Assembly (NCBI GenBank): GCA_902534675.1 | Contig: CACAQQ010000007.1 | Coordinates: 1-40,166 of the forward strand | Origin: an uncultured Prochlorococcus sp. | GTDB lineage: Bacteria; Cyanobacteriota; Cyanobacteriia; PCC-6307; Cyanobiaceae | Length of the DNA stretch: 40,166 bases | Direction: 5' to 3' | In this document: in pieces, positions 1-40,166 of the stretch | How positions within the stretch are numbered: position 1 is the stretch's first letter | Layout of the letters: each line of letters opens with the position of its first letter | Made by a program: the position numbers and the translations under genes | Notes under the pieces: model-generated | Told to the model about the DNA's origin: nothing | Databases searched by the model: none | What the model saw: the letters and a program-made list of their open reading frames with translations, nothing else

Positions 1-162
1 AGTTTTACCGATAATCTTAATTTTTTCTTTTTCGTAATGGTTTCCTATACCAACAATTGGCAAAGCATGAACAGAATAACCACTTTTTACGAATTGTTTA
101 GCTATTAGACTGCCAGATAGATCTTCTCCATGCCCATTACTTAAAATTAAAATCTTAAACAA
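1..162 (-). CDS. Lipid-A-disaccharide synthase-related protein (N-terminal part only)
   Basis: Partial gene running off the left edge: 54 codons with no stop. The N-terminus reads LFKILILSNGHGEDLSGSLI, and the SNGHGED motif is typical of the cyanobacterial LpxB-related family (TIGR03492 type), a GT-B glycosyltransferase-like protein of uncertain substrate. No ATG lies near the expected N-terminus, so I chose the TTG at 162-160, two bases past the stop of the upstream TPR gene; the two are probably co-transcribed. True LpxB would point to lipid A synthesis, but this family is a separate branch and its function is not settled. Family call is from a short N-terminal segment, so moderately sure. 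Confidence 0.7.
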   Translation of the reverse strand, partial: MFKILILSNGHGEDLSGSLIAKQFVKSGYSVHALPIVGIGNHYEKEKIKIIGKT

Positions 163-163
163 T

Positions 164-592
164 TTAAAATTCCAACCATTTTTTTACTTTAGTTAACTCA
201 GGCCAATCTGGATATCTACTTAATCCGTCTTCAACAGATTCTTTCAACTCACTTTTCACATCTGGCATCATCATAGACATTTTTTTTATTAACTCAATAT
301 GATCCCTAACACCTTTATTATTGGTAGCCAAAAGAGCTAAAGACAAATTCATTCTTGCTTGTGGATCTTGCTGATTTAATCGAACAGCTTGTCTTGCAGC
401 TGACAGAGCTTCTTCATTATTTTTCAAAAGTAATTGAAGCCATGATAAACAAGTCCAAGCAGCAAAATGATTTGGAATTTGCTGTATAATTTTTTGAAAA
501 TCTTGAACGATTGGAATTAAATCTTGCCCTGCTTTATATCTTGATAAAGCTGCATTAAAATCCTCTTCGATGGGATTAATTTCGTTATTCAT
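164..592 (-). CDS. TPR-repeat protein, cyanobacterial, function unknown
   Basis: A 142-residue acidic helical protein with no signal peptide. Residues about 39-85 read as tetratricopeptide repeats (AAWTCLSWLQLLLKNNEEAL then AARQAVRLNQQDPQARMNLS, with small/large residue spacing and an NP/DP-type turn), so it is probably a protein-protein interaction adaptor in the cytoplasm. The C-terminal third (VEDGLSRYPDWPELTKVKKW) is conserved-looking but unnamed. It sits six bases downstream of the A-type Fe-S carrier gene and just upstream of the LpxB-related gene, so the three likely form one transcript. Partner and pathway cannot be read from sequence. Confidence 0.8.
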   Translation of the reverse strand: MNNEINPIEEDFNAALSRYKAGQDLIPIVQDFQKIIQQIPNHFAAWTCLSWLQLLLKNNEEALSAARQAVRLNQQDPQARMNLSLALLATNNKGVRDHIELIKKMSMMMPDVKSELKESVEDGLSRYPDWPELTKVKKWLEF

Positions 593-598
593 TATTTA

Positions 599-991
599 TT
601 AAACTGCAAAAGAGCTTCCACAACCGCAAGTTTGAGAGGCATTGGGATTTACAAAATTAAAACCACCTCCAATTAATTCCTTACTAAAATCTAACTGCAT
701 TCCATAAATATATAAAAGACTTTTAGGATCACAAACAACTTGAAAGCTTTGATCAACTTTTAATGAATAATCATAAACTTTATCATCGGGATTTATTTCA
801 TCAGTTCCTATAAAATCCATCGTATAACTCATCCCACTACAACCGCCAGATCTTACTCCGACCCTTAGTGCTTTTTTATCACTTTGACCCTTCAATAAAT
901 TTGAAATTTGTTCTATAGCATCATTCGTAATTAAGATACCTTTGCCATCATCAGAATTTTTAATTTCCTGTTTAACTTCTACATTTTCCAT
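599..991 (-). CDS. A-type iron-sulfur carrier protein (IscA/ErpA/SufA family)
   Basis: A 130-residue HesB/IscA-family protein that accepts or carries Fe-S clusters for delivery to apoproteins. The three family cysteines are present: one in RSGGCSGMSY and two in the C-terminal QTCGCGSSF motif. The reading frame stays open 60 bases further upstream, but MENVEVKQ at 991 is the better start because the upstream extension has no family character and would overlap the zds promoter region. Divergent from zds. It may work with the SUF proteins encoded at the far end of this window; whether it is the SufA or ErpA equivalent cannot be decided here. Confidence 0.93.
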   Translation of the reverse strand: MENVEVKQEIKNSDDGKGILITNDAIEQISNLLKGQSDKKALRVGVRSGGCSGMSYTMDFIGTDEINPDDKVYDYSLKVDQSFQVVCDPKSLLYIYGMQLDFSKELIGGGFNFVNPNASQTCGCGSSFAV

Positions 992-1072
992 AAACAAGGG
1001 ATTTCTACTATTTATAATATAAAAACTTAATCGATAGGATGCATAGAACAAACGTTATCCAAACTTGATTTG

Positions 1073-1078
1073 TTATAA
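1073..1078 (+). promoter_or_regulatory. Candidate -10 box for zds
   Basis: A perfect TATAAT lies 12 bases before the GTG start of zds. No good -35 hexamer is seen at the usual spacing. If used, transcription would begin within a few bases of the start codon, giving a leaderless or nearly leaderless mRNA. Confidence 0.4.
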
Positions 1079-1090
1079 TTCTAAGAAAAA

Positions 1091-2545
1091 GTGAAAATTG
1101 CAATAGTTGGTTCTGGATTAGCTGGTCTTACAGCAGCAGTCAATTTAGTTGATGAAGGCCACGAAGTAGAAATTTACGAGAGCAGGTCATTTTGGGGAGG
1201 TAAAGTGGGAAGTTGGGAAGATAAGGATGGCAACCACATAGAAATGGGTTTACATGTATTTTTTTACAATTATGCAAATCTTTTTAAATTAATGAAAAAA
1301 GTAGGAGCTCTAGACAATTTACTCCCGAAAGATCATACTCATCTATTTATCAATAATGGTGGTAATTTAAAATCGTTAGACTTCAGATTCCCTTTAGGTG
1401 CTCCATTTAACGGACTTAAAGCTTTTTTTACCACCGAACAACTTACTTGGGTAGATAAGTTAAGAAATGCCTTAGCTTTAGGGACAAGTCCAATCGTTAG
1501 AGGATTGATAGACTATGAAGGCGCAATGAAAATAATTAGAGATCTAGATAGAATTAGTTTTAAAGAATGGTTTTTAAACCATGGTGGAAGTGAAAAAAGT
1601 TTAGAAAGAATGTGGGATCCTATCGCATATGCATTAGGTTTTATTAATTGCAAAGATATTTCAGCAAGATGCATGCTAACTATATTCATGATGTTTGCTT
1701 CAAAAACAGAAGCCTCAAAACTTAATCTTTTAAAAGGTTCCCCACATAAGTGGTTAACGCAACCTATCGTCGACTACATCACAAACAAAGGAGCAAAAAT
1801 ACATCTTAACCATAAGGTAGAAGAAATCATTTATGAAAAGGAATCTTCCTCTTATTCAGTAAATCAATTAAAAATATCTTCTCCTGAAGGAATTAAGGCA
1901 GCGTTTGCAGATAAATTTCTAGCTGCCTGCGATGTTCCTGGAATAAAAAAAATAATTCCAAAAGAATGGTATAATTTTAAAGAATTTGAAGGTTTAAAAA
2001 AACTTAGAGCTGTAGCTGTTGCCACAATCCAATTAAGATATGACGGTTGGGTTACTGAATTACAAAAAGATAATACTGGAAACGAACCAACAGGACTAGA
2101 TAACCTTCTTTATTCAGCTGATGCCTCTTTCAGTTGTTTTGCTGATTTAGCACTAGCAAGTCCAGCAGACTATAGAAAAAAAGATATGGGATCACTTCTC
2201 CAATGTGTTTTAACTCCTGGTGATAGATGGATGGGAAGATCCACAGAAAGAATTACAAAAGAAATTGATAAAGAGGTTCGCCGTCTATTCCCATCCTCAA
2301 AAAACCTTAAATTGCTTTGGAGTAACGTGGTACAAATTCCACAATCACTCTATAGAGAGGCTCCCGGTATGGAACCTTTCAGACCCGATCAAAAAACATC
2401 TATATCTAATTTCTTCATGGCTGGTAGTTATACAAAACAAGATTATATAGACTCTATGGAGGGAGCTACAATGAGTGGTCATTTAGCTGCCGCCGCAATT
2501 TTAGAGAAGAAAGCCGAATTAGCAAAAAATCTTGCAGTAAGTTAA
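1091..2545 (+). CDS. zds: Zeta-carotene desaturase (plant-type)
   Basis: A 484-residue FAD-dependent carotenoid desaturase that converts 9,9'-di-cis-zeta-carotene via neurosporene to lycopene at the thylakoid membrane, using plastoquinone as acceptor. The N-terminus has the dinucleotide-binding GSGLAGL (residues 7-13) followed by the acidic YES at the end of the second strand and the FWGGKVGSW segment typical of CrtP/CrtQ enzymes; the C-terminus has [20 protein letters not shown], the FAD-contacting signature. Length matches the family. The start is GTG at 1091, right before the FAD motif. The gene is also called crtQ. An SRPBCC gene follows after three bases, suggesting one operon. Confidence 0.95.
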
Positions 2546-2548
2546 TTA

Positions 2549-3019
2549 ATGGGTACTTGGCTAAAACATAACGTAATAACAGTTGTTAATGCGCCTCTTG
2601 AAAATGTATGGGACACATGGAGCGATTTAGACTCAATGTCACTTTGGATGAGCTGGATTGAATCTGTAAAAACAGTTGACGAAGTAACTAATACGTTACC
2701 AGATTTAACAGAATGGACTTTAGCTGCAAATGGCTTTAGGTTTAAATGGAAAGCTCAAATTACAGAAAGGGTTGAAAAAAGCAAACTTAAATGGAAATCA
2801 ATAGGAGGTTTACCAACTGAGGGGTCAGTAGTTTTCGAAAGTAAAACTGATCAAATCACAACGGTAAATTTAGCAATAACTTATGAACTACCAAAAATGA
2901 TTGCCCGTTTTATGGAAGAAAATATTTTAGGCAAAATGGTTACAAACGAATTACAGACCAATATTGATAGGTTCAAAGATTTAGTTGAAAAGAACTATAC
3001 AAAAAATTTTTCTAATTAA
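2549..3019 (+). CDS. SRPBCC (START-like) family protein
   Basis: A 156-residue protein with the polyketide cyclase/START-like fold signature: N-terminal NVITVVNAPLENVWDTWSDL, then WMSWIESVKTVDE, and a long C-terminal helix (residues about 118-150) that would close the hydrophobic pocket. No signal peptide or membrane segment. It begins three bases after the zds stop, so it is very likely co-translated with the desaturase; a role in binding a carotenoid or other lipid is an inference from that pairing and is not shown. Its last eight bases overlap the 3' end of hemD on the other strand. Confidence 0.85.
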   Translation: MGTWLKHNVITVVNAPLENVWDTWSDLDSMSLWMSWIESVKTVDEVTNTLPDLTEWTLAANGFRFKWKAQITERVEKSKLKWKSIGGLPTEGSVVFESKTDQITTVNLAITYELPKMIARFMEENILGKMVTNELQTNIDRFKDLVEKNYTKNFSN

Positions 3020-3809
3020 AAATATTAATTGCTACATCTAGTAGTCCTTCAAAAGTATATTTTTGTGCCTGACTATCAACTCTTCCAAAAATCTTGTTAC
3101 ATATTTTTGTTGTCTGAGGTCCAATAGTTAATAACTTAATTTGATCAAAATATTCTAACCATTGTTTACCAAGTTTTTTTTCTAGTAAAAAAGCAGAATT
3201 TACTACGGTTTTACCGCTTGAGAAAATAATTGCATCGACTTTTCGATTAGAAATAATATCAATTGTTTCTTCCGGAATTGATTCAGGACATCTAGTTTCA
3301 TATGCAGCAACCTCAAATACACGAGAACCAGCCTTTCTAAATTGATCTGCAATTAAATCCCTACCACCTGTTTGAACTCTTGGTACAAAAACTCGAAGTC
3401 CATAACCAGATACTGGGAAATTATCAATTAAACTTTCAGCGACAAATTCTGGAGGTATGAAATCAGCCTTAATCCCCAAATCATCAAGAGTTTTTGAGGT
3501 TTTTTCTCCGACTACGGCGATTTTTGTTTTTTTAGAACATTCTTTTAATGAACTATTAAAGTATCTAAGTCTTTTATCGACAAATTTGATCCCATTACTA
3601 CTGGAAAAAATAATCCAATGAAAATCATTTATTTGATTTAATGCTTCATCAAGAGGATTCAAATCATCAGGATCAGCAATACTTATTGCAGGTAAATCAA
3701 ATATATTAGCGCCCTTGCTTATAAATATCTTTTTTATATCCAATATCCCTTCTTTTGATCGAGTAATAATTATATTTCTTTGATCAAGGGGGAGATCAAC
3801 TTTTGGCAT
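3012..3809 (-). CDS. hemD: Uroporphyrinogen-III synthase
   Basis: About 265 residues. HemD closes and isomerises hydroxymethylbilane to uroporphyrinogen III, the branch point to heme, chlorophyll and siroheme. Two similar half-domains are visible: IIITRSKEGILDIKKIFISK at the start, FHWIIFSSSNGIKFVDKRL near residue 75, VAAYET near 170 and DAIIFSSGKTVVN near 190, the last two being the most conserved parts of this poorly conserved family. I prefer the ATG at 3809 (MPKVDLPLD); an in-frame ATG at 3824 would add five residues. Either start overlaps the end of rbfA, so the two genes are translationally coupled in a DUF751-rbfA-hemD operon. Confidence 0.9.
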   Translation of the reverse strand: MPKVDLPLDQRNIIITRSKEGILDIKKIFISKGANIFDLPAISIADPDDLNPLDEALNQINDFHWIIFSSSNGIKFVDKRLRYFNSSLKECSKKTKIAVVGEKTSKTLDDLGIKADFIPPEFVAESLIDNFPVSGYGLRVFVPRVQTGGRDLIADQFRKAGSRVFEVAAYETRCPESIPEETIDIISNRKVDAIIFSSGKTVVNSAFLLEKKLGKQWLEYFDQIKLLTIGPQTTKICNKIFGRVDSQAQKYTFEGLLDVAINIFN

Positions 3810-4194
3810 CCTTGTCCTCAACATTATGATTATGATTTTGATTTTTATTTTTTAATTCATCGAGAAGTTTCAAGACTGATAATCCTTTATCAAGAACAAC
3901 ATCTTCTTTAAAAATTATCTCTGGAACTCTTCTCATCTCAATTCTTTTTCCTAAACTATGTCTTATAGAGCTTTTAGCGGTATTCAAGTTTGATACAATC
4001 TCTTTCCTCACTTTCTCTTGAGCAGTTGAAGTTATATAAATTTTACAGTGTTGCAAATCACCTGATAAATCAATCTTAGAAATATTGACGAAATGATCTC
4101 TAATAAGATCATTTTCTAAATCATTCTGCAAAATAAGGGTTATTTCTTTCTTCAAAAGAGAAGAAACTTTTGCAAGACGGTAATTATTTGGCAT
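3796..4194 (-). CDS. rbfA: 30S ribosome-binding factor A
   Basis: A 132-residue RbfA, a cold-shock-type factor that binds the 30S subunit and helps mature the 5' end of 16S rRNA. Recognised from the KH-like fold order: N-terminal RLAKVSSLLKKEITLILQND, then VNISKIDLSGDLQHCKIYIT, then RHSLGKRIEMRRVPEIIF, all family hallmarks. The charged tail after residue 115 (KNKNQNHNHN) is low complexity and probably disordered. Its ATG overlaps the DUF751 stop by one base (TAATG), and its end overlaps hemD, which is a tight operon arrangement. Confidence 0.95.
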   Translation of the reverse strand: MPNNYRLAKVSSLLKKEITLILQNDLENDLIRDHFVNISKIDLSGDLQHCKIYITSTAQEKVRKEIVSNLNTAKSSIRHSLGKRIEMRRVPEIIFKEDVVLDKGLSVLKLLDELKNKNQNHNHNVEDKDAKS

Positions 4195-4403
4195 TATGGT
4201 TGTAAATTTATTGGGTTTGTCATCGCTTGCAAGACAAAATAAACAGTTATGAAAGCACTTAAGACAGAAGATATCAAACCTACTATTGTGAGTGGATTTG
4301 ATCTATTCTTGAATAAAGGTTCGAGCAAGGCAACAAGTCCCCCAACAATGATAGATATCAAATACTTTGGATATCTCGCAACATTAGAGAAAAATTCGCC
4401 CAT
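4194..4403 (-). CDS. DUF751 / Ycf33-like small membrane protein
   Basis: A 69-residue protein starting MGEFFSNVARYPKYLISI, the characteristic opening of the DUF751/Ycf33 family, which is confined to cyanobacteria and plastids. Two hydrophobic helices are visible (residues about 14-31 and 40-62), so it should sit in the thylakoid or inner membrane. No biochemical function is established for the family. The reading frame can also start three codons upstream at a GTG (4412), but the ATG at 4403 matches the family opening better. First gene of the rbfA-hemD operon and divergent from the GST gene. Confidence 0.88.
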   Translation of the reverse strand: MGEFFSNVARYPKYLISIIVGGLVALLEPLFKNRSNPLTIVGLISSVLSAFITVYFVLQAMTNPINLQP

Positions 4404-4457
4404 CAGCTCCACAAATAGATTACTTTTTTAGCTAAGTTTTAACAAACATTAAACAGC

Positions 4458-5183
4458 ATGATTACATTATATCAATTTAGGCATAGTGCTTTTTGTTTAA
4501 AAACAAGAATGGCTCTTCATGCAAAAAAACTACAATATCGAGTTGAAGAAGTAACACCTGGAATAGGCCAATTTGAAATCTTTAAATTATCAGGTCAAAA
4601 ACAAGTACCCGTAATAGTCGATAGTAATGATCAAGTTATTAATGACTCTTCAACTATTTGCGAATATATAGATAAAAAAAATGAAAACAATCCACTTTTT
4701 CCGGAGGATCCAATATTATTTGCACAATGCAAACTAATTGAAGACTGGGCAGATACTACAATGGCTACAACTTGTAGAAAAGCTTTAATAAAATCTGCAA
4801 TAGAAAATCCACAGCTAAGAACTGCATTACTTCCAGATGAAATACCTTCTTCAGTTAAAAGTATTGTTGATAAATTACCTTTTGAAAATCTTAGTAAAAT
4901 TTCTAATGTAGTTTTTTCTTCTAAAGATAATTTAGAACTCCAAAAATTACTGGAAGCTCTATCAAAATCCTTGATCAACAAGAAATATTTAGTTGGAGAT
5001 AGTTTATCAATTGCAGATATTTCAATTGCTGCTCAATTATCCCTTATTAAATTTCCAAAGTCTGCAGGACCAATTCTTTCAGGAGAGGGGAGCCAAGAAT
5101 ACATAAACAACCCTTATTTAGAAAATCTTTTCATTTGGAGGAACAACTTAGAAGAATATCTTTTTAGTGCTAACTCTCAATAA
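4458..5183 (+). CDS. Glutathione S-transferase family protein
   Basis: A 241-residue cytosolic GST-like protein. Residues 1-75 form the thioredoxin-like domain: LYQFRHSAFCLKTRMAL with Cys13 at the active-site position, the cis-proline stretch GQKQVPVIV (Pro51), and DSSTICEYID (63-72) for the gamma-glutamyl contact. The C-terminal all-helical domain follows and carries the N-capping motif YLVGDSLSIADISIA. The active-site Cys suggests a beta/omega-like or thiol-transfer activity rather than a classic Tyr/Ser GST; the substrate is unknown. Its last 14 bases overlap the DUF6816-like gene on the opposite strand. Confidence 0.9.
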   Translation: MITLYQFRHSAFCLKTRMALHAKKLQYRVEEVTPGIGQFEIFKLSGQKQVPVIVDSNDQVINDSSTICEYIDKKNENNPLFPEDPILFAQCKLIEDWADTTMATTCRKALIKSAIENPQLRTALLPDEIPSSVKSIVDKLPFENLSKISNVVFSSKDNLELQKLLEALSKSLINKKYLVGDSLSIADISIAAQLSLIKFPKSAGPILSGEGSQEYINNPYLENLFIWRNNLEEYLFSANSQ

Positions 5184-5877
5184 ATTCGAACTTCAATTTA
5201 TATTTATTTGTTTTGATAGCATGAATAGAAGGATCACCAACTTTTGAACCATAAGAAGCAACATATTGCACTCCACAAATTGATGGTTTGATTGAATTAT
5301 CAACTTCCAATATTTCTTCGGAACATTTTTGAAATTTACTAATGGTCTCTACCTGATTAATCCTTGAAGCACCTGGCTTATGTGCTGTTTGTATAACTAG
5401 CTCATCTGCGAAAAAAATATCATTATCTTGGATCTGATTTCTCCCTGTAATTCTTGAATCAATATAAAAATCATCTTTTAAATAAGTAATTTGATTATTA
5501 ATAGATTGAGGATCATTTACAACCTTGATTAAGGTTTCACCAAATATTGCTTTGCCAATAGATTCAGAATTTTTTGCACGATTACCAACAATTAAATCTG
5601 AATCATTCTTAAAGAAATTTACTTTATAAATAACTGGCTCTTCTGAATCATTAACTATATCTTGAGAAGTAACAAGCCAATTCCCCTCGAACCATTTAGG
5701 ATAAATTAAATCCTTAGAAGTATCGGATAATTTAAAATTTGGCAAATATAATTCTGGCCATTGATTTACACGATTTTCCAAAAACTCTCGTACGTTAGAA
5801 TCAATTAGAGCAAAAGAACTTTCTAAAAAAATTCCTTGAAAAATCAAGCAAAGAATTAATCCAAGAAGAATTTTCAT
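5170..5877 (-). CDS. Exported DUF6816-like cyanobacterial protein
   Basis: A 235-residue protein with a clear signal peptide: MKILL, a hydrophobic core to about residue 19 and a small-residue site near SFA (21-23), so it is probably exported to the thylakoid lumen or periplasm. The mature part contains DLIYPKWFEGNWLVTS, which I associate with the cyanobacterial DUF6816 family, and two cysteines in KCSEEILEVDNSIKPSIC that could pair. The fold resembles a lipocalin-like beta structure only by guess. Function unknown. The start codon lies one base from the divergent start codon of the CRR7-like gene. Confidence 0.72.
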   Translation of the reverse strand: MKILLGLILCLIFQGIFLESSFALIDSNVREFLENRVNQWPELYLPNFKLSDTSKDLIYPKWFEGNWLVTSQDIVNDSEEPVIYKVNFFKNDSDLIVGNRAKNSESIGKAIFGETLIKVVNDPQSINNQITYLKDDFYIDSRITGRNQIQDNDIFFADELVIQTAHKPGASRINQVETISKFQKCSEEILEVDNSIKPSICGVQYVASYGSKVGDPSIHAIKTNKYKLKFEFIES

Positions 5878-5878
5878 T

Positions 5879-6136
5879 ATGTCAAATCCATTAATAAGAG
5901 CATCAGATCATTATGTATTATTAGAGCCAGATTCAAAGGAAAAAATCGTATCAAAGCAAGAAGCAATTTTATGGTTGAAGAATTGGCTTAGTAAGACAGA
6001 AACACAAACAATATATCAAAATATAGAAGATCCTGATCAGGAATTTTTTGAAGAATTATTGGAAAGTACTTATGAATTAGAAATAAAATTAGGATACGTT
6101 ATCAAATGGTTTGCAGTAAGAATTGAACCAGATTAA
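5879..6136 (+). CDS. CRR7-like NDH-1 complex factor
   Basis: An 85-residue soluble protein matching the chlororespiratory-reduction 7 family (also DUF3571). It opens with DHYVLLEP, has an acidic middle and ends with the family-typical YELEIKLGYVIKWFAVRIEP. In plants CRR7 is needed for accumulation of the chloroplast NDH-1 complex; in cyanobacteria a role around NDH-1 is inferred from the homologue. The start is unambiguous because the family begins a few residues before DHYV. It is head-to-head with the DUF6816-like gene (one base between start codons) and its stop overlaps aroK by four bases. Confidence 0.85.
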   Translation: MSNPLIRASDHYVLLEPDSKEKIVSKQEAILWLKNWLSKTETQTIYQNIEDPDQEFFEELLESTYELEIKLGYVIKWFAVRIEPD

Positions 6137-6690
6137 CTGATTATTTCTTTATGAATTGCATTAATTATTTTCATAGCAACTTCTTCAATATTTTCTTTTT
6201 TTACTTGAATTCTTAAATCTGCTTGAGAATACAAATTTTCTCTAGATTGAAAAATGCTCATATATAGATCATTTAGATTCTTTCCCTTAAGAAGTGGCCT
6301 ATTTTCAATTTCATTTTTCAATCTTTCAATTGCTATATCTTTGTCGAGATCTATCCAAGCAATTATTCCCTGTCTTAAGATTCCCCAGTTTTCCGATTTG
6401 GTAACTATTCCTCCCCCAGTTGAGATTACTAATGAAGGAATTTTGATAGTTTCTTTAAGGCAGTTTGCTTCTAATTCGCGAAAATTATCTTCTCCTTCAT
6501 CCTTAAAAATTTGATTAATAGATTTTTTTGCCAACTTCTCTATTAATGAATCTAAATCAATGTATTTATACTTCAATAATTCAGCCAGCTTCAAACCAGT
6601 TTGTGACTTGCCAGAACCCATCATTCCTATTAAAAATATGCTTCTGCCCTTAATTGCATGAACTGTTTTTTCAATAATGGTTTGTTCCAT
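6133..6690 (-). CDS. aroK: Shikimate kinase
   Basis: A 185-residue enzyme that phosphorylates shikimate with ATP, the fifth step of the chorismate pathway to aromatic amino acids. The Walker A motif is GMMGSGKS (residues 22-29), shikimate-binding acids are in YIDLDSLIE (about 43-51), Arg71 lies in DNFRELE, STGGG (90-94) gives the glycine contacts to shikimate, and the lid arginine is in ENRPLLKG. Length is normal. Its 3' end overlaps the crr7-like gene by four bases. It is divergent from the PTPS gene, with about 50 bases between start codons for both promoters. Confidence 0.96.
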   Translation of the reverse strand: MEQTIIEKTVHAIKGRSIFLIGMMGSGKSQTGLKLAELLKYKYIDLDSLIEKLAKKSINQIFKDEGEDNFRELEANCLKETIKIPSLVISTGGGIVTKSENWGILRQGIIAWIDLDKDIAIERLKNEIENRPLLKGKNLNDLYMSIFQSRENLYSQADLRIQVKKENIEEVAMKIINAIHKEIIS

Positions 6691-6723
6691 AAAGACAAAA
6701 GCGTATTTAAAACCTTAAGATAG

Positions 6724-6729
6724 TATTAT
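6724..6729 (+). promoter_or_regulatory. Candidate -10 box for the PTPS operon
   Basis: TATTAT ends 11 bases before the ATG at 6741, in the short divergent gap with aroK. No clear -35 is visible. As with zds, use of this box would leave almost no 5' untranslated leader. Confidence 0.3.
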
Positions 6730-6740
6730 CGCAGACAGCT

Positions 6741-7667
6741 ATGACTTCTACACAATCCAAACCATCTCATGGAAAAGGACGTGAATGCGTCATAACTCGA
6801 CGTGCCTGCTTTAGTTCTAGTCATCGTTATTGGCTTCCTGAAAAAAGCCCAGAAGAAAATTTATCTCTTTTTGGAAAGTGCAGTATTGCACCAGGTCATG
6901 GTCATAATTATGAACTTATTGTTTCAATGGGTGGAGAACTAGACTCTGATGGAATGGTACTCAATCTCTCTGATGTAAAACACTCTATTAAAGATAAGGT
7001 TACTGGACAATTAGATTTTCGTTTTTTAAATGATGTCTGGCCTGAATTTAATGTTCATAATCAAGAAGGTATACTTCCCACAACTGAAGCATTAGTAAAG
7101 GTCATTTGGAGTCGTCTTAAGGATGATTTACCTCTTACAAGTCTAAGACTTTATGAAAACCCAAATTTATGGGCAGATTATTTTGGAAAAAACATGGAAG
7201 CATTTTTAACAGTACAAACTCATTTTGCAGCCGCTCATAGACTTGCAAAAGAAGAGATATCCTTTGATGAAAATAAAAAAATCTATGGGAAATGTGCCAG
7301 AGTTAATGGACATGGTCATAACTATCTTGTCGATATAACTGTAAAAGGAGACATTGATAAAAGAACAGGAATGGTTTGCGACTTATCTGCCCTCCAAGAG
7401 ATAATTAACGATTTAGTTGTTGAACAACTAGATCATACTTTTCTTAATAAAGACATCGAATTTTTCCATAATTGTGTTCCAACTGCTGAAAATATAGCTT
7501 TATATATTTCTGATATTCTTAAAAAACCAATAAATAATCTTGGTGCAACATTACACAAAATAAGACTCCAGGAGAGTCCAAATAATGCTGCAGAAATTTA
7601 TGTTGATCAAAAGTTAACCAATTCGTTGAAGTTGAAATTAGAAAATAGTTTAGTCACGCAAACTTGA
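6741..7667 (+). CDS. Tandem 6-pyruvoyl-tetrahydropterin synthase-family protein
   Basis: A 308-residue protein made of two PTPS/QueD domains (about 18-145 and 153-290). Both carry the Cys and Zn-binding His set: Cys47 with His28, His53 and His55, and Cys185 with His166, His191 and His193 (FGKCSIAPGHGHNY and YGKCARVNGHGHNY). The catalytic Asp-His pair is intact only in domain two (LDH, 230-232); domain one reads LDF (91-93). The family acts on 7,8-dihydroneopterin triphosphate to make tetrahydropterins or carboxytetrahydropterin for queuosine; which product applies here is not decided by sequence. Overlaps the RibD-C reductase gene by four bases. Confidence 0.92.
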   Translation: MTSTQSKPSHGKGRECVITRRACFSSSHRYWLPEKSPEENLSLFGKCSIAPGHGHNYELIVSMGGELDSDGMVLNLSDVKHSIKDKVTGQLDFRFLNDVWPEFNVHNQEGILPTTEALVKVIWSRLKDDLPLTSLRLYENPNLWADYFGKNMEAFLTVQTHFAAAHRLAKEEISFDENKKIYGKCARVNGHGHNYLVDITVKGDIDKRTGMVCDLSALQEIINDLVVEQLDHTFLNKDIEFFHNCVPTAENIALYISDILKKPINNLGATLHKIRLQESPNNAAEIYVDQKLTNSLKLKLENSLVTQT

Positions 7668-8314
7668 ATATCCCAAGAGTAATAATTGTTATAGCATCAA
7701 GTCTTGATGGGAGAATTGCATTTCCTGAAGGTGGAGAATCGCATCTTGGAAGCGATGAAGACAAAAAAATATTAAATCAAAACTTATCAATGGTTGACGC
7801 CACCATTTTTGGTTTAGGTACTTTAATAGATCATCAATCAACTTACCTAGTTAAAAATCTCACTGATAATGACGAAGTAAATATATCTAAAAGCCAACCA
7901 ATTTCTATAGTTGCTTCAAATAGCAAAAAATTCAACACTAATTGGAAATACTTTCGTCAACCAATTAGAAGATGGCTAATAAGCTCAAGTAAAGTTGATA
8001 ATTCGTCGAATAATGAATTCGAGAAAGAACTCTTTTTCGAAGATTCATGGGAAAAAACTTTAATTTCACTTAAAAAACAAGGGATAAATGATTTAGCTCT
8101 TTTAGGAGGTGCAAAACTTATAAATTCATTTATAAAAGAGGATCTAATAACAGATATAAAAATTACAATAATTCCACGAATTATTGGAGGAAGATATACA
8201 TGGATCCCTCCAGAACAAACAAATGCGATTTTTAATCTCAAAAGGCTATGGGAAATAAAATCAATTAAAAATTTAATGAATAATGAAATCCATGTTCATT
8301 ACAAAAAGATTTGA
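7664..8314 (+). CDS. RibD C-terminal / dihydrofolate-reductase-like reductase
   Basis: A 216-residue protein with the RibD-C fold: opening VIIVIASSLDGRIAF (strand, then SLDG substrate/NADPH motif), FGLGTLI in the middle, LALLGGAKLINSFI (GGAxL, the NADPH-binding glycine motif) near residue 145 and ITIIPRIIGG near 165. It lacks the deaminase half of RibD. The start is TTG in a TTGA overlap with the PTPS stop, so translation is coupled. In riboflavin synthesis this fold reduces the ribosyl-amino-pyrimidine, but the pairing with a pterin enzyme leaves open a pterin or folate substrate; that is inference. Confidence 0.85.
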   Translation: MNIPRVIIVIASSLDGRIAFPEGGESHLGSDEDKKILNQNLSMVDATIFGLGTLIDHQSTYLVKNLTDNDEVNISKSQPISIVASNSKKFNTNWKYFRQPIRRWLISSSKVDNSSNNEFEKELFFEDSWEKTLISLKKQGINDLALLGGAKLINSFIKEDLITDIKITIIPRIIGGRYTWIPPEQTNAIFNLKRLWEIKSIKNLMNNEIHVHYKKI

Positions 8315-8331
8315 AATAGTTTCAATAATAA

Positions 8332-9486
8332 ATGAACAAAAAAATACATAAAGTTGAAGTCAAATTGTCAATTAAGGAAATCTCCAAGGAGATATGGAAT
8401 GAATTAGCAAATGATATTAATAATCCATTTTATGAATGGACTTGGATTAAAAACCTTGAGATGTCAAAAAGTGTTTCAAGAGAAACTGGTTGGCAGCCTC
8501 TATATTTTGTTGCTTATAAAAATGAAGAAATACTAGGAATTGCCCCACTTTTTTTAAAAAATCATAGCTATGGAGAATTCATTTTTGACCAATCATTTGC
8601 AAGATTGGCTCAAGAGCTGAATTTAAATTATTACCCTAAATTAATTGGAATGAGTCCTTATAGTCCTGTAAATGGATATCAATTTCTTTATAAAAAAAAT
8701 AAAGACAAGAAAGAAATTACAAATTTACTCATAAACCATATCGAAAGCTTTGCGATTACAAACAAAATCCTAAGTTGTAATTTTTTATATATTGATGAAA
8801 GCTGGGGCAACCATCTTAAATCTTTGGGATACTATGAATGGATAAACTCCAGCAGTGAATGGAGGAGTAATGGAGAAAAAACATTTGACGATTTTCTATC
8901 TAGATTTAACTCTAATCAGAGAAAAAATATAAAAAAAGAGAGGAAATCAATTACTAAACAAGACATTAAAGTAGAAATTTTTAATGAAGATGATATCAAC
9001 CAAGAAATCCTTAGAAAAATGCATAATTTTTATGAACAGCATTGTTCGAGGTGGGGAGTTTGGGGAAGTAAATATCTAACATCTACATTTTTCGAAACAC
9101 TGGTTGATAATAAAAAAAATCTTTTACTTTTTAGTGCATCAAAACATGATTCAAATGAAATTTTTGCTATGTCGATGTGCGTTAAAAATCAAAACAACCT
9201 ATGGGGTAGATATTGGGGTAGTCAAGAAGAAATATCTAATTTACATTTTGAATTATGCTATTACCAGCCAATTGAATGGGCAATAAAAAATAGTATCCAT
9301 TTGTTTGATCCTGGAGCGGGTGGTAAACATAAAAGACGGAGAGGGTTTTTTGCAAAAAGCGCCGTTAGCATGCATAAGTGGTTTGACAAAAATATGGAAA
9401 ATATAATTTATCCTTGGCTAAATGAAGTGAATAAACAAACCGAGATGGAAATTGATTTTGAAAATAAATCTATACCCTTTAAATAA
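8332..9486 (+). CDS. GNAT/FemAB-like N-acyltransferase (DUF482/COG3146 type)
   Basis: A 384-residue soluble protein. The segment NSNQRKNIKKERKSI (about residues 198-212) with the following helix, and FDPGAGGKHKRRRGF near residue 325, are hallmarks of the COG3146 family of predicted N-acyltransferases, two GNAT-like lobes related to FemAB peptidyl transferases. Substrate is not known; annotations such as peptidoglycan biosynthesis for this family rest on the FemAB resemblance. It starts 17 bases after the RibD-C gene on the same strand, so probably in the same transcript as the PTPS gene. Confidence 0.83.
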   Translation: MNKKIHKVEVKLSIKEISKEIWNELANDINNPFYEWTWIKNLEMSKSVSRETGWQPLYFVAYKNEEILGIAPLFLKNHSYGEFIFDQSFARLAQELNLNYYPKLIGMSPYSPVNGYQFLYKKNKDKKEITNLLINHIESFAITNKILSCNFLYIDESWGNHLKSLGYYEWINSSSEWRSNGEKTFDDFLSRFNSNQRKNIKKERKSITKQDIKVEIFNEDDINQEILRKMHNFYEQHCSRWGVWGSKYLTSTFFETLVDNKKNLLLFSASKHDSNEIFAMSMCVKNQNNLWGRYWGSQEEISNLHFELCYYQPIEWAIKNSIHLFDPGAGGKHKRRRGFFAKSAVSMHKWFDKNMENIIYPWLNEVNKQTEMEIDFENKSIPFK

Positions 9487-9547
9487 AAAATTATTTGACT
9501 TTACCAAAGATTATATTAGTAATGTAGTTTTTTATTAACTTCTAAGA

Positions 9548-9934
9548 ATGGATTCTAAGAACAGTTTCGATGAAAAGACAATGATTGATAGTAACCTATC
9601 CAATCGATATATAGATTTAGATCCAAAAGGTTATTTTATTATCAAAGTAGATTTACAAGAAAATAAAATAATTTTAGAGCACTTTCTAAATAATATTAAT
9701 GATGACGGATATGCGCTTGACCCAGAAACAAATGAACCAATTAAATGCGACTCTCAAAATAAAAGAGTTAGTAATGAAGTTTTTAAAGGCATTAGTGCGA
9801 AACAACTTGGAATAATGATCACTGAAGAAAGAAATGACTTAATAACCAGATTCGACCATGCCCTATATTTAGGCCGGGAACTACAAAAAGCAGAAGAATG
9901 TTTATATAAAAGACTACCATATATCCAAGATTAA
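9548..9934 (+). CDS. DUF4346-like conserved cyanobacterial protein
   Basis: A 128-residue soluble protein. The core YIDLDPKGYFIIKVDLQENKI followed by EHFLNN, PETNEPI and ISAKQLGIMITEE matches what I know of DUF4346, a cyanobacterial family sometimes linked to pterin/dihydropteroate proteins, but no function is established. The C-terminus (DHALYLGRELQKAEECLYKR) is a helix pair. It lies 61 bases after the acyltransferase, enough for its own promoter, and 64 bases before the petL-like gene. Confidence 0.7.
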   Translation: MDSKNSFDEKTMIDSNLSNRYIDLDPKGYFIIKVDLQENKIILEHFLNNINDDGYALDPETNEPIKCDSQNKRVSNEVFKGISAKQLGIMITEERNDLITRFDHALYLGRELQKAEECLYKRLPYIQD

Positions 9935-9963
9935 GAAATTAAACGAAAAAATCTAATCTTTTC
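9927..9963 (+). terminator. Weak hairpin around the DUF4346 stop codon
   Basis: A seven-base inverted repeat (AAGATTA at 9927-9933, TAATCTT at 9954-9960) spans the stop codon and runs into four T residues. It is AU-only apart from one pair per arm and has a 20-base loop, so it is a poor terminator at best and may be chance in AT-rich DNA. Confidence 0.2.
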
Positions 9964-9998
9964 ATCTGATGTTAAATTAAATAAAAATAAAAAAATTA

Positions 9999-10091
9999 AT
10001 GAACATCATTTTCTATTTTGCATTTATTGGTTTTGGTTTTGGAGCTGCTTTCGCATTAGATAAGCTCTTAAGAGCAGTTAAATTAATTTAA
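9999..10091 (+). CDS. petL: Cytochrome b6f subunit 6 (PetL-like), 30 residues
   Basis: A very short frame translating to MNIIFYFAFIGFGFGAAFAL followed by DKLLRAVKLI. It is one transmembrane helix with a short basic tail ending in KLI. The size (about 30 residues), single helix and the arginine-any-any/KLI ending match PetL, the small peripheral subunit that stabilises the cytochrome b6f dimer in the thylakoid. The call rests on this ending and the length, so another small photosynthetic subunit remains possible. It sits alone between DUF4346 and the 3' end of rimO, five bases from the rimO stop. Confidence 0.62.
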   Translation: MNIIFYFAFIGFGFGAAFALDKLLRAVKLI

Positions 10092-10096
10092 AAAAA

Positions 10097-11461
10097 CTAT
10101 AAAATTTTAATAGTCTCTCCATACAAATCATATTCATCCGCAAAAGAAATATTTGCTTCAACAAATTTACCAATATAATTTTTCAAATCAATTTTATCCT
10201 TAATAGATAAAATTACTTTTCCGTCAATTTCAGGGGCGAAATTATAGGACCGACCTATTAATTCGTTATTATCTGATATTTTTTCTACCAAAATCTTCAT
10301 TTTTGAACCAACATATGACTGATTTTTATCTTTGGAGATATTTTGTTGAACTGAAATAACGTTATCTTTTCTTGCCTCTGCAACCTCTAGGGAAACTTTA
10401 TTTGGCAAATGAAAAGCTGCAGTTCCTTCCTCAGGAGAAAAAATGAACACTCCCACATGATCAAATTTGTGCCTATCCAAAAATTCGAGAAGATGTTCAA
10501 AATATTCTTTTTTTTCTCCAGGGAATCCAACAATGAGACTAGTTCTTAATACAGCAGATGGAATTTCTTCTCTAATTTTCTCCAAAATTGATTCATTCAA
10601 AGAAGCCTGCCAAGGTCTATTCATACTCTTCAATACATCTGGATGACTATGCTGAAGTGGTAAATCAAAGTAAGGTACTATATTCTTTGAATCTTTGAAA
10701 GCTCTAATAACTTCATTAGTTAAACCCGTTGGATAAGCATAATGTATCCTTATCCAAGGAATTGGAACTTTAGAAAGCTCATTCAACAGTTTGGCTAATG
10801 ATGGTTTTCCATAAATATCTTGACCATAATTAGTTGTTATTTGACTAATTAAAATGATTTCTTGAATACCCTGTTTTGCAAGACTTTTGGCTTCTGAAAC
10901 TATAGATTCTATTGTTCTACTTCTTTGAGGACCTCTCAACTTAGGAATAATACAAAAAGCGCAATTATAGTTGCAGCCTTCAGCAATGCGAAGATAAGCA
11001 ACAAATTTATTTTTATCTACATAACGAGGTATTTCCTGATCTGCAATAAATTCCGGTATTTTTGAAACTTCATTAACGATTTCCCCTTTTTCTACTCTGT
11101 CTAAAACCTTGGCTATCTTTTGATAATCTCCTGTTCCAATCAAACCTTTTATTTCAGGGATTTCTTTTAAAAGCTCATCTTTAAAATGCTGAGCCATACA
11201 GCCTGCAACTATTACTTCCTTTCCTTGATTTGTATATTCTAGAATTTTTCTAATAGATTCTTCTCTAGCTGTTTCAATAAAACTGCAAGTATTTACAACA
11301 ACAACATTTGCATCATTTATATTGCTGTCAACTTCATAACCCTCTTTATCTAATAAGCCTTGCATATGTTCAGTATCAACAAGATTTTTCTCACAACCAA
11401 CATGACTGAATGCAACCTTAGATAGTTTTTTTTCTTTTAAATTGAGACTATTTTGTTTCAC
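10097..11461 (-). CDS. rimO: Ribosomal protein S12 methylthiotransferase
   Basis: A 454-residue radical-SAM enzyme that adds a methylthio group to the conserved aspartate of ribosomal protein S12. N-terminal UPF0004 domain with cluster cysteines 23 (HVGCEKN), 59 (NTCSF) and 88 (AGCMAQ); radical-SAM CxxxCxxC at 163-170 (GCNYNCAFC) followed by [13 protein letters not shown]-terminal TRAM domain from about residue 388. VGCEKNLVD and the HYAYPTGL motif separate RimO from the tRNA enzyme MiaB. Monocistronic in appearance. The start at 11461 lies about 100 bases from the divergent VKOR gene. As a two-cluster Fe-S enzyme it depends on the SUF pathway. Confidence 0.95.
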
Positions 11462-11566
11462 AACTTGAAAAATAAGAATTAAAAGATTTATACAGCATTT
11501 CGTATATAACTCTCATGCCAAGATAATATTAGGATAGATAATGTAAATAACAAACTTTATTTTTTT

Positions 11567-12502
11567 ATGGCCCTTAAGACTTTAAACAGAAGAAATAAAA
11601 AAGATTTGAAATGGCCAAAAATCATAATTGCAATTCTTAGCACTATAGGCATAGTTGATACAGGTTCGATTACTTTAAAAAACTGGGGATTATTTACTTC
11701 GCTTTCATGCCCAGGGATACAAAATGGTTGTGAAACAGTTTTAAATAGTCCTTGGGGTACTTTATTTGAAAATAATCAAGTTAATATACCTCTCTCATTA
11801 GCTGGATTTATAACATATTTATCAATATTAGTTATCACCATAGTACTCTCGCTTAATTTAATTTCCCCAAAAGAAAAACTAAATAAGTTTTTATGGTGGT
11901 TAGTATTTCTAATTTCTTGTGCGTCATCAACATTTAGCTTTTTATTGATAAATATAATGTTTTTTAAGATTCAAGCATATTGCTTTTTTTGTATACTTTC
12001 AGCAATTTTATCGTTTTCTATCTTTATAATTTCTATGATTGGAGCAAAGTTTGAAAATAGAGAAACTATGATTTTTAGAGGTTTCATTGTAGCCATTAGT
12101 GTCCTGCTGGGGGGTCTAATTTGGTCAACAAACGTTGACCCCTCTAATGCAATTGATGTTGCAAACCCCACTGAAAATGTATCACCAATAATTACCACTT
12201 CAAGCTCTCCCCAGAAGGTAAAGTTTGCAAAATTTTTAAGTGAAAACAATATTGTTATGTATAGTGCATACTGGTGCCCTCATTGCCACGATCAGAAACA
12301 ATTATTTGGTAAGGAAGCAGTCAAAGAATTAAAAGTAGTTGAGTGTGCTAAAGATGGTAAAGATAATGAGTATGAGCTATGCCAAACGAAAGGAATTAGT
12401 GGATTTCCTTCTTGGGAAATAAATGGAGAAATTATTAGTGGTACGCGTAACTTAAATGAATTAGCAACAAAAACTGACTATCAGGGAGATCTTAATTTTT
12501 AA
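11567..12502 (+). CDS. VKOR-thioredoxin fusion, disulfide-forming membrane protein
   Basis: A 311-residue fusion typical of cyanobacteria and plant LTO1. The VKOR domain has four to five membrane helices, the loop cysteine pair C48/C55 (SCPGIQNGC), the conserved Ser/Thr region PLSLAG, and the quinone-side CxxC C139-C142 (YCFFC). A linker rich in Ser/Thr/Pro (about 190-215) leads to a thioredoxin-like domain with CPHC (237-240). It should pass electrons from lumenal or periplasmic substrate thiols to quinone, making disulfides, for example in photosystem II lumenal proteins in plants. Convergent with nadB, overlapping it by 11 bases. Confidence 0.93.
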   Translation: MALKTLNRRNKKDLKWPKIIIAILSTIGIVDTGSITLKNWGLFTSLSCPGIQNGCETVLNSPWGTLFENNQVNIPLSLAGFITYLSILVITIVLSLNLISPKEKLNKFLWWLVFLISCASSTFSFLLINIMFFKIQAYCFFCILSAILSFSIFIISMIGAKFENRETMIFRGFIVAISVLLGGLIWSTNVDPSNAIDVANPTENVSPIITTSSSPQKVKFAKFLSENNIVMYSAYWCPHCHDQKQLFGKEAVKELKVVECAKDGKDNEYELCQTKGISGFPSWEINGEIISGTRNLNELATKTDYQGDLNF

Positions 12503-14159
12503 CAAATCTTTTTTGAATTTTTTGATTTAACTGTTGTCTAGTATGACACTCCCAATTTTTATCTTTATCAGGGAAATCATCTCTATAATGCCCTCCTCTA
12601 CTTTCTTCTCTAAATAGACAAGCTTTTAATAAAGTTATTGTTGTTATTTGTCTATTCTTTAAATCAAGTAAAAGATTTAATGCTCTTCTATTACGTTCAC
12701 TAAGTTTTATTTTTTGATCAAATTTTATTTTTTCAAGACTATTTAGTAAATCATTTTTATTTAATTTATCTATTTCATTTTGAATGTAATTTAAAAATTT
12801 ACTCATATTTACCTTATTTCGAGATACCCCTAAATTTAACCAGCATAGTTTTCTTAGTTCATCAATTTTTTCAGCAATTATAGAAATTTGATCTTCTCTA
12901 GGATCTTCAATATCAAACTCTTGAAATGATCTATCAAATTTTTCAAATTTAGAAAGGTCATTCAAAACAATTGAAGACATTTTTCTTGCGAAAACAAGAC
13001 ACTCCATCAGTGAATTACTTGCCAGTCTATTTGCACCATGCACCCCTGTAGAAGCAACTTCTCCAACGGCATATAATCCTTTTCTTGTTGAAGATGCATT
13101 TAGATCAGTTTTAACACCTCCCATCCAATAATGAGCTGCAGGAGCTACGGGAATAACCTCATTTAAAGGGTTAACGCCATAATCCTGACATCGACTTAAG
13201 ATCGTGGGGAAGCGCTCTACAATTTTTTCTGGGTCAATATACCGAAGATCTAAGCCAACATGGTCTACATTATTATCATGCATATTTTTCATAATTGCTC
13301 TACTTACCTGATCTCTAGAAGCTAGATCACGATTTTCAAGATTATTAACTGGACTTTCACCATTTTTATCAACTAAAATCGCTCCTTCCCCTCTAAGTGC
13401 CTCAGATATTAAGAAGCAAGGTGCACCATAAAATTTTAAAGCTGTTGGATGAAATTGAACAAACTCTAAATCTTCGATAGCAGCTCCTGCTTTCAATGCA
13501 AGAGCAATCCCTTCACCAGAAGATTGAGCAGGATTTGTTGTGTTTGTAAATAAGTGTCCACCCCCACCTGTAGCCAAAACAACAGCTCTAGATTTAATCC
13601 AATACAAATTTGCTCCATCAAGAACCTGAACTCCTCTACATTCTTTATTTTCAATGAGAAGTTCAGTTACTCTTACACCCCTGCAGTGAAGAATATTTTT
13701 TTGATTCTCAATATGATCTTCTAGAACTTCTACTAATGCTCTTCCAGTACGATCTTTAACATGTAAGACTCTTCTTCGTGAATGAGCTGCTTCCAAGGTA
13801 GTAGCTAGTTGATCAGAACTTTGATCAAAAATCATCCCTAAATTCTGCAACCTTTCTACACAACTTGGAGCTTCTTTAACCAGCATTTCTACAGCTTGAA
13901 AATCACATAGTCCATCACCTGCTTTTAAAGTATCCTCAGCATGAAGATCAAATGAATCATCTTGTCTAACGACAGATGCAATTCCTCCTTGAGCCCATCT
14001 ACTGGAAGATACCTTACTAGTATTTCTATTTAAAAGAAGAACTTTTAAATTTGAGGGTAATTCAAGACAAGTCATAAGACCAGCAGCTCCAGCGCCTATA
14101 ACGATTACATCCCAATTATTTATTGGTATCGGTTCTTGCGAAAATGGAGGCCTTAACAT
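12492..14159 (-). CDS. nadB: L-aspartate oxidase
   Basis: A 555-residue FAD enzyme oxidising L-aspartate to iminoaspartate, the first step of de novo NAD synthesis. FAD-binding GAGAAGLM near residue 22, SRWAQGGIA and the fumarate-reductase-like active region HPTALKFYGAPCFLISEALRGEG split over about 240-260, with the family motifs AAHYWMGG and GLYAVGEVASTGVHGANRLA in the second half. Extra residues at the C-terminus (about 480-555) form the helical domain. The ATG overlaps the DUF3120 stop by one base (TAATG), so the two are coupled. Its partner quinolinate synthase gene is not in this window. Confidence 0.95.
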   Translation of the reverse strand: MLRPPFSQEPIPINNWDVIVIGAGAAGLMTCLELPSNLKVLLLNRNTSKVSSSRWAQGGIASVVRQDDSFDLHAEDTLKAGDGLCDFQAVEMLVKEAPSCVERLQNLGMIFDQSSDQLATTLEAAHSRRRVLHVKDRTGRALVEVLEDHIENQKNILHCRGVRVTELLIENKECRGVQVLDGANLYWIKSRAVVLATGGGGHLFTNTTNPAQSSGEGIALALKAGAAIEDLEFVQFHPTALKFYGAPCFLISEALRGEGAILVDKNGESPVNNLENRDLASRDQVSRAIMKNMHDNNVDHVGLDLRYIDPEKIVERFPTILSRCQDYGVNPLNEVIPVAPAAHYWMGGVKTDLNASSTRKGLYAVGEVASTGVHGANRLASNSLMECLVFARKMSSIVLNDLSKFEKFDRSFQEFDIEDPREDQISIIAEKIDELRKLCWLNLGVSRNKVNMSKFLNYIQNEIDKLNKNDLLNSLEKIKFDQKIKLSERNRRALNLLLDLKNRQITTITLLKACLFREESRGGHYRDDFPDKDKNWECHTRQQLNQKIQKRFVKN

Positions 14160-14926
14160 TAAACCAATCCACTAAAAGTTGGTTGCAGAATTGCTAAAAC
14201 AATAAAAATACCATCAACAATTAATGTCGTTTGAATTACGTAACCAGAAACTAACATTGCTTTACCGCTAGTAGTATTAATTGTGCCAGAATCTAAAATT
14301 TCCTTTGAAATAAACCAAAGTATAAGAGCAACAAAAACAATAATAGATAATGATTTTATTTGAATAAGACTCTCTGAAGTTTTTTGAAGAATCATGGGTG
14401 CATTGTCAGAATCTGCTGTAATTACCTGCCTCCATTGATCCATGATTCCGATTAAAAATATTGTAATGTCGGTAACTGCGGTTCCAAATAAAGAAGAGAT
14501 ATAAAAACTTGAACCTATTTTCCAATTAGTACCAAATCCAATTAAAGCTAATGGGAGAACTACAGCTTCAACAGGTATGTGTAGGATAGGAAATGGGCTT
14601 AACCATCCCCAGAACAAACATCCACCAAGCCAACTACCTGAAATACCAAGCAATAATGAACTTACAATAAACCACTTATTTGATCCTTTCTGATTCAAAA
14701 CAATTGCCACTAAGGCAATAACAAAAGTAAAACAAAGAGCACTTATTGGTTCTAATCTAACCCAAGGGGCTTGAACAAAAATAGGTAAAATTACAAAGAA
14801 AGAGGACCACAATCTTAAAGATATAGGATTTGATAAAAAACTATTTTCGTATGAATCAACTGTCTTATGGGATTCATAGTCGAATTTATCTTTTACTTCT
14901 AAATTTTTTGTAATTAATTCTTTCAA
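14159..14926 (-). CDS. DUF3120 integral membrane protein
   Basis: A 255-residue protein with about seven hydrophobic segments after a 30-residue polar N-terminus. The conserved core includes VQAPWVRLEP, GSWLGGCLFWGWL and HIPVEAVVLPLAL, which I recognise as DUF3120, found throughout cyanobacteria and of unknown function. It precedes nadB with a one-base TAATG overlap, so a joint role, for instance transport of an NAD precursor, is conceivable but unsupported beyond the coupling. Confidence 0.85.
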   Translation of the reverse strand: MKELITKNLEVKDKFDYESHKTVDSYENSFLSNPISLRLWSSFFVILPIFVQAPWVRLEPISALCFTFVIALVAIVLNQKGSNKWFIVSSLLLGISGSWLGGCLFWGWLSPFPILHIPVEAVVLPLALIGFGTNWKIGSSFYISSLFGTAVTDITIFLIGIMDQWRQVITADSDNAPMILQKTSESLIQIKSLSIIVFVALILWFISKEILDSGTINTTSGKAMLVSGYVIQTTLIVDGIFIVLAILQPTFSGLV

Positions 14927-14944
14927 TGAAAAAGTTTATTTCAA

Positions 14945-15058
14945 TTAATCTAAATCGTGTTTTAAAAAACTGCGAATGCCATATTTTAATAAATTAGAGG
15001 CCCATAATTTCACACCTATATTTATTTTTTTAAAAGTATTTAATACACTTTGAGTCAT
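14945..15058 (-). CDS. Possible 37-residue hypothetical protein
   Basis: A short frame (MTQSVLNTFKKINIGVKLWA to KHDLD) lying 18 bases upstream of DUF3120 on the same strand in the only sizeable gap of this area. It has a basic amphipathic middle and an ATG start. I know no family for it. Random frames of this length are common in AT-rich DNA, so it is listed only as a candidate; conservation in related genomes would settle it. Confidence 0.28.
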   Translation of the reverse strand: MTQSVLNTFKKINIGVKLWASNLLKYGIRSFLKHDLD

Positions 15059-15104
15059 ATTTAAGTTTAGAATAAATATAAATAAGAATATTTGGCCTTA
15101 AATT

Positions 15105-16484
15105 GTGTGGCAAGAAATTAATTACACGGAAGATCCCATTGATCTTTTGGTTCCTAATATTACTTATAAAATAAACCCTGCAGAAATTGAAAGTATTGAA
15201 TCTAATTCTATTGCTGAAGAAATAGGATTTGAATCAGGTGATTCAATTATTAGTATTAATGGGAAAAAACCCAGAGATTTAATTGATTATCAGATTCTAA
15301 TTAGTGAAGAAATTTTAGACATATCAGTTTTAGATAAAAATCATGAGATTCACAATATCAATATTGAAAAAGATCAGGACGTTAATTTAGGTATAAATTT
15401 TAAAGATGCATTATTTGATTCAATCAAGCAATGTAATAATAGATGTCCATTTTGTTTTATTGATCAACAACCAAGTGGTAAAAGAAAAAGCCTATATATA
15501 AAAGACGATGATTATAGATTAAGTTTCCTATATGGCTCTTATTTAACTCTTACAAATTTAAAAAAAGAAGACTGGGAAAGAATTGCTATGCAAAAATTAT
15601 CCCCACTTTTTATTTCAGTTCATGCTACTGATCCCGCCACAAGAGAAAAATTATTAAAAAATAAACAAGCAGGAGTGATACTTGATCAAATTTCGTGGTT
15701 TGAAAAAAACTCTATTCAAATACATGCTCAAATTGTTGTTTGTCCAGATATAAATGATGGGGATATTCTTGAGAAATCAATTTTGGAACTTGCTGAATTC
15801 TACAAAAAAACCTCTCAAACAGTTCTTTCAGTCGCAATAGTTCCTGTAGGACTTACAAAATTTAGACCTGAAAATGATGGATTGAAATCAATCAGCCCAG
15901 AATACGCAAAAAAAACTATTAAACAAGTAGAGAGAATTCAATCCTCTCTACAAATTACTCTTGGGACTCGTTTTTGTTGGCTAGCAGACGAATGGTATTT
16001 AATTGCTGGTACAAATTTACCTAGTTACAAAACCTACGAAAATATGCCGCAAGAATCTAATGGAGTTGGGACTATTAGAAACTTTCTAGAATCATTAAGA
16101 AAGAAGACTCAAAACCTACCCCAAAAAGTAAAAAAGCCAAAAAAAGTTAGTTGGATTGTTGGTAAATTAGTTTATGAAGCCCTAATTCCTACAGTTAATA
16201 AATTAAACTTAATTAATGGATTAACAATTAATTTATATGGTTTGCCAAGTATTTATTGGGGTCAAGATCAAGTCGTTACAGGTCTTCTTACTGGAGAAGA
16301 TCTAATTTACGGGCTGAAAAATAAGGATTTAGGAGAAGCTGTTTACATACCATCTATCATGTTAAAAATTAATACTGATTTATTTTTAGATGATAAAAAT
16401 ATTCAAGAAGTTGAGAATCAAATAAATACTAAAATTCACGTTCTTGATGATTCAAATGATATTATTAATACTTTGATTGGTTAA
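15105..16484 (+). CDS. DUF512 PDZ/radical-SAM-like cyanobacterial oxidoreductase
   Basis: A 459-residue protein with an N-terminal PDZ-like domain (IESIESNSIAEEIGFESGDS to about residue 80), a CxxxCxxC cluster motif at 110-117 (CNNRCPFC) followed by FIDQQPSG and DDDYRLSFLYGSYLTLTN, and a C-terminal DUF512 domain. This is the TIGR03279-type Fe-S protein of cyanobacteria, related to radical-SAM enzymes; the reaction is not known. The GTG start at 15105 gives the family N-terminus. It heads a plus-strand run with tolC 25 bases downstream, but a functional link with the efflux protein is not shown. Confidence 0.92.
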   Translation: MWQEINYTEDPIDLLVPNITYKINPAEIESIESNSIAEEIGFESGDSIISINGKKPRDLIDYQILISEEILDISVLDKNHEIHNINIEKDQDVNLGINFKDALFDSIKQCNNRCPFCFIDQQPSGKRKSLYIKDDDYRLSFLYGSYLTLTNLKKEDWERIAMQKLSPLFISVHATDPATREKLLKNKQAGVILDQISWFEKNSIQIHAQIVVCPDINDGDILEKSILELAEFYKKTSQTVLSVAIVPVGLTKFRPENDGLKSISPEYAKKTIKQVERIQSSLQITLGTRFCWLADEWYLIAGTNLPSYKTYENMPQESNGVGTIRNFLESLRKKTQNLPQKVKKPKKVSWIVGKLVYEALIPTVNKLNLINGLTINLYGLPSIYWGQDQVVTGLLTGEDLIYGLKNKDLGEAVYIPSIMLKINTDLFLDDKNIQEVENQINTKIHVLDDSNDIINTLIG

Positions 16485-16509
16485 TCGAATATTTTCGAAA
16501 ATATAAAAC

Positions 16510-17937
16510 ATGCTTAGAAGAGTAATAAATCCTTTCTTATTATTGCCGCTTACTCTAAGTATGAATACCTTTAATGTTCTATCGAGCGAAACAAAAAATT
16601 ACATTGATAATGTTTTAGAAGAAAAATCAAATATTACTATTGTTGATTATCAAGAAATAGAAAAACTTGTATTAAATAATCAAGAATTAAAATCACTACA
16701 AAACCTAGTAGACTCTGCAAGCTTTAATCTTTCCAGTCAAATTGCCAAAAGATACCCATCCTTAGATTTTCAAGCCAATGGGTTACCAAAATATGTTGCA
16801 GGTAAAAAGTACAGTAGCAATTCACCTACTTTAAAAACATCACAATTTACGGCTAATCCATCCCTGAACATTAAATGGGATGTAATTGCCCCGCTAAGAG
16901 GATCTGAAATTAAAATTGCCAAAACAAATTACAAAATTGCTGAAAATAATTATGAAATTAAGAAAAAAGATTTAATTCAAGAAGCAAGAATCAGATATCA
17001 CAAATACAAAAAGTCATATCAAGATATTAAAAATAAAAAATTCACACTTGATTTATCAATTACAAGTTTAGAAAATGCTAAAGCTAAGCTAGATGCTGGA
17101 ATTGGTACAAAATTTGAAGTTCTTGAAGCAGAAGCTCAATTATCTCGAGATCAACAAGCACTTAATGAAAAGAAAATAGAACATGAAATTAATAAAATTT
17201 CTCTTAAAGAGATTCTTAATGTTAAGGAAGATTTCGAAACTAATAAAGATCAAAATCTTATAGGTTTTTGGAATCATAAGTTGAATAAGAATATTAATGA
17301 GGGTTTGAATAAGAATCTTTCCTTAAAAAACCTTATTCTTCAAAAATCAATTAAAAAGAGCCAAGCAGAGAGCTTTTTAGCTCAAAATAAGCCAAATATC
17401 TATATCAGTAATTCATTATCTAGTACATTTTCAAAGGGTGATTCTCTAGCAAATAATATCGATTCTGAAAAATCTGGTTCTAATTATACAAATACCATAA
17501 GTCTAAATTTTACATGGAATATTTTTGATGGCGGACAAAATAAGAACTCCTACAAATCAAAAATAGCAGCTGCAGAATCCGAAAATTATGCTTATGAGAA
17601 TCTAAAAAATGTTTTAACCACAAGCATTAGTAAAGCCTATTTAAATCTTAAATTAAATGAAGAAAAAATAATCTCTTCTCTTAAAGAAATTGAATCTAGC
17701 AAAGAGTCTGTAAGGCTTTCCAGACTTAGATATGACGTCGGAATATCAACTCTAAAAGATGTTCTTGTTAGGCAAAGTGAATTAAGTAATGCGAAATCAA
17801 AAAATATTAATGCAATATATAATTACAATTTGAATTTAGATGAATTAGAAAGATTAACTTTTATTGATATAAGTAAAAATTGTTTGGGTAGTAAGAATAC
17901 TAAAATTAAAGATAAAGAGTCTATTTGCAATATATAA
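16510..17937 (+). CDS. TolC-family outer membrane efflux protein
   Basis: A 475-residue protein with a signal peptide (residues 1 to about 25, ending in NVLSSE) and two outer-membrane-factor repeats of long coiled coils, each about 190 residues, with beta segments: FTANPSLNIKWDVIAP near 117 and YTNTISLNFTWNIFDGGQ near 330 are the paired membrane strands, and RLRYDVGISTLKDVL near 410 is the typical second-repeat helix. Such trimers form the exit duct of RND/ABC or type I export systems. No inner-membrane partner is encoded nearby. Ends two bases before the IMPase-family start. Confidence 0.9.
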   Translation: MLRRVINPFLLLPLTLSMNTFNVLSSETKNYIDNVLEEKSNITIVDYQEIEKLVLNNQELKSLQNLVDSASFNLSSQIAKRYPSLDFQANGLPKYVAGKKYSSNSPTLKTSQFTANPSLNIKWDVIAPLRGSEIKIAKTNYKIAENNYEIKKKDLIQEARIRYHKYKKSYQDIKNKKFTLDLSITSLENAKAKLDAGIGTKFEVLEAEAQLSRDQQALNEKKIEHEINKISLKEILNVKEDFETNKDQNLIGFWNHKLNKNINEGLNKNLSLKNLILQKSIKKSQAESFLAQNKPNIYISNSLSSTFSKGDSLANNIDSEKSGSNYTNTISLNFTWNIFDGGQNKNSYKSKIAAAESENYAYENLKNVLTTSISKAYLNLKLNEEKIISSLKEIESSKESVRLSRLRYDVGISTLKDVLVRQSELSNAKSKNINAIYNYNLNLDELERLTFIDISKNCLGSKNTKIKDKESICNI

Positions 17938-17939
17938 AT

Positions 17940-18740
17940 ATGAATCCATCCAATTTAACCAATAAGCAACTAAGTGAATTAGATTCTTTATTTGAATTAG
18001 TTAGTCAAAGACAGAAAAAAGATTTTGGGAATATTAGCGCCAGCAATAAAGCAGATGGATCATTATTAACAAGTTGTGATTTGTGGAGTGACAAAACAAT
18101 CGTAAATGGCTTAGCTTCAATAGCTCCAGGTGAGGGCGTCCTTAGTGAAGAAGGGCAAAAGTTAATTCCAAACTCAAAAGCTTATTGGGTGGTCGATCCA
18201 CTCGATGGGACAACAAATTTTGCTGCAGGAATTCCTTATTGGTCTATATCAGTGGCAAGATTTGTTCATGGTAAACCACAATCTTCTTTTTTAATAATTC
18301 CAACATTGAAAAAAAAATTTGTATCCATCAAAGGAAAAGGGGTTTGGTTAAATAACCAGAAGATAGATCCTAGCCAAAATAATCGTCAAAGTGAATGCAT
18401 TTCCTTGTGTAGTAGATCAATAAAAATTTTACAAAAAAAACCAAACTCAGTATTTCCTGGCAAAATCAGACTCTTAGGTGTATCGAGTTTAAATCTTACG
18501 AGTGTGGCGATGGGACAAACTTACGGAGCAATAGAATCAACCCCTAAGATATGGGATATCGCAGCAGCCTGGCTGCTATTAGAGGAACTCAATTGTTCCA
18601 TAGAGTGGTTAGAAAAAGATCCTTTAAATTTATTTTCAGGAGAAGACTTGAGCGATGTTAATTTTCCATTAATTGCTTGTAGATCTTTAGAAAAAGTTGA
18701 AATTTTAAAGCCATGGGGCAATTTATTATTGGAAAAATAG
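17940..18740 (+). CDS. Inositol-monophosphatase-family sugar/nucleotide phosphatase
   Basis: A 266-residue Mg-dependent phosphatase. Metal ligands are in EE (70-71, GVLSEEG), DPLDGTTNF (86-94) and the C-terminal WDIAAAW motif. The start is the ATG two bases after the tolC stop; the frame is open five codons further but that would overlap tolC. Substrate may be inositol phosphate, a sugar bisphosphate or PAP (3'-phosphoadenosine 5'-phosphate); PAP is worth noting since a PAPS reductase lies in this window, but the motifs do not discriminate. Length is normal. Confidence 0.88.
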   Translation: MNPSNLTNKQLSELDSLFELVSQRQKKDFGNISASNKADGSLLTSCDLWSDKTIVNGLASIAPGEGVLSEEGQKLIPNSKAYWVVDPLDGTTNFAAGIPYWSISVARFVHGKPQSSFLIIPTLKKKFVSIKGKGVWLNNQKIDPSQNNRQSECISLCSRSIKILQKKPNSVFPGKIRLLGVSSLNLTSVAMGQTYGAIESTPKIWDIAAAWLLLEELNCSIEWLEKDPLNLFSGEDLSDVNFPLIACRSLEKVEILKPWGNLLLEK

Positions 18741-18784
18741 TTGCATGATAAATCAATATTTGCTTGAAAAATTTCTTAATCAGA

Positions 18785-18790
18785 TACAAT
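18785..18790 (+). promoter_or_regulatory. Candidate -10 box for the YihY-family gene
   Basis: TACAAT in the 76-base gap between the IMPase-family gene and the YihY-family gene, with TTGCTT/TTGAAA-like sequence 15-19 bases upstream. It supports a separate transcription start for the membrane-protein pair but is not distinctive in AT-rich DNA. Confidence 0.3.
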
Positions 18791-18816
18791 AAAAAATAAG
18801 TAAATAAATAAAATAT

Positions 18817-19746
18817 TTGAAGAAAATTAATATGCAGCGAAGTTCAACATGGATACTGAAAAGTTTATGGGGAGCTTGTGAGCGATGGAGCAAATCAGAT
18901 TGTGTTGATTTAAGTGCTGCATTTGCATACTACACACTTCAATCATTTTTTCCTATTCTTCTAATTTCTCTTTCAATAGCTTCATGGTTTCTAGGAAAGC
19001 AAGAAGGATTAGATCAACAAATAATTTCTATTGCAGCTCAGCTTTTACCTCCTTCAGTAGTTGAGTTAGTAGAGACAACATTATTTAATTTGATAGATCA
19101 AGGGTTTGGAGCAGGTATTCTTGGAGCTATGTTTTTGCTTTTTACAGCAGGAAATGCATATCTATCTCTTCAAAGAGGTTCGGATAGGCTTTGGGAGGAC
19201 GAAATTCCTTCTAAAAAAGTTAATGCTGCTTGGAGAGTACAAGCTTCGAAGTTTCTCCGAAATAGAGTTGAAGCCTTTTTAATAGTATTCTTTATTGGTT
19301 TTTTAATGGTACTAGATCAAATTAGTGCAAATCTTAGGATGATCCCAAGTAACGTTTTAGAAAATCTTTCAAAATCTAATAATCTTATTTCTGATTTAAT
19401 ATTAAAGTTGCCGCTATTACAAGTTGGTCAGTTTGCAATACCACTAATTGGCTTTTCTTTAATGGCTCTTTTATTACAAGCACTTTTGCCCAGTAGAAAA
19501 GTTCCATTAAAACCACTTTTACCTGGATCTTTACTTATTGGAATTGGCCTTACCACTTTAAACCTAGCAGTAAGTAAAAGTATTCTCTCACTTGGAGTAA
19601 GATTTCAAGCATACGGTTTTATTGGAGGTTTTCTTGTACTTACTTTGTGGGTATGGCTATTAGGAGTCATTTTATATTTTGGACAGTGTTGGAGCGTAGT
19701 AATTGCTAGTATGACTTTAGTAAATAAAAAAAGAAATTATAGATAA
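18817..19746 (+). CDS. YihY/BrkB-family (UPF0761) membrane protein
   Basis: A 309-residue integral membrane protein with about six helices. Family features are the N-terminal DLSAAFAYYTLQSFFPILL, the QRGSDRLWEDE region after helix two, and the C-terminal SLGVRFQAYGFIGGFLVLTL with WLLGVILYFG. Once misannotated as RNase BN; its function is unsettled. Two starts are possible: TTG at 18817 (MKKINMQRS) or ATG at 18832, the second being plausible. A zinc-ribbon membrane protein follows 11 bases later, so the two are probably co-transcribed. Confidence 0.9.
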   Translation: MKKINMQRSSTWILKSLWGACERWSKSDCVDLSAAFAYYTLQSFFPILLISLSIASWFLGKQEGLDQQIISIAAQLLPPSVVELVETTLFNLIDQGFGAGILGAMFLLFTAGNAYLSLQRGSDRLWEDEIPSKKVNAAWRVQASKFLRNRVEAFLIVFFIGFLMVLDQISANLRMIPSNVLENLSKSNNLISDLILKLPLLQVGQFAIPLIGFSLMALLLQALLPSRKVPLKPLLPGSLLIGIGLTTLNLAVSKSILSLGVRFQAYGFIGGFLVLTLWVWLLGVILYFGQCWSVVIASMTLVNKKRNYR

Positions 19747-19757
19747 GGATAACTAAG

Positions 19758-20099
19758 GTGAATTATTTTCTAAAAGCTAATAAAAATCTTCTTACCTACT
19801 CATTAATCATACTTATCGTTATTCCAATTTTTGGATTTAACTTTTTCATTAGCTTTGTTGGAAATATCCTAATTCTTTTATTGTTAATTCCTCTTCTTTT
19901 ATTAGTTTTAGTGTTTATGAGTTTTAACTCTTATAAATCTAAAATTAATACATGCAGTAATTGTGGGGCAATATCATTAGGTTTAAATGAAACCTGCATG
20001 AATTGCGGTGCAGATTTAGAGAATATAGGTCAGAAAAATCAATTATATAAAAATCCTAGTGAAAGTACGATTGAAGTGGAAGCAGAAGAAATTAAATAG
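19758..20099 (+). CDS. Two-helix membrane protein with a C-terminal zinc ribbon
   Basis: A 113-residue protein starting at GTG. Residues about 12-55 hold two back-to-back hydrophobic helices, then a cytoplasmic CSNCG (about 72-76) and CMNCG (87-91) pair of CxxC knuckles form a zinc ribbon, then an acidic tail (STIEVEAEE). The layout resembles membrane-tethered zinc-ribbon proteins of the DUF/zf-ribbon type, but I do not recognise a named family. It follows the YihY-family gene by 11 bases on the same strand. Ends four bases before the hli stop on the other strand. Confidence 0.75.
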   Translation: MNYFLKANKNLLTYSLIILIVIPIFGFNFFISFVGNILILLLLIPLLLLVLVFMSFNSYKSKINTCSNCGAISLGLNETCMNCGADLENIGQKNQLYKNPSESTIEVEAEEIK

Positions 20100-20103
20100 A
20101 GTA

Positions 20104-20250
20104 CTAACCTATTCCAATTTGTCGAAGAATACTTTGTCCAGTAATTAATTCAGTACCAAGGCCAATCAAAATACCCATCATTGCCATACGGCCATTCCAA
20201 GTTTCTGCGAAATTTACGAACCCAAATCTTGGTTGATTGTCATTATTCAT
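20104..20250 (-). CDS. hli: High-light-inducible chlorophyll-binding protein
   Basis: A 48-residue protein too short for many gene callers. It reads MNNDNQPRFGFVNFAETWNG then RMAMMGILIGLG, i.e. the ETWNGRMAMMG motif, where the Glu and Asn bind chlorophyll and Glu-Arg pairs hold the helix dimer. One membrane helix. Hli proteins bind chlorophyll and carotenoid in the thylakoid, quench energy and help assemble photosystem II under light stress; Prochlorococcus carries many copies. Transcribed alone on the minus strand, 69 bases from the next gene. Confidence 0.95.
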   Translation of the reverse strand: MNNDNQPRFGFVNFAETWNGRMAMMGILIGLGTELITGQSILRQIGIG

Positions 20251-20319
20251 AATTAACTAAATTATCTATCAGATTATTTTAACGTTTTACGGAAGAATTT
20301 ATGATAAATAATTAATTAT

Positions 20320-20703
20320 TTATTTAACATGTCTAACACCATCAACAGGTCGATACTCATCTCCAGTTAACTCCTCAAATACAATGGCTGGCAATCCTGT
20401 ATCAAACATTGTTTGCAATGCTTCCTTTAACATAGGATTCCAACCTCCAGTACTAACTTTTCCATGTCTTACTGTCCAGTCCCAAGTCCCTTGAAGATCT
20501 CTGGGTAATCTACCTTCTCTATCTCTTCGAGCAACTAAGTCTAAAGATTCAACTATACCAACAATTACTGGATTTTTACCGTAAGAAGGCGTAAGACTTA
20601 GTTCAAGTCTCACTGGATCTTCTTTAACTATTTTTAAACGAAACCTTGGTGGTAACTTTAGTGATCTTATTACCGCTGAGACAATTTTTGTTCTTAATTC
20701 CAA
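20320..20703 (-). CDS. Conserved hypothetical protein, cyanobacterial type
   Basis: A 127-residue soluble protein I cannot assign to a named family. It opens MELRTKIVSAVIRSLKLPPR and has a strikingly conserved-looking centre (SLDLVARRDREGRLPRDLQG then TWDWTVRHGKVSTGGWNPM), rich in Arg, Trp and Gly. No membrane segment or cysteines. It follows the DUF2973-like gene by 24 bases on the same strand, with which it probably forms an operon. The low-variation look of the centre suggests a core cyanobacterial function, but none should be inferred. Confidence 0.8.
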   Translation of the reverse strand: MELRTKIVSAVIRSLKLPPRFRLKIVKEDPVRLELSLTPSYGKNPVIVGIVESLDLVARRDREGRLPRDLQGTWDWTVRHGKVSTGGWNPMLKEALQTMFDTGLPAIVFEELTGDEYRPVDGVRHVK

Positions 20704-20727
20704 TTTTTTTCCTTAGATATAATTTGA

Positions 20728-20991
20728 TTAATCAGCTGTAGAACCTTTTTCTTCTAATGAAGAGTCATTGTCATTAGAAAATCTTACTGTTAGTAGTTCC
20801 TCTTCTGTTATATTTCCTGATTTATCTAAAAGTTCTGGATGTATTGTGTACTTTTTTTGTTTAAAACTGGAACTACTCAATCGTTGATTTTTATTATCAG
20901 ATATATCCCAGCCATTAGACATAACTTTAAAAGCTCTCCAAACTAAATAAGTTAAGGCTGCAGAATATATTATTGGAAATAGGATGGTCAT
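20728..20991 (-). CDS. DUF2973-like small membrane protein
   Basis: An 87-residue protein with one N-terminal membrane helix (residues about 4-22, FPIIYSAALTYLVWRAFKV) and a cytoplasmic tail containing YTIHPELLDKSGNITEEELL then TVRF. The HPELLDxxGNxTxEELLTVRF core is what I know as DUF2973, a cyanobacterial family of unknown function. The extreme C-terminus is acidic. First gene of a pair with the 127-residue hypothetical. Upstream, 20,992-21,163 (172 bases) is the divergent gap with the HtrA gene; I see no RNA gene or reading frame there. Confidence 0.8.
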   Translation of the reverse strand: MTILFPIIYSAALTYLVWRAFKVMSNGWDISDNKNQRLSSSSFKQKKYTIHPELLDKSGNITEEELLTVRFSNDNDSSLEEKGSTAD

Positions 20992-21163
20992 CGAATTTAT
21001 AAATTAGTTAGTTGTATGTTTAACATCATAGCCCGAAAAAAAGAAATTTAGCTACTTTAAGTTATTAAATTGTGCTCTAGATTCAATAAATTTAATTAGT
21101 AGTTATATTTAAATTACACTGACATGGTGTATTAAATCTCTCGAAGAACATAAAAAATCAAAA

Positions 21164-22285
21164 TTGAAAAGAGACATCCAAAAGCTATTACTAATCGCCT
21201 TATTAATTTCAGTGGGCATTAGATATCCTGCAAAAGTCATATCCCAACAATTAAGTAAACCAAAAATTAATGAAGTAAATTTATATTCTAACAAATCTTT
21301 TATAACTAAAGCTGTAGAAAGAACCGGTGCAGCTGTGGTGACAATTGATACTCAAAGATATGTTAAAAAAAGAAATTTTCCAAAAAATTCTCAACTATTT
21401 CTAGACCCATATTTTGAGAGATTTTTTGGATTAGATTTGCCTAACGAAAATCGACCAAGGATAGAGCAAAATCAAGGCAGTGGATTTATATTTGCTGATG
21501 GACTCGTAATAACCAATGCACATGTAGTGAATGGCTCAGATAAGGTAATTGTAGGTTTAACCAATGGCAAAAAATTAAACGCTAAACTGATAGGTCAAGA
21601 CTCTTTTACTGATTTAGCTGTGCTAAAGATTGAAGGAAGAGGGCCTTGGCCAAAAGCAAAATTGGGCGATTCTTCAAAGATTAAAGTTGGGGATTGGGCT
21701 ATAGCAGTTGGAAATCCATTCGGACTGGAAAACACAGTTACGCTTGGTATTATTAGTAATCTAAATCGAAACGTAACTCAATTAGGAATATATGATAAAA
21801 AACTTGAACTGATACAAACAGACGCTGCTATTAATCCTGGCAATTCTGGAGGCCCACTTTTGAATAGCGATGGAGAAGTAATTGGTATTAATACGTTGAT
21901 AAGATCAGGTCCAGGAGCAGGTTTAAGTTTCGCAATCCCAATTAATAAAGCTAAGGAAATTGCCTATCAACTTTTAAACAATGGCAAAGTAATACATCCT
22001 ATGATTGGAATTAGTCTAATAGAAGAAAGTAATTCTGAGAGAAAAAATAATGTCGTAAAAGTTGGTTATGTAGTACCGAACAGTCCAGCTGAAAAAAGTG
22101 GAATCAAAATAGATGATATTTTAATTAAGATAGACGATAAAGATATTGCAACCGCATCAGACGTAATAGAACAAATTAGTAAAAACGGTATCAAAAAACC
22201 AGTAAATATATTATTGAAGCGTAAAAATAAATTTATTAAATTAAAAGTAATACCAACTGATATTACTAATCTACAAAATAATTAA
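21164..22285 (+). CDS. HtrA/Deg-family serine protease
   Basis: A 373-residue exported Deg protease for quality control of periplasmic or lumenal proteins. N-terminal hydrophobic signal (residues about 5-28), trypsin-like domain with the catalytic triad His120 (TNAHVV), Asp150 (SFTDLAVL) and Ser228 (NPGNSGGPL), then one PDZ domain (about 275-365, GYVVPNSPAEKSGIKIDDIL). Cyanobacteria have HtrA, HhoA and HhoB forms of this layout; which orthologue this is cannot be told. The start is a TTG at 21164, since no ATG or GTG precedes the signal peptide in frame. Upstream region is the divergent gap with the DUF2973-like gene. Confidence 0.94.
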   Translation: MKRDIQKLLLIALLISVGIRYPAKVISQQLSKPKINEVNLYSNKSFITKAVERTGAAVVTIDTQRYVKKRNFPKNSQLFLDPYFERFFGLDLPNENRPRIEQNQGSGFIFADGLVITNAHVVNGSDKVIVGLTNGKKLNAKLIGQDSFTDLAVLKIEGRGPWPKAKLGDSSKIKVGDWAIAVGNPFGLENTVTLGIISNLNRNVTQLGIYDKKLELIQTDAAINPGNSGGPLLNSDGEVIGINTLIRSGPGAGLSFAIPINKAKEIAYQLLNNGKVIHPMIGISLIEESNSERKNNVVKVGYVVPNSPAEKSGIKIDDILIKIDDKDIATASDVIEQISKNGIKKPVNILLKRKNKFIKLKVIPTDITNLQNN

Positions 22286-22290
22286 AAAAT

Positions 22291-22434
22291 TTAACTATCA
22301 TTCTCTTTAAGTATTTCCACACATCTAGAAATACATCTACCATCCCTTATATTACAGGAAGTAATGCATTCAAAATAAATTTCAATAGGATCAGAAATTT
22401 GAAAAGGTTTTTCTTGGAAATCGTAATTTTTCAT
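22291..22434 (-). CDS. 47-residue CX3C-CX3C mini-protein
   Basis: A short frame missed by a 60-residue cutoff: MKNYDFQEKPFQISDPIEIY then FECITSCNIRDGRCISRCVE. The two CxxxC pairs (CITSC and CISRC), eight residues apart, sit on two predicted helices and suggest a helical hairpin closed by disulfides, or a metal site. No signal peptide, so it is presumably cytoplasmic. I recall similar small proteins in marine picocyanobacteria but no function. It ends five bases from the HtrA stop on the opposite strand and lies upstream of the ABC-F gene on the same strand. Confidence 0.75.
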   Translation of the reverse strand: MKNYDFQEKPFQISDPIEIYFECITSCNIRDGRCISRCVEILKENDS

Positions 22435-22545
22435 TTAAATTATTCAAACCTACTTTTGTATTTTTAAGATTAATCAAGAACGGTAAATTATGTAAAGATA
22501 AATGAGTGATCTTACTTAGCCAATTGTAAATTTTATTAAAAGTAA

Positions 22546-24171
22546 TCAAATTTTTTGGCTTTGAGTTTTTTCTAAAAAATATTCGTAATTACCATTATAT
22601 GAAAATAACTTTGAATCTTTAATTTCAATAATTCTATTTGCAACCTTTGAAATAAAATACCGATCATGAGAAATGATTAATAATGAACCTTTATAATTTT
22701 TAATTGCTAATTCTAAGTTTTCCTTAGATTGCAAATCCAAATGATTAGTTGGCTCATCCAAAAGAAGGAAATTACTAGGATTAATAATCATAAGCGCCAA
22801 TGCTAATCTTGCCTTTTCTCCCCCACTGAGTTGTTTAATATATTTAAAAACTGTTTCATTTTGGAAGCCAAAACCCCCTAAAAAATTTCTAACTTTTTTT
22901 TGTGACCATTCTGGAGACTTATTACATATTAAATCAATAATCCTTTCGTCAAGTGAAAGTGCTTCAGCCTGATTCTGTTCATAATAGCTAGTAATTATAT
23001 TATGTTTACCAAGATTAATTTCTCCAATTTCAGGAGATATTTTTTTCATAATAATTTTAAGCAATGTAGATTTGCCGCTGCCATTAGGTCCCAAAATTGC
23101 TATTTTATCCCCAGAAGAAATCTTTAAATTAATATCTAAAAAAAGAATTTTATCCTCAAAACTATGAGACAAATTTTTGATATTTAGAACTAACTTTCCT
23201 GAGCGAGGGCACTCTGGGAAATTAAAAACAGGACTTTTTGATTTTGCTATGGGAGCCTCAATTTTAGAGATCTTTTTTAATTGTTTTTCTCTACTCTTTG
23301 CTTGAGAACTTCTAGTTGCACTAGCTCTAAATCTATCTATATACCTCTTCTGTAACTCAATTTCTTTTTGTTGTAATTGATATGCCTTATTTTGTGATTC
23401 TTCATTCAAAGATTTCTGTTCAACAAAAAAAGAATAGTTCCCATTATATGTTTCAGATGTTCCTCTATCTACAAAAATTATTTTTTTACATAATTTATCT
23501 AAGAAATATCTATCATGGCTGATTATGATAACAGCAATTTTAAGCGATGATAGATATTCTTCCAACCAAAAAATAGTTTCTAAATCTAAATGATTGGTTG
23601 GCTCGTCCAGTAAAAGTAAATCAGGTTTTTGTAAGATTATTTTTCCAAGTGCAACTTTCATCTGCCAACCACCTGAGAAATTGCCAACTAATTTATCAGC
23701 ATCTTCTATAGAAAAGCCTAATTTTGGTAATATTTTTTCTACATCAGATTGCATTTTATAACCACCTAAAGCTTCAAATTGTGCTTGATATTTTGCAAGT
23801 TGATTTACAAATATTTCAAGTTCATAGGAATTTTTTTTTATATCCAACGATTTCATTTTATTCTCAATTTCTAAAAGTTTAATGGCAACAATTTGTATAT
23901 CTTTAAAAGAACTTTCTAATTCCTGTCTCACTGAAAAATTCAAATTACAATCAAACTCTTGCTTTAAATGGGCAATTTTAGGATTTCCCTCTTTGATGAT
24001 CGCTCCACTTGTTTGCTCTTCTTCTCCAATTAAAATCTTAAATTGGGTTGATTTACCTGCACCATTAGAACCAACTAAGCCAACTTTTTCTCCTTTCTTA
24101 ATCTCCCAACTAATATCTTTTAAAACAACATCTGTAGAATAAATTTTGCTTACACCTTCAAATCTAATCAC
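22546..24171 (-). CDS. ABC-F family ATPase
   Basis: A 541-residue soluble protein with two ABC domains and no membrane part. Walker A motifs are GSNGAGKST (34-42) and GPNGSGKST (about 362), signatures FSGGWQMK and LSGGEKAR, and Walker B LLLLDEPTNHLD and FLLLDEPTNHLD; the charged inter-domain linker (about 255-315) includes SQAKSREKQLKK. ABC-F proteins act on the ribosome, for example in translation rescue or antibiotic protection; the exact subfamily is not resolved. Gene is single on the minus strand; the 111-base gap downstream of it up to 22,435 holds nothing I recognise. Confidence 0.94.
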   Translation of the reverse strand: MIRFEGVSKIYSTDVVLKDISWEIKKGEKVGLVGSNGAGKSTQFKILIGEEEQTSGAIIKEGNPKIAHLKQEFDCNLNFSVRQELESSFKDIQIVAIKLLEIENKMKSLDIKKNSYELEIFVNQLAKYQAQFEALGGYKMQSDVEKILPKLGFSIEDADKLVGNFSGGWQMKVALGKIILQKPDLLLLDEPTNHLDLETIFWLEEYLSSLKIAVIIISHDRYFLDKLCKKIIFVDRGTSETYNGNYSFFVEQKSLNEESQNKAYQLQQKEIELQKRYIDRFRASATRSSQAKSREKQLKKISKIEAPIAKSKSPVFNFPECPRSGKLVLNIKNLSHSFEDKILFLDINLKISSGDKIAILGPNGSGKSTLLKIIMKKISPEIGEINLGKHNIITSYYEQNQAEALSLDERIIDLICNKSPEWSQKKVRNFLGGFGFQNETVFKYIKQLSGGEKARLALALMIINPSNFLLLDEPTNHLDLQSKENLELAIKNYKGSLLIISHDRYFISKVANRIIEIKDSKLFSYNGNYEYFLEKTQSQKI

Positions 24172-24243
24172 TGTTTTAAAAATAGAATTTACAAAATCTG
24201 TGGCTTATTTACTAAAAAATATTTTGTGGAATAAAATTAAATC

Positions 24244-24420
24244 ATGAAAAGAATAGAACAAATTGTAGTGATTTTCATAGCTGCAGCTCTTGCAATTCCA
24301 AGTTATTGGTTTTTTTGGACTTTGGCTGGTGGAGGTGGCTACAACAAACGAATAAAACCTATACCTAATCAAAATAATAATTATTCGAAACCTTTTCCTA
24401 AAGACCTCCTCGAGCCTTGA
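24244..24420 (+). CDS. 58-residue small membrane protein
   Basis: An ATG frame reading MKRIEQIVVIFIAAALAIPS then YWFFWTLAGGGGYNKRIKPI. It has one strong membrane helix (residues 6-28), a glycine run and a proline/asparagine-rich cytoplasmic or lumenal tail ending DLLEP. It is too short for a 60-residue ORF cutoff. Divergent from the ABC-F gene with 72 bases between starts. Its last 23 bases overlap the 3' end of the Nif11-like gene on the other strand. No family recognised; a conserved picocyanobacterial hypothetical is likely. Confidence 0.65.
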   Translation: MKRIEQIVVIFIAAALAIPSYWFFWTLAGGGGYNKRIKPIPNQNNNYSKPFPKDLLEP

Positions 24421-24628
24421 TTAACCACATTTTAGTTGCTTCGTCATCAATAGTACTCAAATATTCAATAACCTCTTCTTTAGTCACAGAAATATTTAAC
24501 TCGTTGCCAATATCACATATTTTATCTAAGGCTTTTTTGGGATTAGTTAAGGCTGTCATAAATAGACTTTGTTTCTTTTTGGAATCGTTGGCTATTAACT
24601 TATAGAGCTTTTCAGCATTACTGGACAT
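24398..24628 (-). CDS. Nif11-like small protein
   Basis: A 76-residue helical protein. The pattern KLYKLIANDSKKKQSLFMTA, then NPKKALDKICDIGNEL, ISVTKEEVIEYLS fits the Nif11 domain (N11, otherwise seen in nitrogen-fixation-island proteins and as leader of lanthipeptide precursors such as prochlorosins). It ends ARGGL with no core peptide behind the double glycine, and no modifying enzyme or peptidase-transporter gene is near, so it is more likely a stand-alone Nif11 protein than a peptide precursor. Role unknown. Confidence 0.72.
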   Translation of the reverse strand: MSSNAEKLYKLIANDSKKKQSLFMTALTNPKKALDKICDIGNELNISVTKEEVIEYLSTIDDEATKMWLIKARGGL

Positions 24629-24662
24629 GGTTTTAAAATCTATTTATTAATAGATTATTACT

Positions 24663-25001
24663 TCAAGCTACATTTTGTTCATTATATTTATTATTAGATA
24701 AATCATTATCCACATCTTTTATCTCTTTTGCAGAGGCATCTGCCATACTTCTTGCGTCTAAACATAAAACTTTTCTTAGTTTCGCAAAGTTAGCTGCATG
24801 AGATTTTCTACCATCTTTTTGGGCATAATACTCAGACTGCTGAAGAATATGGTGAAGATGAGTTAACAAATATGGACTAATTACAGCTGATACCAAAACG
24901 TCACTATTTTCAGTATCGTGAGAATCAGAATTGACTAATCTTTTTTTCGGTTTTTCAATTATCGACCTTTTAGGAGAATCAATTTTTCTTGAATTTTTCA
25001 T
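24663..25001 (-). CDS. Conserved hypothetical protein (112 residues)
   Basis: A soluble basic protein with a disordered N-terminal third (KNSRKIDSPKRSIIEKPKKR) and a helical core: SAVISPYLLTHLHHILQQSE, YYAQKDGRKSHAANFAKLRK, VLCLDARSMADASAKEI. The ATG at 25001 is preferred over an in-frame one at 25016. I do not recognise a family. It is divergent from the ribbon-helix-helix gene and shares the 117-base repeat-bearing gap with it, so that regulator may control it. Confidence 0.7.
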   Translation of the reverse strand: MKNSRKIDSPKRSIIEKPKKRLVNSDSHDTENSDVLVSAVISPYLLTHLHHILQQSEYYAQKDGRKSHAANFAKLRKVLCLDARSMADASAKEIKDVDNDLSNNKYNEQNVA

Positions 25002-25042
25002 GGGACAATAAAACAATTAATTGATACGGACATGAATTTCCT

Positions 25043-25105
25043 TACTAATAATATACACAAAGATAGTATCCTTGACTAACTGTGTATACTAATAAGTAAC
25101 AGTTA
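25043..25105. promoter_or_regulatory. Repeat-rich divergent control region, candidate RHH operator
   Basis: Between the divergent hypothetical and RHH genes: perfect 8-base inverted repeat TATACACA (25052-25059) / TGTGTATA (25081-25088); direct repeat TACTAATAA (25043-25051 and 25087-25095, 44 bases start to start); second inverted repeat TAACTG (25077-25082) / CAGTTA (25100-25105). Ribbon-helix-helix proteins usually bind short repeats near their own promoter, so autoregulation is a reasonable inference. Confidence 0.45.
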
Positions 25106-25118
25106 TCAACTTTGACTC

Positions 25119-25421
25119 ATGGCTACCCGCCAAAACTCAACTAATGGGAAGCCTAAATCCCCCAGAATTCAAGTAGTTCTTCCAGAATTAATATGTGAAC
25201 AATTAACTATTTTGGCCGATAATGAATCTAGGACAGTAAGTAATATGGCAAAAGTGTTAATACAAGAGGGAATAAAAAAATATTTCGAAAAAGAAAAAAA
25301 ATCACCTGTTTCAGAAAATAATTTAAATACTGATAAATTTAGAGATGAACTTGAAAAACAAAGCGTCAGAAGATTAAAAAAAGCTCCGCAAAGGATTAGA
25401 TACTATAAAAAATCTGATTAA
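25119..25421 (+). CDS. Ribbon-helix-helix (CopG/MetJ-type) DNA-binding protein
   Basis: A 100-residue basic protein. Residues 15-57 fit a ribbon-helix-helix: strand SPRIQVVLPE, helix LICEQLTILADNESR, turn TVSNMA, helix KVLIQEGIKKYFEK. The strand would insert into the DNA major groove as a dimer. The C-terminal tail is strongly basic (RRLKKAPQRIRYYKK). No toxin gene lies next to it, so an antitoxin role is not suggested; a transcription regulator is more likely. The upstream gap holds inverted and direct repeats that could be its operator. Ends six bases from the KtrA stop. Confidence 0.82.
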   Translation: MATRQNSTNGKPKSPRIQVVLPELICEQLTILADNESRTVSNMAKVLIQEGIKKYFEKEKKSPVSENNLNTDKFRDELEKQSVRRLKKAPQRIRYYKKSD

Positions 25422-25427
25422 AAATAA

Positions 25428-26132
25428 TTAGTTTTGAGGCAATTTCTGTAAATCTACTGTTTTACCCATGACTACCAAAATATTTCCTCTTTCCAAAATA
25501 TATTTTGCTGGAGGATTAACTGTTAACTCTTCAGCAGGTCCTGCAGCAAGAACATTTACTAAATAATTTTTCCTCAAGTTTAAATCTCTTAAAGATCTTC
25601 CAATAAATTCCTCTGGAACAGTTATTTCATCTATACCAGTTTGATTATCTAGTTCCAATCTTTCGATTAGGTTTGGTCTTACTAGTTCTAAACCTAATCT
25701 TTCTCCTTGCATCCTAGATGGAAAAACAACTTTATCTGCACCTACTCTTTTTAACATTTTTTCGTGCAAGTCACTGGTAGCTCTCGCTATTACTCTTTTC
25801 ACTTTGCTACCTTCACTATCCTTAGCGATAAGTGTCGTAGTTATACTTGCTTCAATAGGTTCACTAATACCCACTACAACAGTATTCATTTCAAGAATTC
25901 CCGATTCCTTCATAGACTCTTCATCAGTACAATCTACAACTCTCGCTTCTATTGAAGGTTCTAATTGCCTTAAATCATCAATAGCTTTTTCCGAATAATC
26001 TGCAGCCAAAACATCAGCACCATTACTAATAAGTTCTCTGCAAACTGCAGTTCCAAATCTTCCAACGCCGACAACTGCAAAAGTGAGTGCTTCATTTTCT
26101 CTTTTTTGAGACCACTGCCACCAATCAGCCAT
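25428..26132 (-). CDS. ktrA: KtrA-type potassium channel regulator (RCK)
   Basis: A 234-residue cytoplasmic RCK protein. The Rossmann N-domain has the nucleotide-binding GVGRFG (22-27) with the acidic end of the second strand in ADYSEKA, and TrkA-C begins near residue 150 (IDEITVPEEFIGRSLRDLNL). It forms an octameric ring that gates the KtrB channel with ATP/ADP or NAD(H). Encoded 18 bases downstream of the KtrB gene on the same strand, the usual pair. Potassium uptake for osmotic and pH control is the expected role. Confidence 0.9.
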   Translation of the reverse strand: MADWWQWSQKRENEALTFAVVGVGRFGTAVCRELISNGADVLAADYSEKAIDDLRQLEPSIEARVVDCTDEESMKESGILEMNTVVVGISEPIEASITTTLIAKDSEGSKVKRVIARATSDLHEKMLKRVGADKVVFPSRMQGERLGLELVRPNLIERLELDNQTGIDEITVPEEFIGRSLRDLNLRKNYLVNVLAAGPAEELTVNPPAKYILERGNILVVMGKTVDLQKLPQN

Positions 26133-26150
26133 AATAAAACTCAGTCAATT

Positions 26151-27554
26151 CTAAACATATAGATCAGCCCTAGGATAGCCAATTCTCTTTTGTCTATCTA
26201 TTCTACTCTTATAAAGAGCCTGCCAAAGTGCACTTAAAAGCAAAAGGATCCCAAGTCTGCCCACAAACATACCCACAATAAGAATAAATTGACCAAAATG
26301 ATTTAATTTTACGGTTAAACCAATATCAAAACCAACTGTTGCAAATGCAGATATGCAAGTGAACAGAATTTCTAGGAATGTGAATGATTCTTTTTTAACA
26401 AAAGTATTAGTCGTACTAAGCAACATTGCCATTAAAAGAACAAAAAGCAAAGATCCAACTGTGATTCCAACTGCCTTTAGAATAACTTTATCTGAAATTA
26501 ATCTATTGCTGATAATTACATCTTTCTGACCTCTTAAAGTTGATCTAGTTGCAGCCATTAAAGCAATAAATGTAGTTGTTTTTATACCTCCACCAGTACC
26601 TCCTGTACTTGCTCCAATAAACATAAGCGTCATTAATAGTAAGAGGCCCGTATCTGATATAGAGTTCAAAGAAATCGGAAAATTTGTAAAGCCTGCAGTT
26701 CTTGCACTAACTGTTTCGAAGATAGATGACATTAACCGTTCAAACAAATTTAAATCATTAAAAAATTGACTATTTAACAATGATTCAGTGATAAAGAATC
26801 CTAATGATCCGAACAATATTAGAGACAAACTTGTCCTAATAACTAGTCTAGAATGAAGGCTTAATTTCTTATAAGAAAGATTTTTTTTATGACTCCAAAT
26901 ATCATCAATAACCCGCCAACCCAATCCACCCATTACAATAAGAAAAACAAAAACACTATTAACCAAATAATTTGTTCTATAGTTTTGAAGACTATTTGAC
27001 ATTAACGAAAAGCCTGCATTGTTATATGCAGAAATGCTGTGAAAAATCGAGGACCATAGTCTTTCCCAATTATTTTGAATGTCTACAAATCCAAAAGAAT
27101 ATAACACAATTGCACCCAAGGATATAATACTAATCGCAGTAATAGCGATGCTTTGAAAAGTTCGACCAATTCCTCCAACTCCAAATTCATCTAAAGTCTT
27201 TCCTTTATCTAATCTAGTTCTTAGCTTTGTCCCCTTTACAACAAACCCTTGTAAAAATGTTGTAATGGCCATTAATCCTAGACCACCTGATAAAAGCATA
27301 AAAGCTAAGAAAACTTGGCCAAAGAAATTTAAATCAACACCAATATCTATTATGGTTAAGCCTGTAACTGTTATTGCAGAAGTAGATGTAAAAAATGCTT
27401 CCCACAAACCAACCTTTGAAGATGAACATAATGGAGAGCTCAAAATTAAAGTTCCAAGGCAAATAATAAACAAGCCTGTAACAATAGTAAATTGAGGTAC
27501 AGATAGCTTTTTGTAAGCATCTTTTAACTTATAAACTGAGAATGGGAATTTCAC
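26151..27554 (-). CDS. ktrB: KtrB/TrkH-family potassium transporter subunit
   Basis: A 467-residue membrane protein with the four M1-P-M2 repeats of the TrkH/KtrB superfamily. Selectivity-loop glycines are visible as TSAITVTGLT (near 60), ISAYNNAGFSLM (near 190), VSARTAGFTNFP (near 285) and ISAFATVGFDIG (near 405). Length and loops fit the Na+-dependent KtrB rather than the longer TrkH. It sits four bases after the SLC13-family gene and before ktrA, so it belongs to a four-gene minus-strand run. Cyanobacterial Ktr systems take up K+ in salt stress. Confidence 0.92.
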   Translation of the reverse strand: MKFPFSVYKLKDAYKKLSVPQFTIVTGLFIICLGTLILSSPLCSSSKVGLWEAFFTSTSAITVTGLTIIDIGVDLNFFGQVFLAFMLLSGGLGLMAITTFLQGFVVKGTKLRTRLDKGKTLDEFGVGGIGRTFQSIAITAISIISLGAIVLYSFGFVDIQNNWERLWSSIFHSISAYNNAGFSLMSNSLQNYRTNYLVNSVFVFLIVMGGLGWRVIDDIWSHKKNLSYKKLSLHSRLVIRTSLSLILFGSLGFFITESLLNSQFFNDLNLFERLMSSIFETVSARTAGFTNFPISLNSISDTGLLLLMTLMFIGASTGGTGGGIKTTTFIALMAATRSTLRGQKDVIISNRLISDKVILKAVGITVGSLLFVLLMAMLLSTTNTFVKKESFTFLEILFTCISAFATVGFDIGLTVKLNHFGQFILIVGMFVGRLGILLLLSALWQALYKSRIDRQKRIGYPRADLYV

Positions 27555-27558
27555 GACA

Positions 27559-29367
27559 TTACCCGTAATTTAAAATTATCAATGCTGGCACAGTAAATGA
27601 CATTATAAGTGTTAATCCAGCTCCATATTTTGCGATATCAAAAAATCTATATCTTCCAGGACCATAAACCATTAAATTTGTTTGATAACCCATTGGAGTC
27701 AAGAAAGATTGACTTGCACCGAATAAAACAAGCATTATTAAAGCGCTTGGTGAAATTTCTAAAACATTTGAGAATTCAATAGCAACAGGCAAAATCAAAG
27801 CAACCGAAGCAGCATTACTTATAAATTGCGTAAGAATAACTGTAGAGACAAAAATTACAACTAGTGCAAAATAAAGAGGCATTCCGTTAAGAGCAAAGTT
27901 TAGATTAACTGCAATTACATCTGCTAATCCAGTTATCTGCATAGCTACACTAAAACACGATAAAGATCCCAGCAATAAAATGACGTCTAACCTAATTGAT
28001 TTTTGTATCTCTGCAGGTCTTAAACATCCACAAGCAACCATCGCAATCACTGCCAAAAGAACTGAACCTACTAATGGAATATTAGAAACCGAAGGCAAAA
28101 TCACCATTCCTATTGCAATTGCGATCGATATAGGTTTTTTTATCAAAAAAGGTAAGTCATCTTCGAACTGATCTAAAATAAGCAAATCATTACTAGCTTG
28201 CAAACCTCTTATTGAATCTAGCGGTGCTTGCAATAATAAAACATCTCCAGCCCTTAAAACAGCTTGGCCTAATCTCTCCTGAACAGTTTGTTGACCTCTT
28301 CTTAATGCTAAAACTGTTGCATTATGACGCTGCCTAAATCTTAATTCTCTCAAACTTGCACCAGCTAAAGTTGAACCAGCTGGTAACAAGGCTTCAAAGG
28401 TCTTAGTACCTTCATCATCTGAGAAAACATTAGCCCCATCGAAAGATGTTTTGTTTTCTCCTAACAGAATAGTATGTTCCTGCTGCAGCCTAAATAAGTC
28501 TGCCCTTGTAACGCGGATTATTAATCTATCATCCGGTTCAATCTTTCTATCAGCCAAAGGAGGAAGAATAACTTTTCCATTTCGTTGCAATTCCAGAACA
28601 TCAACATCAAATCGTCTTTGCAATCTACTATTTCTGACAGATTGTCCAACTAATTCTGAAGTAGAGGGAATAGTAACTTCGGTAAAATATATATTCATAT
28701 CACCGTTTTTAATAAACTCCTTATCTCTCCCTCTATCTGGCAAAAGCATGTCAGAAACTAGAATCATATAGGTTGTCCCTATAAGCCACACAGGAATTCC
28801 TATTGATGTCAAACTAAATAATTCCAAACCTCCATAACCTAATTGTTGACTAATATCACTCACAAGAAGATTTACTGAGCTACCTAATAATGTCAGAGTT
28901 CCACCGAGCAAAGTAGCAAAAGAAAGAGGTAATAAAACTTTTGATGGTGATATATTTCTTCGCTCGCACCAACTTTCAATTAAAGGTAACAAAGATGCTA
29001 CTACGGGTGTATTAGGTACAATTCCAGATATTGGAGCAATCAAAAAAGCTATTAAAGAAATTAATTTCCTTGGCGTTCGAATACTTTCAGAAGAAATCAA
29101 TTCTCTTACTCTATCTAAGGCACCACTTTTAAATAATGCTGAAGAAACTGCAAATAAACCCATAAGGGTAATTAAAGAAGGGCTGCCAAATCCAGCTAAA
29201 GCTTTTTCGGGAGAAAGAACCCCAGTAGATATAAATATTCCGACACATAACAAACCAGTTAATTCTGGTGCAATAGTATTTCTAATAAACAAAATTATTG
29301 ACATTATTAAAACAACTACGGTTATAAACGCATCAAAATTATTACTAACTACTGCAATTAAATTCAT
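27559..29367 (-). CDS. SLC13/DASS-family anion transporter with two RCK-C domains
   Basis: A 602-residue protein: about five membrane helices (1-200), two TrkA-C/RCK-C domains in the middle (about 226-300, FTEVTIPSTSELVGQSVRNS; and about 318-395, LLPAGSTLAGASLRELRFRQ), then about six helices. Motifs GIVPNTPVVASLLP and SNAASVALILP are the paired Asn-Pro/Thr-type substrate hairpins of the DASS fold, which carries sulfate or dicarboxylate with sodium. Sulfate is plausible because cysH is close by, but the motifs do not fix it. The RCK-C domains suggest nucleotide or ion control. Located between NDH-2 and ktrB genes. Confidence 0.9.
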   Translation of the reverse strand: MNLIAVVSNNFDAFITVVVLIMSIILFIRNTIAPELTGLLCVGIFISTGVLSPEKALAGFGSPSLITLMGLFAVSSALFKSGALDRVRELISSESIRTPRKLISLIAFLIAPISGIVPNTPVVASLLPLIESWCERRNISPSKVLLPLSFATLLGGTLTLLGSSVNLLVSDISQQLGYGGLELFSLTSIGIPVWLIGTTYMILVSDMLLPDRGRDKEFIKNGDMNIYFTEVTIPSTSELVGQSVRNSRLQRRFDVDVLELQRNGKVILPPLADRKIEPDDRLIIRVTRADLFRLQQEHTILLGENKTSFDGANVFSDDEGTKTFEALLPAGSTLAGASLRELRFRQRHNATVLALRRGQQTVQERLGQAVLRAGDVLLLQAPLDSIRGLQASNDLLILDQFEDDLPFLIKKPISIAIAIGMVILPSVSNIPLVGSVLLAVIAMVACGCLRPAEIQKSIRLDVILLLGSLSCFSVAMQITGLADVIAVNLNFALNGMPLYFALVVIFVSTVILTQFISNAASVALILPVAIEFSNVLEISPSALIMLVLFGASQSFLTPMGYQTNLMVYGPGRYRFFDIAKYGAGLTLIMSFTVPALIILNYG

Positions 29368-29416
29368 ACAAAACTTATTTAACTCAATATACCCAAAAAC
29401 AATATTTCAAAAAAGT

Positions 29417-30610
29417 TTAATTCGAAAAATCTTTTTTAAGAAACTTTTTAAAAATAGATTTTTTTTGGAATATCCATGAAGATGCAGATTTTAAGCTTTC
29501 TGTAATATCAGGCAACTTGGAAGCATATATAAGTCTTCTTGCCTCGAAAGCCAATTTCCCAGATAAAGTAACCCCAAGACCAGAAATTGAAGCTTCGCCT
29601 ATTCCTAAGCTAATCATTTCACCGTTGTCTTGAAATTCAAAGGGTAAAGGATCTTTTCCTTGAATTAAAAGTTCTAAATTATTAGCAAGATGATTTCCTT
29701 CTTGCATAGCTACCTGAGCAGTTATGGGTAAATCCTCCATTCCTTCAATAACTGAAATATCACCAATAGCAAAACAGTTTTTATGGTTTTGTATTTGCAA
29801 ATTATTATTAACTAAAATTCGTCCAAATTTTTTTGTTATTTGATCAGTTTCTAAGTAAGACAAATTAGGTTTAACACCTGCTGTCCAAATAACAATATCT
29901 TTATCCAAGGAAGTTATTCCAACCTCACTAGAAATACTAATCTTAGTTTCTGAGACTTCTTTAACTGTGGAATTCAAAAGAACGTTAATTTTTCTTTTTT
30001 CTAATGCCTTCTCTGCTTGTTCTCTATTAAAAATTTTGTTTTTATTGAGGATTTCGTTTGATTTTTCTATTACATTAATTTCAAATTTGTCTGTAAATAT
30101 ATCTTTAATTTTGCATGCCAACTCGATGCCAGAGGGACCACCTCCAACTATGAATAACTTTTTATGAAACGCAGTATCTTGTGATTCTTTTAAAAAAGAA
30201 TTTAATTTATTTAAATCGTGAACATCATTAAAAAAATAACAATTTTCATCTACACCTTTTATAAAAAAACTATTTGGAATAGATCCTGTACAGATAACGA
30301 GATACTGATAACTTAATTTTAATTCGTCACTAAATTCAAGAATATTTTCTTTGAAGGAAATCTTAGTTAAACAATTTCTTAAAAAAGTTATACCCGCATC
30401 AGAAAAAATATTTGCAAATTTTGGGGTGGCTTCCCAACTTCTTACTTCTTTACTTAAAACTTCGTACATTAAAGGTTTAAATATAAAGTTTGTTTCAGAA
30501 TCAACCACAAGAAGAGGTAAAGAAGGATTAAGGTTCTTTAAATTCAAAGCAAATGTCATACCTGCAAAACCTGCTCCAACTATTACTATTGGTTTTTGTA
30601 TCGATTTCAT
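29417..30610 (-). CDS. Type II NADH dehydrogenase (NDH-2) family
   Basis: A 397-residue FAD oxidoreductase with two dinucleotide folds: FAD site VGAGFAG (11-17) and NAD(P)H site IVGGGPSGIELA (near 155), and the second FAD contact region AIGDISVIEGMEDLPITAQV (near 275) with QEGNHLANNL. C-terminal amphipathic helix (IFQKKSIFKKFLKK) could attach it to the membrane. It would oxidise NADH and reduce plastoquinone without proton pumping, balancing the redox state. It precedes the SLC13 gene by 49 bases and is divergent from cysH by about 95 bases. Confidence 0.88.
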   Translation of the reverse strand: MKSIQKPIVIVGAGFAGMTFALNLKNLNPSLPLLVVDSETNFIFKPLMYEVLSKEVRSWEATPKFANIFSDAGITFLRNCLTKISFKENILEFSDELKLSYQYLVICTGSIPNSFFIKGVDENCYFFNDVHDLNKLNSFLKESQDTAFHKKLFIVGGGPSGIELACKIKDIFTDKFEINVIEKSNEILNKNKIFNREQAEKALEKRKINVLLNSTVKEVSETKISISSEVGITSLDKDIVIWTAGVKPNLSYLETDQITKKFGRILVNNNLQIQNHKNCFAIGDISVIEGMEDLPITAQVAMQEGNHLANNLELLIQGKDPLPFEFQDNGEMISLGIGEASISGLGVTLSGKLAFEARRLIYASKLPDITESLKSASSWIFQKKSIFKKFLKKDFSN

Positions 30611-30705
30611 TAGAGAAATATTGTTAAGCGTAAATGTATTATTAAACTATACGAATAATTTTTAAATTAAGCGAAATAAAATTAAACTCATAATCAAACT
30701 GAAGA

Positions 30706-31428
30706 ATGATTGAAAAAATCCACAAAGATATTCAAACTAACTTGAGTAAATATAATGAAGAGCTTGTAGATATGAAGCCTCAAGGAATGCTTACATGGGG
30801 GTATGAAAAGTTTGATAATAAATTTGCTATTACAACAAGTTTTGGTATACAGTCATCGGTCCTTTTGGATATGGTCAGTAAATTATCTCTACAAAAAAAA
30901 ATCAAAATATTTTGGATAGATACAGGTTACCTCCCTCCAGAAACATACCATTACGCTGAAAAGCTTATTGATAATTTATCCTTAGAAGTTGAAGTTCTGC
31001 AAAGTGAATTTTCTCCAGCAAGAATGGAGGCCAAATACGGAAAACTTTGGGAAACAAAAAAAGAAAGTGATTTAGATAAGTATCATGAATTGAGAAAGAT
31101 AAAACCTTTAGAAAATGGTCTAAAAAAATATGATATTTTCTGCTGGGCAAGCGGCGTTAGATCAAGTCAAACAGAAAATAGAAACAAAATGAAATTCATA
31201 GATGTAATTCGTCAAAGACTCTCTTTAAGACCTTTATTAAATTGGACAAATAAAGATATTTTTTATTATATGGAAGAGAATAATTTACCGGCCCATCCAC
31301 TTTTTATCAAAGGTTATTCTTCTGTAGGAGATTGGCATTCAAGTAGTCCCGATGGTATTGAAACAAAGGGCAGAGATACAAGATTTGGAGGGATAAAACA
31401 AGAATGTGGAATACACACTAATAATTAA
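30706..31428 (+). CDS. cysH: Phosphoadenylyl-sulfate (PAPS) reductase
   Basis: A 240-residue enzyme that reduces PAPS to sulfite with thioredoxin, a step of sulfate assimilation. The N-terminal ATP-pyrophosphatase-like fold has ITTSFGIQSSVLLDMV, IFWIDTGYLPPETY follows, and the catalytic Cys234 lies in ECGIH near the end. The Cys-Cys pairs that hold the 4Fe-4S cluster in APS reductases are absent (YH at the first pair, in KYHELRKIKPL), so this is the PAPS-dependent cluster-free type. Followed by coaX after 15 bases; divergent from the NDH-2 gene, which leaves room for both promoters. Confidence 0.94.
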   Translation: MIEKIHKDIQTNLSKYNEELVDMKPQGMLTWGYEKFDNKFAITTSFGIQSSVLLDMVSKLSLQKKIKIFWIDTGYLPPETYHYAEKLIDNLSLEVEVLQSEFSPARMEAKYGKLWETKKESDLDKYHELRKIKPLENGLKKYDIFCWASGVRSSQTENRNKMKFIDVIRQRLSLRPLLNWTNKDIFYYMEENNLPAHPLFIKGYSSVGDWHSSSPDGIETKGRDTRFGGIKQECGIHTNN

Positions 31429-31443
31429 ATTGATCATAGAACA

Positions 31444-32139
31444 ATGGTCTCAGATATAAATTTTTTATTGGTAGGCAATAGTAGGCTTCATTGGGCAAAA
31501 TATTCTAAAAATCAATCTAAATTCTTCCATACCAAAAAAGAACAAAAGGTTCCCGAAAATATAGATCTTGATAAATTAATTTGGGCTTCTGTGGGAAAAC
31601 TACCAAATTTTTTGCTGAAAAAAGAAAATGAAATAAAGACTAAAGATATCCAATTATCAAATCTTCCTGATTATTTTGGAGTTGATAGAGCTCTTGCCTG
31701 TGTTGCCGCTTTAAAGATTAATGAAAACCCTTTCAAAAAAGATTTGCTAATTGCAGATTTTGGAACAATATTATCAATAACAAAATTGAATTCAAATGGA
31801 TCTATTATTGGAGGTCAACTTCTTCCAGGTTTTCTAACACAATTAAAATCAATGGAACAAAATACAAAAAATCTCAAAGTTCCCAAAAAATATGATATTC
31901 CGATCAAAGATTTTTTAATTAACACAGAAGAAGCAATCTTAAAAGGAGTAATCAACTCTCTTACTGGCGTGATTAATAGTTTATTTAATCCCGAAAAGGA
32001 TATTTTAATAATATGTGGAGGAGACTCTCAATTAATCACAAAATCTCTAAAGACTCAAAAAGAAAATATTATCAATGCTCCTAATTTAGTTATGGAGGGG
32101 ATGATTATTCACCACCTGTCCATAAAAAAATTAGCTTAA
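31444..32139 (+). CDS. coaX: Type III pantothenate kinase
   Basis: A 231-residue ASKHA-fold kinase that makes 4'-phosphopantothenate, the first committed step of CoA synthesis. Motifs: VGNSRLHWAK near residue 10 (phosphate loop, a divergent form of DxGNT), GVDRALACVAAL (near 80), IADFGTILSITKL (near 104) with the catalytic Asp, IGGQLLPGF (near 121). Slightly short for the family (usually about 250). It follows cysH after 15 bases. Its last nine bases overlap the 3' end of bcp on the other strand. CoA made here also supplies the PPTase two genes away. Confidence 0.9.
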   Translation: MVSDINFLLVGNSRLHWAKYSKNQSKFFHTKKEQKVPENIDLDKLIWASVGKLPNFLLKKENEIKTKDIQLSNLPDYFGVDRALACVAALKINENPFKKDLLIADFGTILSITKLNSNGSIIGGQLLPGFLTQLKSMEQNTKNLKVPKKYDIPIKDFLINTEEAILKGVINSLTGVINSLFNPEKDILIICGGDSQLITKSLKTQKENIINAPNLVMEGMIIHHLSIKKLA

Positions 32140-32598
32140 CCCAAGGTCTGCAATTATATGATCAGCCATTATTGCTGCTTTTACCTTTAAGTAAATTTTT
32201 TCGATTTTACCTTCAGGATCAATTAAAAATGTATTTCTCATCATTCCCATATATTCTTTTCCCATGAATTTTTTCAGTCCGTAGCTATCGTAATCAGAAG
32301 AAACTTTGAAAGGTTCAGGATCAGTTAAAAGAATAAATGGTAAATCAAATTTTTCTATAAACTTTTGATGAGAGGATGCATTATCTTTACTAATGCCAAG
32401 CACAATAATATTATTTTTTTGGAGTAAATCCCAATTCTCTTTAAAATTACATGCTTCTTTAGTACATCCAGGAGTATTATCTTTTGGATAAAAATATAGT
32501 ATTATTCTTTTACCTTTAAAATCACTAAGAGAAACTTCTTTCTCAAAAGAATCTTTTAATTTAAATTCTGGTGCTTTGTCGCCAACCTTAAGAGCCAT
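32131..32598 (-). CDS. bcp: Peroxiredoxin Q / bacterioferritin comigratory protein
   Basis: A 155-residue thiol peroxidase. The peroxidatic cysteine lies in NTPGCTKEAC, with the resolving Cys five residues later, the atypical two-Cys layout of PrxQ; LYFYPKD before it and the DPEGKIEKIY strand near the end are also typical. It reduces H2O2 and lipid peroxides with thioredoxin. The start is the ATG at 32598 (MALKVGDKAPEF), since the 12-residue extension upstream is out of family and enters the PPTase gene. Start codon shares one base with the PPTase start on the opposite strand. Confidence 0.95.
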   Translation of the reverse strand: MALKVGDKAPEFKLKDSFEKEVSLSDFKGKRIILYFYPKDNTPGCTKEACNFKENWDLLQKNNIIVLGISKDNASSHQKFIEKFDLPFILLTDPEPFKVSSDYDSYGLKKFMGKEYMGMMRNTFLIDPEGKIEKIYLKVKAAIMADHIIADLGLS

Positions 32599-33254
32599 TG
32601 AAATTATTAAATGAGTATGAATATAAAATACCAAAAATTTGGTTTTATGAGATTAAAGGTGTGCAAGATGTCGCAACTACAGAAGAAATTAAAACTGCAA
32701 AAAACCTAACAAATTCAAGATCAAAGATTTTCTTAGAAACAAGAGCTTATTTGCGACAATCACTCTCAACACTTTTTAATTTAGACCCCTTAGAAATTCC
32801 AATTAATGCTTATCCTGGAGAACCTCCAAGTTTACCCTCTGGCATGGGAAATATCAGTTTAAGTCATTGTAAAGATGCCATTACTATAGTCTGGCATAAA
32901 GGCAAAATAGGAATAGATATTGAGAGAACAGATAGAGATTTTAACTATTTAAAATTTGCAGAAAAATATTTTTTTCATACCAATAAATCAATCCATAATA
33001 ATTATTTGACAAAAAGTATGATATTAAATCAATGGTGTGCTGTTGAAGCGGCTATAAAATGGGATCATGGGAAATTAGCTCAAGACATTAACCATTGGCA
33101 ATTTTTTGAAAAGCCAAAAAAGTTAATTCATAAGAAGAAAAACATACATTTAAATTATTCACAGATTAACTTCCATAATTGGACTATCGCTTTAGCCTAC
33201 GAAGAAAAAACTTCTTTTAATCATGAGATTATTTGTTGTTCGAAAAATTTTTAG
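32598..33254 (+). CDS. 4'-phosphopantetheinyl transferase (Sfp/HetI family)
   Basis: A 218-residue enzyme that attaches the CoA-derived pantetheine arm to acyl carrier proteins. Visible motifs are the N-terminal IWFYEIKG, NISLSHCKDAITIVW (near 93), GIDIER (110-115, Mg ligands) and WCAVEAAIK (near 151). The last normally reads WxxKEA; the lysine is valine here. No ATG is available near the start: the frame is closed by a TAA at 32589-32591, so TTG at 32598 is the earliest and probable start. Convergent with rarA, overlapping by four bases. Confidence 0.88.
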   Translation: MKLLNEYEYKIPKIWFYEIKGVQDVATTEEIKTAKNLTNSRSKIFLETRAYLRQSLSTLFNLDPLEIPINAYPGEPPSLPSGMGNISLSHCKDAITIVWHKGKIGIDIERTDRDFNYLKFAEKYFFHTNKSIHNNYLTKSMILNQWCAVEAAIKWDHGKLAQDINHWQFFEKPKKLIHKKKNIHLNYSQINFHNWTIALAYEEKTSFNHEIICCSKNF

Positions 33255-34537
33255 TTTTCTTTTCTTCTAAGCAGTTCTTCATATTGAGTTTTTTCCCATC
33301 CATTATTATTTGGTTCCCATATTTTTAAACCTCTTAAAGATTTGGGAAGATATTCTTGTGCGATCCAATTACCTGGATAATTATGAGGATTAACATAACT
33401 ATTAGAATTATTTTTTAAATGAAGTGGAACATCAAAAGCATTTGTAGATTTGATAGTTTCAATTGCTTTAAAAATACTTTTCGTACTATTACTTTTTGAA
33501 GACATAGCTAAATATAAAGAAGCCTGCGTTAAGAAATATAATCCTTCTGGAAAACCTACTCTATCAAAAGCATCACAACAGGATTGTACAACTACTATGG
33601 CATTAGGATCAGCTATTCCAATATCTTCACTGGCAGATATAAGTAGTCTTCTAAAAATAAAATTAGGATCTTCACCAGCCTCCAACATATTCGCAAGCCA
33701 GAATAAAGTTGCATCTGGATCAGAACCTCTTATTGACTTGATAAAGGCACTTATTACATCGTAATGATTTTGACCATTTTTATCGTAAACAATATTTTTC
33801 TTTTGAATTGCATCCTCTGCTATTGAGAGATTAATCTTGATTTCTTTAGCATCATTTTCAGCAGTTGTTTCTATGGCCATCTCTAGGGCATTGATTAATG
33901 TTCTTGCATCACCGCCAGAAAATTTAACTAAATGACTTATAGCATCTTGAGTTAAATGAACCTTTTTTGAATCTTTTTTTGAATAATGCGTTATGACTTT
34001 TTGTATTACTTTCTGCAAATCATTCTCTGACAAAGGAAGTAATGTAAAAATACGAGACCTACTAACAAGCGCTTTATTAACAGCAAAGAAGGGGTTTTCA
34101 GTTGTAGCACCAATAAAAGTTATAGTTCCATTTTCTATTGAAGGTAATAAAGCATCTTGCTGAACCGCTGTAAATCTATGAACCTCATCGATAAATAAAA
34201 TTGTTTTTCTTTTTGAATTTATTAATCGATCTTTTGCATTAGCAATTTCATTTCTTAATTCTTTAACACTTGATAATACTGCATTTAACTTTATTAATTT
34301 TGAACGCGTATTAAAGGAAATAATTTCAATTAGAGTAGTTTTTCCAACACCAGGAGGGCCAGAAAAAATAAAATTACTAATCTTATCGTTTAATATTGCA
34401 CTTCTCAAAAGCGAATTCTCATTCAGGATTGGTTGTTGACCAAAAAAATCTTCCAAATTCTTTGGTCTTAATTTATCTGCCAAAGGTGCATTATTTTCTA
34501 TTTGAGAATAATTAGTAAATAAATTTTCTGAATGCAT
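33251..34537 (-). CDS. rarA: Replication-associated recombination protein A (AAA+ ATPase)
   Basis: A 428-residue clamp-loader-like AAA+ ATPase (MgsA/RarA), which acts at stalled replication forks. The Walker A is FSGPPGVGKTTL (58-69), Walker B ILFIDEVHRF with HRFTAVQQDALLP, sensor 1 GATTENPFF, sensor 2 region FSGGDARTLINALE, and the C-terminal part holds DPNAIVVVQSCCDAFDRVGF and the tetramerisation region. N-terminal APLADKLRPKNLEDFFGQ is the RarA opening. Located 33 bases downstream of the pgm stop side; same strand as pgm, so possibly co-transcribed. Confidence 0.94.
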   Translation of the reverse strand: MHSENLFTNYSQIENNAPLADKLRPKNLEDFFGQQPILNENSLLRSAILNDKISNFIFSGPPGVGKTTLIEIISFNTRSKLIKLNAVLSSVKELRNEIANAKDRLINSKRKTILFIDEVHRFTAVQQDALLPSIENGTITFIGATTENPFFAVNKALVSRSRIFTLLPLSENDLQKVIQKVITHYSKKDSKKVHLTQDAISHLVKFSGGDARTLINALEMAIETTAENDAKEIKINLSIAEDAIQKKNIVYDKNGQNHYDVISAFIKSIRGSDPDATLFWLANMLEAGEDPNFIFRRLLISASEDIGIADPNAIVVVQSCCDAFDRVGFPEGLYFLTQASLYLAMSSKSNSTKSIFKAIETIKSTNAFDVPLHLKNNSNSYVNPHNYPGNWIAQEYLPKSLRGLKIWEPNNNGWEKTQYEELLRRKEN

Positions 34538-34570
34538 ATAAATAAAATCAAAAAATCATTACTTTCAATT

Positions 34571-36208
34571 CTATGTAATTACTGTGGGAGTTTCCATTTT
34601 AGTAAGTTTTGAAATGTTTAATAAAGCATCTAAATCATTTATTAGAGGTTTCAAAGCGATCTGAGGATTTAACGAAAGATTCTGTTGAGGACCAAAAAAT
34701 TTCTCAAAGTAAAGTCTTAATGTTGCACCCTTAGTTCCAGTTCCAGAAAGGCGCACAATTACTCGAGAATTATCATCAAGGACCAATCTTAAACCTTGAT
34801 TTTCACTTATGGATTTATCAACGGGATCTAAATATGAAAAGTTATCTGCAACTTTAACTAAATGACCAGCAAAATTAGTTCCTTTTAAAGTTTCAAGCAT
34901 AGAAGTTAGATTACCAAAGATTTGATTGGCAATATTTGAGGGGATTGCCTCATAATCATGTCTTGAATAATAATTCCTACCAAATTGTTTCCAATGATTC
35001 TGCATCAAATCACTTACCGAACATTTTTTCTCAGCTAAAACTTGTAACCAATACAAAACTGCCCATAGTCCATCTTTCTCTCTTACATGATTACTACCTG
35101 TTCCGAAACTTTCTTCTCCACATAAAGTAATTAAATTAGAATCTAAAAGATTTCCAAAAAACTTCCAGCCAGTAGGTGTCTCGAAACAAGGTATATTTAA
35201 TATTCGAGCAACATTATCAACCGCTGAGCTGGTTGGCATGGATCGTGCCACACCTGCAATACCATCTTTGTACCCAGGGACACATTTGGTATTAGCAGTA
35301 ATGACTGCAAGGCTATCACTGGGATTCACAAAACAAGCACTTCCTAAAATCATATTTCTATCTCCATCTCCATCGCAAGCAGCACCAAAACTATAAGATT
35401 TTTTATTTAATAACAAATCAGCTAAATGAGATGCGTAAGTAAGATTGGGATCAGGATGTAAACCTCCAAAATCTTTTAAAGGATTACCATTCATGACACA
35501 ATCATGTGCAAGACCCATTTTTTCAACAAAAATATTTTTTGCATATGGGCCTGTAACTGCATTCATTGCATCAAAGATTAATGAAAAGTCTTTTTTTAAA
35601 AAATCACTAATTTGATCGAAATCAAAAATTTTCTCCATCAAATTAGAGTAATCTTTCAATCCATCAATAATCTCTAAAGTAGTTTCACAGTAAGAATAAG
35701 TTCCATATTCACTAAAGTCAGGTAATTGGATTTTACAAATTTTATAATTAGTAAGTAATTGTGAAGTCTTGAAAATCTTATTAGTAATTTTCTCGGGAGC
35801 TGGACCACCATTAGAGATATTTAATTTCACTCCAAAGTCGCCATCAATACCACCAGGATTATGGCTTGCAGAAAGAATAATTCCGCCAATAGCGTTTTCT
35901 TTTCTAATTAAGTGTGACGTCGCAGGAGTTGATAATAAACCGTATTTTGGAACAATAACCTTTTGTACTTTATGAGCAACGCATATTTGCACAATTTTAT
36001 CTATTGCTTCAATATTGCCATATCTGCCGTCACCACCAACCACTAATGTAGAGCCTTGTAAATTTTCCAATGAATTTAAGATTGCTTCAATAAAAATTTC
36101 TAGATAATGTTCTTGTTGAAACCTTAAAGTACTTTTTCTTAAACCAGAAGTTCCTGGTTTTTGATCTACAAAAGGAGAATTTATATTAATTACATTAACT
36201 TGAGTCAT
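34571..36208 (-). CDS. pgm: Phosphoglucomutase (alpha-D-glucose type)
   Basis: A 545-residue phosphohexomutase that interconverts glucose-1- and glucose-6-phosphate, feeding glycogen and sugar-nucleotide synthesis. Four-domain signature: active-site phosphoserine loop LSASHNPGG (Ser115), metal loop DGDGDRNM (near 280), sugar-binding GEESFGTGSNH (near 367), and phosphate-contact RLSGTGTKGATLRLY (near 495). N-terminal KPGTSGLRKS is usual for the alpha-PGM branch. Complete and normal in length. The 31-base gap to the next gene upstream has no reading frame. Confidence 0.96.
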   Translation of the reverse strand: MTQVNVININSPFVDQKPGTSGLRKSTLRFQQEHYLEIFIEAILNSLENLQGSTLVVGGDGRYGNIEAIDKIVQICVAHKVQKVIVPKYGLLSTPATSHLIRKENAIGGIILSASHNPGGIDGDFGVKLNISNGGPAPEKITNKIFKTSQLLTNYKICKIQLPDFSEYGTYSYCETTLEIIDGLKDYSNLMEKIFDFDQISDFLKKDFSLIFDAMNAVTGPYAKNIFVEKMGLAHDCVMNGNPLKDFGGLHPDPNLTYASHLADLLLNKKSYSFGAACDGDGDRNMILGSACFVNPSDSLAVITANTKCVPGYKDGIAGVARSMPTSSAVDNVARILNIPCFETPTGWKFFGNLLDSNLITLCGEESFGTGSNHVREKDGLWAVLYWLQVLAEKKCSVSDLMQNHWKQFGRNYYSRHDYEAIPSNIANQIFGNLTSMLETLKGTNFAGHLVKVADNFSYLDPVDKSISENQGLRLVLDDNSRVIVRLSGTGTKGATLRLYFEKFFGPQQNLSLNPQIALKPLINDLDALLNISKLTKMETPTVIT

Positions 36209-36240
36209 ATTTTTAAGAAACTCTAAAAAATCTAACTAAA

Positions 36241-36411
36241 TTAATGAGGCATTTCGGAAGTTCTTAACATAGCGATAAACCATAATGAAGAAATTAACAA
36301 TGCACTAAGAATGCCATAGTTAACACCAAATTTAGAAATTGTAATTGGAACTATTAGTGGAAAAGTTAATGCTCCAAACAAAGGAGTAAAAGCTACAATT
36401 TTTTTTAGCAT
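36241..36411 (-). CDS. 56-residue small membrane protein
   Basis: A short frame reading MLKKIVAFTPLFGALTFPLI with a second hydrophobic stretch SALLISSLWFIAMLR and the tail TSEMPH. Two membrane helices joined by a short loop (TISKFGVNYGI). It lies 12 bases downstream of the DUF4912 stop on the same strand and 32 bases before pgm, so it is likely co-transcribed. No named family recognised; the length, two-helix layout and clean ATG-to-stop frame between two same-strand genes support it as real. Confidence 0.68.
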   Translation of the reverse strand: MLKKIVAFTPLFGALTFPLIVPITISKFGVNYGILSALLISSLWFIAMLRTSEMPH

Positions 36412-36423
36412 TAATTTAATTAA

Positions 36424-37499
36424 TTAAAACCATTCTGTTTCAGCTTTATCTTTTTCATTAGTATCGTCAAGTGGTGTAGTTCTATCAAATTTCATTGATA
36501 TACTTTTTTCTTGCTCACCAGATACATCAACAGCTTTAATATCATATATTTGAGTCCCGTCTCTAAATGGAACTTGAATTCTAAAGGTACCGTCTGCAGC
36601 AAGAGGTACCTCTTCTCCACCTATTGTCAGTTTTGCGGAAGGCTCTGTAGCTCCATACACAATTAATTCAGCATCAGCAACGAGCCAAAAAGATCTATTT
36701 TTGACAATTCCACTTCCCGAATCATTTAAACCTGATGACCACTTACCAACCCCTGAATCTGTAAGATTATCATTGAGATTTGTTGAATTTACATTTTCCA
36801 TGAATTCTTCAGAACCAACTTTTCTTCTTAGAGGAATATTAGTTGCTGCTTGATATAATCTTTCATGCATACCATTTTGTTCTGAAAAAACAGGGTTTGA
36901 AACATCTGGGATTGACTCAGGCGTAGAATCCAGATTGAAAGGTACAAATTTATCAAGAATTTGCTCGGATGGATGTGATCCTGGAACATGACTTATCGAA
37001 GAGAATGCCAATGACATCCAGTTAAAACCGTATTTGTAACCTAATTCAACCTTGTAATCTCTATCGGCAAGTGGGATTGGTAAGTACCATTCAGTACTAA
37101 AACTATCAACAGCTATCTCCCTTAATGTGCCTTGATTCAAATTACTTCCATCAGAACCAGTTGCATCAAATAATCTTAAACACAACTTGTTTGCTCCCAA
37201 AGATTGTGCTTTTTCTCTGTCAACATCAGAAATTTGCCAAAAAACATATGCCCAATCTGGATCTCGGGGTAAAAATACTACATTTGTTTTGACTTCATCA
37301 CTAACGTTAGGAGTATTGGAATTAAAAGTATCTTCAACTTCGGGCTCTGGTGCGCTGATATTTGTTTTCTTAGAAGATTTTTCCTGATATTTAAGTACTA
37401 AGTCAACTAAGACAGCCTTTGTCTTACGGCTGTAAAGCGGTACTGATAATTTACTAGCTTCTTGACGTAATTGTCTGAGGGTAAGTGAGAATTTTTCGG
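36424..37499 (-). pseudogene. DUF4912 protein gene, headless 5' end
   Basis: The open frame runs from the stop at 37512-37510 to the stop at 36426-36424. It carries a SAP/Rho-N-like N-terminal segment (LTLRQLRQEASKLSVPLYSR), a disordered acidic linker and the DUF4912 domain (PDWAYVFWQISDVDREKAQS onward, then KLCLRLFDATG and SFSTEWYLPIPLADRDYKVE). No ATG, GTG or TTG precedes the TTG at 37200, which lies inside the domain, so the true start is missing. The frame meets sufD sequence near 37,487-37,499. A gene caller would truncate it to 258 residues and lose the PDWAYVFWQ core. Function of DUF4912 proteins unknown. Confidence 0.85.
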
Positions 37500-37700
37500 A
37501 TATGGTATATCAAATTTTGAATCTTTTTCATTAACTGAGTAATCTAAAAAGTTTGACAATTTTGATTTATTTGAAAGTCTCCATAGTTCACTTTTAGGAT
37601 TAGGAAGAGGGCTTGATTGTAATTTATGAAGACAGATTTTTTGTATTTCTGTTTGATTATCATTCGATTTATTAGTTTTTATTTTTTCAATAATTTCCAT
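37407..37700 (-). pseudogene. sufD: Truncated sufD, N-terminal fragment fused out of frame
   Basis: A 97-residue frame whose first about 71 residues are the N-terminus of SufD, the SufBC2D scaffold partner: HKLQSSPLPNPKSELWRLSN then KSKLSNFLDYSVNEK. Normal SufD has roughly 400 residues. From about residue 68 (nucleotide 37,499) the codons are a wrong-frame reading of the DUF4912 5' end and stop at 37407. The beta-helix and C-terminal domains are absent. It begins four bases after sufC, the expected order sufB-sufC-sufD; sufS, normally next, is missing from the window. Confidence 0.87.
37487..37497 (-). other. Breakpoint with 11-base microhomology
   Basis: The minus-strand bases GAAAAATTCTC read as P-K-N-S in the sufD frame (with the C before) and as E-K-F-S in the DUF4912 frame. 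Both readings fit their families, so the junction cannot be placed more exactly than this stretch, as expected if the two genes shared these bases before being joined. Confidence 0.6.
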
Positions 37701-37704
37701 TTGT

Positions 37705-38478
37705 TTAGGTCTCTTTTATAAAGTTATCAGTCCACTCATAACCTTTTTCCTCAAGCTCTAGAGCAAGATCACTCTCACCAGTTTTTATGATTTGTCCGTC
37801 TGACATAACATGGACATAATTTGGTTTAATTTCATCTAATAATCTTTGATAGTGGGTAATAAGTATAATTCCTGTTTGTGCATTAGATATTTTTTTAATT
37901 CCTGATGCCACTATTCTTAGAGCATCGATATCTAGACCAGAATCGGTCTCATCTAATATTGCTATCTTGGGCTCAAGTAAAGCCATTTGCAGAATCTCAT
38001 TTCTTTTTTTTTCACCTCCGGAAAAGCCTTGATTTACACTCCTTGATAGGAATGCGTGATCCATTTTCACAATTTCTAACTTTTCTTTAACTAATTCTTC
38101 AAAATCAAAAGTATCCAATTCTTCTTTGTTGAGGAATTTCCTTCTAGCATTAGTTGAAACTCTAAGAAACTCAAGATTACTTACACCTGGAATCTCAATT
38201 GGATATTGAAAACCAAGAAAAATTCCTGATTGAGATCTCTCTTCAGGTTCTAGAGAGTTAATGTTTTCACCTAAAAATTTAATGTCGCCATTTGTAATAT
38301 TGTACGAGGGGTGTCCTGCAATGATTTTCGAAAGAGTACTTTTGCCACATCCATTTCTTCCCATAATGGCATGGATTTCTCCAGGATAGACAGTAAGTGA
38401 AACTCCTTTTAAAATTGGAAGATTATCAGTAGATGCAGAGAGATTTTCAACTTCTAAAATTGGATCTGATTCTTTCAT
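37705..38478 (-). CDS. sufC: SUF Fe-S assembly ATPase
   Basis: A 257-residue soluble ABC-type ATPase of the SufBCD scaffold for Fe-S cluster assembly. Walker [10 protein letters not shown] (near 39), Q-loop [12 protein letters not shown] (near 93), signature [11 protein letters not shown] (near 156), Walker [14 protein letters not shown] (near 177), His switch ITHYQRLL (near 215). The ETDSGLD Walker B and YPIEIPG loop are SufC-specific. The ATG at 38478 is preferred over the in-frame 38490. It follows sufB by about 20 bases. Its partner SufD is broken here, so an intact complex could not be made from this locus as written. Confidence 0.96.
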
Positions 38479-38511
38479 TTTACTTTGCATTTCAGTTTAG
38501 AAATTGATTAA

Positions 38512-39954
38512 TTAACCTACTGATCCCTCTAGTTTCAGTGCCAGCAACTTATCTGCTTCAGCAGCAAATTCCATGGGCAATTGATTAAATACATCTCTGC
38601 AAAAACCGCTGACCATCATAGATACTGCCTCCTCAAATTCTATACCTCTGCTTTGGAGATAAAAAAGTTGGTCTTCTGAGATTCTACATGTGCTTGCTTC
38701 ATGCTCAATTTCAGAATTGGGTTGTTGAGATTTGATGTAAGGAAATGTATTTGCAGAAGCTTGATCCCCTATTAACATTGAATCACATTGACTGTAATTT
38801 CTTGATCCTGTAGCTTTTGTTCCCATTTTGACAAGACCTCTGTAGCTATTTTTTGAGTTACCTGCACTAATACCTTTGCTAACAATAGTTGATTTGGTCT
38901 TAGGACCAATATGGATCATTTTTGTGCCTGTATCTGCTTGCTGAAGATTATTGGTGAGAGCCACTGAATAAAATTCTCCTACAGATTCTTCCCCTAAAAG
39001 AAGACAGCTAGGATATTTCCATGTAATTGCAGACCCTGTTTCAACTTGAGACCAACTAATTTTACTTCTCTTACCTAAACATTTTCCTCTCTTGGTGACA
39101 AAATTAAAAATTCCGCCAATACCTTCTTCATCACCAGCATACCAATTTTGCACTGTTGAATATTTTATTGAGGCGTCGTCTAATGCTATAAGCTCTACAA
39201 CTGCTGCATGTAAGGTATTTGTATCAAACATTGGAGCTGTACAACCTTCTAGATAACTTACAGAACTTGATTCTTCAGCAATGATTAGTGTTCTTTCGAA
39301 TTGCCCTGAATCTCCACTATTAATTCTAAAGTAGGAAGATAGATCCATAGGGCAAGTAACACCTTTTGGGATATAAACAAAAGAACCATCACTAAAAACT
39401 GCAGAATTTAGTGCTGCAAAATAATTATCACTAGCTGGAACTACTGTACCTAAATATTTTTCAATCAAATCCGCGTGATTTTTTACTGCTTCACTAATTG
39501 AGCAAAATATAACTCCATGTTCAGCAAGTTCTTCTCTAAAAGTTGTAGCTATAGAAACACTATCAAAGACAGCATCTACTGCAACATTTGTGAGTTTTTT
39601 TTGCTCCGTGAGGGGTATCCCTAATTTGTCAAAAGTCTCAAGAAGTTTGGGATCAACTTCATCTAAGCTAGAAATTTTCTCTTTTTGCTTAGGAGCAGAG
39701 TAATAAATAATATCTTGATAATCAATTTTTTTATATCCTAATGCTGCCCAATCAGGCTCTTTCATTTTTTGCCATTTCTTAAAGGCTTTTAATCTAAAAT
39801 CGAGAAGAAACTTTGGCTCTTCTTTTTTCTGTGAAATTAATTTTATGATATCTTCATTTAATCCCTTTTCTATTTTTTCAGTTTCAATATCAGTAACGAA
39901 ACCATATTTGTAAGGCTCCTTTACTACATTTTTAACTAAATTTTCGTTAACCAT
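38512..39954 (-). CDS. sufB: SUF Fe-S cluster scaffold protein B
   Basis: A 480-residue scaffold subunit. Typical features: [20 protein letters not shown] at the N-terminus, [20 protein letters not shown], the [20 protein letters not shown] strand near 215, [15 protein letters not shown] with the family cysteine, and [20 protein letters not shown]; the C-terminus has [20 protein letters not shown] with another conserved Cys. The frame is open 40 codons upstream, but the ATG at 39954 gives the family length and N-terminus. Divergent from the partial gene at the right edge; the gap has a TATATAA-like element but no clear SufR-type CAAC-N6-GTTG site. Confidence 0.96.
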
Positions 39955-40049
39955 GTTATTCAAAAATAACCTATTACAATTAGCTTTATATACTCTAACG
40001 AAAGATACCCCCAATATTGCGTTTTTTCTTTTATTAAAACTAAAAATTA

Positions 40050-40166
40050 ATGTCAAATAATCTTGATCCCACATCAGATCCTATAAATATCCAAACTATT
40101 CAAGAAATTGACAATCTAGAATTACCAATAATGCAGAAGCATCATGTAAGAATACTTGCTCATTGT
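40050..40166 (+). CDS. Unidentified gene, N-terminal 39 residues, cut by window edge
   Basis: An ATG frame open to the last base: [20 protein letters not shown] then [19 protein letters not shown]. It has an acidic N-terminal stretch and then a helix-like [15 protein letters not shown]. Position, divergent from sufB, is where cyanobacteria often encode the repressor SufR, but the residues seen here do not show a DNA-binding helix-turn-helix and I cannot assign it. More sequence to the right is needed for any call. Confidence 0.5.

Follow-up and report, generated by a model that had tools for sequence, protein, structure and literature searches.

The interrupted sufD gene of an uncultured Prochlorococcus genome is very probably an inverted amplification chimera

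The window, that is the whole stretch of 40,166 nucleotides that was analysed, carries near its 3′ end a group of suf genes read from the minus strand. SUF is the main Fe-S system of Prochlorococcus. The features of this part of the window are given below; the names rarA and pgm are those of a sequence-only reading made earlier on the same DNA.

33251-34537, minus strand: rarA (AAA ATPase), native neighbour of pgm, collinear with genomes G003, G004 and G024
34571-36208, minus strand: pgm (phosphoglucomutase), native neighbour of the DUF4912 gene, collinear with the same three genomes
36424-37488, minus strand: DUF4912 gene without its first 12 codons, inverted with respect to the suf genes of relatives
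37486-37490, minus strand: probable chimeric junction, a 5-base overlap TCTCA, which 8 of 11 relatives have at each of the two native sites
37491-37700, minus strand: 5′ part of sufD, native sequence, codons 1-70 (codon 71 falls in the overlap), matching the sufD of relatives up to the junction
37705-38490, minus strand: sufC, intact
38512-39954, minus strand: sufB, intact, 480 aa when counted from the start matching relative L041 (the start in the ORF list lies further upstream)
40050-40166, plus strand: start of a divergent gene cut by the contig end (40166), 117 aa in L041 and lying between sufB and DUF4912 in relatives

The minus-strand ORF at 37407-37700 comprises 97 codons (97 aa). It opens as the SufD of relatives (a 405-aa ORF in L041), whose N-terminal sequence it follows to codon 71 (37490-37488), and diverges after this codon into an out-of-frame reading of another gene. 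No Pfam match was obtained in the 97-aa ORF at E 0.001; in particular, SUFBD_core (PF01458), which the same type of search finds in the full SufD of L041, is absent from it. The frame running from 37488 downward to a stop at 36424 encodes a DUF4912 protein from its residue 13 (PF16258, E 1.1e-30). Both genes, sufD and DUF4912, are cut at the junction. In the window sufS does not adjoin sufD, and DUF4912, then pgm and rarA, are found instead. The description given by the sequence-only reading, a SufD abandoned at about residue 71 for a wrong-frame reading, with sufS missing and rarA, pgm and DUF4912 next to it, is therefore correct as far as the window goes.

The same reading had called for a comparison of the sufBCDS gene order with that of relatives. 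Of 24 relatives of the same genus searched, 19 gave a full-length SufC match, and in all 19 loci (taken with about 1.5 kb per side) similarity to the window stops at 37486-37500. Longer flanks were taken for 11 of these 19 relatives. In all 11, sufS-sufD-sufC-sufB share one strand in this native order; past sufB, the opposite strand carries first the 117-aa gene (that of G004 or its relative) and then DUF4912. The latter is followed by pgm in 10 of the 11 (the eleventh stretch, L042, has no pgm match), and pgm by rarA in the three genomes traced further (G003, G004 and G024). BLAST places the DUF4912 side of the window past sufB and in the opposite orientation in 11/11 relatives, where 3,217-3,225 bp separate the two joined sites. 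Since DUF4912, pgm and rarA of the relatives are found past sufB in the opposite orientation, the window shows an inverted join at this point and not a deletion of adjacent genes. The three genes are native neighbours that belong beyond sufB and have been attached backwards.

The same picture was obtained along the whole window. Bases 1-37490 are collinear with the reverse strand of G003 and G004, and of G024 from base 161 onward, and bases 37486-40165 match the three genomes on the forward strand. Once matches shorter than 200 bp were dropped, the flip at 37486-37490 was the only one against these genomes; here the sequence moves back by about 3.2 kb, into sufD. The overlap between the BLAST matches on the two sides of the junction is 5 bases long in 9 of the 11 relatives and 4 bases long in L051; the more distant L048 shows none. 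TCTCA is not whole at one or both native sites in L045, L048 and L051, and the length of the overlap at the native sites of this genome itself is presumed from its relatives. An overlap of at least 5 bases was reached by 1.05% of 200,000 random inverted joints drawn within L041. The junction lies 2.7 kb from the contig end.

Identity to G003 and G004 is mostly 93-98% in the window. It dips to 84-93% per kb at 19000-22999 (with the exception of 96% to G003 at 19 kb) and at 35000-37485, and other low bins are seen to G004, e.g. 89% at 27 kb. These dips perhaps reflect ordinary allelic divergence or recombination.

The junction is private to this genome. A search of 266 genomes of the genus with a junction-specific 31-base pattern, allowing at most one mismatch, gave a match in 1 genome, this one. 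A pattern scan for the junction in a collection of genome contigs, which may not include this genome, gave no match; of the two, the search of 266 genomes is the stronger test. A pattern for the native DUF4912 start was present in 175 of the 266 genomes, including 70 of the 87 that are at least 90% complete, and was not found in this genome; in the other 91 genomes, this one included, the region may be missing or divergent in sequence. We also aligned 80 further SufC loci, the best 80 of 179, from records named Prochlorococcus or uncultured Synechococcaceae. Among these 80, the sufD site is crossed natively in 78 and the DUF4912 site in 69; 65 cross both sites and hold the whole sufS, and none of the 80 contains an inverted piece of at least 100 bp. 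The 13 loci failing at one site are aligned to within 2 bases of the stretch end on the failing side, with the exception of L143. In L143, bases 1-52 do not align to the native locus and the rest does; this is perhaps another joint at a contig end.

The assembly contains a second junction of similar form. Stretches of 20 other contigs and the window were compared with a 773-kb part of G004, and matches shorter than 300 bp and contained matches were dropped. Any match to G004 was obtained for 11 of the 21 stretches, and 10 were comparable. The eleventh, C16 (locus L078, 15 kb), matched the 773 kb only weakly, over 1 kb (68%); it may come from another part of the genome or from a variable island. 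Flips were seen in 2 of the 10 comparable contigs, the window (C7) and C13. In C13, bases 1-332 match the reverse strand of G004 and bases from 323 onward the forward strand, with the joined sites 481 bp apart in G004 and a shared 6-base word, ACAGCT. This junction (bases 1-346, locus L075) lies 332 bp from the contig end. It was found in 1 of 40 genomes, its own, in a search of that genome with 24 other genus members and 15 members of other genera, run without a positive control for the native form. Judged by its inverted, short-range form, the C13 junction appears to be a chimera of the same kind as the sufD/DUF4912 junction. Among 12 further stretches, for which matches shorter than 150 bp were dropped, 9 were collinear without a flip, 1 gave a 248-bp match and 2 gave none.

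The remainder of sufD and sufS was then sought in the assembly, which comprises 819,015 bases in 56 contigs and is estimated at 52.79% complete with 0.08% contamination. The sequence-only reading had considered a complete copy of sufD and sufS elsewhere in the genome. A PF01458 search of the assembly returned one match, SufB, and no second SufD. The rest of sufD with sufS from a relative, used as a DNA query, gave no match (40 of 108 first-look candidates were scored). A comparable search with the sufB-DUF4912 stretch of a relative found the contig of the window at 88% identity, so the DNA search works at that divergence; with this query, the approximately 544 bp that should separate the contig end from the start of DUF4912 were not found in the assembly. 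PF00266 gave 7 matches, none of which was accepted as SufS, since the best scores 218.9 bits compared to 464 bits for the SufS of a relative. A second copy is thus without support in the assembly. As only about half of the genome was recovered, the absence of the rest of sufD and of sufS is expected; it says little about a copy elsewhere and does not show that the genes were lost. Among the titles of the literature matches listed, none dealt with sufD loss in Prochlorococcus.

The origin of the DNA is relevant here. Of the best 80 named records kept in the SufC comparison, 69 have AG- or AH- isolate names, a style which we take to denote single-cell genomes; some of the AG- records are titled 'MAG'. 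A public set of Prochlorococcus single-cell genomes is described as amplified by MDA or WGA-X (PMC6122165). The present genome is presumably part of such a set and would then be a single amplified genome, with which its 52.79% completeness in 56 contigs fits. For MDA of single cells, Lasken and Stockwell (2007; PMC1855051) report that 406 of 475 chimeras were inverted, that 337 of these 406 joined sites less than 10 kb apart, and that complementarity of at least 2 bp (up to 21) was present at the joint in 93.5% of the inverted chimeras of less than 10 kb. The present junction has the same properties: the segment after it is flipped relative to 11/11 relatives, the distance there is 3,217-3,225 bp in each, 8 of the 11 have the shared word TCTCA (within the 2-21 bp range) at each native site, and the join is absent from independent genomes (1/266, its own; 0/80 loci with an inverted piece of at least 100 bp).

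We consider it very probable that the cut sufD is an inverted chimera that formed while the DNA of one Prochlorococcus cell was amplified by strand displacement (phi29 MDA or the like) and that the assembler retained. In this scheme, a strand being extended through sufB-sufC-sufD would be displaced on reaching sufD codon 71. The word TCTCA at the 3′ end of this strand would then pair with its complement on another displaced strand close by, at the DUF4912 start about 3.2 kb away, and extension would proceed through DUF4912, pgm and rarA; the same event could also have occurred in the other direction. Because of such inverted annealing and extension, the suf genes would seem to run into genes whose native place is past sufB, in the opposite orientation. 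We infer that the join was made in the tube rather than in the living cell. The chimeric origin by amplification or assembly error, one of two possibilities raised by the sequence-only reading, is strongly supported by a private and inverted junction, a short shared word, a distance of about 3.2 kb and the second junction in C13.

Short shared words occur also at real inversions in cells, and the chimeric form is the only one in the assembly, where the native junctions were not found. A real 3.2-kb inversion in the living cell, with breakpoints at sufD codon 71 and DUF4912 codon 13 and both genes disrupted, would produce exactly one of its two expected junctions in the window, the contig ending (40166) before the other. 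We nevertheless regard it as very unlikely. It would break a gene of the core Fe-S system, whose role is regarded as essential, and it would have to be private to one genome: the junction pattern is absent from the 265 other genomes of the genus, many of them incomplete, and the 80 loci (best 80 of 179) hold no inverted piece of at least 100 bp. Another junction of amplification type is moreover present in the same assembly (C13). The reciprocal junction, which would link the rest of sufD and the segment from the contig end to the DUF4912 start, is not in the assembly either, a weak argument with half of the genome missing. A real inversion would imply that a cell can lose SufD or compensate for it.

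Two other explanations are scarcely credible. The sequence-only reading had proposed that a block comprising at least the rest of sufD and sufS was lost. A deletion of this kind, in the cell or in the assembly, would agree with the absence of both pieces from the assembly; however, the sequence following the junction lies inverted behind sufB and not beyond sufS in 11/11 relatives, a gene order that contradicts the proposed block loss. A pure assembler misjoin, made without any chimeric molecule, would suit a join located 2.7 kb from a contig end, but usual assembler word lengths are far above five bases, so that some molecule carrying the join is needed, and the inverted short-range form recurs in C13.

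The chimeric reading removes a false gene loss: for this genome, it would be a mistake for any catalogue to list sufD as a pseudogene or sufS as a lost gene. The case also provides a cheap test for partial single-cell genomes: before a gene is declared lost, one should be wary of orientation flips that occur within a few kb and overlap by only a few bases. In this assembly, two such joints were seen among the 10 contigs comparable with a single relative, each of them close to the end of its contig (2.7 kb and 0.3 kb away).

Compared to the native suf locus of Prochlorococcus (G004, L041), the window has the same sufC, sufB and sufD codons 1-71 and the same order DUF4912-pgm-rarA. It differs in that its DUF4912 side is joined backwards to sufD, and it is without the rest of sufD, sufS and the approximately 544 bp behind the contig end. 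Relative to the inverted MDA chimeras reported in PMC1855051, which were seen in single reads, the junction of the window is found in an assembled contig whose amplification is deduced. It resembles them in its inverted join, in the distance of less than 10 kb and in the short complementary word at the joint.
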